This document shows, piece by piece, positions 1-64,000 of a stretch of DNA of 64,000 bases (its first letter is position 1; each line of letters opens with the position of its first letter). The stretch comes from Dipodascopsis uninucleata var. uninucleata (taxonomy: Eukaryota; Ascomycota; Lipomycetes; Lipomycetales; Lipomycetaceae). The stretch spans positions 1-64,000 of the forward strand of contig JAJLTO010000006.1 in assembly GCA_030568195.1 (NCBI GenBank). The letters run 5' to 3'. Below the pieces are notes generated by a model that saw nothing but the letters and a program-made list of their open reading frames with translations, made no database searches and had not been told where the DNA came from. A program made the translations under genes and the position numbers.

Positions 1-121
1 AGTAAAGGCTCATCCCAAAATTCGTCATGCCTACCGTTAGATCTAAAGCCATCGAAGAGGAAGATCGGTCTCTGTCCTATTTTGAAAACGAGCCGTGCGC
101 TGGAGTCAAAAGATTAAAACA
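1..121 (+). repeat. Diverged direct repeat, copy 1 (runs off the left edge)
   Basis: This segment reappears at 347-465 in the same orientation, roughly 80% identical by eye. It contains an ATG at 27 that opens a 50-codon frame ending at 179. The first 24 or so residues (starting MPTVRSKAIEEEDRSL) are shared with the other copy, then the two diverge. The conserved part is acidic and polar. I do not recognise a family, and because the copy begins at base 1 its true start lies outside the window. It could be part of a dispersed repeat, a duplicated gene fragment or a non-coding repeat with a chance frame. Confidence 0.6.
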
Positions 122-346
122 TATACAAACAACATCTGCCTCATATCCTATTCAACATTTGAGTTTAGTTTCATCTTAGCAACAACGTTTAATTTACCCT
201 AAGCGATCTATCTAGCTCGTAGCAACTTCTGTATCCAACTTCTGTATCATACAGCTGAATGTCCAACTTTGAGAGTTACCGAACATAATATTTGTCTCCT
301 CAAATTTATATTTCCAATAATATGACTAAAAAACAGTACAGTTAGT

Positions 347-465
347 AGTAAAGGCTCATTCCAAAGTTCATCATGTCTACTGTTAGATCTAATCCTATTG
401 AAGAGGATGATCGGTCTTTGTCCTATCTCGAAAATGAGTCATGCACTACGGCCGGAAAGAATTAA
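347..465 (+). repeat. Diverged direct repeat, copy 2
   Basis: This is the second copy of the segment at 1-121. An ATG at 373 opens a 30-codon frame ending with a stop at 463-465 and starting MSTVRSNPIEEDDRSL. Against copy 1, most differences are transitions, and most of those are C in copy 1 to T here or G to A. The frame is kept across the shared part, which suggests that the ancestral unit was coding, but no family is recognised. Confidence 0.6.
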
Positions 466-1317
466 ACACTTTCTATGAAGTAGCAAGAAAAGCCGAATAT
501 ACGATTAGTATATAATTAGTAAAAGGTCTAAATCCAGAATACATTGCGCGAATAATCAGATCAAAATTCCACAGAAGTAGAGGACATCTTATCATATCTA
601 TACAGTGAATTCTACGCTGCCATTCGCAGATTATTACGCAATGAGATATAGTAGCCTAGAATAAGTAGATTCAATTAATTGATACGGCATCCTAAAGTTT
701 ATTTTATTTCTAGAAGCATAGGCATGTGGTTACATTGACGATTTCGAATTTAACTTGATAATGGCGTAGCACATCAATAAATAAATTAGATGTTTATGGT
801 GGTGGTACTCATTTACTCGAGTTCCGGACCACAGTCTTGAGTTTTATTATATCGCTGTTAGATATATCCTGTATATCCTGATCATTTTAAATAAGAACGA
901 ATGTTTTTATAACTGAAAATTCACCCAATGTTGATCGCAGTGGTAGATCTATCCAATATAGCACTATCCAATATAGCACTTGCCCTTCTAGTTCCGGTTC
1001 TTTTCATAATATTTGCCTAGCAGCAAAATATAATTACGATTATCTAATTACAGAGTATCCCTAATATATAATATTCCATCCGAAGAAGGTATCAATTTCT
1101 AACCACGGCCAAACGAGAAGTTGATGACTCTGGAAAACTTCATTCATTATATTACAATCTTTATAATATTTTATTTGTTATTGAAAGCTTACACGATTCT
1201 AAGTGCAATAAAGAACTTCAATTTCGTCATCACCTATCACTGAAGTAAACAGTATTAGATAATACGACAAATCAATCAGTTACCCATAAATCAATATATG
1301 TAATTTTATATGTAATC
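466..1317. other. AT-rich spacer, no gene seen
   Basis: No convincing gene lies between the repeat pair and the 3' end of the GATA factor gene. A short open stretch near 510-610 reads LVKGLNPEYIARIIRSKF, which looks faintly like a helix-turn-helix segment. It has no start codon, is quickly closed and was not called. Confidence 0.5.
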
Positions 1318-2725
1318 CTAATACTTAATATCAGGAGTCTCTAATGTACCACCTGTATTCGCAGTTGGGACCTCTCTTGTTGTTGCACTAGAGTCTTGGT
1401 GCTTCTTAGCACTAATAACTAAACTATTTTGATTTGCTGCTGCATTTGCTGCCATCATTCCATGCTTTTTGATAAGTTTTGCATGATCTAAAAGGTAAAA
1501 AATTAATTTCCAAGAAAGATAAAATACTGGATACTGGAATGATATACTTACGTAGTCCACATGCGTTACATAATGTACGAGCTCCATCAGGTCCACGACG
1601 CCACTCAGGCGTTTCTGATATTCCACATTGATGGCACCTTCCAGAAGGCATTCCTCGAGAACGCTTTTTACTTGTCCCAGATTTAATAAAAGCATCTTCA
1701 TCTTCAATAGCTTTCTTTTTATCTTTCCCTAAAGATATTCCTGCACAGCTAGTCGACGGATTTCGTCCCCTCTCTTCAAGTTCCAGGCCATCTCGCCATT
1801 CTTGTAGAAACTTCACATTTTCCTTCGCTCTTCTTAAAACCTCTTCCATCAATGGAATAGGTGGTTGTGGTGAAGCTACATTCGAAGACTGGCGAGATGA
1901 AGATGATGTAAGTGGTGGTGAATACCTCGCAACAAAATAATATATGTGAGATGAATTCTCCTGTATCCTTTCGATACTCCTTCGATATTCAGTTGCAATC
2001 CTAGCTTGCTCTATAGCTTGAGAATGAGATATTTGTGAGCTTGAAGATTGAATACTTTTTGATAAATGCGAACTAAGCAAGTTATTGTTACTGTTTGGAG
2101 ATATTGAAGTAGTAGATGATGTAGGAAGTGGTATTACTCTAGTAGAACATAGCGCGTCTTCTGACTTAACATTTGATTCGAAAGATTGCTGTTGAAATCG
2201 TTGCCTTATATTGTATGATGACTGTGATTGAGTATTTGAAACTATAGGAGGAAGTACTGGGATATCTGAAGTAGTAGACCCGCCGTTCGGAGAGGGAACA
2301 TTAGTACTCGGTGAACTTAACGAAGAACCGGGTGACCATAGAGTTGTATTAGACGATAGATGTCCTGCAAGCGATGTCGCTGCCCCTATTGCTGTAGTGG
2401 GCGAAAGAGAAGAAGATCCATATTTTCTAATAGTTTGCCAAATAGCGGGATCAGATGGTCTTTTCTGCCAGTCAGAATTATCTCGCTGAGAAGAAGGCAC
2501 ATCACTTTGAAATTGAGTATCTGTTTGATTGCGTTGACTACCAATAGACGAATAGTCTGCGAGACTATTGTAAGCAATTGGCGCAAGTGCTATCGAATCA
2601 GAACTATGTTGAGATCGCGGATCTAAAGGCGCCAAAATTGGACGACTTTGATTTGTGGTAAAGTCTTTCGAGGAGTGGATAGAGACTAACGGTGAATTCT
2701 GCGTACCCTCCATAATGATTAGCAA
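1318..2725 (-). CDS. nsdD: GATA zinc-finger transcription factor, NsdD/SUB-1/LTF1 type
   Basis: This is a nuclear DNA-binding regulator. Exons on the minus strand are 2725-1552 and 1487-1318, with a 64-base intron that starts GTAAGT and interrupts the zinc-finger region. The product is 447 residues from the first ATG; a second ATG four codons in (2713) is an equally good start. The first 350 or so residues are Ser/Thr/Gln-rich and probably disordered. A basic patch (KKRSRG) precedes one class IV GATA finger, Cys-X2-Cys-X18-Cys-X2-Cys, at roughly residues 367-391, with ETPEWRRGPDGARTLCNACG as core. Splicing restores the usual continuation CGLHHAKLIKK. A single C-terminal finger after a long disordered region is the layout of the NsdD/SUB-1/LTF1 group, which controls sexual development and light responses. 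That assignment rests on family knowledge; the GATA call is certain. Confidence 0.85.
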
Positions 2726-4461
2726 ATATCGCTAGTGCGATCAGTTATATTTGACTATAACAGCATCAAATATTAAATCGAAAGCTATTGAGTTGATAAG
2801 TGACCAAAGATCTAAGCTGAGGGAAGACATAATGATATATTAGAAGTATTCTCAGATCTTATGATTGATATCACTTACATTATTTGAAAACAAACTCCAC
2901 CATTCAGAAAACTAACTAAATATATATATAAATATATATATATATAAATATATAACAAGCAATAAGCGTATACATATACATATACTTCTATATACCTATA
3001 TAATCAAAGATCTATAGAGAATAGGCTATCTATACAAGAATTTAGATTTGATAATCGATTGACGACTGAGTACTTGTTATAGAAAATTTCAGATTGCTTA
3101 ACCGTAAACTTCTCGATTAGTAGACTCAAAATAACTCTAATATTCTTCGCTGCTAGAAGTAATACTTCTGTCACTTAAAAGTACCCTAGTTGACAAATAG
3201 ATGTATTAAATGGCAGTGTATATGTTCGATCGCCAGGTTGTGCTCGAATACACAGGCTTTTTGAACGCTTTTAATCAACCGATTTTTTTGAAATTTAATC
3301 GCGAACTTTGACAATATTCAATATTCAGGTTTAGGTGTATAGAGGACTCAAAATCTCAAAGGCTAGGTGAAATCAATCAGTCAAAATCTACAAATGGATA
3401 GAGAACATACATAGTAGATGTGACTGAGCTCAACGAGTTTTTGCTCCATTTCAATCTCGGATATTGAAATCGTTTACAATGTTACAGTTTATATGGATTA
3501 TTTATATACTGGATTTAGAAGCAAATGATATTACAAGTGTTAACGTTTCGTAAGGATAACGTCAAGCTGCAGATCTGCGGTCTACACGTACCCTAAAAAT
3601 TCGAAGTGGTGAAGCTAAGATCACTACTAAGCGTTAACAAACTCCAGACCAATAAATGTATGTAAAAAGAATAGAAATATACTCAAGTGGTTCGTTTACA
3701 TGGGTACCATAATTAAAACTGTTAATGACCACTACACGGTAAAATCACAATTTCTGTTAAATGAGAAATTAGACGACTATTTCATTTCTATCATGATAAT
3801 AACAATTAGCCATACTCCGGAGCTTTTCAAAACAACCGACAGCCTTGTCGTAACAACATAATCTTGATCTTGACATAAGCCGATTTATTTATGGATGCTC
3901 TGCTAGACATGATATAAATCATGTCATCCACCTCTGTATAAGAACTAATGTGGAGTATGGTTTCAGTTTTAATATCTTGCATGTTTGATGGAGTTCTACA
4001 GTATTAAAAATGGATTTTTTATGTAGCAAGCATTTAAATAAATATTATGCGACATTTTTAATCAGTCTTTGAAAATGAGAGAGACATCACGAGAATTATT
4101 TCGCATTCTACTTTGACTTTATCAGACGTATTTTTTACTTTTCCTCCAATTTCTATGGATTTCGTGAATAACAGATCCGAGAGTTTATAATACAACAACT
4201 AACACTATTTTTCTAAGCTCATGCTAAATGTCACTGTAACCAAAGACATTAATAGTACACACCTAATATAGGTGTCCTTAGATTTAAATCATAATATAAG
4301 ACGTTACAAGTGAACGCAGCGTGCTAATCGAAGTTCATGCACACGAGATCTTGAAACCTGAACATGCCGCATTACTTCTTTACTATCATTATGCCTGGTA
4401 TATTGTTAATATATAAAAGTTTACTTACTTTAATATATCTAATACTGGCACTTTCGTCAGT
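2726..4461. other. Spacer upstream of the GATA factor
   Basis: About 1.7 kb with no gene seen. It should hold the promoter of the GATA factor (right of 2725) and the 3' flank of the sulfoxide reductase. A TA-dinucleotide-rich stretch lies at about 2914-2957. Confidence 0.6.
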
Positions 4462-5139
4462 TCAAAATCTCCATCGACAATATTTCATAATGAGAGCTGC
4501 TATGCTTTCTAAAAATGAGACGTCTTCACTAGTGAAGCCGTTTAGCCTCAGAGAGTCTATATCTAACACTCCTTGTACAACGCCCTTGACAGATACATCA
4601 GTATAGCTCGCTTCTTTTGACAGGCCATATGCAAAAAATGTCACTTACATCATCATCTATCAGAGGTACCACAACTTCGCTAAGAGTCTCTCCATCGCAA
4701 GCTATATGACCTTCCCATTTATTCACATCGAGCACAACCTTGATTTTCTTGTCTTTCATAGCAGTGCCGCATACACCTCTACCAATTCGGATATCCTGAC
4801 AGGCGACTTTACCCATAAATGGACCAAGTAAAAGCCTGTCAAATGGCTCATTTGGGTCTGCTACATAGAATCCACACCAGTTGACTCTCATTTCGAGAGC
4901 TTTAAATGCATGCCATAAAAGTGATGCGCAATTTGCAAGATTTGTTGGCCAAAAAGTTTGTGAGCTCATTAGACTCTCAGCATTGATCAGCGCCAGCGCA
5001 TATACATCAGATTTTGAAGTCGATGAAAACGAAACAGCATCAGAATGGTGCCCGAATGAAGTATGAGAAATGTTCTATCATTTTATATTTAGTACTCGTT
5101 TGAGCAATATTATTTTTATTGGGAGCAACTTACATCCAT
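4462..5139 (-). CDS. Free methionine-R-sulfoxide reductase (GAF domain)
   Basis: It reduces free methionine-R-sulfoxide to methionine and protects against oxidative stress in the cytosol. The proposed exons on the minus strand are 5139-5134, 5074-4649 and 4584-4462, giving 184 residues, the usual size for the family (yeast YKL069W). Cysteines fall at residues 94, 104 and 128. Their spacing of 10 and 24 matches the catalytic cysteines of the yeast enzyme (91, 101, 125). The conserved NWCGFYV, GPFMGK and VLDIDS stretches of the GAF fold are present. The first coding exon is only ATG-GAT; this start is inferred from a good GTAAGT donor and an in-frame fit, so the first dozen residues are less sure than the rest. 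The third exon begins at GGC (4584), the only acceptor that restores the family pattern. Confidence 0.85.
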
Positions 5140-5559
5140 TTCAACAGAAAGAAGCTTCTCCTGCAGATTTACCAAAGACTGAGAAATTAGGACTATAAAT
5201 AAGTAGCCGCACGTGAGAAAGAGAGAGAGAAACGAATAACCCATGATTAGATTTTTTTACATCAAAATCGAGCTGCAATTATAGTCCAGCACATAATAAT
5301 AATAATATTTTTTTACAGTGTTTCAAGAGAGACTAGTAACTAAATACAGAAGCAAGAAAATTTAGCTACTGAAACTACCGATTAAAATTGGATACTAAGC
5401 TAGCCATATCCCACCGACCCGAAAACCATTAAATATACAAACACAAAAGCACAAATAATAATCGTATATTACAAGCACTAAATTCTATTTAATAGAAATA
5501 TCTAAAATTCAGAAAAACACCATATTGCCTTTAATAACGCTGAGTCACGCAGTACGCAT
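5140..5559. other. Spacer, no gene seen
   Basis: This spacer lies between the sulfoxide reductase start and the 3' end of the next minus-strand gene. It includes a GA-rich run at about 5216-5234 that may belong to a leader or promoter. Nothing else was recognised. Confidence 0.5.
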
Positions 5560-6210
5560 TTAAAATCGTATATCAGATATATCAGACATCAATATCTCCA
5601 TCTCCGCCCTCTTTGCAGCTTCAGCCAAAATATCATATTGACTACCAAATGCACTATCAAAGCTCGATGTTATCAAGGGAGAATTTGTTGATGACACAGA
5701 AAATGATTCACTATGCCATGATATTTGATCATTACGTCGTATTGGGGTTGCTTGCTGATTCATAGTCCAAATGAATTCTTCTTTTTCGGTTACTGGCGAA
5801 GGTAAAGGCTGACGATTGCTACATCGCAAATTATGCTCCAAGCAATTTTCAAGAATCTGAATTTCCATTAAATCATCAGGATAAACAAGGTCTCTAGCAT
5901 GTAACGAAGAACTTGAGGGAGACGATATTGGTGTCGATATGCATGTTCTCTCGCATACTGTCCGTAAAGATTCATCTCCCGCACCACAACTTATACAATT
6001 AACTCCAACAGATATGTCTGCAGAATTCTCAAAATGAGATTTACGTTTGCATGACAAATCTGTACACAGATTCTCACTAGAGTGAAGCGAAGGAAACAGT
6101 CTGGGAGTACTCTCCCCCGACAACGGAATGTGCGAGGATAGAAAAGGTTCATGTCGAAGAGTCGAAGACATTAAGTCCAGTTGACCTCTATTCATCTCCT
6201 GTATATTCAT
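5560..6210 (-). CDS. Unknown serine-rich protein, 216 aa
   Basis: This is a single open frame of 216 residues; no family is recognised. The N-terminal half is rich in Ser and Pro (for example ISSPSSSSLHARD) and includes a cysteine-containing stretch near residues 72-89. The C-terminal third has a leucine- and glutamate-bearing segment (MEIQILENCLEHNL) and ends in a predicted helix rich in Ala and Glu (AEAAKRAEMEILMSD). There is no signal peptide or membrane segment. Length and sustained non-repetitive composition argue for a real gene, but without an intron or a known domain this is moderate evidence. It may be a lineage-specific regulatory protein. A second in-frame ATG lies five codons downstream. 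Confidence 0.6.
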   Translation of the reverse strand: MNIQEMNRGQLDLMSSTLRHEPFLSSHIPLSGESTPRLFPSLHSSENLCTDLSCKRKSHFENSADISVGVNCISCGAGDESLRTVCERTCISTPISSPSSSSLHARDLVYPDDLMEIQILENCLEHNLRCSNRQPLPSPVTEKEEFIWTMNQQATPIRRNDQISWHSESFSVSSTNSPLITSSFDSAFGSQYDILAEAAKRAEMEILMSDISDIRF

Positions 6211-7326
6211 TTCCGCCCGTAAATAGCCTATACTATAATTTTTCGTATCTTAAATATATGCAGCACTTCAATAAATTCAAGTAAAGGAACTATAATAGTA
6301 CACTTGAACTTGTGTGATTAAATTCTAATAAGCAACCCGAGAAGTAATCGAAGAAGATATGTGAATCTGCGGACGATTATTTTTTCGTATCTCTAACCTT
6401 TCCGCCTACTAAAATTGTTTAATGGACGCTATAGCTCGCTATAAGCATTAATAAAAGACCACTATTCTGATCAAAGATATTTGATTGCGAGAGATTTTTA
6501 GTAATTCCTTTACCCCGCTGTTCCGTAATCCCCACGATATCACACTAGTTCGATCAATGAGACTATAACTCCAGTACTTAAAATACTATGTGAGAAATCA
6601 GAAAATTTTCAAAGATTTTATAAAATCGGCTTTACTTTGCTTAAGTATTGCCTAAGAAATATTTAAATGGATAATATAAGAAGATAAGTGCAGTCCATGA
6701 CTTAAAACCACTCATTCTATGGAGACACGGATGAGTGTGGAGCTAGCAGATCGCGTTAGCGCTGAAAAGAGCCAATGGCCTACACAAATTTATCCGAAAA
6801 TATGCCGATAACTAGGCATAGAAGTTTACCCTTGACAAATAGTAGGGTCTGGGGAAATCTCGAATATACGTGTTCAAGTTCTGGACATATATTAGAATGG
6901 GGTATGTGCCGATAGAATTTAATATATTAAGAGTGCTTAACAGATATTGCCCATATACGCGAATTGACACGAAAATTAAGACTGCCCATCTTTGCATATT
7001 TTGATATCTAAATGCTCTCTTACTAGTATGCATCAGCATATTTGTTCAAGGATTTTTTTGAAAATTTCAAAAATTCCAAAACTCAAATCCAAAAGTTGGA
7101 AATGAGCGAACTAATGCTTCAAACTGCTTTAGAATACCAAAAATGAATAACAAAAATATCGTCTAGTACAAAACATGTTTAAATATCGTAGATAAATATA
7201 TAAATCACAGAAATATATGATAGTATCGACAGGAGCGATCATATTAATTTGCGAAATTCAAGTAATGTGTCTATTTGAGATAGCATTTCTTTTAGCTGAA
7301 TAACATAACAAGTTTTGGTGCTTTCC
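6211..7326. other. Spacer, no gene seen
   Basis: About 1.1 kb between the unknown serine-rich gene and the 3' end of the G-alpha gene. A 75-codon open stretch at 6812-7039 on the minus strand has no recognisable content and was not called. Confidence 0.5.
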
Positions 7327-8445
7327 TTATATCAAACCACTGTCGCGAAGATTTTCTTGTATGATAATATCATTTACAGCTAGCATAACAAACTTAACCT
7401 GATTTGTGTCAGTAGCACATGTGAAATGAGTATATACTTGTTTTGTATCCGATTTGTTCAAATTAACAAAAAGATTAAGTATATATTCCTTTGCACTCTT
7501 TTCGTCGTCGCCTTCTATTTCAATGGCTAATTAGTAACAGAATGTCAATTAATAAGAAGAATAAAACTTACTATCATAATCAGGGAAATATAGTCTCAAC
7601 GGCGATGTTTTAATTTTTTCATCAAATATATCGATCTTATTCAAAAATAATATGATAGATGTCTTAAAGAACCAGCGAGAATTGCAAATTGACTCAAATA
7701 GTGTCAACGCTTCCGTCATGCGATTCACAGTCTCGTCTTCAAATAGCATCTGATCATATTCCGATATAGCAGCAAGAAAAAGTACAGTGGTTACGTTTTC
7801 GAAGCAATGAATCCATTTCTTTCTCTCAGAGCGCTGCCCTCCAACGTCAAACATTCTATATGTGAGTGATCCCATAACAAACGTAGTCTCAGTAATGCCC
7901 GTAGTCTTGACCCTTGATCGAAGTACATCTTGATCGTTTGGTACATAGAAAGGATCAACGATGCGCTCTATGGAATCAAAGTAGTATTGCGCAGAATCAT
8001 TAAGTTGATATTCTCTAGATCTTCTAAACGTTTCTTGAACTCCTTCATCCTTCCATAGAATGGCGATAGCAAGCCCAACCGCTTGTGGTAGGGATTCGGT
8101 CTCGATTTGATTCGGTAGATTGTATATCAAATTCGCATATTGCATGTTCGACCGATTACCAAGGTCTACACCAAGACTATCCATTGCCTCAATTATGACC
8201 TTCATAGATTGAACAGTATTCGAAAATATGATATCTCTGAATGACAGGCGTTCATCTCTTGAATATCCGCCCTCATGAATAAGCTTCATTTGCTTGATAA
8301 TGGTTGACTTTCCAGATTCACCTGCTCCCAGTAAAAGCATTTTAATTTCATTTCTCTGATTCATCCTGTCTCTCTTTAGCTGATTCTCTATTTCATCGTT
8401 CCGGGCTTTACCCTCTACATCTTCCGTACTCATGCCACAGCCCAT
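7327..8445 (-). CDS. Heterotrimeric G protein alpha subunit, fungal group I
   Basis: A membrane-associated GTPase that couples receptors to cAMP and MAPK signalling (FadA/GNA-1/MagB/BCG1 group). Exons are 8445-7572 and 7526-7327, giving 357 residues (the group is usually 353). The N-terminus MGCGMS carries the myristoylated Gly2 and palmitoylated Cys3. Nucleotide-binding motifs are all present: GAGESGKST, switch I around [10 protein letters not shown], switch [18 protein letters not shown] and TCATDT. The helical domain (about residues 85-130) is clearly less conserved than usual. The C-terminus reads ENLRDSGLI, so the cysteine normally found four residues from the end is a serine. Only one intron (45 bases, near the 3' end) remains. 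It could be the main group I gene or a diverged paralog. Confidence 0.93.
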
Positions 8446-9111
8446 GGCGCTGTTTAGGAATCAAGCAGTGATATAATAATCGCTATGCTGTTGTGTCAAA
8501 ATATCAAATGCAACAGTAGAAAAGCCAATAAAATCTAACAATTCCAGATATATTATCAAAGGGAACAGAAATTTATCAGAAAAGAAAAGAGGAAGTCGTC
8601 AACGAGGACAATCGAGCTCACTTTGCAGATTGCGAATCCTAAAGCATTTTCAGATATTTGAGAACAAAGCCCTGTTGCATATAAAGAGTTTATATTTATT
8701 TGAGGCAGCTAATAATATTCTTGGTCACACACAAATTCCCAGTTATTATAGAATTTGTATGAGGATACTCGGTGATCAGATCACCAAAATAAGACAATCA
8801 AAAGCTGCTTAAGCCTCATGTCCCACTCTCCATCGCTACAGGCTGCGTGAAACTTTATCAACTTCTGCGCGCAATTTGGAGCCGCATAACCACAACTTAC
8901 GGAGCTTAAACTACAAAATGGACATCAGACACGGGAGATTTTATTCGGTGAAAACCACTAATTAGAATAATCAAGCACAAAAAGATTTACAAGACTTAAA
9001 ATTTAATCAAAATCTTACGACTTCATTGTTTATCACAATTAAAAACTAAAAAATCATTTAATCCGGATAGTAAAATATAGAAACTGGATAAAGCTGTTTA
9101 AACTAGTAAAT
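8446..9111. other. Spacer, G-alpha leader and promoter
   Basis: About 670 bases. It holds the presumed promoter and leader of the G-alpha gene and the 3' flank of transketolase. No gene is supported here; the 60-codon open stretch at 8630-8812 has no recognisable content. Confidence 0.5.
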
Positions 9112-11750
9112 TTAGAAAGCAGACCGAAGAGGAGAGAGTGGCGATAATCCCTTGTATGCCTCAATAGTCTTCAAAGCACGCTCAGCAATACCATCTGGAG
9201 TGAAACCAAACTTAGCATAGATCTTCGGAGCAGGGCCAGATGCTCCAAAGGTGTTAATACCAAATTGCTCATGAGAATACTTCTGCCATCCAAGGGTTGT
9301 CATGACCTCGACAGACATAATTGGCTTTCCGTCTGGGAAAACTGAGAAACGATACTCCTCGCCTATAAAACATCGAATTAATATTGGTTAAAACTACATT
9401 GCCAAATATAAGTTACTTACTCTGCTTGTCGAATGTGAGCCAACATGGCAAAGATACGATACGCACCCGGTAGCCCTTCTCATTAAGAACCTTGACTGCA
9501 TCGACACAAATTCCAACTTCCGAACCAGTCGAAACAATTGTAAGATCGAAATCTTCAGCATCCTTCAAGACATATCCACCTTTAGAGGCCTTTTCAATTG
9601 TAGAACCTTCAAGCTGTGGAAGGTTCTGTCGAGAAAGAGCGAGAATAGAGGGAGTGTGCTTGGAACTCAAAGCAACATAATAAGCAGCAGAAGTCTCATT
9701 ACCATCTGCAGGACGCCAAACCATAAGATTGGGAACAGCGCGGAAGTGAGCAAGAGTCTCAATAGGCTGGTGAGTAGGACCATCTTCACCCAGACCAATA
9801 GAATCATGAGTAGCAACCCAGATAACACGAACATGAGAGAGAGCAGAGAGCCTGACTGCTCCAGCAGCATAGGAAACGAAGTTCAAAAAGGTGGCACCAA
9901 ATGGAATGATGGTACCATAGGCAGCAAGACCATTCATGATAGCACCCATTCCATGCTCACGAACACCATATCGAATGTATCGACCACTGTAATTACCGAA
10001 TTTTGACCCATCAGGCTGAAAGTCAACAGCAGTCTTCCATCTGCTGAAGTTGGATCCAGTAAGATCAGCAGAACCTCCCATCAATGCAGGAATGACATCA
10101 CAAACATCGTTCAAAACAGTCTCTGACAGCTTACGTGAGGCAATAGCAGGGTCTGAAGTAGTGTAAACTGGAAGTGACTTCTCCCAGCCAGCAGGAAGTT
10201 CACCGGCAAGTCTACCCTTCAAATCTGCAGCGAGCTCTGGGAACGCAGTTTGATAATTAGCGAAAAGTTGATTCCAAGCTTCTTCAGCAGCAGCACCCTT
10301 AGCAGCAGACTGTGCACAAATATCATAAACAGATTGAGGTACTACAAAAGACTCATTAGGATCGAATCCGAAAAGCTCCTTTACATGAGCAGCATCATCC
10401 TTCTTCAAAGGACTTCCATGGACACTATGAGTACCCTGAAGCTTAGAGCCAAACCCAATAGTAGTGGTGACCTTAATAATAGTTGGCTTATCAGTAACCT
10501 TCTTAGCTTCTTCAATAGCAGAGGCGATACCGGTAAGATCATCATCACCATCCTTAACATGGAGAGTATGCCATCCATAGCTCTCATATCTCATCATGAC
10601 ATCTTCAGTCAAAGTCTGATCAGTATCACCATCTATGGAAATGTGATTATCATCATAGAAAGCAATGAGCTTTCCAAGCTTTAAATGACCGGCAAGAGAG
10701 CAGGCTTCAGAGGAAACACCTTCCATTATACAACCATCACCCAAAATACAATAGGTGTAATTATCAAAGAGCTTAAAACCTGGCTTATTGAAACGAGCAG
10801 CCATATGAGCTTCAGCCATGGCAAGACCCACAGCATTACAGATACCCTGTCCAAGAGGACCAGTGGTAACCTCAATACCTGGGGTATCAGTAGCCTCCGG
10901 GTGTCCAGGAGTCTTCGAACCTAGCTGACGAAAATTCTTGAGATCGTCAAGCGACAAATCATAGCCATAAAGATGGAGGAGCGCATAAATAAGCATGCAA
11001 GCATGGCCATTACTAAAATACAATTCTGTTAAACGAAATACATTATCGAGAGAAACGAGTTTAATTGTATTTGGAATCATTTACCTTAAAACAAATCGGT
11101 CACGATTAATAAAATCAGGGTTCTTTGGATTGAAGGTCATGAACTTGTTGAAAAGAACATGGGAAACAGGAGCCAAACCCATAGGAGCTACAGAAAATTC
11201 GAAATGAATAATAAATAACAAATAGATCCAAAAAAAGATTCACTCACCACCGGGATGACCCGAGTTAGCCTTGATAGTAGCATCAACCTATTCATACAGC
11301 TATTGTCAGAAAAGCTCTCCTCTAGCATAAATGAAACTCATAAAAATATTGTGACGTTGAACACTCAGGTCACATTTACACAACTACACAACTTGTTTCA
11401 AACAAGTTATGCAATTCAAGGCCACAAATATACCGCTTTATCCATAACCATTCAAAGCTCGCTAAAGCTTACTTATCATCACTTATATCAATTGAATGAT
11501 CAATTGATATCTCCAAAATAACGGAAGATAAAATAACATCTTGCGATGTTTAGAATGTCATGGTTACGATATAATTTGATGAAATATTGCTATAGACTGC
11601 GTTGCAGAAGAACAGCCCCATTCAACAATGCCCAAAATCAGGAACTTTCAGCATCTCATAGCAATCTCATTCTCCATAATATGTAAAATTTCTTACCGCA
11701 AGTAAACGGATGGTGTTAATAGCAAGTTTATCAACTTCAGTGAACGTCAT
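9112..11750 (-). CDS. TKL1: Transketolase
   Basis: A thiamine-diphosphate enzyme of the non-oxidative pentose phosphate pathway that moves two-carbon units between sugar phosphates in the cytosol. Five exons: 11750-11697, 11287-11248, 11187-11085, 11012-9421 and 9362-9112, giving 679 residues, a normal length. The start [18 protein letters not shown] fits the family. The substrate motif GHPGAPMG forms across the second intron. The cofactor motif GDGCIMEG with a downstream asparagine (DDNHISIDG) is intact, as are the pyrimidine-domain [12 protein letters not shown] and [16 protein letters not shown]. The first intron is long for this window (409 bases) and carries two perfect inverted repeats; the others are 58-72 bases. 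Codon choice seems more biased than in neighbours, as expected for a highly expressed enzyme. Confidence 0.97.
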
Positions 11751-13140
11751 TTTTTCTCAGTTTCTTTTAAGAGAGGAAGGATAATTTTTAAGAGAAGAAA
11801 ATGTTTCTAGATAAAATATCTATGCCATATAATATATGATGCTAAAGCTCCTCTTGCTAAAAGGGTAGTCAAGTAGCATGTGCGTGGATTGAACCTACCC
11901 GGCGCCCAAGCCCATCATCTCTCGGCCTTCTGCCATCCGCTATGCGATCCTTCTTTTACTTCGAGGCTTGCTAGCTCAGCTGAGTATATAACTTCCGTGA
12001 GTATATATTCCGTAAATGTTAAAACTATGCATATTTAGCACACTATATCTCAAATGTCCTATAAATATTACAGCCAGGCACCGAGAAGACGCCATGAACT
12101 ACAATTCAATGTGGGATATTTGCTTATAACCGTCTTCTGTATAAAAGGTTATTAATTTTATACTTAATTCAGTTTATGCCGGTTATATAGTACGGAAATT
12201 CATCCGAGTTGGGAATTCCGGCAAAGAACCCTATGGATCGTTTACTTAAAAAATTTCCAATAGATCGCCTATATGGTTTTATTTTACTCGGTAAAAGATC
12301 ATTCTTGATGACTACGGAACGCCTGTACCCCCATATCCAACAATAGGTGAAGTTTTACTACTCTTTCAGTATGGTATTAGTACTTTGCCGTACACAATAG
12401 TAAGAGCTGCACATGTTTAAAGTGATCTGCAACTAAGGAAATATTGTCAACACAAACAAAACAAATCAACAAATTATTACTATAGAAATATATATTTTAA
12501 ACAGTGATGGTAATCCATGCATGAGGTAGCTCTATGTCGCGTAAAGAAGTCATGTTGTCAGTTGTAAGAAATCTACTTTATTATAATATCAGCTTCTATA
12601 GAATTTTTAGTCTTAATGTCCCATCCTCTCAAGCAATACTTTTTTTACGCAGTTTCACGCAGACTGTCTCAATTCAATACGTCACCTGATATGATCACGT
12701 GAAGGAATCAAAACACCATTACTATCATGCGAAAAATCTCCAGTCAAATACATTTCTACATATTACTTCGAATAGTTCGTTAATGCCGTTTCCATGCTTA
12801 ATATCGGGTAAGTAATATTGCAAATTAATGATTACTAGTATTTGAAGATTTATCAGTTTAGACTGACTTGATTCAACTTTCTGAAAGAATTTGGTAGATG
12901 GTTTGGCACATTTGACAATCAAGGCAGGAAGTGTATAATATAATATATACACCCTATATTGATTTCACTTGTAAAGTGCACACATATACATATAACTATT
13001 CATATTCCTAGATAGTATCGTTTTTTGGTGTTGTTATTGAAACGTGACTAGTTCTGAACGGATTCTAAAAGAGCGGCTACGTGACTTACTTAAATTTGCT
13101 GTTTCTGTTTTGACACCATCTCTCTTCCGTCACTTCAAGA
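11751..13140. promoter_or_regulatory. Divergent spacer between transketolase and MNN9
   Basis: About 1.4 kb separates two genes that diverge from it, so both promoters should lie here. A patch with more G and C than its surroundings sits at about 11880-11950, 130-200 bases upstream of the transketolase start, and includes a tRNA-like GGTTCAATCC on the minus strand without a matching tRNA body. A pyrimidine-rich stretch at about 13110-13136 lies just before the MNN9 start. No further gene is seen. Confidence 0.45.
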
Positions 13141-14249
<1,109 letters not shown>

Positions 14250-14630
14250 TTTACTGTTTGACTTGTAATTGTAGTAGCAATTATTGAATGTTATAGAGTG
14301 TTTTGAGAGCCAATTGCAAAAAGCATGCCATAACTGTATATTCTGTCATAGACTTATACTAATTAGAGCTCAGTATATTTCATGTTTCGGCTCATTGACT
14401 TACGTTTGACACAGTATTTTATATAAAAGCAATAGCAACTTCTGTCGAGTAGTTTTTAATATTATCCTTAAGTTTGAAATTTATAGTCCCCTCATAACTG
14501 AACGCTCATGCTAATATATGAATTTACTAATATACATTTGCAAATGCTTGAGAGAAGAAGACGTCACAACGCTGTTTAAAATAAGCACATATCTAAAGAT
14601 CATTAACATTTTATAATATAAACTTAGTCC
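14250..14630. other. Convergent spacer, no gene seen
   Basis: The 3' flanks of MNN9 and DSN1 meet in this 381-base AT-rich spacer. No gene is seen. Confidence 0.5.
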
Positions 14631-16191
14631 TCATAAACGATCAACTTTGGTAAGAGTCTGTAGGACATCGCGCATACTGACGGCATCGGTTCCAGATATT
14701 GATTTAGTAATGTTCTCCTTAAAGGAAATAGAGCTTGAAACGTCACGAAGAACTTTTGAGAAATAATTATCAGCTACTTTAGAAAGCATCTTGATTTCAT
14801 TCACAGCGTGTCGCAAATTATCAAGCTGTGGTTCTAGTACCAGCACCGACTTTTTAACTTCTTCACAGCTGTTAATGTTATCTTTAGATTCTGAGGAATA
14901 CTTGCTTAGAAATAATACTTCCTTAGGTAGTAAGAAGGAAACATCAATATTTAATGACGGAGGCAACTCGGGTCTGGTCTCTGACCTGATTGAAGACCAA
15001 GACTTCTTTTCTGCTTTCAGTCTGCAGATTGATTAGTAAAATTTCCAATATTTATAATGCAATAATTCATACCTTTCCAATCTCTTGCTAAATTCACTGA
15101 GCTTCTCCTTGTTGGCTATATTTTGAGGATTTGGTAGTTTGGGTTCTTCCTCGTCCTCCTATGTGTAGTTTGAATTAGCATGCTAACTAATACCCAGCGT
15201 TCGCCGCAATACTTACCAGTCGACTCCACCAACTAGTAGATATTCTTCCTTCGGTGAGATCTTTCAGAATCTCCTCCTCTATAACTTGAGCTAAATAAAA
15301 AGAACAGTAAGCATTAAATTGCAGAAGCATCAAGATATGTCTGTGGCTTAGTTACCTATTTTAGAAGCTGTTCCCATAGATTTCTTATTTTTCTCTCTTT
15401 CGATAGTTCTCTGTGCACACCAAGTAAGTAGCTGTTTCATTCTATGAGGATCCGGTAAATCCGAATCAAGATGCTTGTAAAACTCGTTCGAAGAAATATC
15501 GGAATGAGGAACGGCTGTTGTAGTTAGTAACTTCGCTACATATATCATTTATTATTGTACACACCTACTAAGCCTCCACTCAGAGAACTTGCACGTTTAC
15601 CTCGCATCCCGAGACTGCTACGACGGCCATTTGGAGCATGTTGCCTCAATTGTTGATTTCGCCGAATAATAGGCGTGTCTGTTAGCGGCAGCGATATTAT
15701 TGTCGTCTGTGAATCTTCCGCGAAAGAATTGAATTGTGGTTTTTTGGTCTGAGGCGACTGATTTGTAGAAGTCAATTTCAAAGCGCTTAAAGAATATGCT
15801 GTATTTAACTGTAGTTCTGCCGTCTTCTGTTTACCTATCACAGATTCATCGATGTATCTTGCCTTCTTAGAAATGGGTTTAGCTGTAATAATATCTCTAC
15901 TCGGTGAATGGGTTGGTGGTGGTATATTTCTTACACGTGTAAACAGGAAGCCATCATCATCCTCAAGTGCTATATTTTGTATTCGATTAGCATTGTGTAA
16001 AGGATGATAGACACGGATTTTTCTTGCAAACATAATTACCTTTTCGAGTTCGCTGTTATGATCTGTTAGATTTTCCGGCTCTGCTTAAGAAAACTTAGTA
16101 TATTACATACCTTTAATTTCCTAGTGGTCTCCTGTATCTTAGAATCTGCAGCAACAGCGGCTGCGCGTCTGGATCTAGTTTCCTTCTCCAT
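14631..16191 (-). CDS. DSN1: Kinetochore protein Dsn1/Mis13 (MIND/Mis12 complex)
   Basis: A subunit of the Mis12 complex, which links inner kinetochore proteins to Ndc80 and KNL1. Proposed exons are 16191-16111, 16039-15565, 15514-15356, 15290-15217, 15158-15073 and 15021-14631, giving 421 residues. The diagnostic segment is the basic RRSSLGMRGKRASSL motif (Aurora B phosphorylation region) followed after an intron by EFYKHLDSDLPDPHRMKQLL and TWCAQR. An acidic DDDGFLFTR stretch near the N-terminus is also typical. All internal introns (50-71 bases) join in frame. The N-terminal exon (MEKETRSRRAAA) is inferred: a closer acceptor would give an intron of only 32 bases, so I used the later one. 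A shorter alternative starts at 16033. The C-terminal half is predicted coiled-coil. Confidence 0.88.
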
Positions 16192-17056
16192 CTCTTTTAT
16201 ACTGATATTCTCTTATTTCCGTCTCTTAGATATGACACTGTCTTGTTTTTAAGTGAGCACTGCTCAGAGCTTCGCCTAGATGTTAACTTTCGTCGTCGAA
16301 GCTGTGTAGCGTAGTTTCTCATATACCGAGAATTACTTTGATTCGGTTCCTCGATTTATTGTTCAATAGATAAATTATAAATCCGCTTCATAGATTCAGT
16401 AAAGCCGATAATATTGCTGTCTACCTCCAATACTTCAGGTATCATATGCCTATAAATATCAGCGACACTCTAGAATAATCGTCGTTAACGCGTAATTTTT
16501 TTTCTTATAGAAGGATTTATTAAAATCTTCCTTGTACAAGGACAAGAGTTGTTGTTTCGTTCTTAAGCCGCAGCAATATACATACACATGGACCTAGCAG
16601 TTAAGATCTATGAATTGCACAACGATATTCAGGTATTTTCTGCATCACAAGGGTAGCCCGCACTAAATATTTTTACTTCTTCAAAATATCTTTCAATATC
16701 TGAATCTCGACGATCACACTATAAAATTATCAAACATATATTTAGAGCGAGATAATAGACTCATATATTACTTAAACTGAATTTGAAGGATTTAAAGGGA
16801 AAAAGGTGTACACACGAAAAGTGGAATAAGATATAGGAAAGTTGTATGTATTGTGTATTGATTATATGGTTGCTATGGTAACGTAAATCTAAATTCTAAA
16901 CAAATTTTAACCGCTATGGTTTGCATCTACTACAATATCAGTTATGCTATTGAAAATGGAATGATTCCTCGTTCAGACAACATTTTCCAAAGTTATCTAA
17001 CTTTTGTACATACCCAAGACATTTTAATGTGACGTAAAATCAGCAAATCCACAGAC
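16192..17056. other. Spacer between DSN1 and PSD2
   Basis: About 865 bases, with the DSN1 promoter nearest 16191 and the 3' flank of the decarboxylase gene at the other end. No gene is seen. Confidence 0.5.
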
Positions 17057-20000
17057 TTAAGTGTCTGACATTGAGCTACGCCATTCTGGTATATCAGGTG
17101 TATGCCCAATAGACATCCCAACGCGTATCTAATATTTAAAGAAATTAGCATGCACAGCAAACCTTGGATAATTGTCTCGGAAGACACTTACAAGAGTCTC
17201 TAATGACTGTTTGGAATTTGCAATGAGATCTGAGTCAAAGACAGCTCTTCCTTGTTCAAAAAACATCAACAATGTGCTTCCTCCAAACTTGAAATAGCCA
17301 AGCTCCTCAGTTCGTGACACAGGAGTCCCTTCTTTTGCTGTAATTATGGTACTACCAACCATCATAGCACCAACGCAGACAATCATTACCGTCCCAAAAT
17401 ACTTCGAATAGATAGGTACAAGAACGCGCACATTTTCGCCATATACATCCAACCTTCAAACGTTAGTTAACAAGGAAAAGGGACTTTGCTAATGCGAACT
17501 TACGCAGATCTTATTGCCATAGGATTGACTGTGTAATATGCACCTTCGATAGTTCTGTAACTTCCTAGGATACCATCGACAGGAATGTGAAACCGATGAT
17601 AGTCTTGAGGAGCAAGTCTAAATATAGCCATTGCTCCACCTCTAAAAGTTGTTACTTCCTCAGGATATGCACTCCCAAACAATCTCTGGAGTGAAAATTC
17701 TCTTCCCTTTACCCAAATTTTGGTAGCATCGTCAATTTTCTCAAAAAATACCGATCTGCAATCTGCCGGAGATACTATTATTTTCGGTTGGTCTTTAGCG
17801 GCACAAGGTCGAGCGTCGGGTCTAAGTTGTCGATAAAAGAATTCATTGAACCTAGTTTGTAAGACTAAACGAATTATCATAATTTTATATTTCTTGAACT
17901 CACGTTTTAAATTCCTCTACTGTTTTGAGTACATCTGACATATCCAATTGGTGAAATGCTATAAATGGTCTGATGCTCTTCACAGATTTTGCGTCATCAT
18001 ATTTTTTACCTTGTTTATAGCTGAGACTCGCAAGAATTTTGCGAACTATGGAATGACAGTCCTTAAGTATATAGAATTTCCCACATTAAAATTTAATTGA
18101 AACTTACTCTTTTTTCGTTCCATCTCTCTGCTCTTTAGCCCTTTATAGAGCAGTCGAATCCCAAGTCTCACATACATGCTCATACGCTCCTCAGAAATAT
18201 AACCTGTCGTCCTGTCTTGAACCAGGATATTCGCAGAATTTGCACCTAACCTGTAGCCACCATAAGTTACTTTGGATACAACCTTGGAAAACCATTTTCG
18301 TCCTGCCTGAGCAGATGTAACGTAGGACCGCATGTTAGCTATATTTATACTTCTCCAATCTTGGGTTGCACAAGTAGCTAAATGTGTTATAATATCCACT
18401 TCTGACTTTTTATGAAGTCGAGGAAGATGGCAAACAGGACATTCGTTAATAGTCATAACACGCTCCTCTGCAGTATTTTCTATGTCATAATAAAATATAT
18501 CTTCAGGGTTTAGAATATAGTTGTCATTCTCATCTCTATTATAAGATGTTGTAGCTATACTCGAGTTCTTTTCATGTAGATGATCAGAGGGTGCATTAAT
18601 TAAACTAGTATCTGATTTAGGATATCCTGAGATAGTGAGAGACGTTAAGTCCTTCACGCCACTTGAGTATTCAGAGTAATCACTAACAGACATCAGCGAA
18701 ACGTTATCAGAGGAAGCAAATGGTGAAGCATCGCTGCTGCTGCTGCGGTCCCTACTTTCCCTGTATATTTCATCTTCCAAGCATATTATTATTTCATCCA
18801 ATTTCAAATCTTCGTCAATTGTTTTTCCATATCGCTCAAAAAAGCCATCTATTGTAGGTTCACGAAGTGTAGAGCCAATAGCTTCCAGGAATGCTGATAG
18901 TTCGTATCGCGATAGATTGCCATCATCACCATCATCATACTGCTTCAGCATAAATCTCCAGAACTGCTGTCGTAATGCAGCATAAGGTACATATTTCATC
19001 CTCACGTCAATAAAAGGACTATGCTTGTCCTCCCATTTCGATGTATTTTTTAGTATCAACGGCACCTTAAATGATTTCATTGCTCGATCTAGGACGTTCT
19101 TAGAGCTATTTTCTTCGTAAAATTCTCGCAGTACATATAGTCCTGTCTCAGGATCTATGGAAGGTTCATCTTCTAAAACTTCATTCAATCTGATGGTAGC
19201 ACTTGCAACGAAATCATTGTTCGATAGCTTATCCTTATCTATGACAGTCATCAAAAGTGAATACCCTGTCTCATGACGCATTATGGGAAATAACATTTTT
19301 TCATTATACTGCGGATTCAAGCTATGTCTCTGAACACCAGTTCTCACGACCTTTTTGCCAAAAGAGACAACAACAAACGGATCCATGTCAAATCCAGTTC
19401 GAGTAACTTTACCGTGAATTGTTAGAAGAAAGCGATGACTATAATATGTAACTGAAATTTAGAAGTACGTACCATTTCTCTCTGGCGGAAGGTCGGTTAC
19501 TTTGATAACTTCAAAAAAGAGAAGTCCCATAATATCATCTCCCGTGCGTAAACTATATGGCATATGTCTCCTTCGGCGTCGGAACCGAAGACGAGATCGA
19601 CGCTTAGTTCTGGGTACTGGGAGGTATTTTATATCATTCTTGATCGTTACGGCTTCTCTTCGATCTGAGAGGCCATATCTTTCAGTTTCATAGTCCGGCT
19701 GACTCTCCATGTCACTGCTATCGCTATGTGAATTCGTATCTTCTTCTCCAGACGTTGTAACATCAGCCGTTAAAGGCAAAATTTCAGAAGTAATAAGATC
19801 CTTGAACTTGCTCAAAAGAGAGTTATTGGCTAGCATATGATCAGTTGGATCTTGCAAAATCAACCTAATATAAACAGATCCTCTCGAAGTAGTTTGCTTC
19901 CTATGTGTCGAATAGAGGTTTATCCAAAACGGATTATTTTGGCTAGTTTCAACAACACTAGAAGATTCTGTAAATAACTCAGGCAGTGAAAGATCGAAAC

Positions 20001-20511
20001 TACCTATATATTGCTAAACGATATTTAGGTCAATCATTCCATTGATAAAGAAACATAATCGATAATACCTTTCGAAAGCGATCTTTATTCCAAACCGTCC
20101 CTTGTACAGTAAACGACGATTGATTTCTATAGAGAGGAATCTCAAATACGGCATTCCATTCCGGATTGGCTGTTTTAGGTACTGCTTGAGTTGAAACATT
20201 ATAATCCTCTAATAATAGTGTCACATACTATAAGATATAATATCACGTTAAACAATGATCATAATTAATACATTCAGATAGAAGTGTTCCTACCGGTTCA
20301 TTCAGACAATCTTTGTCTCTTGCCGTCAAATCCTTAGCCTGTAAATCGAAATGTTAATGCCGTGATATTGTAGAGTAGTTCAACAGAGCCTCTTCTTTAC
20401 CTTAAGTATGCAAATCTTCAAAATTAAGGCTGGATCAGATTGCAGATTTGGCGATTCACTTCGGCTACGCATCGGAGACGATACTTTAGAGATGCTTTTA
20501 GCAGCTCTCAT
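17057..20511 (-). CDS. PSD2: Phosphatidylserine decarboxylase proenzyme 2 (C2 domains, EF-hand, PSD)
   Basis: It makes phosphatidylethanolamine from phosphatidylserine in Golgi/endosomal membranes, using a pyruvoyl group made by self-cleavage. Nine exons: 20511-20401, 20338-20294, 20227-20069, 20013-19473, 19406-18108, 18045-17904, 17851-17504, 17453-17192 and 17128-17057, giving 992 residues with every junction in frame. A first C2 domain (ILKAKDLTARDKD through NPEWNAVFEIP and DKDRFRK) begins near residue 35. A second C2 (TRTGFDMDPFVVVSFGKK, SLNPQYNEKMLF) follows near residue 290, then an EF-hand-like DGDDGNLSRYELSAFL. A small CPVCHLPRLHKK cysteine cluster follows. The decarboxylase domain has FNEFFYRQLRPDARP and the self-processing Gly-Gly-Ser-Thr at 834-837, where Ser836 should become the pyruvoyl group. 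This GGST form is typical of type II enzymes. Confidence 0.95.
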
Positions 20512-20878
20512 GCCTACAATCGAAAGTGGCATTGGTTATGCTGATGTCATTTATAGCTAAAGAATTTACAGCATAGTTCTGAGAGCCATGCAATCATGAA
20601 ATTTTGCACTTATAAAACAACGACATAAAACATATTTTAGTGCCTCTACGTTTCCAAAATAAAATTTAACTCAACTCAAGCCGCGCCTACCACGATTGAC
20701 AAGAATGAACATGAAGTCAATCTTAAATACTACGATAATTCTGGTTATGCTACATATAAAATATCGAAATTTAAAATGCATGGAAGTTATGATCACAAAG
20801 TCGTATATTAATTTTAAATTATAATCAAATGTAGCAAAGCTAGATATAGTATCAAAGATAGCTATAAAAGTTCTGCAT
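20512..20878. other. Spacer between PSD2 and eEF1B-alpha
   Basis: This holds the PSD2 promoter side (right of 20511) and the 3' untranslated region of the elongation factor gene. No gene is seen. Confidence 0.5.
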
Positions 20879-22106
20879 TTACAGCTTCTGCATAGCAGCC
20901 TATATTCATTTCCATTAGAATTATATCTCATTAAAAAATAAAATAAAAAACTTACCACATCAGTAGACTGAACATGGTCCTCGTCCTCCTCGATAGCAGA
21001 CTGAAGTTCATCCATAGAAACTTTCTCATCCTCGACAACAAGATTGATCTGAAGTTTCTTAATACCGTAACCAACAGCAATCCACTGATGAGCACCCCAG
21101 ACCAGACCATCCATCTCAATGCCTTTAACATGAGCTAAGAGCTCATCCAAATCAGTTTCATCGTCCCATGGCTTAACCTCTAGAGTAATAATTGACTTAG
21201 CAGCAGGCTTTGGGCCCTTAGAAGCCTTCTTAGCCTGGTACTCAGCCAGTCTCTGAGCCTTCAACTTTTCAGCCTCAGCATCTTCTTCCTCGTCATCAGA
21301 GCCGAAAAGATCGACATCATCATCATCGTCGTCCCCTTCTGCAGCAGTGGTAGAGACTGCCTCCTCTACAAGTTCAGGTCCAAAACTACTGATATCTGCA
21401 GAAGCGTCGCCAGGTAACGAAGAACTATAAGCCATATGAGTGCTATTCTCACTTAAAGTTCGAATAATTGCGATCTACTTACAATTCACTTTCATGAGCT
21501 GCGATAGTAGTGTACCACCGAGCAGCATAAGGATACTTCTGGCTATCAGGAGCGGAGCCAACAGCCTTGAAAACAATCACATCAGCCTGAGACGGAGTGT
21601 ACCTATAGTGCAAGACCAACGTCAGTCGATTTCTATGGAATGGAATTACTATATCGAAAATAGTAAACGATTGCCACAAAGTATATCAGATAACATGAAG
21701 TTATATGGATTTGTATTCATATGTATGCGGTGTCTTAAGCCGCGATCATAAACACGGACCATAGATTATCATCATTTTGAATTGTGACCACAGTACACAA
21801 ACAAGTGAAAAGATATTAGATCTAAATAGAGCAATCTACCGTATAATATCATTCGCTTTTAAAAATAAAAATTCCAACAACAATGAGAAATGAGATGTAA
21901 ATACCCTGAAATAAAGCTCTCTTTCAAGAGAAATTCGTTCAGCCTTGAAAGACCTGACAATATCATAAAATTAGCTACATATCTTTCTCATCAAAATACA
22001 CGCTGTATATGGCGTATCATGGCTAGCTAAACAGATAACCAGATAATCAGCTACAGTGTTAATACAATAACATACCGATAGGAGTTGAAAGATCACCAAA
22101 AGCCAT
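20879..22106 (-). CDS. EFB1: Translation elongation factor eEF1B alpha (EF-1-beta), guanine nucleotide exchange factor
   Basis: It reloads eEF1A with GTP during translation. Five exons: 22106-22076, 21953-21905, 21602-21483, 21442-20956 and 20899-20879, giving 235 residues. The N-terminal GST-like part includes [20 protein letters not shown] and [19 protein letters not shown]. An acidic linker of Asp/Glu runs ([18 protein letters not shown]) follows. The C-terminal exchange domain has [35 protein letters not shown] and the terminal AAMQKL, supplied by a last exon of only 21 bases. The second intron (21603-21904, 302 bases) is long and holds a C/D-box snoRNA, as the yeast EFB1 intron does. The third intron is only 40 bases. 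Confidence 0.97.
21680..21780 (-). ncRNA. snR18: C/D-box snoRNA, U18/snR18 type, in an eEF1B-alpha intron
   Basis: It lies inside the second intron of the elongation factor gene, in the same sense as the host. The C box ATGATGA is at 21775-21769 and the D box CTGA at 21689-21686, about 90 bases apart. Bases 21761-21750 (minus strand TGGTCCGTGTTT) are perfectly complementary to the conserved large-subunit rRNA stretch AAACACGGACCA. They sit directly upstream of a D'-like ATGA (21749-21746). The fifth guide base upstream of D' pairs with an A, matching the adenosine methylated by yeast snR18 (25S A649). From family knowledge, yeast snR18 also sits in the EFB1 intron. The terminal stem is weak (CAAA with TTTG, plus an outer CACAA/TTGTG), so the exact ends are approximate. 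Confidence 0.87.
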
Positions 22107-22379
22107 TGTCGTTGAGAAGAGAATAAGTATACTCAGTGTAAACGTTTACTAGAAGGACAAGTAATTCAGAAAAAAAAATTTTTGCATTAGTGAGCTATCC
22201 TTTAATTGTCGTGGTAAATCTCTAGACGCATGATAGATATGCAGCCATGTATATTAAGGTCTACTTTATGTCACGTGGAATATGTAACCTACCAATTCCA
22301 ACTCCACGTTAAAAAAGCACAAGGCTGCTCTTACTATATTCATTATGTTTATATATAGATTATCACTGTATTATCACTC

Positions 22380-23922
22380 TTACAATTTGAAATAATCGAT
22401 AATACTCTGTGCTGCATTTAGGCCAGACTCAAAAGCACCGTTCACAGTTGCTAATTGTAGTATATCGCTACAGTGCTCGCCAGCGAACCATATGTGTCTA
22501 TCTCGTAATCCTCTTCTTAGGCATTTGATGTCGTTTATACCATCCTTCAATCCTACCTGGAAGTTAGAATACGATCCGTAACCTGCAAATTCATCTTTGG
22601 TCCATGAAGTACGAATTACTGCATTCGGTATATCTAGTTCTGCTTTGAAACCAGGAATCTTAGTGAAATATGGATGAAAAAATTCAATTATCTCTTCATC
22701 GTTTTGTAGTTCTTGGATCTTCATAGACATCTCACCATAAAGATACCATAATAATACTGGTTGTTTATATTCTTTTGGTAGATGTGCAAGCGATATTGCT
22801 GTCATCGGATGGCGATGTAAGTTATTCTTAGAATCATACGCAGGCGACAAAAATTCAAAATAATCAGCTTTCCAAAAGTCTCGTGGGAACTGGATGTACA
22901 CCTAGCGCCAGAGTTAACGCTGTCATTGAAATCAAATTTGGCTTACTTACCTTCTCTAGACGTCCATACCCTAGTGATTCAATTGAAGAAGTAATTCTTT
23001 GTGGCAATGCTGGTCGGAATGTAAAAAGCTCTTTTCTCTTCAAGACTCCAAGAGGAACTGCTACTACAACTGCATCAAAGGCATCGATGAATCCTGATAC
23101 TGATTTTACTCCGACCTTGCCTTTCATATCTAGAACCTCACTCACAGCGCAGTTTTTCTTGATCTCAATCTTCGGACTCCTTACAATGCTTTCTGCTATC
23201 TTATCGAATAAAGAGACAAAGCCACTCGCGACGAAGAGGTTATCTCCCTATTCATAATCAGTTATACGAATAAACGACGTAATAACAAGAACTTACAGGA
23301 ACTTACAGGAACTGGATCCTCTAGCATCGCAAATTTCAGGCTTTGCTTATTTATATGCTCACCAATATAAAATCCAAATGATTCAACTGCCATCTTAATG
23401 ATATCTCGCTGATTTGGATCATTGTTGAAGCATTTGTCTGTTTCATAGCAAATATAGTCATATAAACTCTGGTCAGGTTCAATTGAGTTCACGTTTTCTT
23501 TAGAATATTCAATTGCTTTCTCGACATAATGCCACATTATGCTCTCTATCTTTTCTGATTCTTTTGGTGTATAGCATTCACCTTCGGGAGAAAAGATTAT
23601 TGACTCATAACCAATGTCTTGTAAAACAACACCAGGCTGCAAGAAGAAAGGAAGCGCCGTATTTTCTTTTGTGCTACCGTGCATCCAATTAGGGCCTAAA
23701 TCAACGGCTTTCTCGAGTTTTCTCGATTCTGCGATCTATAATTTAAGAAAATTAGCGATATTGTACTAATTAGCGAGCTTTCATCAAGAGTTCAAATCGT
23801 ACACGACCTCCTAATCTGTCTCTTGCTTCGTAGATGACTATATCAGTGTCGCACTGGAGTAAGCCACGAGCGCAGCTAATTCCAGCAGTACCAGCACCAA
23901 TAATGGCAATCCGAAGAGTCAT
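22380..23922 (-). CDS. FAD-dependent amine oxidase (polyamine oxidase / Fms1-CBP1-like)
   Basis: A flavoprotein likely to oxidise polyamines or another secondary amine. Exons are 23922-23803, 23735-23307, 23247-22951 and 22901-22380, giving 455 residues. The N-terminus MTLRIAIIGAGTAGISCARG is a dinucleotide-binding beta-alpha-beta motif followed by the YEARDRLGGR continuation. GPNWMHG and the C-terminal FAGEHCSDILQLATVNGAFE flavin-contact segment are also present. There is no signal peptide, so it is probably cytosolic or peroxisomal; the last residues are not a clear PTS1. Substrate cannot be told from sequence. The second intron begins at a tandemly duplicated donor. The gene is divergently paired with coatomer epsilon. 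Confidence 0.9.
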
Positions 23923-24156
23923 TTTACTTAGACGTATTCTTTTATGAATCTACAGGCAAAAGTCTAAATATGACTGACTGAGGTCTCTGCCGCGAAAGAT
24001 GAACTAGTTCTTACAAGCTCTATGCATAGTGCACGCCGTGGACAAGTGTGCATGCACCGGGTAACATGTTAAGACCGCCAATTTACATCTAACTCTCTCA
24101 ATAACAGTCATCGACACATCAGCTTACAATAATATTTATTCTAGCCCATATCAAGA
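23923..24156. promoter_or_regulatory. Short divergent promoter, amine oxidase / coatomer epsilon
   Basis: The two start codons are only 234 bases apart and face away from each other, so both promoters and leaders must fit here. I do not see a clear TATA element or a known factor site. Confidence 0.6.
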
Positions 24157-25340
24157 ATGGATCCATTTTCGGATGCAGGTGGTAAGTATGCTTAGTAGGA
24201 CATGGAATACCAGATTTATTGCTATGATATGTGATGAATTGAAATCATTACTAACCAGTATTAATATCTACAAGAGCTTTTCACGATTCACAACCTCTTC
24301 TATCAAGGAGCTTATAAGGATGTGATTCAACAGCCTCTTTCGGGATATAGTGACACAACCGTAATACAAGCAAGAATATACTATTATCGTGCACAGATTG
24401 CATTGGGAAACGAAGACGAAGTGATTGCGGAATTGGCGGATACTGAAGGTGATGCAGGACTTGCTGCAGTAAAGGCACTAGCGCTTTACAAATCTGGCTC
24501 AAAGGTAGAGGCACTTGATTTAATCCAAGAATTGGCTGACATTGCCGGTGATGACGGCAATGTACAAGTGTTAGGCGCCACTATTTTGTATCTGGAGGGA
24601 AAAGTTGAAGATGCCCTGCTTTTGCTAAGTAAACATGAGGCCAATCTCGCGGCGTAAGTTGATATACTAGTAGATAGGATGTGTCCATTGTTTACGTCTG
24701 ACTGATCATATGTAGTGTTTCTTTGATTGTCCAGATACGATTGCAGCAGAACCAGCTCGATCTCGCGGTGAAAGAAGTTCAAATGGCCAAAAAGTGGGGT
24801 CAAGATAATCTGCTTGTTAACTTACCTGAAGCATGGGTTTGTCTACAAAAGGTAATAAAAAAGATAACTAGTCGTGAGAGTTTTCATATATCTAATATAT
24901 TCTTTAAAGGGAGGTGATAAATATCAAGATGCTTTCTATATATACGAAGAACTTTCGCAGATACCTTCTTCGTCTAACGCAAGAACACTAATTGGACAAG
25001 CCATAGCAGATATTCAACTAGGAAGACTTCCGGAGGCTGAAGATGCTATTAATGCTGCCCTAGAAAAGGATGCAACCAATCCTGATGTCTTGGTAAATGC
25101 TATTGTTCTTTACACTCTCTTAGGGAAGGATTACTCAGAGTTCTTGAGGTAAGATGATCACTATTTGTAGTTGAATTAATTATTATAATATTCATTTGTC
25201 CAGCGTCAGCTAACGTAATTTTTCTAAATAGTACATTAGAGTCTACTGATCCTTCATCTTCATTTTTACAGGATCTGCAGGCAAAGAGGGATTCATTCGA
25301 TGAGTACGCAGCTCAATATAGTGCATTGGTCATTGAATGA
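24157..25340 (+). CDS. SEC28: Coatomer subunit epsilon (COPI)
   Basis: A component of the COPI coat that carries Golgi-to-ER and intra-Golgi traffic; epsilon-COP stabilises alpha-COP. Exons are 24157-24181, 24275-24653, 24716-24851, 24910-25148 and 25232-25340, giving 295 residues, the usual size. The N-terminus MDPFSDAGELFTIHNLFYQG matches the family after splicing at the CAAG acceptor before 24275. The rest is an all-helical TPR-like solenoid (for example ALDLIQELADIAGDDGN, GGDKYQDAFYIYEELSQ, LGRLPEAEDAINAALEKD and NPDVLVNAIVLYTLLGK). The last exon ends AAQYSALVIE. All four introns are in frame. Confidence 0.95.
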
Positions 25341-28121
25341 AGATAAAATAATGTTCAAGGCTCTAAATTATAATGAGATATCTTGAGTGCTAATTGATCT
25401 TTTCAGTAATGTTGTTAGAATTTGTTCACAGACAACTAGCTATGTAATACTCTTCGAAAGATATATAGAAATATAATACTAAGTTTCATAAAATTGCTAT
25501 TAACATTGTTAGGTCTTTCACTTCTGCCATGAATTAATCAATTAACACGTATTAGATCGTAAACCTAAGTTAAAAAGTTCCCTAACATCAATGGGCATCG
25601 TTTAATCGTTTCGAATCGTTTTACCGGAATCCGCACATATTTTCAATTAGAAATATACGTGATATTCCATACTCTGCCAGGTCATTTTTACGAGATCAAC
25701 GAGCTCACGTGCATTTTACAGTTGTTCACTTGAATGACACGTTTTCCAGAAACCCGTTATACAGTTTCCTCAATAACATTGACTAGGCAATGGTACAGTT
25801 ATGTCATTTAAGATCATTTACTTGATATCATATCTAATAATTTTAATTAGCACATCTAGCATAAACTTCAAATTTGCTGAACATAATAAGAGAGGCTATT
25901 ATTACGTTTGCACATTTAGCAAAATCTTCATCTACTGCTAAGCATCTAATAAGTTTAAACAAATAGTCAAATGTATGTCTTGTAATATGTGGGAAGGGTT
26001 ATATTCAACATTAAGTACCTGCATATTATTCTTATCTATTAAACCTTAAGTAGCAAAATATTTTCTGAGCCATATAGTTAGCGAACATGAAATTCTTTTG
26101 GCCAGAGATTTCATGACGTAGTGTCAACAACTTATTGATTGTGTTCTGCTTTCAGATACTCACTAATCATAAATATAAAAGCAAAATGCGCTAGTATGTG
26201 AAGAGTTCATGATACGGTAGTAACACCAGAACTAAGGACAAGTGTCGAAACCAAGCGCTGATCGCTTATTACTACATAGAAAACTTATAATAGTCACGAA
26301 GCAGCAATGACGATGGAACTCGAGTAACCAATTGATGGCAGCATTCTATTATGCAATGTCCAACCCACTTCCACCAGCCAGGTACTCACATCCATTCTCC
26401 ATTAGATACTCATGTTTTTGACTTCTTTCAGACAAGAATAACTAGAAGAAAAATTCAACATGCAAAAAGGCTCGTGACTTTCCCTGCGATTCATAACTGC
26501 TGAACTCAGGAGGAAATAATATAAACGCTAATAGGGCAGATATCATAAAACGTTCTGCCATGGAATTTTATATCCTGGTAATACATTACGAGACAGCTAC
26601 GACTATCTTAATTATGACTTCTTGAAGATGAATATGATTAAGGGGTGAATATAATGTATCTGTTAATAACGAAGAAACTTATATCTCCGCTTATGATACG
26701 GGTACAGCAAAATAAATTTGTGAAAGGATGAAAATCAGTGGATTCTGTGCAGAAAGCATTCAAATTACACTAGGCAGCTGCTTACATTACGCATCATCTT
26801 GCATACTAGATTAAATTGCCAAAAGTGTGCGGTAGCTCTATCATATCATGACGATGGCATCTATTTGTTCATCATAAAGTACTACAATATTGGGTGTCTG
26901 GTCACTGACAATGTCCTACGTAGTCCATCCCACTGATCATATGCAAACAAGACTAGAGAAGCCAAAACCTGGGGAACAATGATATCATTTACGCTATTAT
27001 AAAACGTTTTCTCTTGTGCATATTAGTTATCTAGTTATCTAGCGGTACTTCATTCATATTTTTCAGTCATACATGGGTATGAACTCTTGAGGCCATACTA
27101 TTTTATTATTTGAAGAGCTTTCATTTTTTTGTCAGTATGAGCTTTCTGTCTGCAACTCAATAGCATTACAGTGTGGATCATGTTTCAAAACCGGCCCATA
27201 ATTTAATTACATTGCTGGGATTCCCCCGATGAGAACAAGTACAGATATGACATCGTCATTTGGTGTGCTTGCTAAACAAGCTCTGAACTTCTTGTATGGT
27301 GGCGATCACATATCACTATGTGACTAAGACACCAACACACTCTTGTGAGTTTAGTCCAGCAATATGCTATGCATTATGATGTAATTGTACATCTTCACTA
27401 ACTATATTTGGAATATCACGGTTTAGGTTTCGTATTCACGTCACTTTGATGATGAATGTAAAAGTGGCCAAGTCCCATTCGCCTCATTTAAACCCAAACC
27501 ACATTCTACATAGAGAAGTCTTTCTAGAATCAATTTTCTTACCCTACTAGTGTTACAAGTTGATAGCACACGAGAACCTTACCCATGCCAAATACTATGG
27601 TTTTAGTAGTTTTCTCCAGCATTATGAAACGTAGAGGACTCCACATTATACCCTTTTCAAGCAAATTACCACTTTTATCGATAGAGCGTCAATTAATTAC
27701 ATACTGGGACATTCATTATGCAGAAATATGCATATACTCAATCTACTAGCCATTTTTGTTTAGTGGCAAGTACTTTCTACATGTGAATGTACCTAACTTT
27801 AACTACATAGAAATTCAGCGGCTTACGCCGCTCAAAAAGGCATTTCAAATCTAAAATATGGAAAACTCAAGAAAAACTTACTTGACAGAGTACCAATCTA
27901 CTTCGCCATCAGAAAACAGAAATCGCCTCTACTCACGATATCTGTAACAGGACTATCTCTACAGTGCAACGCCGAAAATATATATATCTGCTTCTTCGCC
28001 GTCTATATTGTTATTATCATTTTATTTTATCACTTAAAATTAAAAGATAAAATATCATACAATTTTGAATAAATCAATACACGATATTTTTATATAAACG
28101 TATAAAATAAGTATATACAAG
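25341..28121. other. Gene-poor 2.8-kb spacer
   Basis: No open frame of useful length and no recognisable gene on either strand. Sequence is AT-rich with somewhat mixed composition between 26.2 and 27.8 kb, which could be a heavily decayed repeat, but I cannot assign a family. A perfect 6-bp inverted repeat with a 4-base loop (AGCGGC-TTAC-GCCGCT) is at 27817-27832, followed by CAAAAAGG. The last 150 bases should hold the HAD phosphatase promoter. Confidence 0.5.
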
Positions 28122-29021
28122 ATGTCCGGAAATATTAGTGAGCATGCTCCTACCAGAAAAGATATTGCTATTTTTTCTGACTTTGACGGTACTATTTTCA
28201 TGCAAGATACTGGCCATGTTCTCGTTGATAAACATGGCTGTGGTGCTGAACACCGTCAGAAACTAGACAACCAAATTCATACTGGTGAACGTTCTTTTCG
28301 AGATGTTTCGGACGAGATGTGGGGTAGCTTGAAAGTCCCATTTGACGAGTCTATGGAGGCTATGAAAGAACATCTTGTGATTGATCCTGATTTCATAGAA
28401 TTCCATGACTTTTGTATCCGTGAGGGTATTCCGTTTAATGTTATCTCAGCTGGTCTAAAACCTGTTCTTCGTGGTGTTCTGAACGAATTTTTGGGACATC
28501 ATCAATCTAAGCGTATAGACATCATTTCCAATGACGCTGAAATTTCTGAAGATGGCTCAAAATGGAAGCCTATATGGAGACATGATAACTCTCTAGGACA
28601 TGATAAATCTGTTTCTATCAAAGAATGCAGAGCACAGCTTAAGAAACATTTGTTAGGAAATAAATCTCCGTTGATTATTTTTATCGGTGATGGTGTGTCA
28701 GATTTACCTGCCGCTCGAGAAGCAGACGTTCTTTTCGCAAGACATGGTCTGCGATTAGAAGAATATTGTATAGAACACGGTATCGAATTTATTCCGTTCG
28801 ACACGTTCGCTGATATTGAAAGAGAAATTGCAAAGATTCTTGACAGTGGTGATCTTGAGAGATATAAGAAGCCACAGAACAGGGTCAGCTCTCGTATTGG
28901 CAATAAGCATGGCCGTGAGTTTTTTGGCTCTATTGATACTAAGAAGGCTAGGAAAGCCGACAAAGCACGTATGTCGCCGATAAGCGCTCGCTTTAACAAA
29001 GGAATTGCCATTGCTCAATAA
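28122..29021 (+). CDS. HAD-superfamily phosphatase (phosphoserine phosphatase-like)
   Basis: A soluble small-molecule phosphatase of 299 residues in one exon. HAD motif I is SDFDGT with the nucleophile Asp20 and acid/base Asp22. Motif II is the NVISAG segment, a lysine for motif III lies in the WRHDNSLGHDKS region, and motif IV is FIGDGVSDLPAA. Spacing and the helical cap after motif I (DTGHVLVDKHGCGAEH) match the phosphoserine phosphatase/MtnX-like subgroup. The closest yeast relative I can recall is YNL010W. The true substrate is not visible from sequence. The C-terminal 50 residues are basic and probably flexible. It stands alone between two gene-poor stretches. Confidence 0.88.
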   Translation: MSGNISEHAPTRKDIAIFSDFDGTIFMQDTGHVLVDKHGCGAEHRQKLDNQIHTGERSFRDVSDEMWGSLKVPFDESMEAMKEHLVIDPDFIEFHDFCIREGIPFNVISAGLKPVLRGVLNEFLGHHQSKRIDIISNDAEISEDGSKWKPIWRHDNSLGHDKSVSIKECRAQLKKHLLGNKSPLIIFIGDGVSDLPAAREADVLFARHGLRLEEYCIEHGIEFIPFDTFADIEREIAKILDSGDLERYKKPQNRVSSRIGNKHGREFFGSIDTKKARKADKARMSPISARFNKGIAIAQ

Positions 29022-31276
29022 AGTCTATCTTTTTTGTTTTTATTTTTGCATGTACTTAGAATGATATTTGGTATTTGGGTTGTCTTTCTCTGAAATGGTG
29101 TTGGTTTTTTGGTATGATATGAATATATTTGGGTATATAATTATTTGTGATTTCATTTTTCAAGTTTCCAGTAATTCGTAGAGTCCTAGCACTTTTGTAC
29201 TATTCTAAAAGAAAATTGACACCAATCAAATATTGCTTGTAGTAATATGAGAAAGACCGTGAAATCAGCTCTGCAAGAATAAAAAATTAATCATAAAAAA
29301 AGCCTGTAAAACTTGAGCACAGTAATTTGAATTATCTCGTATATAAAATTAAGTGCGATATTATTTAATATCCCTCAAAATGTATTCAAGCAGCTAGTAA
29401 TACAGATTTTCACCAAAACCTGCTCGACATCTCACAATTTTACGTATTTCCTCATTAATAACATAATTGGCAGTTGGACTGTCCTCTATAGTATTCATAG
29501 TTGCTCACATTTTGTAACCATTCATAGATGTATCTGTATATGTATATTCACTTCATGATCTGCTGAGATATACACGAGGTACTATTGCACGTTTTGGTCC
29601 TTATATCAATCTACAATTGTCCATGTTAAACGTATGCGCACAATGGTTGCGTACCAGTAATAAATGCGTATATGATCGATGTCCAAGTTTGCGACACACT
29701 TATATTCAGTGCACCATTATTATATTTTTGATCAGACAAATACCTATCACCTCTGATATCCAAAGACCAAGCAATGAGTATCCTAAGGATGAGACCTGTC
29801 TTTACCTAAAGCTGTGAAAGAAAGTTATCCATTCGCTTCCATGAAGACTGCCAGGTTGCATGATCAATAATTAATCTTAATCATTCTAGAAATCGTCTTG
29901 ATTACCTTCATCTTCATTTCTACTTGTCTCTTGACCAAGCCCGTCATTTATTACCAGACGTATATACAGATAGAACGTCAGTTACATAATAAATATACTG
30001 CTCAAGAATTTCCCGTCTGAATTTCCCGTTTCTTGTTATCATCGTGTTCTCTATGTGTAATGACTAACTATTGCGCCGGCAAAAGTGATGCTCTGATGCT
30101 GACCTACGCTAGTCCGGGCTTCCTGGTGAATCAGCTTATTATCGATTCCTATAGCATTAACACCTTGTACATGAATTAAATTAGTAGTGCTATTTAAAGA
30201 CGTTAAAGCAGATGTCTTGAAAGTAACAACTAAAGTTCTCACGAATGAATATACATAGTCGTAACTCATATTCCAATCACTCAATTCAGCTACATTACCA
30301 CCACGCAACCTACACAACACTAAGGATCTAAGCACATCTGCATATAATACGTAATGCCATTTTCACTAATCATTCAATAACTATATTATAGTCTAAAATT
30401 CAAAAATTAAGCATAACAGTTTACCAAATTCACTTTCTGATGTTCGAAAACGTAAAAAGCTTGGTCATTTATCTTAATTTTTGAAAAATAAAAATACAGC
30501 AGAGGAAGACTTTATATGTTGCCGTCTGTAATATATAAAGATGGATTTAAGTGGCGGGGTCAATAAATATGTATATATCTAGTAATATAACAACTAGACT
30601 ATAGGATTCTCCGATGTCAGCATACACCGGAAATCCAGATCTTAGACTATTTTAGAGAGCTATCCGCAAATGGGTCATGAGGATGGGCTCACAGTTGAAT
30701 ACTTGTGTACAGGTTATCTATAATTGAAGCTTACTAATGCATACATGTGGAAGTCTATAATCACTAATATTCGCGATATTAATAATATCTTGTAATATCC
30801 GTTCCGTAAGAATTAATTTCCTCAAGGCTCTCCATCTCTATTTCATGTAGTTTACTACAAGGGAGCTCGAATTCGGAGAAGAGTCGATTAAATGATGCTT
30901 GAAGTTTAGGTGCTCGTGAGTACTACATATGCTTATCGTAGCCAAAGAATAATAGATCCTCCACTTTAATAGGTCTTTCATCTTACGTGTAATGGTCCTT
31001 AGGAAGTCTTATGAGTTGTAGTCATTTAATATACATCTATTAGATGTTCCGATTGCATGGTTGTAAAACGATGAGGATGTGAAGACATTTATAGTTTAGT
31101 GACTGCTACGCCTCTGCGGAGTAAGGGCAGTAAATATCGTCCACATATTTACATTTGGTGCTTTGAAGTATTATGCCGCCATACCTTCCACTGCTTAAAA
31201 AGTATGTCAAAGAGCAAGTAACGAGATAAATTGCCGTTGATCTAGCTATTGTCACAAGTAATACAAATTCATAGCT
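29022..31276. other. Gene-poor 2.25-kb spacer
   Basis: No supported gene. A 94-codon open stretch at 30051-30335 on the minus strand (starting MLRSLVLCRLRGGN) and a 66-codon one at 29617-29817 on the plus strand have no recognisable content. The right end should carry the promoter of the glycine-cleavage gene. Confidence 0.5.
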
Positions 31277-32678
31277 ATGCTATCCACTATTTTACGAAGA
31301 GAGTCTTCAGAGAGAAGAAATTTGTTACGTAGTATCCTCTGGGTACGCGCATACTCAATAGATCATGATTTGAAGAAAACACCGCTGTATGATCTCCATA
31401 TTTCGAACGGTGCCAAAATGGTACCTTTCGCTGGGTACAGTATGCCTGTTCTGTATGACTCTCAGACTCATATAGAAAGTCATCAATGGGTCAGAAATCG
31501 TGCTGGTCTTTTTGATGTATCTCATATGTGCCAACATATTTTCAAAGGTACAGATGCAACTGCATTCCTAGAGAAAGTGACGCCGAGCTCGCTCAAAGAG
31601 CTACGTCCTTTCAATTCTACGCTCTCGACTCTTTTACTACCAACTGGAGGAATCGTGGACGATACGATAATAACGAAACATTCTAAGGATGAATACTACA
31701 TTGTAACAAACGCTGCGTGTAGAGAGAAAGATATTTCCTTCCTCCAGTCAGAGATGAAAGGATTCTCAAACTTATCTCACATCGTCTTAGAAGATTGGGG
31801 TCTTGTTGCTTTACAAGGGCCTCTTTCATCCAAGATTCTACAAAATCTGACGAGCGAAAATCTCTCTGAGTTGAAGTTTGGAAAATCTGCCTTTGTAAAA
31901 TTTGGCGACCAAAAGTTTCATGTTGCACGCGGTGGTTATACAGGTGAAGATGGGTTTGAGGTAAGAGTCACCGAATTTTTTATATCGAAGATAGAACGAA
32001 TAACAATCTTAATTATACTAATACCGACTTATCTAGATATCGATTCCAGAGAGATTATCTATCCACTTTACTGAGAAGCTACTGCAGTCTTCACCACAAG
32101 ATTTAAAACTAATTGGTCTTGCGGCTCGCGACTCCCTGCGTTTGGAAGCAGGAATGTGCTTATATGGTCATGATATTGATGAATCCACAACTCCTGTCGA
32201 GGGCTCATTGTCTTGGGTTATTGGTAAACGTAGACGAGAAGAAGGTGGTTTCAACGGATTTTCAACGATTATCGAGCAGCTGAAGAATGGGGTAACACGA
32301 CGACGGGTTGGATTCTTTGTGTCTGGTCCGCCTGCAAGAGGTATGCGCTTTAAATCTGTGAGACTGCTAGTTCATTATTTGGAACTGACACTTCTTTCTT
32401 TTCTCCAGAGGGTTCCAGCGTTTACTCAAATGACGGTAAATTGCTATTGGGTAAGATTACGTCCGGAAGTCCTTCTCCTACATTAGGAAGAAACATTGCT
32501 ATGGGCTATATCAATAAAGGGTAGGTATATTAATAGCGACTTGCTTTTCTTCCGTATTAGTCTGACCATACGCAGGTATTTTAAACCCGGAACAGAGATT
32601 CTGATAGAAGTACGAGGTCGTAAACGACCTTCTGAGATTGCTAAAATGCCCTTTGTGCCGACTAATTACTATCGCTAG
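31277..32678 (+). CDS. GCV1: Aminomethyltransferase, glycine cleavage system T protein (mitochondrial)
   Basis: It takes the aminomethyl group from the H protein and makes 5,10-methylene-tetrahydrofolate and ammonia in the mitochondrial matrix. Exons are 31277-31960, 32037-32340, 32409-32520 and 32576-32678, giving 400 residues. The first 30 or so residues are rich in Arg, Ser and Leu and look like a matrix-targeting presequence. The T-protein pattern follows: [51 protein letters not shown] and [19 protein letters not shown]. The C-terminal barrel has [12 protein letters not shown] and ends [11 protein letters not shown]. All junctions are in frame. Confidence 0.96.
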
Positions 32679-33069
32679 GTGTCGAACGAAGTAAGATAGA
32701 AATATGATGCATAGCTTATAATTAGAGACGTTTCACTCCTGAATTTAGTTTAAATTATTCTGTATATTATTGTCTTGAAATTTTATTTCTTTTTAAAATA
32801 AGTGAATTGCAGCTTTTGAATTTATGTCCAATACATACAGGCTATTGGTAAAAGACAGATCGAATATATGTTGCTAGAACATAAAGTATAGGCGGAAAAG
32901 TCGTAGACCACCCGAAAGTAACCATAAAATTTTTAGTTGAAATATTTTTCCCATTTCTTAATACTTTTTTTTCTAGTAAATTTCAAAAAAATTTTCATAT
33001 AGCTATATAATATATAGTATATCTACAATTTCAATAGCTTAACTTTTCAATATAAGATCTAGAACCGCA
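32679..33069. promoter_or_regulatory. Spacer between GCV1 and spermidine synthase
   Basis: A 391-base spacer holding the GCV1 3' end and the spermidine synthase promoter. T-rich and A-rich runs occur at about 32940-33000; no specific site was recognised. Confidence 0.45.
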
Positions 33070-34392
<1,323 letters not shown>

Positions 34393-34786
34393 TAAATTCA
34401 TTAAAAGTAGACAACTATAAATCAAGAAGATCAAAAGACATTCGAATTCTGTAGATATCAAATTTTGAGGTATATGATACTTCTGGAGAAATTAGGAGAT
34501 ATTTTGCATGTAAAATTTTATCAAGAGTCATTGATCTAATCAATTAACTCTCTCTAATATTATATCTATTACAATTATTACATAATTTTGTAACAGATTT
34601 GTGGTCAGACGTAACATTTGTGCTATACCTTACCAATAATTTGGAAACTAGTTAACTCTATTATAACAATTGGTATGCGTCAAATTGCTATTTGCAAGTT
34701 CTTGATTATTACTGATAATATTTTATTACAATCAATTAAAGAGAAAGGAGATTTATTAAAAGCAACTTACAACTATACACTAAAGA
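34393..34786. other. Convergent spacer, no gene seen
   Basis: The 3' flanks of spermidine synthase and prohibitin 1 meet here over 394 AT-rich bases. No gene is seen. Confidence 0.5.
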
Positions 34787-35780
34787 CTATCTCAGATTCA
34801 AGAGGAGAGTGTTTCCTCCTCCATTACTTCCAGATTGTGAACTATCTCCCTGAGGCACATACGTAACATTAGGTGAATGGGCAAGAGTAGACGCGATTTC
34901 TTTAGAGGCTTCAAATCGTCTAATTAGAAGGAGGCCATCACCAGCCTTCTCTAGAGCTTTAGAAACAACCTCGGCAGCCTCTGCTTCTCCTTCAGCACGA
35001 ATAACAGCTGCTTGACGTTCTTGCTCAGCCTTTTCGACTATAAATCGAGCTCTCTCTGCATCCTGTTGAGCAATTTGTTTCTCTTCCACAGCTTTCGTAA
35101 ACTCCTTTCCAAAAGTCATATGTGTGATTGAAACGTCTTCGAGAGCAATATTAAATTCATTTGCTCGCTTGACGAGATCATCTCGAATTCTTCCAGAAAC
35201 AATTTCACGCTGGGTAATTAAATCAGCTGCATCAAATTGGGCGACAATAGCTTTTAATACTTCATTTCCTATAGAAGGTAAAACCCTTTCGTCATAATCT
35301 AATCCCAAGTTCTGATAAATCACTGGAAGATGCTGAACTACGGGCCGATGGAGTACTCGCAGCGTCAATGACACCATCTGTAGGTCTTTACTACCTGTAG
35401 TAGTAGCAATATTTCGTGGCTAACATTAATGATTAGAAGATGTATATACTAGCTATGCATATAAATAGCAACTTCCATAACTTACTGTTGTGCGAACATC
35501 CATAATAACAGCCTTTTGGAGCCAAGGAATTAAAAAATGTGTACCCTCAGAGATTACTTCTTGCTTAACGCCTGAAAGTCTGTCGAAAATGACAGCTCTT
35601 TTTCCTCCCTGGACATCGTACATAGATGCCTGAGCTAAAGCAACCACAACCGTAGTAGGAACAGCCAGACCTAGAATAAATAAAAAATATTCACAAGTAA
35701 GAATGTTGGATCAAGAAATTTTAATCACGCAAATCTATCCACTTACGATATATCCAATTTAGAGTTCTTACAGAAGCCAT
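34787..35780 (-). CDS. PHB1: Prohibitin 1 (mitochondrial inner membrane)
   Basis: It assembles with prohibitin 2 into a ring in the mitochondrial inner membrane that chaperones membrane proteins and controls m-AAA protease. Exons are 35780-35747, 35670-35486 and 35419-34787, giving 283 residues. There is an N-terminal membrane/targeting segment (about residues 9-28, [12 protein letters not shown]), then the SPFH band-7 domain ([56 protein letters not shown]). A long C-terminal helix ([20 protein letters not shown]) follows. The tail after residue 260 is Gly/Ser-rich. It is divergently paired with QCR8, another mitochondrial inner-membrane gene. Confidence 0.96.
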
Positions 35781-36274
35781 TCCTTGATTCTATATTCAAC
35801 ACACAGAAAATAAATAGAGTATCTATACACTATAATTCAAGAAAGATTAACACCTGCCGATGAAATCAGTATTTCTTGCACAGAACTAAAAGATGTCCAA
35901 GAAGTGACGTTAGTTTAGGTGTTGAAGTTTAGTCCCGGGTAACACTCTGGAGAATATTATCCAATGAATGTGAGAATATATTTTACAGTATAAAACCCTA
36001 ATACTGCGCTGTCTCTTGATATTCTGCAAATATCGGAACAAATCGAAATATTTTTAAAACGTAATAATCAACAAATTGGGTTATCAGTCGTTTTTCTATT
36101 CAATCTTAATTATCGATATAACGTAAGTAACCAGATGAACTGAATTATAATATAGTTTATTGCAATATGTCTTTTCGGAAAGTGCAGAAATGAGGGTCGT
36201 GGAAGTCTTTAGTCAAAGACGGGGAGGTGAAGTAGAGATGCTAACGTGCTTGGAAATCTATAGTACAAGCAAAA
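35781..36274. promoter_or_regulatory. Divergent promoter, PHB1 / QCR8
   Basis: A spacer of 494 bases between two head-to-head genes whose products both act in the mitochondrial inner membrane. No classic CCAAT (HAP complex) box was clearly seen; an ATTGGG at about 36075 and CCAATG at about 35961 are possible weak matches. Co-regulation is inference from layout. Confidence 0.5.
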
Positions 36275-36740
36275 ATGGGTGGAGGAGCACACCACGGATA
36301 TATGGGATGGTGGGGTGATATGGGTAAGTTCAATTCTTAAATTTCGACAGATGAATTATGTAGCGGGAAGTGATGCTAACAAAGATATCGTTACAGGTGG
36401 CCCGAAGCAGAGAGGTAAGCTTCAAGTCTATGTGCTCTTCACAAATGCAGAGTTCGAGAAAAATGCAACTTAGTAACATTGAGTCCACTTCTCAATTTTT
36501 ATCATATACTAATGAACTATTCTAGGTATCATTACTTACTCGGTTTCTTCTTACGCTCAGAAACCACTAGCTGGTGTTTTGTATAACGCGGTTTTTAACA
36601 CTTTCAGAAGAGTCTCTTCTCAGGCATTTTATGTTATTGCGCCTGCATCGCTTTACTTGTACATCATCATGAAGGCTAAGGAGAGAAATGAGTTTTTGTA
36701 CAGCAAGGCTGGCCGCCATGAATTGGAAAAGTTGTTATAA
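36275..36740 (+). CDS. QCR8: Cytochrome b-c1 complex subunit 8 (ubiquinol-cytochrome c reductase)
   Basis: A small subunit of respiratory complex III in the mitochondrial inner membrane. Exons are 36275-36323, 36397-36414 and 36526-36740, giving 93 residues, the normal size. The middle exon is only 18 bases. The protein starts MGGGAHHGYMGWWGDMGGPK, followed by QRGIITYSVSSYAQKPLAG, a typical QCR8 opening that binds cytochrome b. A single membrane helix (about residues 52-70, QAFYVIAPASLYLYIIM) follows, then a basic C-terminal tail. Both introns join in frame with good donors (GTAAGT, GTAAGC). Confidence 0.95.
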
Positions 36741-37270
36741 TTTATGACTGCTTCAAGTTCGATAATACAGTTTGTTGCAATATAAACTGAGGTTTTTGTG
36801 GTATATCGCATTTGTAGCAGATAACATAAAGGATATGCTATTCCAGTTTGTAACTGCTTATACTATCCAAAAATAAATCCAAGAATAAAACAAATAAAGA
36901 GAAGAATATATTACTAATTTTGTGACCAAATATAACTTAACACACATACTGGGCAACTCCAATTAAAATTGCAAAATAAAATCAAACTATACAAAGAAAT
37001 TATCTCACTAGCCGGAAACAAAGCAGATGTTACTGCTTTTCTAGTAGTTCTAAGATAAACATAAATGCATCTTGGTCCATTTGATCATTTTTCGTACGAG
37101 GTGCAAGAAAATCACTCAATAGCCAAAAATTCAATGTATAAATATATATATTTATATATATGCTGTAATCATAATGTGTGACTATCATATCCACTCCAAA
37201 TATCAATATGTACATATAGCATATATGCGATTATGTAGCTAATCTCAGCGACAAAACCACTGATAATTTC
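36741..37270. other. Convergent spacer with a short TA tract
   Basis: The 3' flanks of QCR8 and NAD kinase meet here. A TA-rich simple tract lies at about 37138-37162. No gene is seen. Confidence 0.5.
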
Positions 37271-39083
37271 CTATTTTTTGTCCAAATTCAAAAACGAAAA
37301 TTCTCTATGCAAAGGACTCGAAGATCCAGTTGTAATAGCAGATTGAGGAGCACTTCCCATGCCACTCAACATGGTACTTGAAGAGCTGCTGCTGAAAAAA
37401 TAGCTGTCGTCTATATCCCAGTCTTCATCATCCTGAGCAGATGTAGATGAACCGTTAGTATCAGTATCATCAGTCACTAGGTCTATAAATGGCTTCTGTT
37501 GCTCCCTGACATTCCACTTTAGTGTTCTGCTCACACTCTCAATGTAATCCATTTGACTGGCAACAACCGTTGGGAAGGGATACTGGGAAGCAGTGACAGT
37601 AACGTAATCACCAGATCTCAATTCGACTCTGTGGCGACCATCAAATGAAGCCCAAGCAGTGTTCCGGGCTCGTGTTGGGACACTGACTTTCAATAACATA
37701 GAATCCGGTAAGAGCATAGGTCTGAACGAGAGTGTGTGAGGACATATAGGAGTAATAGAAATGGCCGGAATCTCAGGGTGAACAAGGGAACCTCCAGCAG
37801 ATAGCGAATACGCAGTTGACCCTAAATCACAGACCAGACGTGCGTCAGTGATACTATGACAAATTAAGCTATTGAAACTTACCTGTAGGTGTAGAAAGAA
37901 TAAGTCCGTCTGCCTGAACAACAGTCAATAGATTATTGTCGCCATAGAGCTCAAGCATCGACAGCCAAGGACTTGGTCCTCTGTCAACGACTATTTCATT
38001 TATAACCTCGTGAGTTTCTGTTTGGCGTCCATTCTTAAAAACAGTACAAGTAAATCTCATTCGTAGATTCACTTGGATGCCATCATCAAATACTTTATTC
38101 AGATGTTTTTCATATTCTTGAAATGAAAAGTTGGTCAGAAATCCTAATGAACCTAGACTAAAAGCAAGAACAGGTGGTACAATTCTTTGGAAGAGCCAAG
38201 AAGTATATAGGACTGTACCATCACCACCAAGAGTCAGTACAAGGTCAAAAAGATCTGGCATTGTATTTGTAAGTTCAGGCGTCCAGTATCTCAACATATT
38301 CTCAAACATTTCATTTTCATCTATTAGCTTTTCAGCATCGAATCTCTTAGATAGCCGAAGTTTTGCGTCCACATAAACATTTACACCTCGATTTAACATA
38401 AGCCATCGGGCCAGATCTCTAGTTAAAGGTATAAGCCTATTATCTCGTGCTTTCGTAACTATTAAAACAGATCGCACGTCTATACGAATTGAAGCTTGTC
38501 CTATCTATGAACGCACAATAAAATAATAATAGAATATCAGCTTTCTTCTCTCTCAATCTAATCTATCAAACCCTCACAACGCTCATACCCGCTTTGCAAG
38601 TTCCCGGACTCCAGTGGCGGTTTGTACTCTAAAACGGACTTGTTAATATCTCAAATCATATGACATCTTAATAATCCTGTCTACTTACAGACTAGAATGC
38701 GAAATATGTGAAAACCCGTCTGACGATATCTCTTTTAGAACTTTAGCAACATCAAACGCATCATCAAATCGGCTGTGTATAAAACAAGGCTTTCGGTAGT
38801 AATCTTCAGAACTAAGGTCGAGTTTGCCAGTTGACTCTAAACCACTTGAATTATTATATTTTAGAGAATCTGGTGTCTCTATAATTCCACGTCTATTCAA
38901 AACAGGTTTTGAGGTGTTTGACAGTGTTTCTGCTAGCTGAGCCATCCTTTTCGTTGCTATCTTCTGCGTCGTAAATACGGCTCTTAAATAAGAGCGATAG
39001 CACCCAAGATAGAGTATATGATAGTCTATGCTCTTCTTTACTAAATGGCCCTTAGCTGAGCTGTTACGATCCCGTCGTAACAC
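37271..39083 (-). CDS. NAD+ kinase (ATP-NAD kinase, Utr1-like)
   Basis: It phosphorylates NAD(H) to NADP(H). Exons are 39083-38689, 38628-38589, 38504-37883 and 37821-37271, giving 535 residues. The catalytic core has the family motif LVLTLGGDGTVLY, then FSLGSLGFLTNF, NEIVVDRGPSPWL and, across the third intron, STPTGSTAYSLSAGGSLVHP. The N-terminal 130 residues are a poorly conserved extension with no obvious mitochondrial presequence. The C-terminal 80 residues are acidic and serine-rich (AQDDEDWDIDDSYFF). This long cytosolic-type form resembles Utr1/Yef1 more than mitochondrial Pos5; the subtype is inference. An alternative start is the in-frame ATG of MAQLAET about 45 codons downstream. Confidence 0.93.
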
Positions 39084-40042
39084 GAATTAGAAATGACCGT
39101 CGATATATTCGTTTTCTATATTCAAATGTTGTTGAAACGCGAAAAGAGAGAAAATATTATGTCTCCGATCTTATAAATGTTCTGGACAAGCCGTTGGTCT
39201 TACATAATGGTCTATTTTACGTATGAAATATATATATTGGTAGAATAGTAAACATTTAGCACAAAAGTAACAATGCTATTACACTTAAGGTTTCAAACAT
39301 AAAATATAATTCGCTTATGTAAAAATAATATCTTTCTATTACCAACAGAAATAGATACATTCTTCTTAGTTATCATTCCAAGTTCTATGGCTTTAAAATA
39401 TCGTAGGTCCAGACGTAATATGGTAGACGTTTGATATTTACTATGGCATGATTTGGCCAATAATACTATCTACTTTTGACAGTGTGAATAGTTTACAGTT
39501 TCTAGATATCCACACTTTAGCCGTGACAGATACGGCAGATAGAGTTTGTTATACCGAGTCAGCTCGCAAAGAACCAGGATTCAACAAGAGATTGTATTTA
39601 TACAAATGTAAGAAACTGATTATACGAGAAACCATAACGCTTATATTAAACACTATAGAGAATACTATGATCACTTGAAATATTAGATCAAATGTGATTC
39701 AAAAACAATGGAATGATAATATCGACCATCGTACTTCAAGCACTGGGACAAACTGCTGGTTCACAAGTTCTAAAGCAGTGCATTTGAGGTCTTCCAAGTC
39801 GACAACTAGTTTGACAATCAAATTTATTAATAAATTAAAACTTATATTGTTTAAGAGAAAATATACATATGACTATATGCCTAATCATTATACCAGTTGT
39901 TAGTAATGACTAAATTAGTAATGTAACTCGAATATATCATATAATATCAAATAGGAAATTTAGAAAAAGATAGTCAGCGGTACTACTAGAAATCACAATT
40001 CACCCTATAAGCAAGACAAAATGGACTTAATTAGAATATATA
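39084..40042. other. Spacer between NAD kinase and reticulon
   Basis: About 960 AT-rich bases with the NAD kinase promoter on the left and the 3' flank of the reticulon gene on the right. Short open stretches at 39448-39678 and 39694-39903 (plus strand) lack recognisable content. Confidence 0.5.
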
Positions 40043-41645
40043 TCAGTCAGAAGTAGTCTGATCTATATTCTCTGGCTCAGGTGTAGTAGATGCTGGGGGG
40101 ACAGGAGGCAAATTTCGCTTATAGCCAACCTTGTCTAGTCCTTGATCGACATATCCCTTAGCAAGAGTGATGGTCTTTCCAAAATGTTCATTAGCCTTTG
40201 CTTTAACGGCATCTCCCTGCGCCTCAATGATCTTTTCAGCCTTTAAGATATGCGCATCGATCTGGGGCTGGAACTGAACATAGATTGGTGGCAAAGAGAA
40301 TGCAAAAATGATAACTATAACGTGAGATTAGAAACAGACTCCTACACTGACCTCAATCTTCGCAATATTCAAAACCTACCAAAAAGACTAAGGGACCACA
40401 AGGTCACGTATTGGATCAGGAAATAAGTGAAATAAGATCCAAAGAATGCCTATATCTCAAAATGTTAGGAAAATAGTTGAAGGGGGTACACTAGCATACT
40501 CACAAGAACAGTCAACGGAACACTTTCAACAAAAGCGATTTGTTGAATTTCAATGAGAACAAAGTTCAACAAAACAATAAATTCATTAAAAACTGGATCA
40601 ACAACATCCCGTGAGACGACGAAATACTTTCCACTGCGGAGCGAGCTGAAATTTTAATGTTAGTATGTTACACAAAAGATGATAATACATACAAACATAC
40701 CTGACAAAGCCCTTACTACCTCTGACAGTTCTACCAGCAAATTCAATTGCAATAGCAGCTACAGTTGAAAAACCATTACACGTTAGTGTATAAAAGAAAA
40801 TTTGGACATTGATATGTTGGTAAAAGAAGCCTAGTTAAACTTACTTCCAAACGCAAGGTAAGATGCATTAAGTAAAACCTTTACAATGTTGACATATTTC
40901 AAAAGAATCAACGAGCCAATTGATCCAATAAATGCACCGCCAGAAACGTAGATGTTCTTCCACGTCAATATATCGGTGAAAAAAGCCTTATATTTAAGGA
41001 AATTTGCTGGAATATTAACATGATTAGCACCCTTCCATCACAGTAACCCATCACCATTTTGCTCATCTAAAATAGTAAACTTCTAGAAAAGCTCCTAAAA
41101 TCGGAAATTTCAATTACAAATAGTCATTACAAATTCGACTTTGCGACCATTAGAATATCACTAAAGCTGCACTGTAATAGATGTATAAAAGACAAGCAAT
41201 ATATTCTGCATGCGAAATATCATTATCAGATCGTTCACTACTTCTTTTTTAAGTGTTGAATCATTTGATAATTTCATCTAGATCGATCTAGTAAGACCAT
41301 AGATCGAAATATTGTAGAAACGTGGTGAGGACTAAATTCCAAATACGCACACCATTGCATATGCCATAAAAAACGAAAACAAAGAATCTATGGTGCTATA
41401 GGTTAGAATCATCACTAATCTATTCACAAATAACATTTCCGTTTCTTTGTATCTCCAGAGACTTATCATCATAAAAGAAGATGTTCGTTAAATAGAAAAT
41501 AGACGTCGGCATCATATATTAATGCTCACGCGAGATAATTGTCGGCCAACATAGTCACTAAAATAAGCCTATCAAAAACAGATTTTTGGTACATACACTT
41601 ACGAGTTACCTCAGAGAAATTACCTACTGGAACTTTCTCTGCCAT
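40043..41645 (-). CDS. RTN1: Reticulon-like protein
   Basis: An ER membrane-shaping protein that stabilises tubules. Six exons: 41645-41603, 41006-40845, 40758-40701, 40645-40504, 40449-40380 and 40314-40043, giving 248 residues with all joins in frame. The reticulon domain begins KAFFTDILTWKNIYVSGG. A first hydrophobic hairpin follows (AFIGSIGSLILLKYVNIVKV and LNASYLAFG), then the hydrophilic loop with EFAGRTVRGSKGFV. A second hairpin is split between exons (SYFTYFLIQYVTLWSLSLFG, then VIIFAFSLPPIYVQF). The C-terminal tail is a charged helix and a Pro/Glu-rich end. The first intron (596 bases) is the longest in this window. Confidence 0.92.
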
Positions 41646-42778
41646 CTTTATTCTGTATTTTCAAAAAGCTATACGAAATATCAGAGTCTTGATAGCGATG
41701 AGCGAAATGAATAATCTCTTGGTATATAAAGAAGCTTTGGGTAAAAAAGAAAAGGAAAAGGTAAGTAGAGATTTTTAACTGTGAGAATGAATATTCCAAG
41801 ATCATCCGGCTATAGTATCGTGATAGAATTAAAGCATTATACGTAATGAAGTTTATAGCGGCTATTTCCCACATGAACACTAAAAAACATAAGCATAATT
41901 TCACGGCAAGGATTTTCAAATTTTTCATATGACACTATTGAGTTTTATTTTCAATTTCCTTTGTATTTCTATCTACATTTCGTTTTCCTCTTGTATTTTA
42001 CTAATGAGGGGTATAAAGATATTCGTCGATTACATAAGCAAAAATACTAGGTTATTAAACATGATATTTCATCTCAGCTAATTGCGTCCTACTATTTTGT
42101 AAAAGATGACTTTTCGAAACATAATTCTGTATCTGGTTGCAACCAGTGAGATTGACAAAAGTGGTCTATTAAATAGACGATATTAATAGTAATAATGTAA
42201 GAATAGCTTTGGGGTAAATAAAAAGAGATACTACTACTTTTCAACGAGCTGTACATATTGCGTTATAAGTAGTATATATGTATATAAACTCAGATAAATC
42301 TTCCTTTTCATGATTAAAACAACTATAATACAATTCCTAAAAAAGCTTTGATACATTATTAAATTTCTCTCATTATGCATAAAATATCGAAGCCCGCACA
42401 CTTCTTATTGTGTAACTAAACATAAAACAAACTGGATGAAAACAAGACTAAGTGGGATATTAAGCTCGTAAATGACTTTGAAGCCTGTACATATTGATAT
42501 TCAAGATTGATCAATAATAATCTCAGTACCACATATCTATGTATAAAGCACTGATATTTAGTCGTAGTTGAAGGGCTTCCATATCATTTAGATACAATTA
42601 CTATCATTTTGAAAGCGGTCAAAAAAGTCATAGTCAAATTATCGTATGTTATTGCTATCATCTGTGAGCTCAGAGAATTTGCCCTATAACATGCCGCTGT
42701 ATCCACCTTATACAGTCCGCAGCCCAAACAAGCAATCAGAATCTATTTGTGATGTTGAGTAGCAATATCCTAACTTTC
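41646..42778. other. Spacer between reticulon and forkhead gene
   Basis: About 1.1 kb with the reticulon promoter on the left and the forkhead 3' flank on the right. No supported gene. An open stretch starting at 41928 on the minus strand has a signal-like hydrophobic N-terminus but runs into the reticulon start in another frame, so it was not called. Confidence 0.5.
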
Positions 42779-44974
42779 TCAAGACTCAATCTCGTCCTCT
42801 GATATACCATTTCTCCATTTTCCGATTTGTTTGAAGCCTCTATTATAGTATCATTAAACTGGTTAACGTAAAATATAAAAAGAATAATATAGTGTGCCTA
42901 CCTTGTTAAATCAACACCTTGTAAATCTCCTAGACCTTCTTCATTCTCAATGCCTTGATTTTGCATCTGAAGACTCTGGCTATCATTCTGACCTGAGTTT
43001 ACTTGCTCTTGACTTCTGGAGTTTTTCTGAGGTGGACTAGGCTGCCGATTTTGAATAGACAACTGTTCGTGAAGTACTGGAGGACTAGAATACTTCGTCG
43101 GCGAGAACTCTGAAGGCTTCGCAGGTGTCGATAGCTGCATATATCTCCAGAAAGGAGCAGGGGAGCTATTAGGCATGTAAGACGACGGAAGTTGTTGCTG
43201 AGCAGATGAAGGAGGAGCAAGTATCAGACCATTATCTGATTGACGATTGATAAGAGGAGTTTTCGCCGCGTTCGTAGTACGCAGACCTAGAGACATTGGA
43301 CTTTCATTCGAAGCCATAGACGAAATAGGACCATTGTGAGATTCGACTGTCCCTGCTGCAGCAAGCATATTCAGACCACCGGACGCAATTGTAATCCCAT
43401 CTTCAAATGTAGAGTTATCATAACCGGAAGTAAGCTTCTCAGGTGTATATTGAGCGAGCATACTATTAATATGCCTTCTTGCTGGTGATGGTGTTATTGC
43501 ACCTTGTGCCCCAAAGCTCTTTCCTCTAACATTACTCTGTGTCATATCATCATCTTCTCCGTCGTCTTCAGATAAAAAATTTTTGAAAGACCTCATATCG
43601 TTATGAGAATGCCTCTGCGATTGTTGCATGACAGATGTTTGCGATTGTAGTTGATATTGATTTATCGGGCCTGTAGACTTTGGAGGAGTACCATATGTAG
43701 ACATCATTGATTCTGATTGACTACTTCCAATAGGCTGAGACGATTGAAACGAAAGTGAGCCTCCACGCCGTCGAGACATTTCTTTGTCTGCAAGTTTACG
43801 TACATATTCCTCTCTGTATTCAGGATTGATTTGCCATTTCATACCTTTGCCAGGCTCATCTGTTGCCCTTGGTACCTTTTGAAAAGCCTTATTCAGCGAG
43901 AGATTATGACGTATAGAATTTTGCCAGCCAGATTTAGCATGTCTATAAAATGAGTAATGTTCTGCTATCCAGGCATAAATCGCGGCTAAAGTTAACTTGC
44001 CTTCTGTACTAGATAATATAGCTTGCGATATCATAGTAGCATAACTGTATGGTGGTTTAATATCCTTTGCCTCATCCAGACTGAGATCATGGAATCCAGC
44101 ACTGCTTGTATTCTCCATCCCTCGCACCTGTGGTTTTGTAATAATTGCAACACCTTTGGGGTATGCAGCTGACATGTTCGCATTTGCATTAGCAGTTATC
44201 GGAGCAGTAGAATGAAGAATATCATGTTGTGCCCTATAAGCTTCTAACGATTCATTTTGTTCATTTTCAACTTCAGGTACTTGATCAGGCAACACGAACA
44301 TCATCTGCACGCCACCAATATCCAAAATATTGCCACTGCGTAATTCTACGGTCTTGCCATCTTTGTAGAGTCTACCATCAATCTTGACTCCATTACGACC
44401 AGTAATTCCTATAACCCAAGCTCTGGTATTTATGTCGTAACGAATAATAGCATGCCGTCTGCTAACAACTTTAGCAGGACCTAAATCTATATCAATGGCT
44501 TCTTGCGTGTCTTCATGACCAAGGACAGGCTCGGAGAAACGACCTATTGTAATGCGAAGTTCTCGTACATAATACGTCCAGTTTGCGCCTAAAGACCGAA
44601 AGTAAGCAATAGTACATATGTAAATGAGTGAAATTACTCGTGCTTACCTGCTAATTTAGCGTATGCTTGTACTTCTGTACCCGAGTTGTTGTCATTTGAG
44701 TAATCAATAGCTACTTGTACCCTATGTCGGGGCATTGCCAATTTTGATATTATTGTATTAAGATTTTCTGGAGGTGCTACTAACTCATCTTCATTATAGA
44801 CCTTGCCAACAACATTTTAGAAAATATGTCAAATTTATAGATATTGCTTCACGCCTGATTACTTACCTTTCTCTTTTTAGATCTCTTTCCAGTAGGAGAC
44901 TCTAAACCAACTCCAAGAGTCGAGTTAACGTCGTCATGACGCGTGTGTCTCAATCTCTTTAAGGGTGATGACAT
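42779..44974 (-). CDS. FHA-forkhead transcription factor (Fkh1/Fkh2 type)
   Basis: A nuclear regulator of cell-cycle and developmental genes. Exons are 44974-44867, 44801-44648, 44588-42902 and 42839-42779, giving 669 residues. After a basic start (GKRSKKRK) comes an FHA domain at about residues 105-190 (ITIGRFSEPV, SRRHAIIRYD, GRNGVKIDGR). The forkhead domain begins at residue 265 with KPPYSYATMISQAI and includes AIYAWIAEHYSFYR and the recognition helix region WQNSIRHNLSLNKAF. The rest is Gln/Ser/Pro-rich and probably disordered. The last exon is short: reading through gives an early stop, whereas the intron at 42901-42840 adds GFKQIGKWRNGISEDEIES. FHA plus forkhead in one protein is the Fkh1/Fkh2 arrangement. 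Confidence 0.93.
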
Positions 44975-46633
44975 CGTCAAAACCTATACTGATCCAGTAA
45001 AGCGTTAGCAGTTCATTGCATAGAATATGTACCTGCACAGAAACTGAGAGAATAGATATTAAACGTTTCCGAGAGGACAAAAGTAACAAGATTACATAAG
45101 TGAATCTTCGATCATTAACCTTCAAATAATACATAAATTAGACGTAGATCGCAGAACCAATCTTTGTAGTTACATGCAGACTATCAAAATATCAGCTAGA
45201 AATATTATTTCCCTTAAGCTAGCCATGATTTCGCGTTTTCTTCATAAGCTGAGCTAGTAAACAACACAAAATTATCTCAAAATCAAACAGCATTAGAGCA
45301 ACCACGATCAAAAGAGCAAGTTGAAGTTCATGTAACCGACCTGTAAAGCTTCAGCACAATTGTGAATTTACGATCAAATAGATCTAGAATAAGTTATGGA
45401 TATACTAAATCGAATTGTTGTGCTATATATGTACTGGGTAGGTGGTGTATATAGTATTGGATGTCGAAAAATAGTTCTATAAATGATCGACTATTGACTT
45501 TGAGAACGTCTTGAGTCTACTTATTAACTATAAAACATTAGCATCTATATTCCTTCAAGTTTCAGTGCTTCTTTCGCTTTCACAAGACTACCTTAGTTTT
45601 GTGTTGCTACTCTAAATTCCTCTCTATCATTTTTGTTACTATTGCTCCTTTCGTTCCATCGCTCCCGATGATACTTTTGCTATCCTTGATTCACAACCCT
45701 CAATAAACACCACCAAAAGCACTCACTTCCTGTTATTTTTCAGTATATATTGATTTTTACTATAAGAACCAAATACTAGATTATTAAACTGTTTGTCACT
45801 GTGCTATTCCCACTGTTGTTTTCTCGTCTCTACGCGTATATCACCACTTTTCTGATGTCAAATATCAACCAACTAAATTTCAAATAGAAAATAAAAATAA
45901 TATTCTGATAGCGTTAGCACTTCTTTACTATGTATTACTCAAAAAGCTATAGTTCTAGAAAAATGCTACCATGTAGGAAGGAATGTGACTATCCTCTTGT
46001 CGAAAGTCGTTTGCCCTTTTTTTCTCTCTGGTGGTAATTCCACACGCTACAATAATTAATACACAATAATATCAATAATAGTACTAATACTAGTAGTAGG
46101 AAATATTCAGGAAAACGAAAACAAGAAATTAAGCGCATAAACAAACACCAATACCATGCACGTGATAACAGCCTTTGTATTACTAATACATTTGTCATTA
46201 GACTTTCAATCATTGTTTCAAAAAACGGATAATATACTTTAGAAGGCCTCATTTCAGTCAGGTCTCGAGGCTCAGTCAGTAAAAGAATCCTTGTGTTGTA
46301 TACGTCGAATAAAAAAAGCTAGAAGTTGTAGGATGACGATTGCTTGAAGACAAACCATTCTCAACAGTCTATAGAGTTGCCCTACATAATGGAGAAACTA
46401 TCTTTTTCATATAATGAGGTGCATATGTCTAATATTAGTTTCGAGCTACTCCCAAATATAATGCAATTGCGGTAACTGACGATAACCAATCTCTACTATC
46501 TATCGTATTTCTGTCTATATATTGCATTCCCTAACTGTCAGGTCTAGAAAACATGCAAAAACACATACTACAGGAAGAATATCTAGCAATAGTGTTCGAA
46601 TAGATCTTAACTGCTAAAACGCCATAGTAAAAG
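44975..46633. promoter_or_regulatory. Long divergent spacer, forkhead / hydrolase
   Basis: About 1.66 kb between two head-to-head genes. It probably holds a long leader and promoter for the forkhead factor, with pyrimidine-rich stretches at about 45540-45680. A minus-strand open stretch at 45989-46252 has no recognisable content. Confidence 0.5.
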
Positions 46634-47563
46634 ATGGTAGCTCCAGCGGAATTATTTACTTTACCAGAAGATACGCCAAAGTCAAGCCTAACTACAGTAA
46701 ATATTGCTGGAATCTTGGTTTATGTATATGGTCTTGAGGAATTAACAGAAGCACAGAAGAATAATGTTGTTGTATTTTTCCATATACACGGTAGAACAAG
46801 AACTTACAAGAACTCAGAAGAGGTAATCTTACAAATTCTCGCTGATGTGCGAAAGGTAGCTGGCCCATCTGGCACCAAGAAAGGATTCATTGGTGTAACA
46901 TTTGACAATCGCAATCATGGTGCTAGAACTGTCGACGAAATGTCTATTGCTACATGGAAAGACGGCAATGACAATCACGCGTAAGTAATGCCCTTTGAAG
47001 ACGAGCAAAGATGAAATAGATTCAGATTTAACGATTCGTATAGACTGGATATGATGTCTATGATCGATGGTATCGCAGTAGATATCCAGACTGTCATGAA
47101 GTATCTTGAATGCTACTTAAAGGTAATTAAGCCTACGCAGTTTATTATCACTGGAAAGTCACTAGGTGGTCACGTAACTTGGAATCTTTTGTCTTCTGAT
47201 CCTCAAGTTTTCGCAGCAATTAGTGTTGTTGGTTGCCCTGATATGTCGAGCTTGATGGCAGAACGTATCGGAGGTTATAGCAAGCTAGAAGAAATTCGAG
47301 AAAACACACCAAGATGGCCAACCAGTCTTACTCCGATTTATAAGGCCAGGGACGAGCTGATTACTCACATCAGTGGAAAGAAAATTTTGATTTTGAATGG
47401 TGAGCTCGATACCTTGGTTCCTGATAAATTTACAAGAGCGTACATTGAGAAATATGGTGGCAATAATGAGATTGTATACATCTGCCAGCCAAGTGTAGGA
47501 CACTGGCTCTCGTGGGAAATGATAGATAAGATGGTAGAGTGGTTTCTACCTTTTTTGAACTGA
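46634..47563 (+). CDS. Alpha/beta-hydrolase fold protein (putative esterase or peptidase)
   Basis: A soluble enzyme of 288 residues from exons 46634-46980 and 47044-47563. The fold's features are visible: HIHGRTRTY (oxyanion region), TFDNRNHGAR, the nucleophile elbow TGKSLGGH with Ser155, the acid turn ILNGELDTLVPDK and the base in SVGHW near the C-terminus. There is no signal peptide. This resembles the uncharacterised fungal hydrolases related to the prolyl oligopeptidase group; the substrate cannot be inferred. The intron is 63 bases and joins in frame (GC plus A). Confidence 0.85.
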
Positions 47564-48326
47564 ATATAAATTCGCATTCAATAATAAGTGCCTTTCTATT
47601 AGACAAAACATGGGTGCTGAGCTTTCAACCCGTAATGTTACATATGAAGATTAACTTGGTGTTGTAAAAGATGATTGCATAATTAGAGAGTATTAACCAT
47701 ATAGCAGACACAATAGGTATCGATTAAAAAAGAGACGCCTGAAACTTGATAGGCCACAATAGAGTAGTTAGTCGGTGATAACGAAATATAGAAAGAAAAA
47801 CTACTTTTATCTCACGTAAGCCAAAAAAAAAGATAATAGGACTTCTCCTATAACAAGTGATACGAATGTATATTCACCATCAAAAATACGTCAATTACAG
47901 AAATGGATACTTTATTTTAGTTTGAAATATCTTATGTAAGCAAAAAGAATGCATCAAATACGTATAGCTTTGCAAGATTATTTACTGCTTATTCCGGCAG
48001 TAAGAAATTGCAAAGAATATAGATGTATGAATAATGATGAAGTATAATTTGGTGGTATAGCAATATAAAAATAGAACGTCAAAGCTAGTTCACACACATA
48101 TAAGAAGAACATGGTGATCTCACTATACATCATCAACGAGTGGCCTCAATAATACTGTCAATTAAAGTAACTTTGAGCATAGATAATTCTCTAGCGGCAA
48201 AACTTTTCATTTCAGCATATACAACAAAAAAGATACTTCAAATTAGCGACTAATTCTTATGATTAAATTGGCTGACCGTGTTTGATGAAATTGAGTAAAG
48301 ATATATTTATATTACAAGCCTCATGC
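47564..48326. other. Convergent spacer, no gene seen
   Basis: The 3' flanks of the hydrolase and topoisomerase II meet here over 763 AT-rich bases. I looked for a missing C-terminal exon of topoisomerase II and found none convincing. Confidence 0.5.
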
Positions 48327-51300
48327 TTAGTCCAATTCAATTTTTGGCTTCCTTTGCTTTTTTAGTTTGCTCTTTTTTCCTATTGTATCTCCAGCACTTA
48401 GAGAATTGAGTCGCATTATATCATCTTGCTCGAGAAACTTAATCCACGACTTCTCAAAATCATCAAGATCCTCACACCAAATATCTTTAGCTGTCTTCTT
48501 TAATAAAATATTCAATTCTTCTTCCTTATGGTCTCGTTCTTTAAGAAGTCGCTCATAGCGCTCGCGAGTAAGCGACCATATTGGCATCCCCAATAGATAA
48601 TCGTAAGAAGCAACATCGGCCGTATTCATCTCTTCGTCGCTATCGTCGGCTTTTGTTGTAAGATCTTCCTCGTCATCAATCGGACCAAATTTATTTGATT
48701 TCGAAATTGGTGGGAACTTCAATTTCTTCAACTCCAGCACAAGCTCCACACGTCTGCGGTTCGAAACTGAGAGTTCCTTACTAATTATCATTTTAACAAA
48801 TCTAGCTTGACTAGAAAGCTTGTCTAGTTGAGCCTCTAAACAACTAGCTAGATGATCTTTACGGCGCTGATAGTAATCTAGTCGTACGTAATAAAAATCA
48901 CGTAGAATGTCTTCCACAGAATCGTACTTTTTGATTCGACCTTGAGTATCAAATGCCACCATATTATTCAAGCTTATAGTATTGGTCAATTTAAACTTGT
49001 TAAGAAGACCTTCGCTAAGAGCCTTTTCCATCTCCTCATGACTTAAAGTAACCACAAATTTAATGTCCATTTTATGCTGCTCCAAGACATCCTTGATCCA
49101 TGGCTTAGTCTTTTCAGAACCTGCCATTCCACCTAATAAGAATTCTTTAACAGTAGCGGTCCACTGACGTATAGGCAACTCTGTGATTTCAAGTGTAGAA
49201 GCATCAACTTGACTGATAACACCAGAGACTTTGTATTTATCTGGCGCAATTCTCTCTATGGTACCATGCCAATTCCTATACCAAGGATCCATAGGGACCA
49301 TGTTGTCATTATCCATCAATCGCCTAAGATTGTTGATTATGTCTAAAGGATTGTAATTCGGAATTGAAGTACTCCAACCAGTACCAATACCTTCGGTACC
49401 ATTGACCAAGATCATAGGGAGAATAGGAAGATACCACTCTGGCTCAATTTTTTTGTCATCGTCAGTCAGATATTGGAGAACAGCATCGTCATCTTGATGA
49501 AAGACTTTTCTAGTAAGAGGATTAAGCTCGGTAAAGATGTACCTCGGGGCAGAAGCATCCTTACCACCAGTCGCTCTTGTTCCAAAACAACCATTGGGAA
49601 GTAGAAGGTTAAGATTATTACTACCAACGAAGTCCTGGGCCATGCTGACAATCGTCTGTACAAGAGATTGCTCTCCGTGATGATAAGCCGTCTGCTCCGA
49701 TATATATCCTGCAAGCTGAGCAACACGTATATCAGTCTTCAAATTCTTTTTAAAGCATCCAAAAAGAACTTTACGTTGTCCAGGCTTCAAGCCGTCAAGT
49801 ACACATGGAATGGATCTGATGTTATCCGCCATGCTAAACAGTATCAGTTCCTTATTTATAAAATCTCCAATAGGAACTTTTGGTAGTGTAGGGTCCAAGC
49901 ATGTTCCTGGTTTATACGTCCTCAACCATTCTTTCCTTTCATCTGCCTTCTTTTTTGAGAAAGCAAGATCGATCAGTTCTCGATCACCGTCCTGTATAGC
50001 ATGAAATTCTTTCAGATGACGGTCAAGTTGTTGAAAGTACTCGCGTCCTTCTGAAGGCATAGATGTACCCAAACCCTTGTAATATTTATGTTTCCATGTG
50101 CATTTTGATCCTTCAGTCTCTTTCCAGTATTCATATTCGGGCATAGTATAAAATGGGATTACTGTTTGCTGTCTACCCTTTGTAATAGTGACCTTAACAA
50201 TTGGAGTGATAAATTCAATTAAAAAGCCTGGAATATCCAGAAGACCTGGAAAAGTTGATTCGATAAAATTAATTAGTAGACCTTTAATATGACTCCCATC
50301 ATGATCTTGATCAGTAAAAATCATTAAATGTCCATAACGAAGGTCCTTGGTACTTGTATAATGCTTTTTGTGCTGAAGACCCATAATTTGTTTAATAGCT
50401 TGGATTTCAGCATTTTTCATAATTTGCTCATGAGAAGCTTCACGGACGTTGAGAAGCTTTCCACGAAGAGGATATACTCCATAATAATCTCTGCCAACAA
50501 CACTGAGACCGGCAACCGCAAGAGCTTTTGCCGAGTCACCCTCGGTTAAGATAAGAGTGCATTTATAGCCCTCCTTAGTACCTGCTTTATTGGCATCATC
50601 TAATTTAACCAATCCAGTGATTCTATTCCTCTTTGATCCGTCAGTCTTCTTTAATTCCTTCTCAGCATTCTGAGTCGCCGTATCTTTCAAACTTTCCACA
50701 ATGTTGGTCCTGAGAACCTTTTTGAAAAACTCATCAGTGAGCACGCACTTGGAACCAAATGCAGATGGTCTAGTTGTCATTTGTTCTTTAGTCTGAGAAG
50801 TAAACGCTGGATTCTCGATCAAACAATTCACGAACAAAAATATGTTGTTTCTGATTTGCTGCGGCCTAATATTGTTACTCTTAAATTTCTTTTTCATATG
50901 TTCTGTAAGCTTAGATACCAGTTGGTCGCATATATAATTAACATGAGTGCCCCCAGCAGACGTAGCAATTGAATTCACAAATGAGACTTGATTAAAATTA
51001 CCGTCAGAAACAGCAAATCCAATTTCCCATCTGTCATTCACAATTTCATGGACAATAACAGGTTTAGGCCCAGTAGGGATCTGAATTTTCTTCTCACCAG
51101 TATCTACACTATCCTCGGAGTCTGATTCAGATTTTTTGACTTCAACATCACCTGTATACGCATTTAAAGCCATTACGTACATCTCGATATACTGTTTAAA
51201 GTTGCGAATCTTGAGGCGCTCATTGTTAAGATATACTTTCACATTCTTGACAGTACCTGCGAGATCATACACGCGTCTCATCATAATTCCAATCAAGTCA

Positions 51301-52539
51301 TCGTCTAATTCTGTCATACCGAATAACCTTAAATCAGGTTTGAAAGAAATCCTAGTGTACTCTTCTCCTTTCGAGTTTTCGGTAATCTTTGGTTTGCCAA
51401 CTTTACTCATATTAGTTGACCAAACTTGTTTATATTTCTTTTTCGTGTTCTTATCGGCGGTTTCGACAGTGAATTCAGTGGAGAATATGTTACAAAGCTT
51501 CGCCCCGTAGCCATTTCGACCGCCAGTGACCTTTTTCTCTTCGTCGTCATAATTACTAGACGTAAGCAAATTTCCAAAGATAAGCTCGGGTATATACATT
51601 TTCTCTTTTTCATGCATTTCAATTGGAATTCCTCTACCATTATTATAAATCACTATGCTATTTGCGGTCTTGTCAATAGAGACCTTTAGAATATCCATAT
51701 TGGGATCTCTAATCTTATTGTCTGCCGCATTCACGAGGATTTCATCAAAAATTTTGTATAAGCCAGGAACAAATCTAACAGTTCTAAAGGCCATATTACT
51801 GTTACTTTTATCGAAAGTCCACATTTTGTAATCTGTGTATTCTACAGAACCAATGTATGTATCTGGACGCTTTAGAATATGTTCTAACTGAGACAGTTTT
51901 TGATATGTCTCTGAGCTGCTTTTTTGTTTTGTAGCAACTATATTGGCAATTGCTTCAGCAGCTGCAGGTGAGGAATCAGGTAATATTTTATCAGTCGCCG
52001 ATGGAGACGGAAGCACATCAAAATCAACACTCATTTTGTCACCAGCCATAGGAGATGAAAATAAAGTATTCATTTCATTGTTAATAGTCTTCAAAGGCTT
52101 CTTAGGCCCTGTCGTCTTCTCCAGTATAGTCTGCTTCTTTTTGGTTGCACCTGCGGAAGAAGCAGATGCTTTCAGTACGGATGTCTTTGCTTTCATAGGT
52201 GACTTTGTCGTCTTTTTCGTAGCCACCATTTTAGCCTTCTTCGGAGGTGTCTCGAGCTCAAAATCACCATCACCATCATCAGATGGTTCAAAGTCATAGA
52301 TGTCTGATGATGACTCGAACACGCGTTTTCTTGATGCTTCGGCCGCTGCACGACGAGGTGCATTTTTCTTGGGCTATGATAGAACAACAAGTTAATAAAC
52401 GCGTCCAGTAATGACTTATTTTTGTCACATCAAAAATTTTATACTGAGCAATTCAACTTACAGCTGTATTCTCCATTGAGAAATTCTCATCATCATTGAA
52501 GTCGTCTTCTGACGACAAAGAGATCACAGATCTCGGCAT
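48327..52539 (-). CDS. TOP2: DNA topoisomerase II
   Basis: A nuclear type IIA enzyme that passes one duplex through another using ATP. Exons are 52539-52462 and 52373-48327, giving 1374 residues. A lysine-rich N-terminal extension of about 160 residues (ATKKTTKSPMKAKTS, GATKKKQTILEK) precedes the core. The GHKL ATPase has VNAADNK, NNGRGIPIEMH and GGRNGYGAKLCNIFS. TOPRIM has LTEGDSAKALA and FTDQDHDGSHIKGLL. The winged-helix domain has ASAPRYIFTEL with the DNA-attaching Tyr971. The coiled-coil/gate region ends with DDFEKSWIKFLEQD. Only about 30 residues, ending in a basic KKSKLKKQRKPK, follow, so the usual long C-terminal domain is nearly absent. The single intron lies near the start. Confidence 0.97.
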
Positions 52540-53301
52540 ATTTCCTGTTGTATACGGTCTATTTCCAATATAAAGAGAATGAGAAATTCGTTGGATTGCA
52601 AAGGTGTCTTCTAAAATGAAAAATCGCCTGTAATGGGGCCAATACCTTAAAATAGTTGCTGGACGAGAGAAATTTTTGGACCCCAGATCAAAGGAATGAG
52701 CGTGTTTGTTGATGTTCCTCTTCGTATTGTAGCACTTGGTTAACAACAGTACCACGCGAATATGCCTCATTAGTGGCATAAATGTCAGCATACAGTGGTA
52801 CAAAATTCGACCGCACGTGCTGCGAACTTATAGTAATGGACGAAACAAACTCCATACATAAATTTCGTACTTCCACAATCACTAGATTTCTCAATATTGT
52901 ATTACTCGTTAAAATAAATTCCAAATTATCCGTATTAGTGTTTTCTCAGGATTAATCATGAGAGTGTATTTAGAATCAGTAAAATTGTCATCGAAAGAAA
53001 ATATCTGAATTTAAAAATTAAATAGACTTTGTCAGTCATAGTATATATTGCATACAATCAGTAGGATAATATTCCGAATACGATTGTTACCCTGAGTCGT
53101 ATTCGTTTCGAGAGATAAGTTCATCAATCATCGCACATATATATTCATAAATTAGACTATATAATACATGAATGTCAGCGTCAGACTCTCTTTATATGGC
53201 AGCAAATTTGTCTTGACGACAAGTGTATAACGCAAATCTCAATAAAAATAAGCAGATATCTTATACCTAGAACATACGGTATATTGAAAGTTGAGTTAGA
53301 G
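52540..53301. promoter_or_regulatory. Divergent promoter, TOP2 / ERG24
   Basis: A 762-base spacer between two head-to-head genes. No specific site (for example MCB or sterol response element) was recognised by eye. Short open stretches on the minus strand at 52688-52924 and 53181-53402 are not supported as genes. Confidence 0.5.
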
Positions 53302-54741
53302 ATGGTACAAGCGGAAGATTCAGCGGCTTCTGAGTCTCTCATGAGTAGTGAGATTGCTCCTGAGCAAGCGGGCCAGGCAGCAACTACTGTTTTGAACCCC
53401 AAAACGACAGAGATGGAATTCTCTGGTGTCCCTGGAGCTCTTGGAATAACAATTGGGCTTCCAGTTCTGATTTACGTCTTATATTTCTTGATTGATCCAA
53501 CTTCTGAACAAAAAATTGTCGATATTGTAGCCCTAGGTGGCTATATTACATGGTTTTTTGGATTGGTCGTCTTGTTCTACATAGTCCCCGGTCGAATGGT
53601 TGAAGGAACAGTTCTTAGAGATGGAACTAGTTTGAAATATAAAATAAATGGTGTGCTATACAAGGCATGTTCGGCTGTATGCTTTACTTCTTGAGACTAA
53701 CCAGCATATATGTTTAGGATTCAACTGCTATCTTGTACTCCTCGGTCTTTTAATTGCTCGTTTCTTCATTACCAGTGGCGAACTTCCAGAACTAGTATTT
53801 GTAACTGAACATTTCTTAGGGTTCATTACGGCTTCAATTTTCTGGTCTTTTGTTGTCGCTTTCTACGTCTACTTTAAGTCATTCGCGCATGATAAAGTAA
53901 TTCTTGCTTATGGTGGAAATACGGGGAGTATAATCTACGATTGGTTTATTGGTCGCGAGCTTAACCCACGTATTGGATTGTTTGATATCAAATTCTTCTG
54001 TGAACTTAGGCCGGGGCTCTTCTTATGGACTATCATTAATGCCGCGTTTGCACATTATCAATACCGTAAATATGGCTATGTCTCTGATTCAATGATCCTT
54101 ATTAATGTTTTTCAACTGATATATGTTATTGATTCTGCTGTTCTCGAAGTCAAGAATTTAACTATGATTGATATAACCACTGACGGGTTCGGTTTTATGC
54201 TTTCATTTGGAGACCTCGCACTTGTTCCTTTCACATATACATTACAGGCTCGATACTTGGCCCAAAATCCAGTTCATTTGGGATGGCTTGGTGTCATTGG
54301 TATTGTATCACTAAAGTGCATTGGATATTATGTATTCCGTTCATCAAATTCTCAGAAGGATGCTTTCAAGCTTAAAGATCCTTCTACTGCTAGTAAGCTT
54401 CAATTACGATTTCTCGTTTTAATTTTCCATTGCGTATTCTAACAGTTAATATATTAGATCTGAAGTATATTACTACCAATACAGGGAGCCGTCTTTTGGC
54501 AGATGGCTGGTGGGGTATCTCTCGTCATATCAACTACTTCGGTGATTGGCTCATGTCTATCTCGTGGTGCTTGCCTACCGGATTCTCTTCTCCTGTACCA
54601 TACTTCTATTGTTTGTATTTTGCTGTCCTACTGATTCACAGAGAAACGCGAGACGATGCCAAATGCAGTCACAAATATGGTGATGATTGGAAAGAGTACA
54701 AGCGTCGTGTTCCGTGGAAAATTGTTCCTTATGTATATTAG
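53302..54741 (+). CDS. ERG24: Delta(14)-sterol reductase (C-14 sterol reductase)
   Basis: It reduces the C14 double bond of sterol intermediates in the ER during ergosterol synthesis and is the target of morpholine fungicides. Exons are 53302-53650, 53718-54392 and 54458-54741, giving 435 residues. The protein is polytopic: helices begin near residue 45 (ALGITIGLPVLIYVLYFLID) and continue throughout. Family signatures include YDWFIGRELNPRIG, FDIKFFCELRPGL and LLADGWWGISRHINYFGDW. The ERG4/ERG24 C-terminal signature HRETRDDAKCSHKYGDDWKE is followed by YKRRVPWKIVPYVY. The first intron has a typical branch site (GACTAACC). The N-terminal 40 residues are polar. I chose the ATG at 53302 because no earlier in-frame ATG exists. 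Confidence 0.96.
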
Positions 54742-54824
54742 GTTCTTTGATATTGTCGGGAGGGTCGTAGTTATCGAAAACACAAGTTATACGTTTTTCA
54801 AGATCTGTATTATTCCTATGAATA

Positions 54825-55472
54825 CTAAAGCAGGCTGATCCCATTTCTATCTACTACTTTAGAAAAATATTTTGTAGGCAGAATACCATTGTTTCCTTCT
54901 GTCAAAATCACACCATTTTCAGATTCATAAAATTTTATTCCGTCCGTGAGAGCCCTTTGTAAATCAATGAATATGTACACTTCTGCGCTTTTCCTCATCC
55001 CGCTAATGACATCAGTACTGTTTGGTAATCCTACGGCTAAGTGAATATGATTCCGTTTCATTCTAGAAAGTCCTTCTGCTTTGATATTTGAATTCCATAA
55101 GTTCAAGTATGTTCCGTGAACAGCAATTGGATAGGTCGTGGCTTCTGTAATCTCCTTAAGATCTAGTTCTGCAACTTCAATAGAGTGGCCCTGATTTGCT
55201 CTAATGAACCACCTCCCAGTTTCAGCTTCACTCATTAATTTGAATCGATTTTTATCATTACTTTCAACAATCCTCTTAATGTCGTCAAACGTAGTTCCAT
55301 TGTTATGAAATCGCTTGAGCAGAACATCAACAGGCAGATAGCCATCTGCTCGTATTGGTAACTTTTCTTTAGCTGCACCATGTCTCAATACATACGAAAT
55401 AGATTTGGACAACCGAACATCTCTTGACTCAGACTTACGGCCACGCTGAGATTGTCGACTAGGTTCTTGCAT
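54825..55472 (-). CDS. TPT1: tRNA 2'-phosphotransferase
   Basis: It removes the splice-junction 2'-phosphate from ligated tRNA, transferring it to NAD+. Single exon, 215 residues. The KptA/Tpt1 fold is clear: SKSISYVLRHGAAKE with the first catalytic Arg-His, the N-terminal winged-helix segment GYLPVDVLLKR, RWFIRANQGHS with the second Arg and His, VHGTY, and RMKRNHIHLAVG with the conserved Arg and His. The N-terminus is Arg/Ser-rich and not conserved. Its stop codon lies 83 bases from that of ERG24 on the other strand, so the 3' untranslated regions probably overlap or nearly so. Confidence 0.95.
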   Translation of the reverse strand: MQEPSRQSQRGRKSESRDVRLSKSISYVLRHGAAKEKLPIRADGYLPVDVLLKRFHNNGTTFDDIKRIVESNDKNRFKLMSEAETGRWFIRANQGHSIEVAELDLKEITEATTYPIAVHGTYLNLWNSNIKAEGLSRMKRNHIHLAVGLPNSTDVISGMRKSAEVYIFIDLQRALTDGIKFYESENGVILTEGNNGILPTKYFSKVVDRNGISLL

Positions 55473-56378
55473 TATGATATGACTGTTGGTGATTATATAT
55501 CTTAAATAAGTACAAGTCTTTCGGCTTGTTATCTTCCTGTGAATGATGTGTTTATCTTGATATCAACTGTTCTTGCTTGGTAAACGTCCATCCAATCGTT
55601 CATAATTACACGATTAAAATAGATAGAGCCTACCGTTTTTCTTTGGATTGTATACCTTGTAGCGCTTTAAAGCATTGTTTTTGTAGTGTTAACGACCGAA
55701 TCTATCGTATATATTTATCAATATTCTTTCTAAGAATATATTTCTTCACTATGCATGAAAAGTCAAGCAGACGCACAACAACTTAAATATCTTAGTGAAA
55801 TACTAAAATAAACCCAAACTACCAAAGATCTACAAATTATCAATATAACAATATCCTGTAACATTAAGAACTGGAGTATAGAAATTCCAAAAAAAAGCCT
55901 CAATAAAACTACTCAAATCCTGAGAAACAAAAGCAGATTCTAATGTGAGAGCACATTTGGATTTTTAAAGAATAAAAAGCTAGAACTGAAATCACTAATA
56001 CCCGATACTCCAAAAGTCCATTTACTAATAATACACTTCTGTTTAAAATCAATGCAACTGATGATATAATCAGTTAACGATAATAATAATTTTAACTAGA
56101 AAGAAAAATTAAATTGATAAATGAAGTGATACATAACTTAGACTATAAACACATGCAAGTAAATCGATAAGGATTGTGAGAACAATTCGAAATATTATAA
56201 CAAATGAATAGAACTCGATGAACAGCAAATACCCACACAAAAACTAAGACAAACCTTCCAACATTGACGCCAATAAGCAATTATACAAATTATAGAATAA
56301 AATATTATGAGATACTCTGAGTAACGATTAGAGAAGAGCGCCATCAGAACAAACAAGCCTTACAAAGGAATTAAATAT
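55473..56378. other. Spacer, no gene seen
   Basis: About 900 bases carrying the TPT1 promoter and the 3' flank of the next minus-strand gene. The stretch 55860-56330 is notably A-rich. The plus-strand open stretch at 55577-55786 has no recognisable content. Confidence 0.5.
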
Positions 56379-57428
56379 TTACAATGATCTCAATTGAACC
56401 AAGGCCTCTACCGCGTCTTGTTCACGATCATGGGTATTGATTTGTACATGAGACATGAAAGACGTCTTTTCAGACTTATTCAATGGAATTTTCATTTCTT
56501 TCGCCTCTACTGCCTCTGTCGATATCAACTGAGAGTTCGTCTTGGGTCTTGACATATCAGCGGTTGATGAATAAGAAGTGTGTGACGACGCCGATGAGGC
56601 AGAAGATAGCGCATCCTTACCTTCGTTTCTCATGTGGAATACAGACCCGCGGCGTAAGGACTCAACGCCTGCAGAACGCCAATCTTCTTCATCCGTATCA
56701 CTGTGATAGTCCAGCTCCATATCATCTATGTCCATGTCATCCATATCCTCATCATGATCTTCATTTAACATGGCTAATTCATGATCACCCAACGAAGATG
56801 AAAAAATCAGATCACCGTCATAAGGACTCAAAATTGTAGTAGTGACAACACTGCTTCCTCGACGTCTTCGATCTCTCAAAACACGGACATTCGATTCCGC
56901 ATCAAAGAAACTGTCAACAGGAGGAAAGTTCGATGATGCTGACGGGCGCCTAGGAAAAGACGGACCCATGCCAGTAGGCGGAGAAAAGGGAAAGAGATTT
57001 GGAGAAACGGGGACACTTGGAATAGAAGAGGAACGGAAAGAACTAGAAGGAACTGGCCGGGTATGGAAAGATACCGCTAATGGTACGTTGGACTTCCTCA
57101 GCGATGACGGAGTTGCAATCGGTTTAGATTTGTTAGAAGCACTTTCAACCAGCTCAGTCGAATCCACAGACGCCGAAGCCTGATCCTGTTGACTTGTCTG
57201 CTTATGCTGCCTGCTCTCGAGTTGGCCGTTTCGTTGTTGAGCTTGAGGAGCTGGTTTGTATAAGTCCGAGCGGCCCGACTCGTCATGTCTTGAATCTGGA
57301 CTCTCGCTATTTGCCATATTAGCATTCACCTTGTAAGGTCTATCGCCAATAGCATTATCTATGTCAGCTGCGAGGCTACTATTGTTAGCTAATGCCGAAA
57401 GGGCCGCAGATAATGCAGATTGTGCCAT
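56379..57428 (-). CDS. Unknown acidic, serine-rich protein, 349 aa
   Basis: One open frame of 349 residues; no known domain recognised. It starts MAQSALSAALSALANNSSLA, a short Ala/Leu-rich helix. A Gln/Ser-rich low-complexity region follows (to about residue 95), then a Pro/Ser/Phe-rich stretch (SPNLFPFSPPTGMGPSFPRR) and a basic RVLRDRRRRGSSV patch that could be a nuclear signal. A strongly acidic repeat of Asp-Met-Asp follows (EDMDDMDIDDMELDYHSD), and it ends with a predicted helix EQDAVEALVQLRSL. The AVEALVQL ending looks like a short docking helix. The composition suggests a nuclear regulatory protein, but that is inference. Confidence 0.7.
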   Translation of the reverse strand: MAQSALSAALSALANNSSLAADIDNAIGDRPYKVNANMANSESPDSRHDESGRSDLYKPAPQAQQRNGQLESRQHKQTSQQDQASASVDSTELVESASNKSKPIATPSSLRKSNVPLAVSFHTRPVPSSSFRSSSIPSVPVSPNLFPFSPPTGMGPSFPRRPSASSNFPPVDSFFDAESNVRVLRDRRRRGSSVVTTTILSPYDGDLIFSSSLGDHELAMLNEDHDEDMDDMDIDDMELDYHSDTDEEDWRSAGVESLRRGSVFHMRNEGKDALSSASSASSHTSYSSTADMSRPKTNSQLISTEAVEAKEMKIPLNKSEKTSFMSHVQINTHDREQDAVEALVQLRSL

Positions 57429-59121
57429 ATTTCAAGCGAGCGACGCAGAGAGCTAAGACGAAGCTCTCAGATATAGTAGAAGAGATTTCAATATCTCCGG
57501 AAGAGAAAGAATAAGGAGCGTAGCCGTATATCGGTCTATCACCCAAACGTTCACTGACTTGACGTAAACGTCCAAAGACGATTCCTATATAGAAAGAAAC
57601 AAAACTGTGTGTGGTCGATCAAGTAGGTATATAAATATGTTTATTGAAGCTATCGAATGCCTTCTGCAAATGGATGCGCGACGCGTTTAGTGTGGGATGT
57701 AGAATACGATGACTAACAGATGGTCATTACAATCGTGGAAGGTAAATGAACATCCACTAAACCTACTCATGCGCTACACCTGTTATTACTACTAGAAGAG
57801 TTTACTATTACCAAGCTGACTAATTTTGCCTACGCAAAGACCAGCCCTGGCGTAATTTTAAACACAGCACAAAGGCTAGTCTGTGCGATGCCGCTTGCAT
57901 ACCCAAACCCTTAATTATAGTCAGTATGCAGTGGATCGAGTACGAAAAACGATTAATACTTATTAGATGAAGCCAACCAACAGCAACCACTTGGCACACC
58001 TTACGATTAAGCGTTTGAATTTAACACTGAGCGGCTTTTGGCGTTACTTTTTATTCAGCCTTCACAATTATTTCTACTAATAAATACTGTTGTTTTAAAG
58101 GTTATCCCTCCCATTTTTTATAGGTCAGTTATCCATATCTTGTCTATATTCGACCAGCTGTTTGTTTGGCTGTTTAGTCGTAGCAGCGGATCTGCATTGT
58201 GGACTGTCGCATTCTCTGACATTCTCCCACGAATGGTTTAGGGGACTTTGGCCCACATTATCGTAAGAGCTAGGCTGACTGGAACCCTAATTTTCTAATA
58301 AACTCTGAACCCGATAGAGTGCGTCCAAGAGCCACTGTTTGAAAGAGGGTGGAGCTCATACGAAAACCATATTGATGTAAATAGATAATGATAATATGAG
58401 CATCGACGAGTTTCTTGAACAAAGGCAAGAGCCGAATAGGGATTTCACGATAGAAGCTATTAATGTAGAGCTCGGTATATTTTAAGCTGGAGCTATAATA
58501 TTTAAAGACGATAAACTTTAATAAAGGTGTTCGCGAAAAACAACTGAAGGCCCAAGCCGGCGCGGAGGATAGATTTGGTGTAAAAGGGATAAGTAGGGCA
58601 ATATTGCGTGAACTAGACGCTGAACTACAGGTCGAATAGTTCTTCTAGATTTATCCTTCCTATTATCAGATAGAGAAGACCTGGACAGGCACTATTTTCT
58701 TTAAGAGCTTCCTTTTACTAGAAGATTGTGATTCATAGTCTTGGATGATAGTAATGCGAGCGCACATTAAAAGTGAAAAGTGACCGAGAAAATATTGAGT
58801 ACTCCGAAGAATCGGGCCATCGACAGCTGCAGTCGTTTCTTCGACGCTAGTATTCTTAGAAATATAATTAATTTGCACGCAAGTGAATACTCAAGAGGAT
58901 TGATTATCTAAATTTCAGTACCCTTTGCCTGAGGATAGGCAATAGGATAATCTAAAAGGAGCCAATATTCTAAGTTATTTGGAGAGCTACGTCAGAGAGG
59001 AGATACGAAGCATACATGCAGCATAGATGCTGTGCTAATTGAATATACAGATAGCTGATTATGAAATTACAGTATTGCCGTTATAATTAGTTTTCTGCAT
59101 GCACCTGAGAATACTTCAAGA
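57429..59121. promoter_or_regulatory. Divergent spacer, unknown acidic gene / EAF
   Basis: About 1.7 kb between two head-to-head genes. No supported gene. The open stretches at 58038-58241 (plus) and 58666-58878 (minus) have no recognisable content. Confidence 0.45.
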
Positions 59122-60141
59122 ATGTTGAACATTTCGAAACAGAAAGAGTATCCGGTGACTATAGGTCAGGGATTTACAGCTGCAACAGAAAGCGAAGACA
59201 GAGCACTGGATCAAGTTTATGCTCTTAAATGTAAGTGCATTATTATGAATATCAGGTGCCTGTTATTGTTGGCATGACCTCATATGTGTTTGATGATTCA
59301 ATGATAACTGACTGTTTGGCTTTGAACTGAAAGATAACTTCAAACCTGACTCTATTGATGACACAAAGCCTTCGATTTTGACTCGTGAAGGCAATGAGTT
59401 CGTTTTAGAATCCACAGATATGCGTGTAAGCTTGAATAAATGTTTAGATCAGTTCTATATCCGTATTAATATTGTTTACCACAGGGTGACGCGCACTATT
59501 TTACAGGATCACACACAGATGCGAAAGATGTTGAATGCATGCTTATATACGACGAGGCAACAGATTCATTTGAACTTCGCCATATTGGCTGCATAATTCG
59601 ATTGAAGCCTTCAAGATCCTCGCTAGGTTCACAAGGCGGCTTGCAGAACAACACCAGCAATTCAGTTGGTGAATCACAAGAGAGTATTAGTAGTTCTAAG
59701 GTTTTATCATCAGCTCCAAAACAAAGTAATTCGCGAGTTAATAAAAATGAGCTAGTAATTGAGTTGCCGTCTATAGTTGATGAAGTTGCTACATCAAATG
59801 CTAGTAACAACAAACATTCAATCGAGAGAGTAGTCTCACCCTCAGAACCAAATCGTGATTCTACTGGAAAGATGCGCGTGACTCCAGTACCGATCATAAG
59901 TGACGAAGAGGAGTCAGATGAAGATGAAGAAATCATAACACCGGTAATATCAAGACAACATAATAAAAAGCCACAGGCAATTGTTTCTGATGAATCATCT
60001 TCAGATGAAGATGAGCCAATCAATGTTGCTCAAACAAGTCTATCTGCCCGATCAGTTTCCAGACCAATTTCTTTACGAGGCTATGCTGGTGGTCGAAGAG
60101 CAGATGAAGAAGATCTTTCTTCTAGCAGCGAGGAGGAATAA
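59122..60141 (+). CDS. RNA polymerase II elongation factor, EAF (ELL-associated factor) family
   Basis: A nuclear partner of ELL that stimulates RNA polymerase II elongation. Exons are 59122-59230, 59334-59425 and 59485-60141, giving 285 residues. The conserved N-terminal EAF domain is visible: KEYPVTIGQGF, then across the first intron YALKYNFKPDSIDDTKPSIL, EFVLESTDMR, and after the second intron GDAHYFTGSHTDAKDVECML followed by YDEATDSFELRHI. The remaining 190 residues are Ser/Glu/Asp-rich with clusters such as SDEEESDEDEE and SDESSSDEDE, typical casein kinase 2-type sites, and the protein ends SSSSEEE. The assignment to EAF is by domain pattern; an ELL gene is not in this window. Confidence 0.85.
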
Positions 60142-60750
60142 ATTGTATAAACTGTTCGGGACAATTAATTCGTTAGACGGTCTTGCAAACTGATTATGGC
60201 AATGGGCAACAATTGCATCTTTTTTTGTCATTTCACGTTGATTGTTTTAAGTGGGTCTAACAAGTAGAAAATGGCTGTAATAATAATGAGCTTATATTAT
60301 AATAAATTTTTTGTCTATTGATTCGCTATAGTTCAAATCTGACAGAACCTGGTATGTTTGAATCGAAGAATGATCCAGGTTGTGCCTTAGCTAGACGTCT
60401 TTCTATACGACTGCGAAATGCTTGCTCCAAATTCTTAGCTATGAAACCCTATATTATTTCTGAGTTTAAAGTTCATACTGTTACCCTGTTTATATGCCCT
60501 AATATAGGTTATCACTAGCTATGCATATTTAGCAGTCACACTATGGACAGGCTTTGGTCCCAAGTAATAGTTATAATGTAACGACCACAACGCCTAAGAA
60601 TCGTACACATTATACATCTACATTGTAAATTGTGATACTTCGTATCTGCTTTATTCATCTGCACATACTCTTTTCTTCGGCCTATTATTTCGGCAACAGC
60701 ATCGAGACAATTAACGTCTTTTGCTGTATTTATTACTAATAATATATAAA
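60142..60750. promoter_or_regulatory. Spacer between EAF and uL13
   Basis: About 610 bases holding the EAF 3' end and the ribosomal protein promoter. The open stretch at 60318-60518 has no recognisable content. Confidence 0.45.
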
Positions 60751-61540
60751 ATGAGTACCTTCGAGTCGGTTATTGTTATTGACGGTAAATGATCCTTCTG
60801 CAGATGATGTTTTATATGAACTTCTAGAATTCGAAATCAGAAGGCGATAGTAACTAACACTTTGTTTCAATAATTTTAGGCAAGGGACATCTCCTTGGAC
60901 GTCTTGCTTCTATTGTTGCTAAGCAGCTTCTTAATGGACAGAAGATTGTTGTCGTCCGAACCGAAGACCTCAACATTTCTGGTGAATTCTTTCGTGCCAA
61001 GCGTAAGTTTGATCTTTTTTTTTTTGCAAGCGACGACTACGAGTAACATTTATCATCTTTTTTATTATATTTTTCTCTAACAACATATATCACATAGTCA
61101 AATACCATGCATACCTTCGTAAGGGAACTAGATATAACAAGACTCGAGGTCCATTCCACTTCCGTGCTCCATCCCGCATCTTCTACAAGGCTGTTCGCGG
61201 TATGATTGCACACAAGACTGCTCGTGGAAAGGCTGCTCTTGAGCGCCTGAAAGTTTTCGAAGGTGTTCCACCACCATATGACAAGAAGAAGCGTGTTGTT
61301 GTTCCTCAGGCTCTTCGAGTCTTGAGACTGAAGCCTGGTAGAAAATACACGACTATTGGACGATTGAGTAGCGAAGTTGGATGGAAGTACCAGGATGTTG
61401 TTTCTCGTCTGGAAGAACGAAGAAAGGTGAAGTCTGCTGCCTACTATGCCAAGAAGAAAGCCGAAGCTGCAAAGTTGGCTGCTGCAAAGAAGGCTGTTAC
61501 TGGTGAAGTCAGCGAGAAATTGGCTGCTTTTGGGTATTAG
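60751..61540 (+). CDS. RPL16: 60S ribosomal protein uL13 (L16/L13a)
   Basis: A structural protein of the large ribosomal subunit. Exons are 60751-60784, 60880-61002 and 61098-61540, giving 199 residues, the normal length. It opens [20 protein letters not shown] followed by ASIVAKQLL and continues with [39 protein letters not shown] and [20 protein letters not shown]. The C-terminus is a lysine/alanine helix ([18 protein letters not shown]). Both introns are 95 bases. The first contains a 7-bp inverted repeat (60794-60800 with 60838-60844). Codon usage looks biased towards preferred codons, as for highly expressed genes. Confidence 0.97.
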
Positions 61541-62223
61541 ATGGTAGTTGTAAGGAAGGAACTAAAATAGTAGCGTGTGTTTATGTAAAGTGATAAAACT
61601 TCATTCTAAAAGTTTTGTCTCATTTTTATATATACTCTTTATATTGTAATTTATATTACTCTTTTTTCTGTGGATACAAAATAGTAACGTTCAAAGGAGT
61701 GTAACATAAATGTTAGTGCCAGTTATTCCCATTAGTATGTCATATACTATATGATCTAAACGACGTGACCAACGTGCAGGCTATGTAAATGGGAACATGA
61801 ATTAAAGAGATAAAAGTTGTATTGAAATCATTTTGTGTTTTCATATTTTTATTGTCGTAATTAGGGTATTAAGAGTAATACAAAATATATCTTGGTTTAT
61901 CCCTTATGTCAAGGATTGTAGGAGCTATTATAAGTAGGAATATACTAGTTTTGCATTAAGATCTAATAAATATATTATATTACATAATAAATTCAAAGCA
62001 ATTGTACCATCTGACTATGCCTTATCATGCGGCATCTCCATTTCACTCTAGACCCTTTAATTATGATAATCTAATGCAGATAAACTGATATTAAACTGAA
62101 AAGCAAACTTAGCATACATAACATATAAGAATAGAACATTAATTCTAATAACCAAACCATGACTGTAAACTGCGAATAATAGTGCAGCAAAACAGTAAAT
62201 GCATCACAAAACAAAATAAATAC
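61541..62223. other. Convergent spacer, no gene seen
   Basis: The 3' flanks of the ribosomal protein gene and the transporter gene meet here over 683 AT-rich bases. No gene is seen. Confidence 0.5.
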
Positions 62224-63624
62224 TTAATACTTCAATCTGAAACTCCAGCCTTTAGCTACTCCTCGAGCACATATAAAAAAAATCGTAGACAGGATGTAGC
62301 AACCACCACAAAATATGATAAGTCCGTTGTAGTTATTGGCTCCTTGAGCACCCAGAATGGCACCAGCAATCGGAACACCGGTAAGAGTTCCTATGCTAGC
62401 GAAGGAATATAAAGTTCCATACCGTTTTCCATAATCTTTAGTCTCACAAATTTGCGATAGACAAACTGGAGTAAGCGAAATTCCACTACCACTTCCAAAA
62501 CCAAAAAGAATCAAATACACGATATGACCAGCAAGATTTGTACCAGGAATCACAGCCGTTGGAAGCCAGATAGAATAAACGAAAACACTGCACATGATGA
62601 TGGTCAATATAATCATGTTATAACGTCCGATGACATCCGCAAAATATCCCGGCATAAACCTTCCAGCAATTGATGCACTGTTCATGATTGCAATCATTTG
62701 ATACGCTAAAGACGAACTTATACCTTTAGCTATGGCGAACGAAGTATAGTAAGTCTGTGGTATTTGTAGCGCCCATTCGATTGTAAAAATGGCAGCAGTA
62801 GTGAGAACGAAACGTATATCCTTGAAAGCAGATAGATCAATAACTGCACTATCAGTAGATTTACCCTTAAATCTGGAACGAATGAGAAGAGTTGCAAGAA
62901 ACGATGTTAAGAGACAAATGAGCCCAATTGACCGAATTGCCCAAGCAAAACCAATTTTTTTGATCAGCGATTGTAAAACTAATGGGAAAACAACACCTCC
63001 AAATCCACCGCCAGTAGCAGCAATTCCAGTTGCGAAACCGCGGCGGACATTGAACCAGTGAGTAATGACAGCTATGGCTGGTGTGAACATCAAGGAGCAC
63101 GAGATACCACCCAAAACGCCAAATGACAAGAAATATTGGTAATACTCTTTGCAAATACTAAAGAGCATCAGAGAAAGAATGAATCCAGTAGATCCAAGTA
63201 TAAGAAGGCAACGAGCACCATACTTGTCAAAAATCGGACCGACTTGGACACCACAAAAGAAAAACAAGAATGAATACACCGAAAAAATCCATGAAATAGT
63301 CCCTTCACTATAGTTTCTGAGATCGTTCTCACTCAACCAAGCTTGAAAAATACCAACGGTGTTCCAAATTCCAAAACAGCCAAAAAGTGCACACCATGAT
63401 CCAAAAACGACTTTCCAAGCTTCAGTGCCACCTTCCGCGAAGACCAGCTCATCATCCATACCATAAGCTGTAACTATAGGCTCCAGACTAGGCGATTCAT
63501 AACCAGAGCCATCGAATATGTCATCAGGATTCTTCTCTTGTTGCTCAATGTCCTCATTCTGATAGAATGTTTTCTCACTCTGGGTGTGAGACAATGCCCT
63601 TTGTCTAACTGAACGATCAGTCAT
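62224..63624 (-). CDS. MFS transporter, monocarboxylate porter type (Mch4/Mch5-like)
   Basis: A plasma-membrane carrier of the major facilitator superfamily. Single exon; 466 residues from the ATG at 63624 (an earlier in-frame ATG at 63648 would add eight residues). An acidic polar N-terminal region of about 75 residues precedes 12 predicted membrane helices in two sets of six. The monocarboxylate-transporter opening pattern is present in GGTEAWKVVFGSWCALFGCF and GIFQAWL. The MFS loop between helices 2 and 3 is VGPIFDKYGAR and its repeat in the second half is AGRFMPGYFADVIGRYN. TGGGFGGVVFPLVLQSLI also fits the family. Fungal relatives carry riboflavin or short carboxylates; the substrate is not visible here. 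Confidence 0.9.
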   Translation of the reverse strand: MTDRSVRQRALSHTQSEKTFYQNEDIEQQEKNPDDIFDGSGYESPSLEPIVTAYGMDDELVFAEGGTEAWKVVFGSWCALFGCFGIWNTVGIFQAWLSENDLRNYSEGTISWIFSVYSFLFFFCGVQVGPIFDKYGARCLLILGSTGFILSLMLFSICKEYYQYFLSFGVLGGISCSLMFTPAIAVITHWFNVRRGFATGIAATGGGFGGVVFPLVLQSLIKKIGFAWAIRSIGLICLLTSFLATLLIRSRFKGKSTDSAVIDLSAFKDIRFVLTTAAIFTIEWALQIPQTYYTSFAIAKGISSSLAYQMIAIMNSASIAGRFMPGYFADVIGRYNMIILTIIMCSVFVYSIWLPTAVIPGTNLAGHIVYLILFGFGSGSGISLTPVCLSQICETKDYGKRYGTLYSFASIGTLTGVPIAGAILGAQGANNYNGLIIFCGGCYILSTIFFICARGVAKGWSFRLKY

Positions 63625-64000
63625 ATTGCAAAACCGTATGTAAATCAAGAATGGTAATAATACACTAAGGTATTGCGTATAAGTAATACTTTAATAAATG
63701 CTTCTGGATATTTAAAAGAAGAAGAAACACTCATTGATATAAGATATTGTCATTCTTGATGGTAGCTACTCTGGCTGTAGAAGCCCGAAGACATTCTTAA
63801 ACTTTTAGAATGAGAAGGCCGGAGGGCCACAGCTCTTCATAGTGAATTGGGTGACGAATTATATCCAAATCCTCTTTGTCTTTTGCTTTCCAAAAGTTGC
63901 GTAAAAATGAATTAGTTCTGCTTGCAAATCTGCTGAGGCGCAACTTGGAAGAAAATACGCAACCTCGCTCCGCAGGGTCTGTTTACTTGTGTTTTCTTCC
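63625..64000. other. Right edge, no gene seen
   Basis: Presumed promoter of the transporter followed by sequence with somewhat higher GC (about 63890-64000). No gene, tRNA or known repeat was recognised before the window ends. Confidence 0.4.

What the first reader, a model, noticed from the sequence alone, without database searches (positions are those of the whole stretch)
21680..21780. U18/snR18-type C/D snoRNA kept in the eEF1B-alpha intron
Seen directly: a C box (ATGATGA), a D box (CTGA) 90 bases away and a 12-base perfect complement to the conserved large-subunit rRNA stretch AAACACGGACCA. That complement sits immediately before a D'-like ATGA, all in host sense inside the 302-base intron. 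Known: yeast snR18 methylates this rRNA site and lies in the EFB1 intron; the human counterpart U18 lies in another gene (RPL4). Inference: the host-guest pairing is shared by budding yeast and this filamentous fungus, so it may date to early ascomycetes. Protein annotation alone would miss this RNA.
Basis: partly seen in the sequence, partly recalled or inferred. Interest (0 to 1): 0.75.

Follow-up and report, generated by a model that had tools for sequence, protein, structure and literature searches.

The report
U18 guide RNA in eEF1B-alpha intron
An intron of a fungal translation-factor gene carries what looks like a well-known small RNA (U18) that guides methylation of the large ribosomal RNA, in the same host gene as in baker's yeast; this is an ordinary, correctly spotted case of a known arrangement.

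Summary
On the minus strand, inside the 302-nt second intron of an eEF1B-alpha gene, lie a C box (21775-21769), a 12-nt guide (21761-21750), a D'-like ATGA (21749-21746) and a D box (21689-21686). Rfam SNORD18 (U18) aligns end to end at 34.1 bits. That is below its cut-off of 41, but it is the best of three matches in the 16.2-Mb genome (E 8.8e-4; next 22 bits, E 0.88). S. cerevisiae and C. albicans carry snR18 in the same gene. Two further yeast host-guest pairs that I tested are both present above cut-off: snoR38 in eEF1B-gamma and snR39 in RPL7. Most likely it is a working U18 methylation guide released by splicing. 'This filamentous fungus' is not supported: of four ribosomal proteins three score closest to Saccharomycotina, one to Neurospora. 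So 'early ascomycetes' is not shown. A new member of a known family in its known host. Expression, methylation and the organism's own target rRNA were not seen.

The parts
21603..21904 (-). Intron 2 of the eEF1B-alpha gene, 302 nt, phase 2 inside codon Gly27 (80 coding nt upstream); host intron
   Evidence: GT...AG, reading frame joins to a protein with eEF1B domains; no RNA data
21682..21780 (-). U18/SNORD18-type C/D snoRNA (Rfam match extent, 99 nt)
   Evidence: RF00093 34.1 bits, model 1-71/71, below the cut-off of 41; best of three matches in the genome
21769..21775 (-). C box ATGATGA
21750..21761 (-). 12-nt antisense guide TGGTCCGTGTTT; the 5th base before D' pairs with the A of AAAC[A]CGG (equivalent of the yeast U18 site)
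   Evidence: register counted on the sequence by the D'+5 rule (recalled); target site from the table of PMC3542256
21746..21749 (-). D' box, ATGA instead of CTGA
   Evidence: the Tetrahymena TtnuCD18 consensus also reads GUGUUUAUGA
21714..21720 (-). possible degenerate C' box ATGAATA
   Evidence: read from sequence; 5 of 7 bases of RTGATGA; weak
21686..21689 (-). D box CTGA
21782..21788 (-). 5' arm of possible external stem, GTCACAA, 6 nt outside the C box
21673..21679 (-). 3' arm of possible external stem, TTGTGGC, 6 nt outside the D box
   Evidence: with near-equal spacing required, 1.7% of shuffles and 1.5% of window placements do as well; without it 35% and 22%
21621..21627 (-). probable branch site GACTGAC, branch A at 21622, 19 nt from the 3' splice site, 63 nt after the D box
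   Evidence: inferred from sequence
20956..22106 (-). eEF1B-alpha coding exons 1-4: 22106-22076, 21953-21905, 21602-21483, 21424-20956. A last exon ending AAMQKL-stop follows a fourth intron
   Evidence: last exon read from the sequence printed

Best explanation
It is the organism's U18 (snR18) box C/D snoRNA gene, carried in intron 2 of eEF1B-alpha. Shown: the sequence anatomy, the host gene, and that the U18 match stands out in the genome. Inferred: the pre-mRNA is spliced and the lariat debranched. C and D boxes, perhaps held together by the external 7-bp stem, recruit the C/D core proteins (Snu13, Nop56, Nop58, fibrillarin/Nop1; recalled). Exonucleases trim to the protein-protected ends. 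The guide pairs with large-subunit rRNA AAACACGGACCA and directs 2'-O-methylation of the A opposite the fifth base before D' (A649 in yeast, A1313 in human). The intron has been kept, at least in part, because the snoRNA depends on it.
For: End-to-end RF00093 match with C box, 11 identical core guide bases and D box aligned. Best of three matches in the genome, E 8.8e-4, against 0.88 and 7.5 for the others. Correct guide register. C box 7 bases before the guide, unlike the C13 copy or 18 viral stretches with the same guide. Symmetric external stem, 1.5-1.7% of controls as good. Sense orientation in an intron with 80 coding nt before it; I recall 80 nt for yeast EFB1 exon 1 too, but no call shows it. 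snR18 is in the yeast TEF5/EFB1 intron (PMC2705663, passage; PMC8522698, passage) and the C. albicans EFB1 intron (PMC2926782, passages). Both of two further yeast pairs tested are here: snoR38 in an eEF1B-gamma intron, 58.3 bits against cut-off 45, and snR39 in an RPL7 intron, 49.7 against 40. In Fusarium, U18 falls when the lariat debranching enzyme is deleted (PMC9606315, passages), which fits this route.
Against: Score below the Rfam cut-off (34.1 against 41); no match in the window reached gathering. D' is ATGA. The whole-RNA fold is not more stable than shuffles (z -0.62; 47 of 200 as good). The stem is unremarkable if near-equal spacing is not required (35% of shuffles, 22% of placements). 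10 of 14 prokaryote control genomes, where I expect no U18, also give RF00093 matches at E up to 10, none over the cut-off (their scores were not shown). 2 of 18 viral stretches with the guide also have C and D boxes in loose range. The target rRNA was not seen in the assembly. No RNA data.
Confidence: 0.92

Rival explanations
1. A decayed U18 relic: the snoRNA was once here but has lost function, and another copy supplies U18.
For: Sub-cut-off score, ATGA at D', long inner spacer. N. crassa has two U18 genes (PMC2780460, table passage), so extra copies exist in fungi.
Against: No other match better than 22 bits in the 16.2-Mb assembly (the assembly may be incomplete). Guide, C box and D box are intact. 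D' AUGA is also in the Tetrahymena family consensus. The length (99 nt) is near N. crassa U18 (89 nt), and the extra inner bases against a 71-position model can explain the lower score.
Confidence: 0.05
2. Chance resemblance: a random 12-mer complement near random C and D boxes in an AT-rich intron.
For: The same 12-mer occurs once more in the genome by chance; 2 of 18 viral stretches with the guide have C and D boxes in loose range.
Against: Expected 1e-5 for the 12-mer in this intron; correct order, spacing and register; the known host gene; genome-wide E 8.8e-4 before the host is taken into account.
Confidence: 0.01
3. Besides guiding the U18 methylation, the RNA guides a second site from the element before the D box, or the snoRNA-bearing intron regulates eEF1B-alpha splicing. 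This adds to, and does not replace, the main explanation.
For: The element before the D box is unassigned. Roles of snoRNAs in cis on their host locus are reviewed in PMC11028025 (search listing and start of abstract only).
Against: No target was tested: the rRNA was not seen in the assembly.
Confidence: 0.05

Closest known systems
S. cerevisiae snR18 (U18) in the EFB1/TEF5 intron
   Same: Same snoRNA family and same host gene; intronic; intron after 80 coding nt here, and 80 nt recalled for yeast
   Different: The host here has at least four introns by sequence; D' is ATGA; the snoRNA was not aligned to the yeast sequence, which was not at hand
C. albicans snR18 in the EFB1 intron (PMC2926782, passages)
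   Same: Same guest and host, detected there by tiling array
   Different: Sequence not compared
Human SNORD18 (RF00093), hosted by RPL4 (recalled, and stated in the finding)
   Same: Same family; target site 28S A1313
   Different: Different host; RPL4 here has a gap of about 114 nt between its two matched exons, and the U18 model finds nothing there
N. crassa CD46A/CD46B (U18; PMC2780460, table passage)
   Same: Intronic U18, target 26S Am635, 11-12 nt guide before D', 89 nt
   Different: Two copies; no host gene named in the passages seen

Membership tests
SNORD18 / U18 (Rfam RF00093) | Covariance-model match over Rfam's gathering score (41 bits) | tested here: not met
   34.1 bits, model 1-71/71, E 1.7e-4 against all families on 721 nt; best of three in the genome; none at gathering in the window. 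This is a curators' threshold, not a biological feature, so it lowers but does not decide membership
SNORD18 / U18 (Rfam RF00093) | Guide complementary to LSU AAACACGGACC immediately before D', placing the U18 adenosine opposite the 5th base before D' | tested here: met
SNORD18 / U18 (Rfam RF00093) | Target present in this organism's own LSU rRNA | tested here: inconclusive
   18-mer absent and 12-mer present only at two non-rRNA places; LSU model search unanswered seven times
Box C/D snoRNA | C box RTGATGA and D box CTGA at the two ends | tested here: met
Box C/D snoRNA | Terminal or external stem bringing C and D together | tested here: inconclusive
   7-bp external stem, 6 nt outside each box, predicted in the fold; 1.5-1.7% of controls as good if near-equal spacing is required, 22-35% if not
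Box C/D snoRNA | Mature RNA bound by fibrillarin and 2'-O-methylation of target | not testable with these tools
   no RNA data
Yeast-type U18/eEF1B-alpha host-guest pair | U18 in sense in an intron of eEF1B-alpha | tested here: met
Yeast-type U18/eEF1B-alpha host-guest pair | Same intron position and phase as in yeast EFB1 | tested here: inconclusive
   80 coding nt before the intron here; the yeast value of 80 nt is recalled, not from a call

The most novel reading that the evidence does not exclude
A whole set of snoRNA host-guest pairs of the translation machinery (U18/eEF1B-alpha, snR38/eEF1B-gamma, snR39/RPL7) has stayed locked together since before Saccharomycotina split from Pezizomycotina, so that these introns are kept by their RNA cargo in both intron-rich and intron-poor lineages. 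Basis: all three pairs are in this genome; Fusarium lists U18, snR38 and snR39 among intronic snoRNAs, but its hosts were not seen.
Probability: 0.5. Interest if true: 0.3.

Novelty: new member of a known kind. Interest (0 to 1): 0.17.

Why it matters
It adds a genome with at least four introns in eEF1B-alpha to those where U18 lives in that gene, so the yeast arrangement is not merely what was left after intron loss. A practical point: if this is the real U18, as I think, it falls below Rfam's curated cut-off and default annotation would miss it. The general principle, that snoRNA-bearing introns are kept, is already published for RPL7 and NOG2 in fungi (PMC8476143, abstract and passages).

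Tried and rejected
Pattern scan of viral contigs for guide plus NTGA: 18 stretches; 2 of 18 have a C box within 40 bases upstream, both at 30 bases, none closer; taken as chance, used only as a control. Second and third RF00093 matches (C16, C2): 22 and 18.2 bits, taken as chance. Other Rfam hits on the locus (TtnuCD18, snR49, mir-1545) are far below their cut-offs; TtnuCD18 carries the same guide core. Whole-RNA folding gave no signal. The stem test without near-equal spacing gave no signal. TOP2 against solved structures puts a yeast chain (recalled) first, ahead of human; I know of no Pezizomycotina chain in that list, so I drew no placement from it. Literature: nine searches; I searched 13 of the listed papers by term and saw passages only. 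In those passages an EFB1/TEF5 host for snR18 was named for S. cerevisiae and C. albicans; host tables and figures (for example PMC4202332 figure 7, PMC5033589 table S1) were not readable. The key paper, The fungal snoRNAome (PMC5824354), is not held, nor is PMC108919. So I cannot say that the pairing is unreported in other fungi. A survey of eEF1B introns across Ascomycota was not possible: I saw no eukaryote collection among the tools.

Full report
What is there. The window's eEF1B-alpha gene runs on the minus strand. Exons 1-4 (22106-22076, 21953-21905, 21602-21483, 21424-20956) join in frame to a protein with EF1_GNE and EF-1_beta_acid domains, matching solved eEF1-beta/eEF1B-alpha chains at 2e-40; a last exon (AAMQKL-stop) follows a fourth intron (read from the sequence). 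Intron 2 is 21904-21603, 302 nt, GT...AG, with a probable branch site GACTGAC whose A is 19 nt from the end. Inside it, in sense, are ATGATGA (21775-21769), TGGTCCGTGTTT (21761-21750), ATGA (21749-21746) and CTGA (21689-21686). The finding's numbers (90 bases, 302 bases, 12 bases) are all right; it did not state the strand. Splicing is inferred from sequence only.

Is it U18? Rfam SNORD18 (RF00093) aligns end to end, 21780-21682, at 34.1 bits, E 1.7e-4 against all 4227 families on 721 nt. This is under the gathering score of 41, and a gathering-level scan of the window lists nothing. In the whole genome (16,219,245 bases, 25 contigs) the same model gives three matches at E up to 10: this one at 8.8e-4, then 22 bits (E 0.88) and 18.2 bits (E 7.5). 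10 of the 14 prokaryote controls also match at that loose limit, none over the cut-off; their scores were not shown. Here the best match is about a thousand times better in E-value than the next in its own genome. The guide 12-mer is expected 1.3 times in the genome and 1e-5 times in the intron; it was found twice in the genome. The other place, at C13, has no C box within 40 bases upstream and no CTGA within 120 bases downstream. Of 18 viral-contig stretches with the guide plus NTGA, 2 have a C box within 40 bases upstream and a CTGA downstream, both with a gap of 30; here the gap is 7. The lower Rfam score is plausibly explained by extra inner bases (99 nt against a 71-position model); N. 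crassa U18s are 89 nt (PMC2780460, table passage).

Mechanism. By the D'+5 rule (recalled) the methylated base is the fifth base, A, of AAACACGGACCA. The U18 site is listed as 28S A649 in yeast and A1313 in human (PMC3542256, table passage; the table of PMC3511168, prints Am647 for yeast). A 7-bp stem, GTCACAA with TTGTGGC (one G-U), begins 6 nt outside each box; with near-equal spacing required, 1.7% of 20,000 shuffles and 1.5% of 5,000 window placements do as well, while without that requirement it is not unusual (35% and 22%). The requirement was set after I had seen the stem. The whole fold is not special (z -0.62). Splicing, debranching and exonucleolytic trimming are inferred from general knowledge and from the fall of U18 in the Fusarium debranching mutant (PMC9606315, passages).

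Host and guest. snR18 lies in yeast TEF5 (EFB1), and snR38 in TEF4 (PMC2705663, passage); C. albicans snR18 is hosted by the EFB1 intron (PMC2926782, passages). In this genome I tested two more yeast pairs and both hold: snoR38 (58.3 bits, cut-off 45) in an intron of eEF1B-gamma and snR39 (49.7, cut-off 40) in an intron of RPL7, both in sense (exon boundaries read by eye). Whether those introns lie at the yeast positions was not tested. The eEF1B-alpha intron follows 80 coding nucleotides (31 + 49); I recall the same 80 nt for yeast EFB1, but no call shows it. RPL4, the human U18 host (recalled), has a gap of about 114 nt between its two matched exons here, and the U18 model matched nothing there.

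I saw nothing in the window that shows a filamentous fungus. phmmer bits for single reading frames of four ribosomal proteins (species of PDB entries recalled): uL3: C. albicans 660, S. cerevisiae 648, C. thermophilum 628, N. crassa 616, S. pombe 613. uL4: C. albicans 367, S. cerevisiae 345, S. pombe 339, C. thermophilum 297, N. crassa 295. uL2: C. albicans 522.5, S. cerevisiae 507, N. crassa 477, C. thermophilum 477, S. pombe 433 (an odd entry, 11he, scored 557). eS1 goes the other way: N. crassa 358, C. thermophilum 340, C. albicans 329, S. cerevisiae 303.5, S. pombe 249. So three of four lean to Saccharomycotina and one to Pezizomycotina; an early-branching, intron-rich relative of budding yeasts would fit, but scores are not a tree and the placement stays open. 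If it is so, the shared host shows conservation within Saccharomycotina, not an early-ascomycete date. Fungal conservation of snoRNA-bearing introns in RPL7 and NOG2 is already published (PMC8476143, abstract and passages).

Verdict. Very probably a true U18 gene in its known host; new member of a known kind; low interest.

Noticed in passing
L033:2482-2565 (G000:C10:309801-313121), minus: snoR38 (RF00213), 58.3 bits over cut-off 45, in sense in an intron of the eEF1B-gamma gene: the yeast TEF4/snR38 pair is kept too.
   Followed up: yes
L034:1716-1800 (G000:C6:525030-528164), minus: snR39 (RF01197), 49.7 bits over cut-off 40, in sense in an intron of RPL7: the yeast RPL7/snR39 (snR59) pair is kept too.
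   Followed up: yes
L033:2486-2562: The same snoRNA also matches the A. fumigatus family Afu_328 (39.8 bits, below its cut-off of 70), so Afu_328 may be an snR38 relative.
   Followed up: no
window 48327-52322, minus: DNA topoisomerase II reading frame of 1331 aa without a stop; best solved chain 4gfh at 1626 bits. A long uninterrupted frame, while eEF1B-alpha in the same window has at least four introns.
   Followed up: partly
PDB entry 11he chain L8: A 345-residue chain named 60S L8 matches this fungal uL2 better (557 bits) than the 7pzy chain does (522.5), while the same entry's L3 scores like the mammalian chains; perhaps a wrong sequence in that entry.
   Followed up: no
L005:1501-1512 (G000:C13): Second copy of the 12-base LSU target motif AAACACGGACCA in this genome, without C or D box nearby; looks like chance.
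   Followed up: yes
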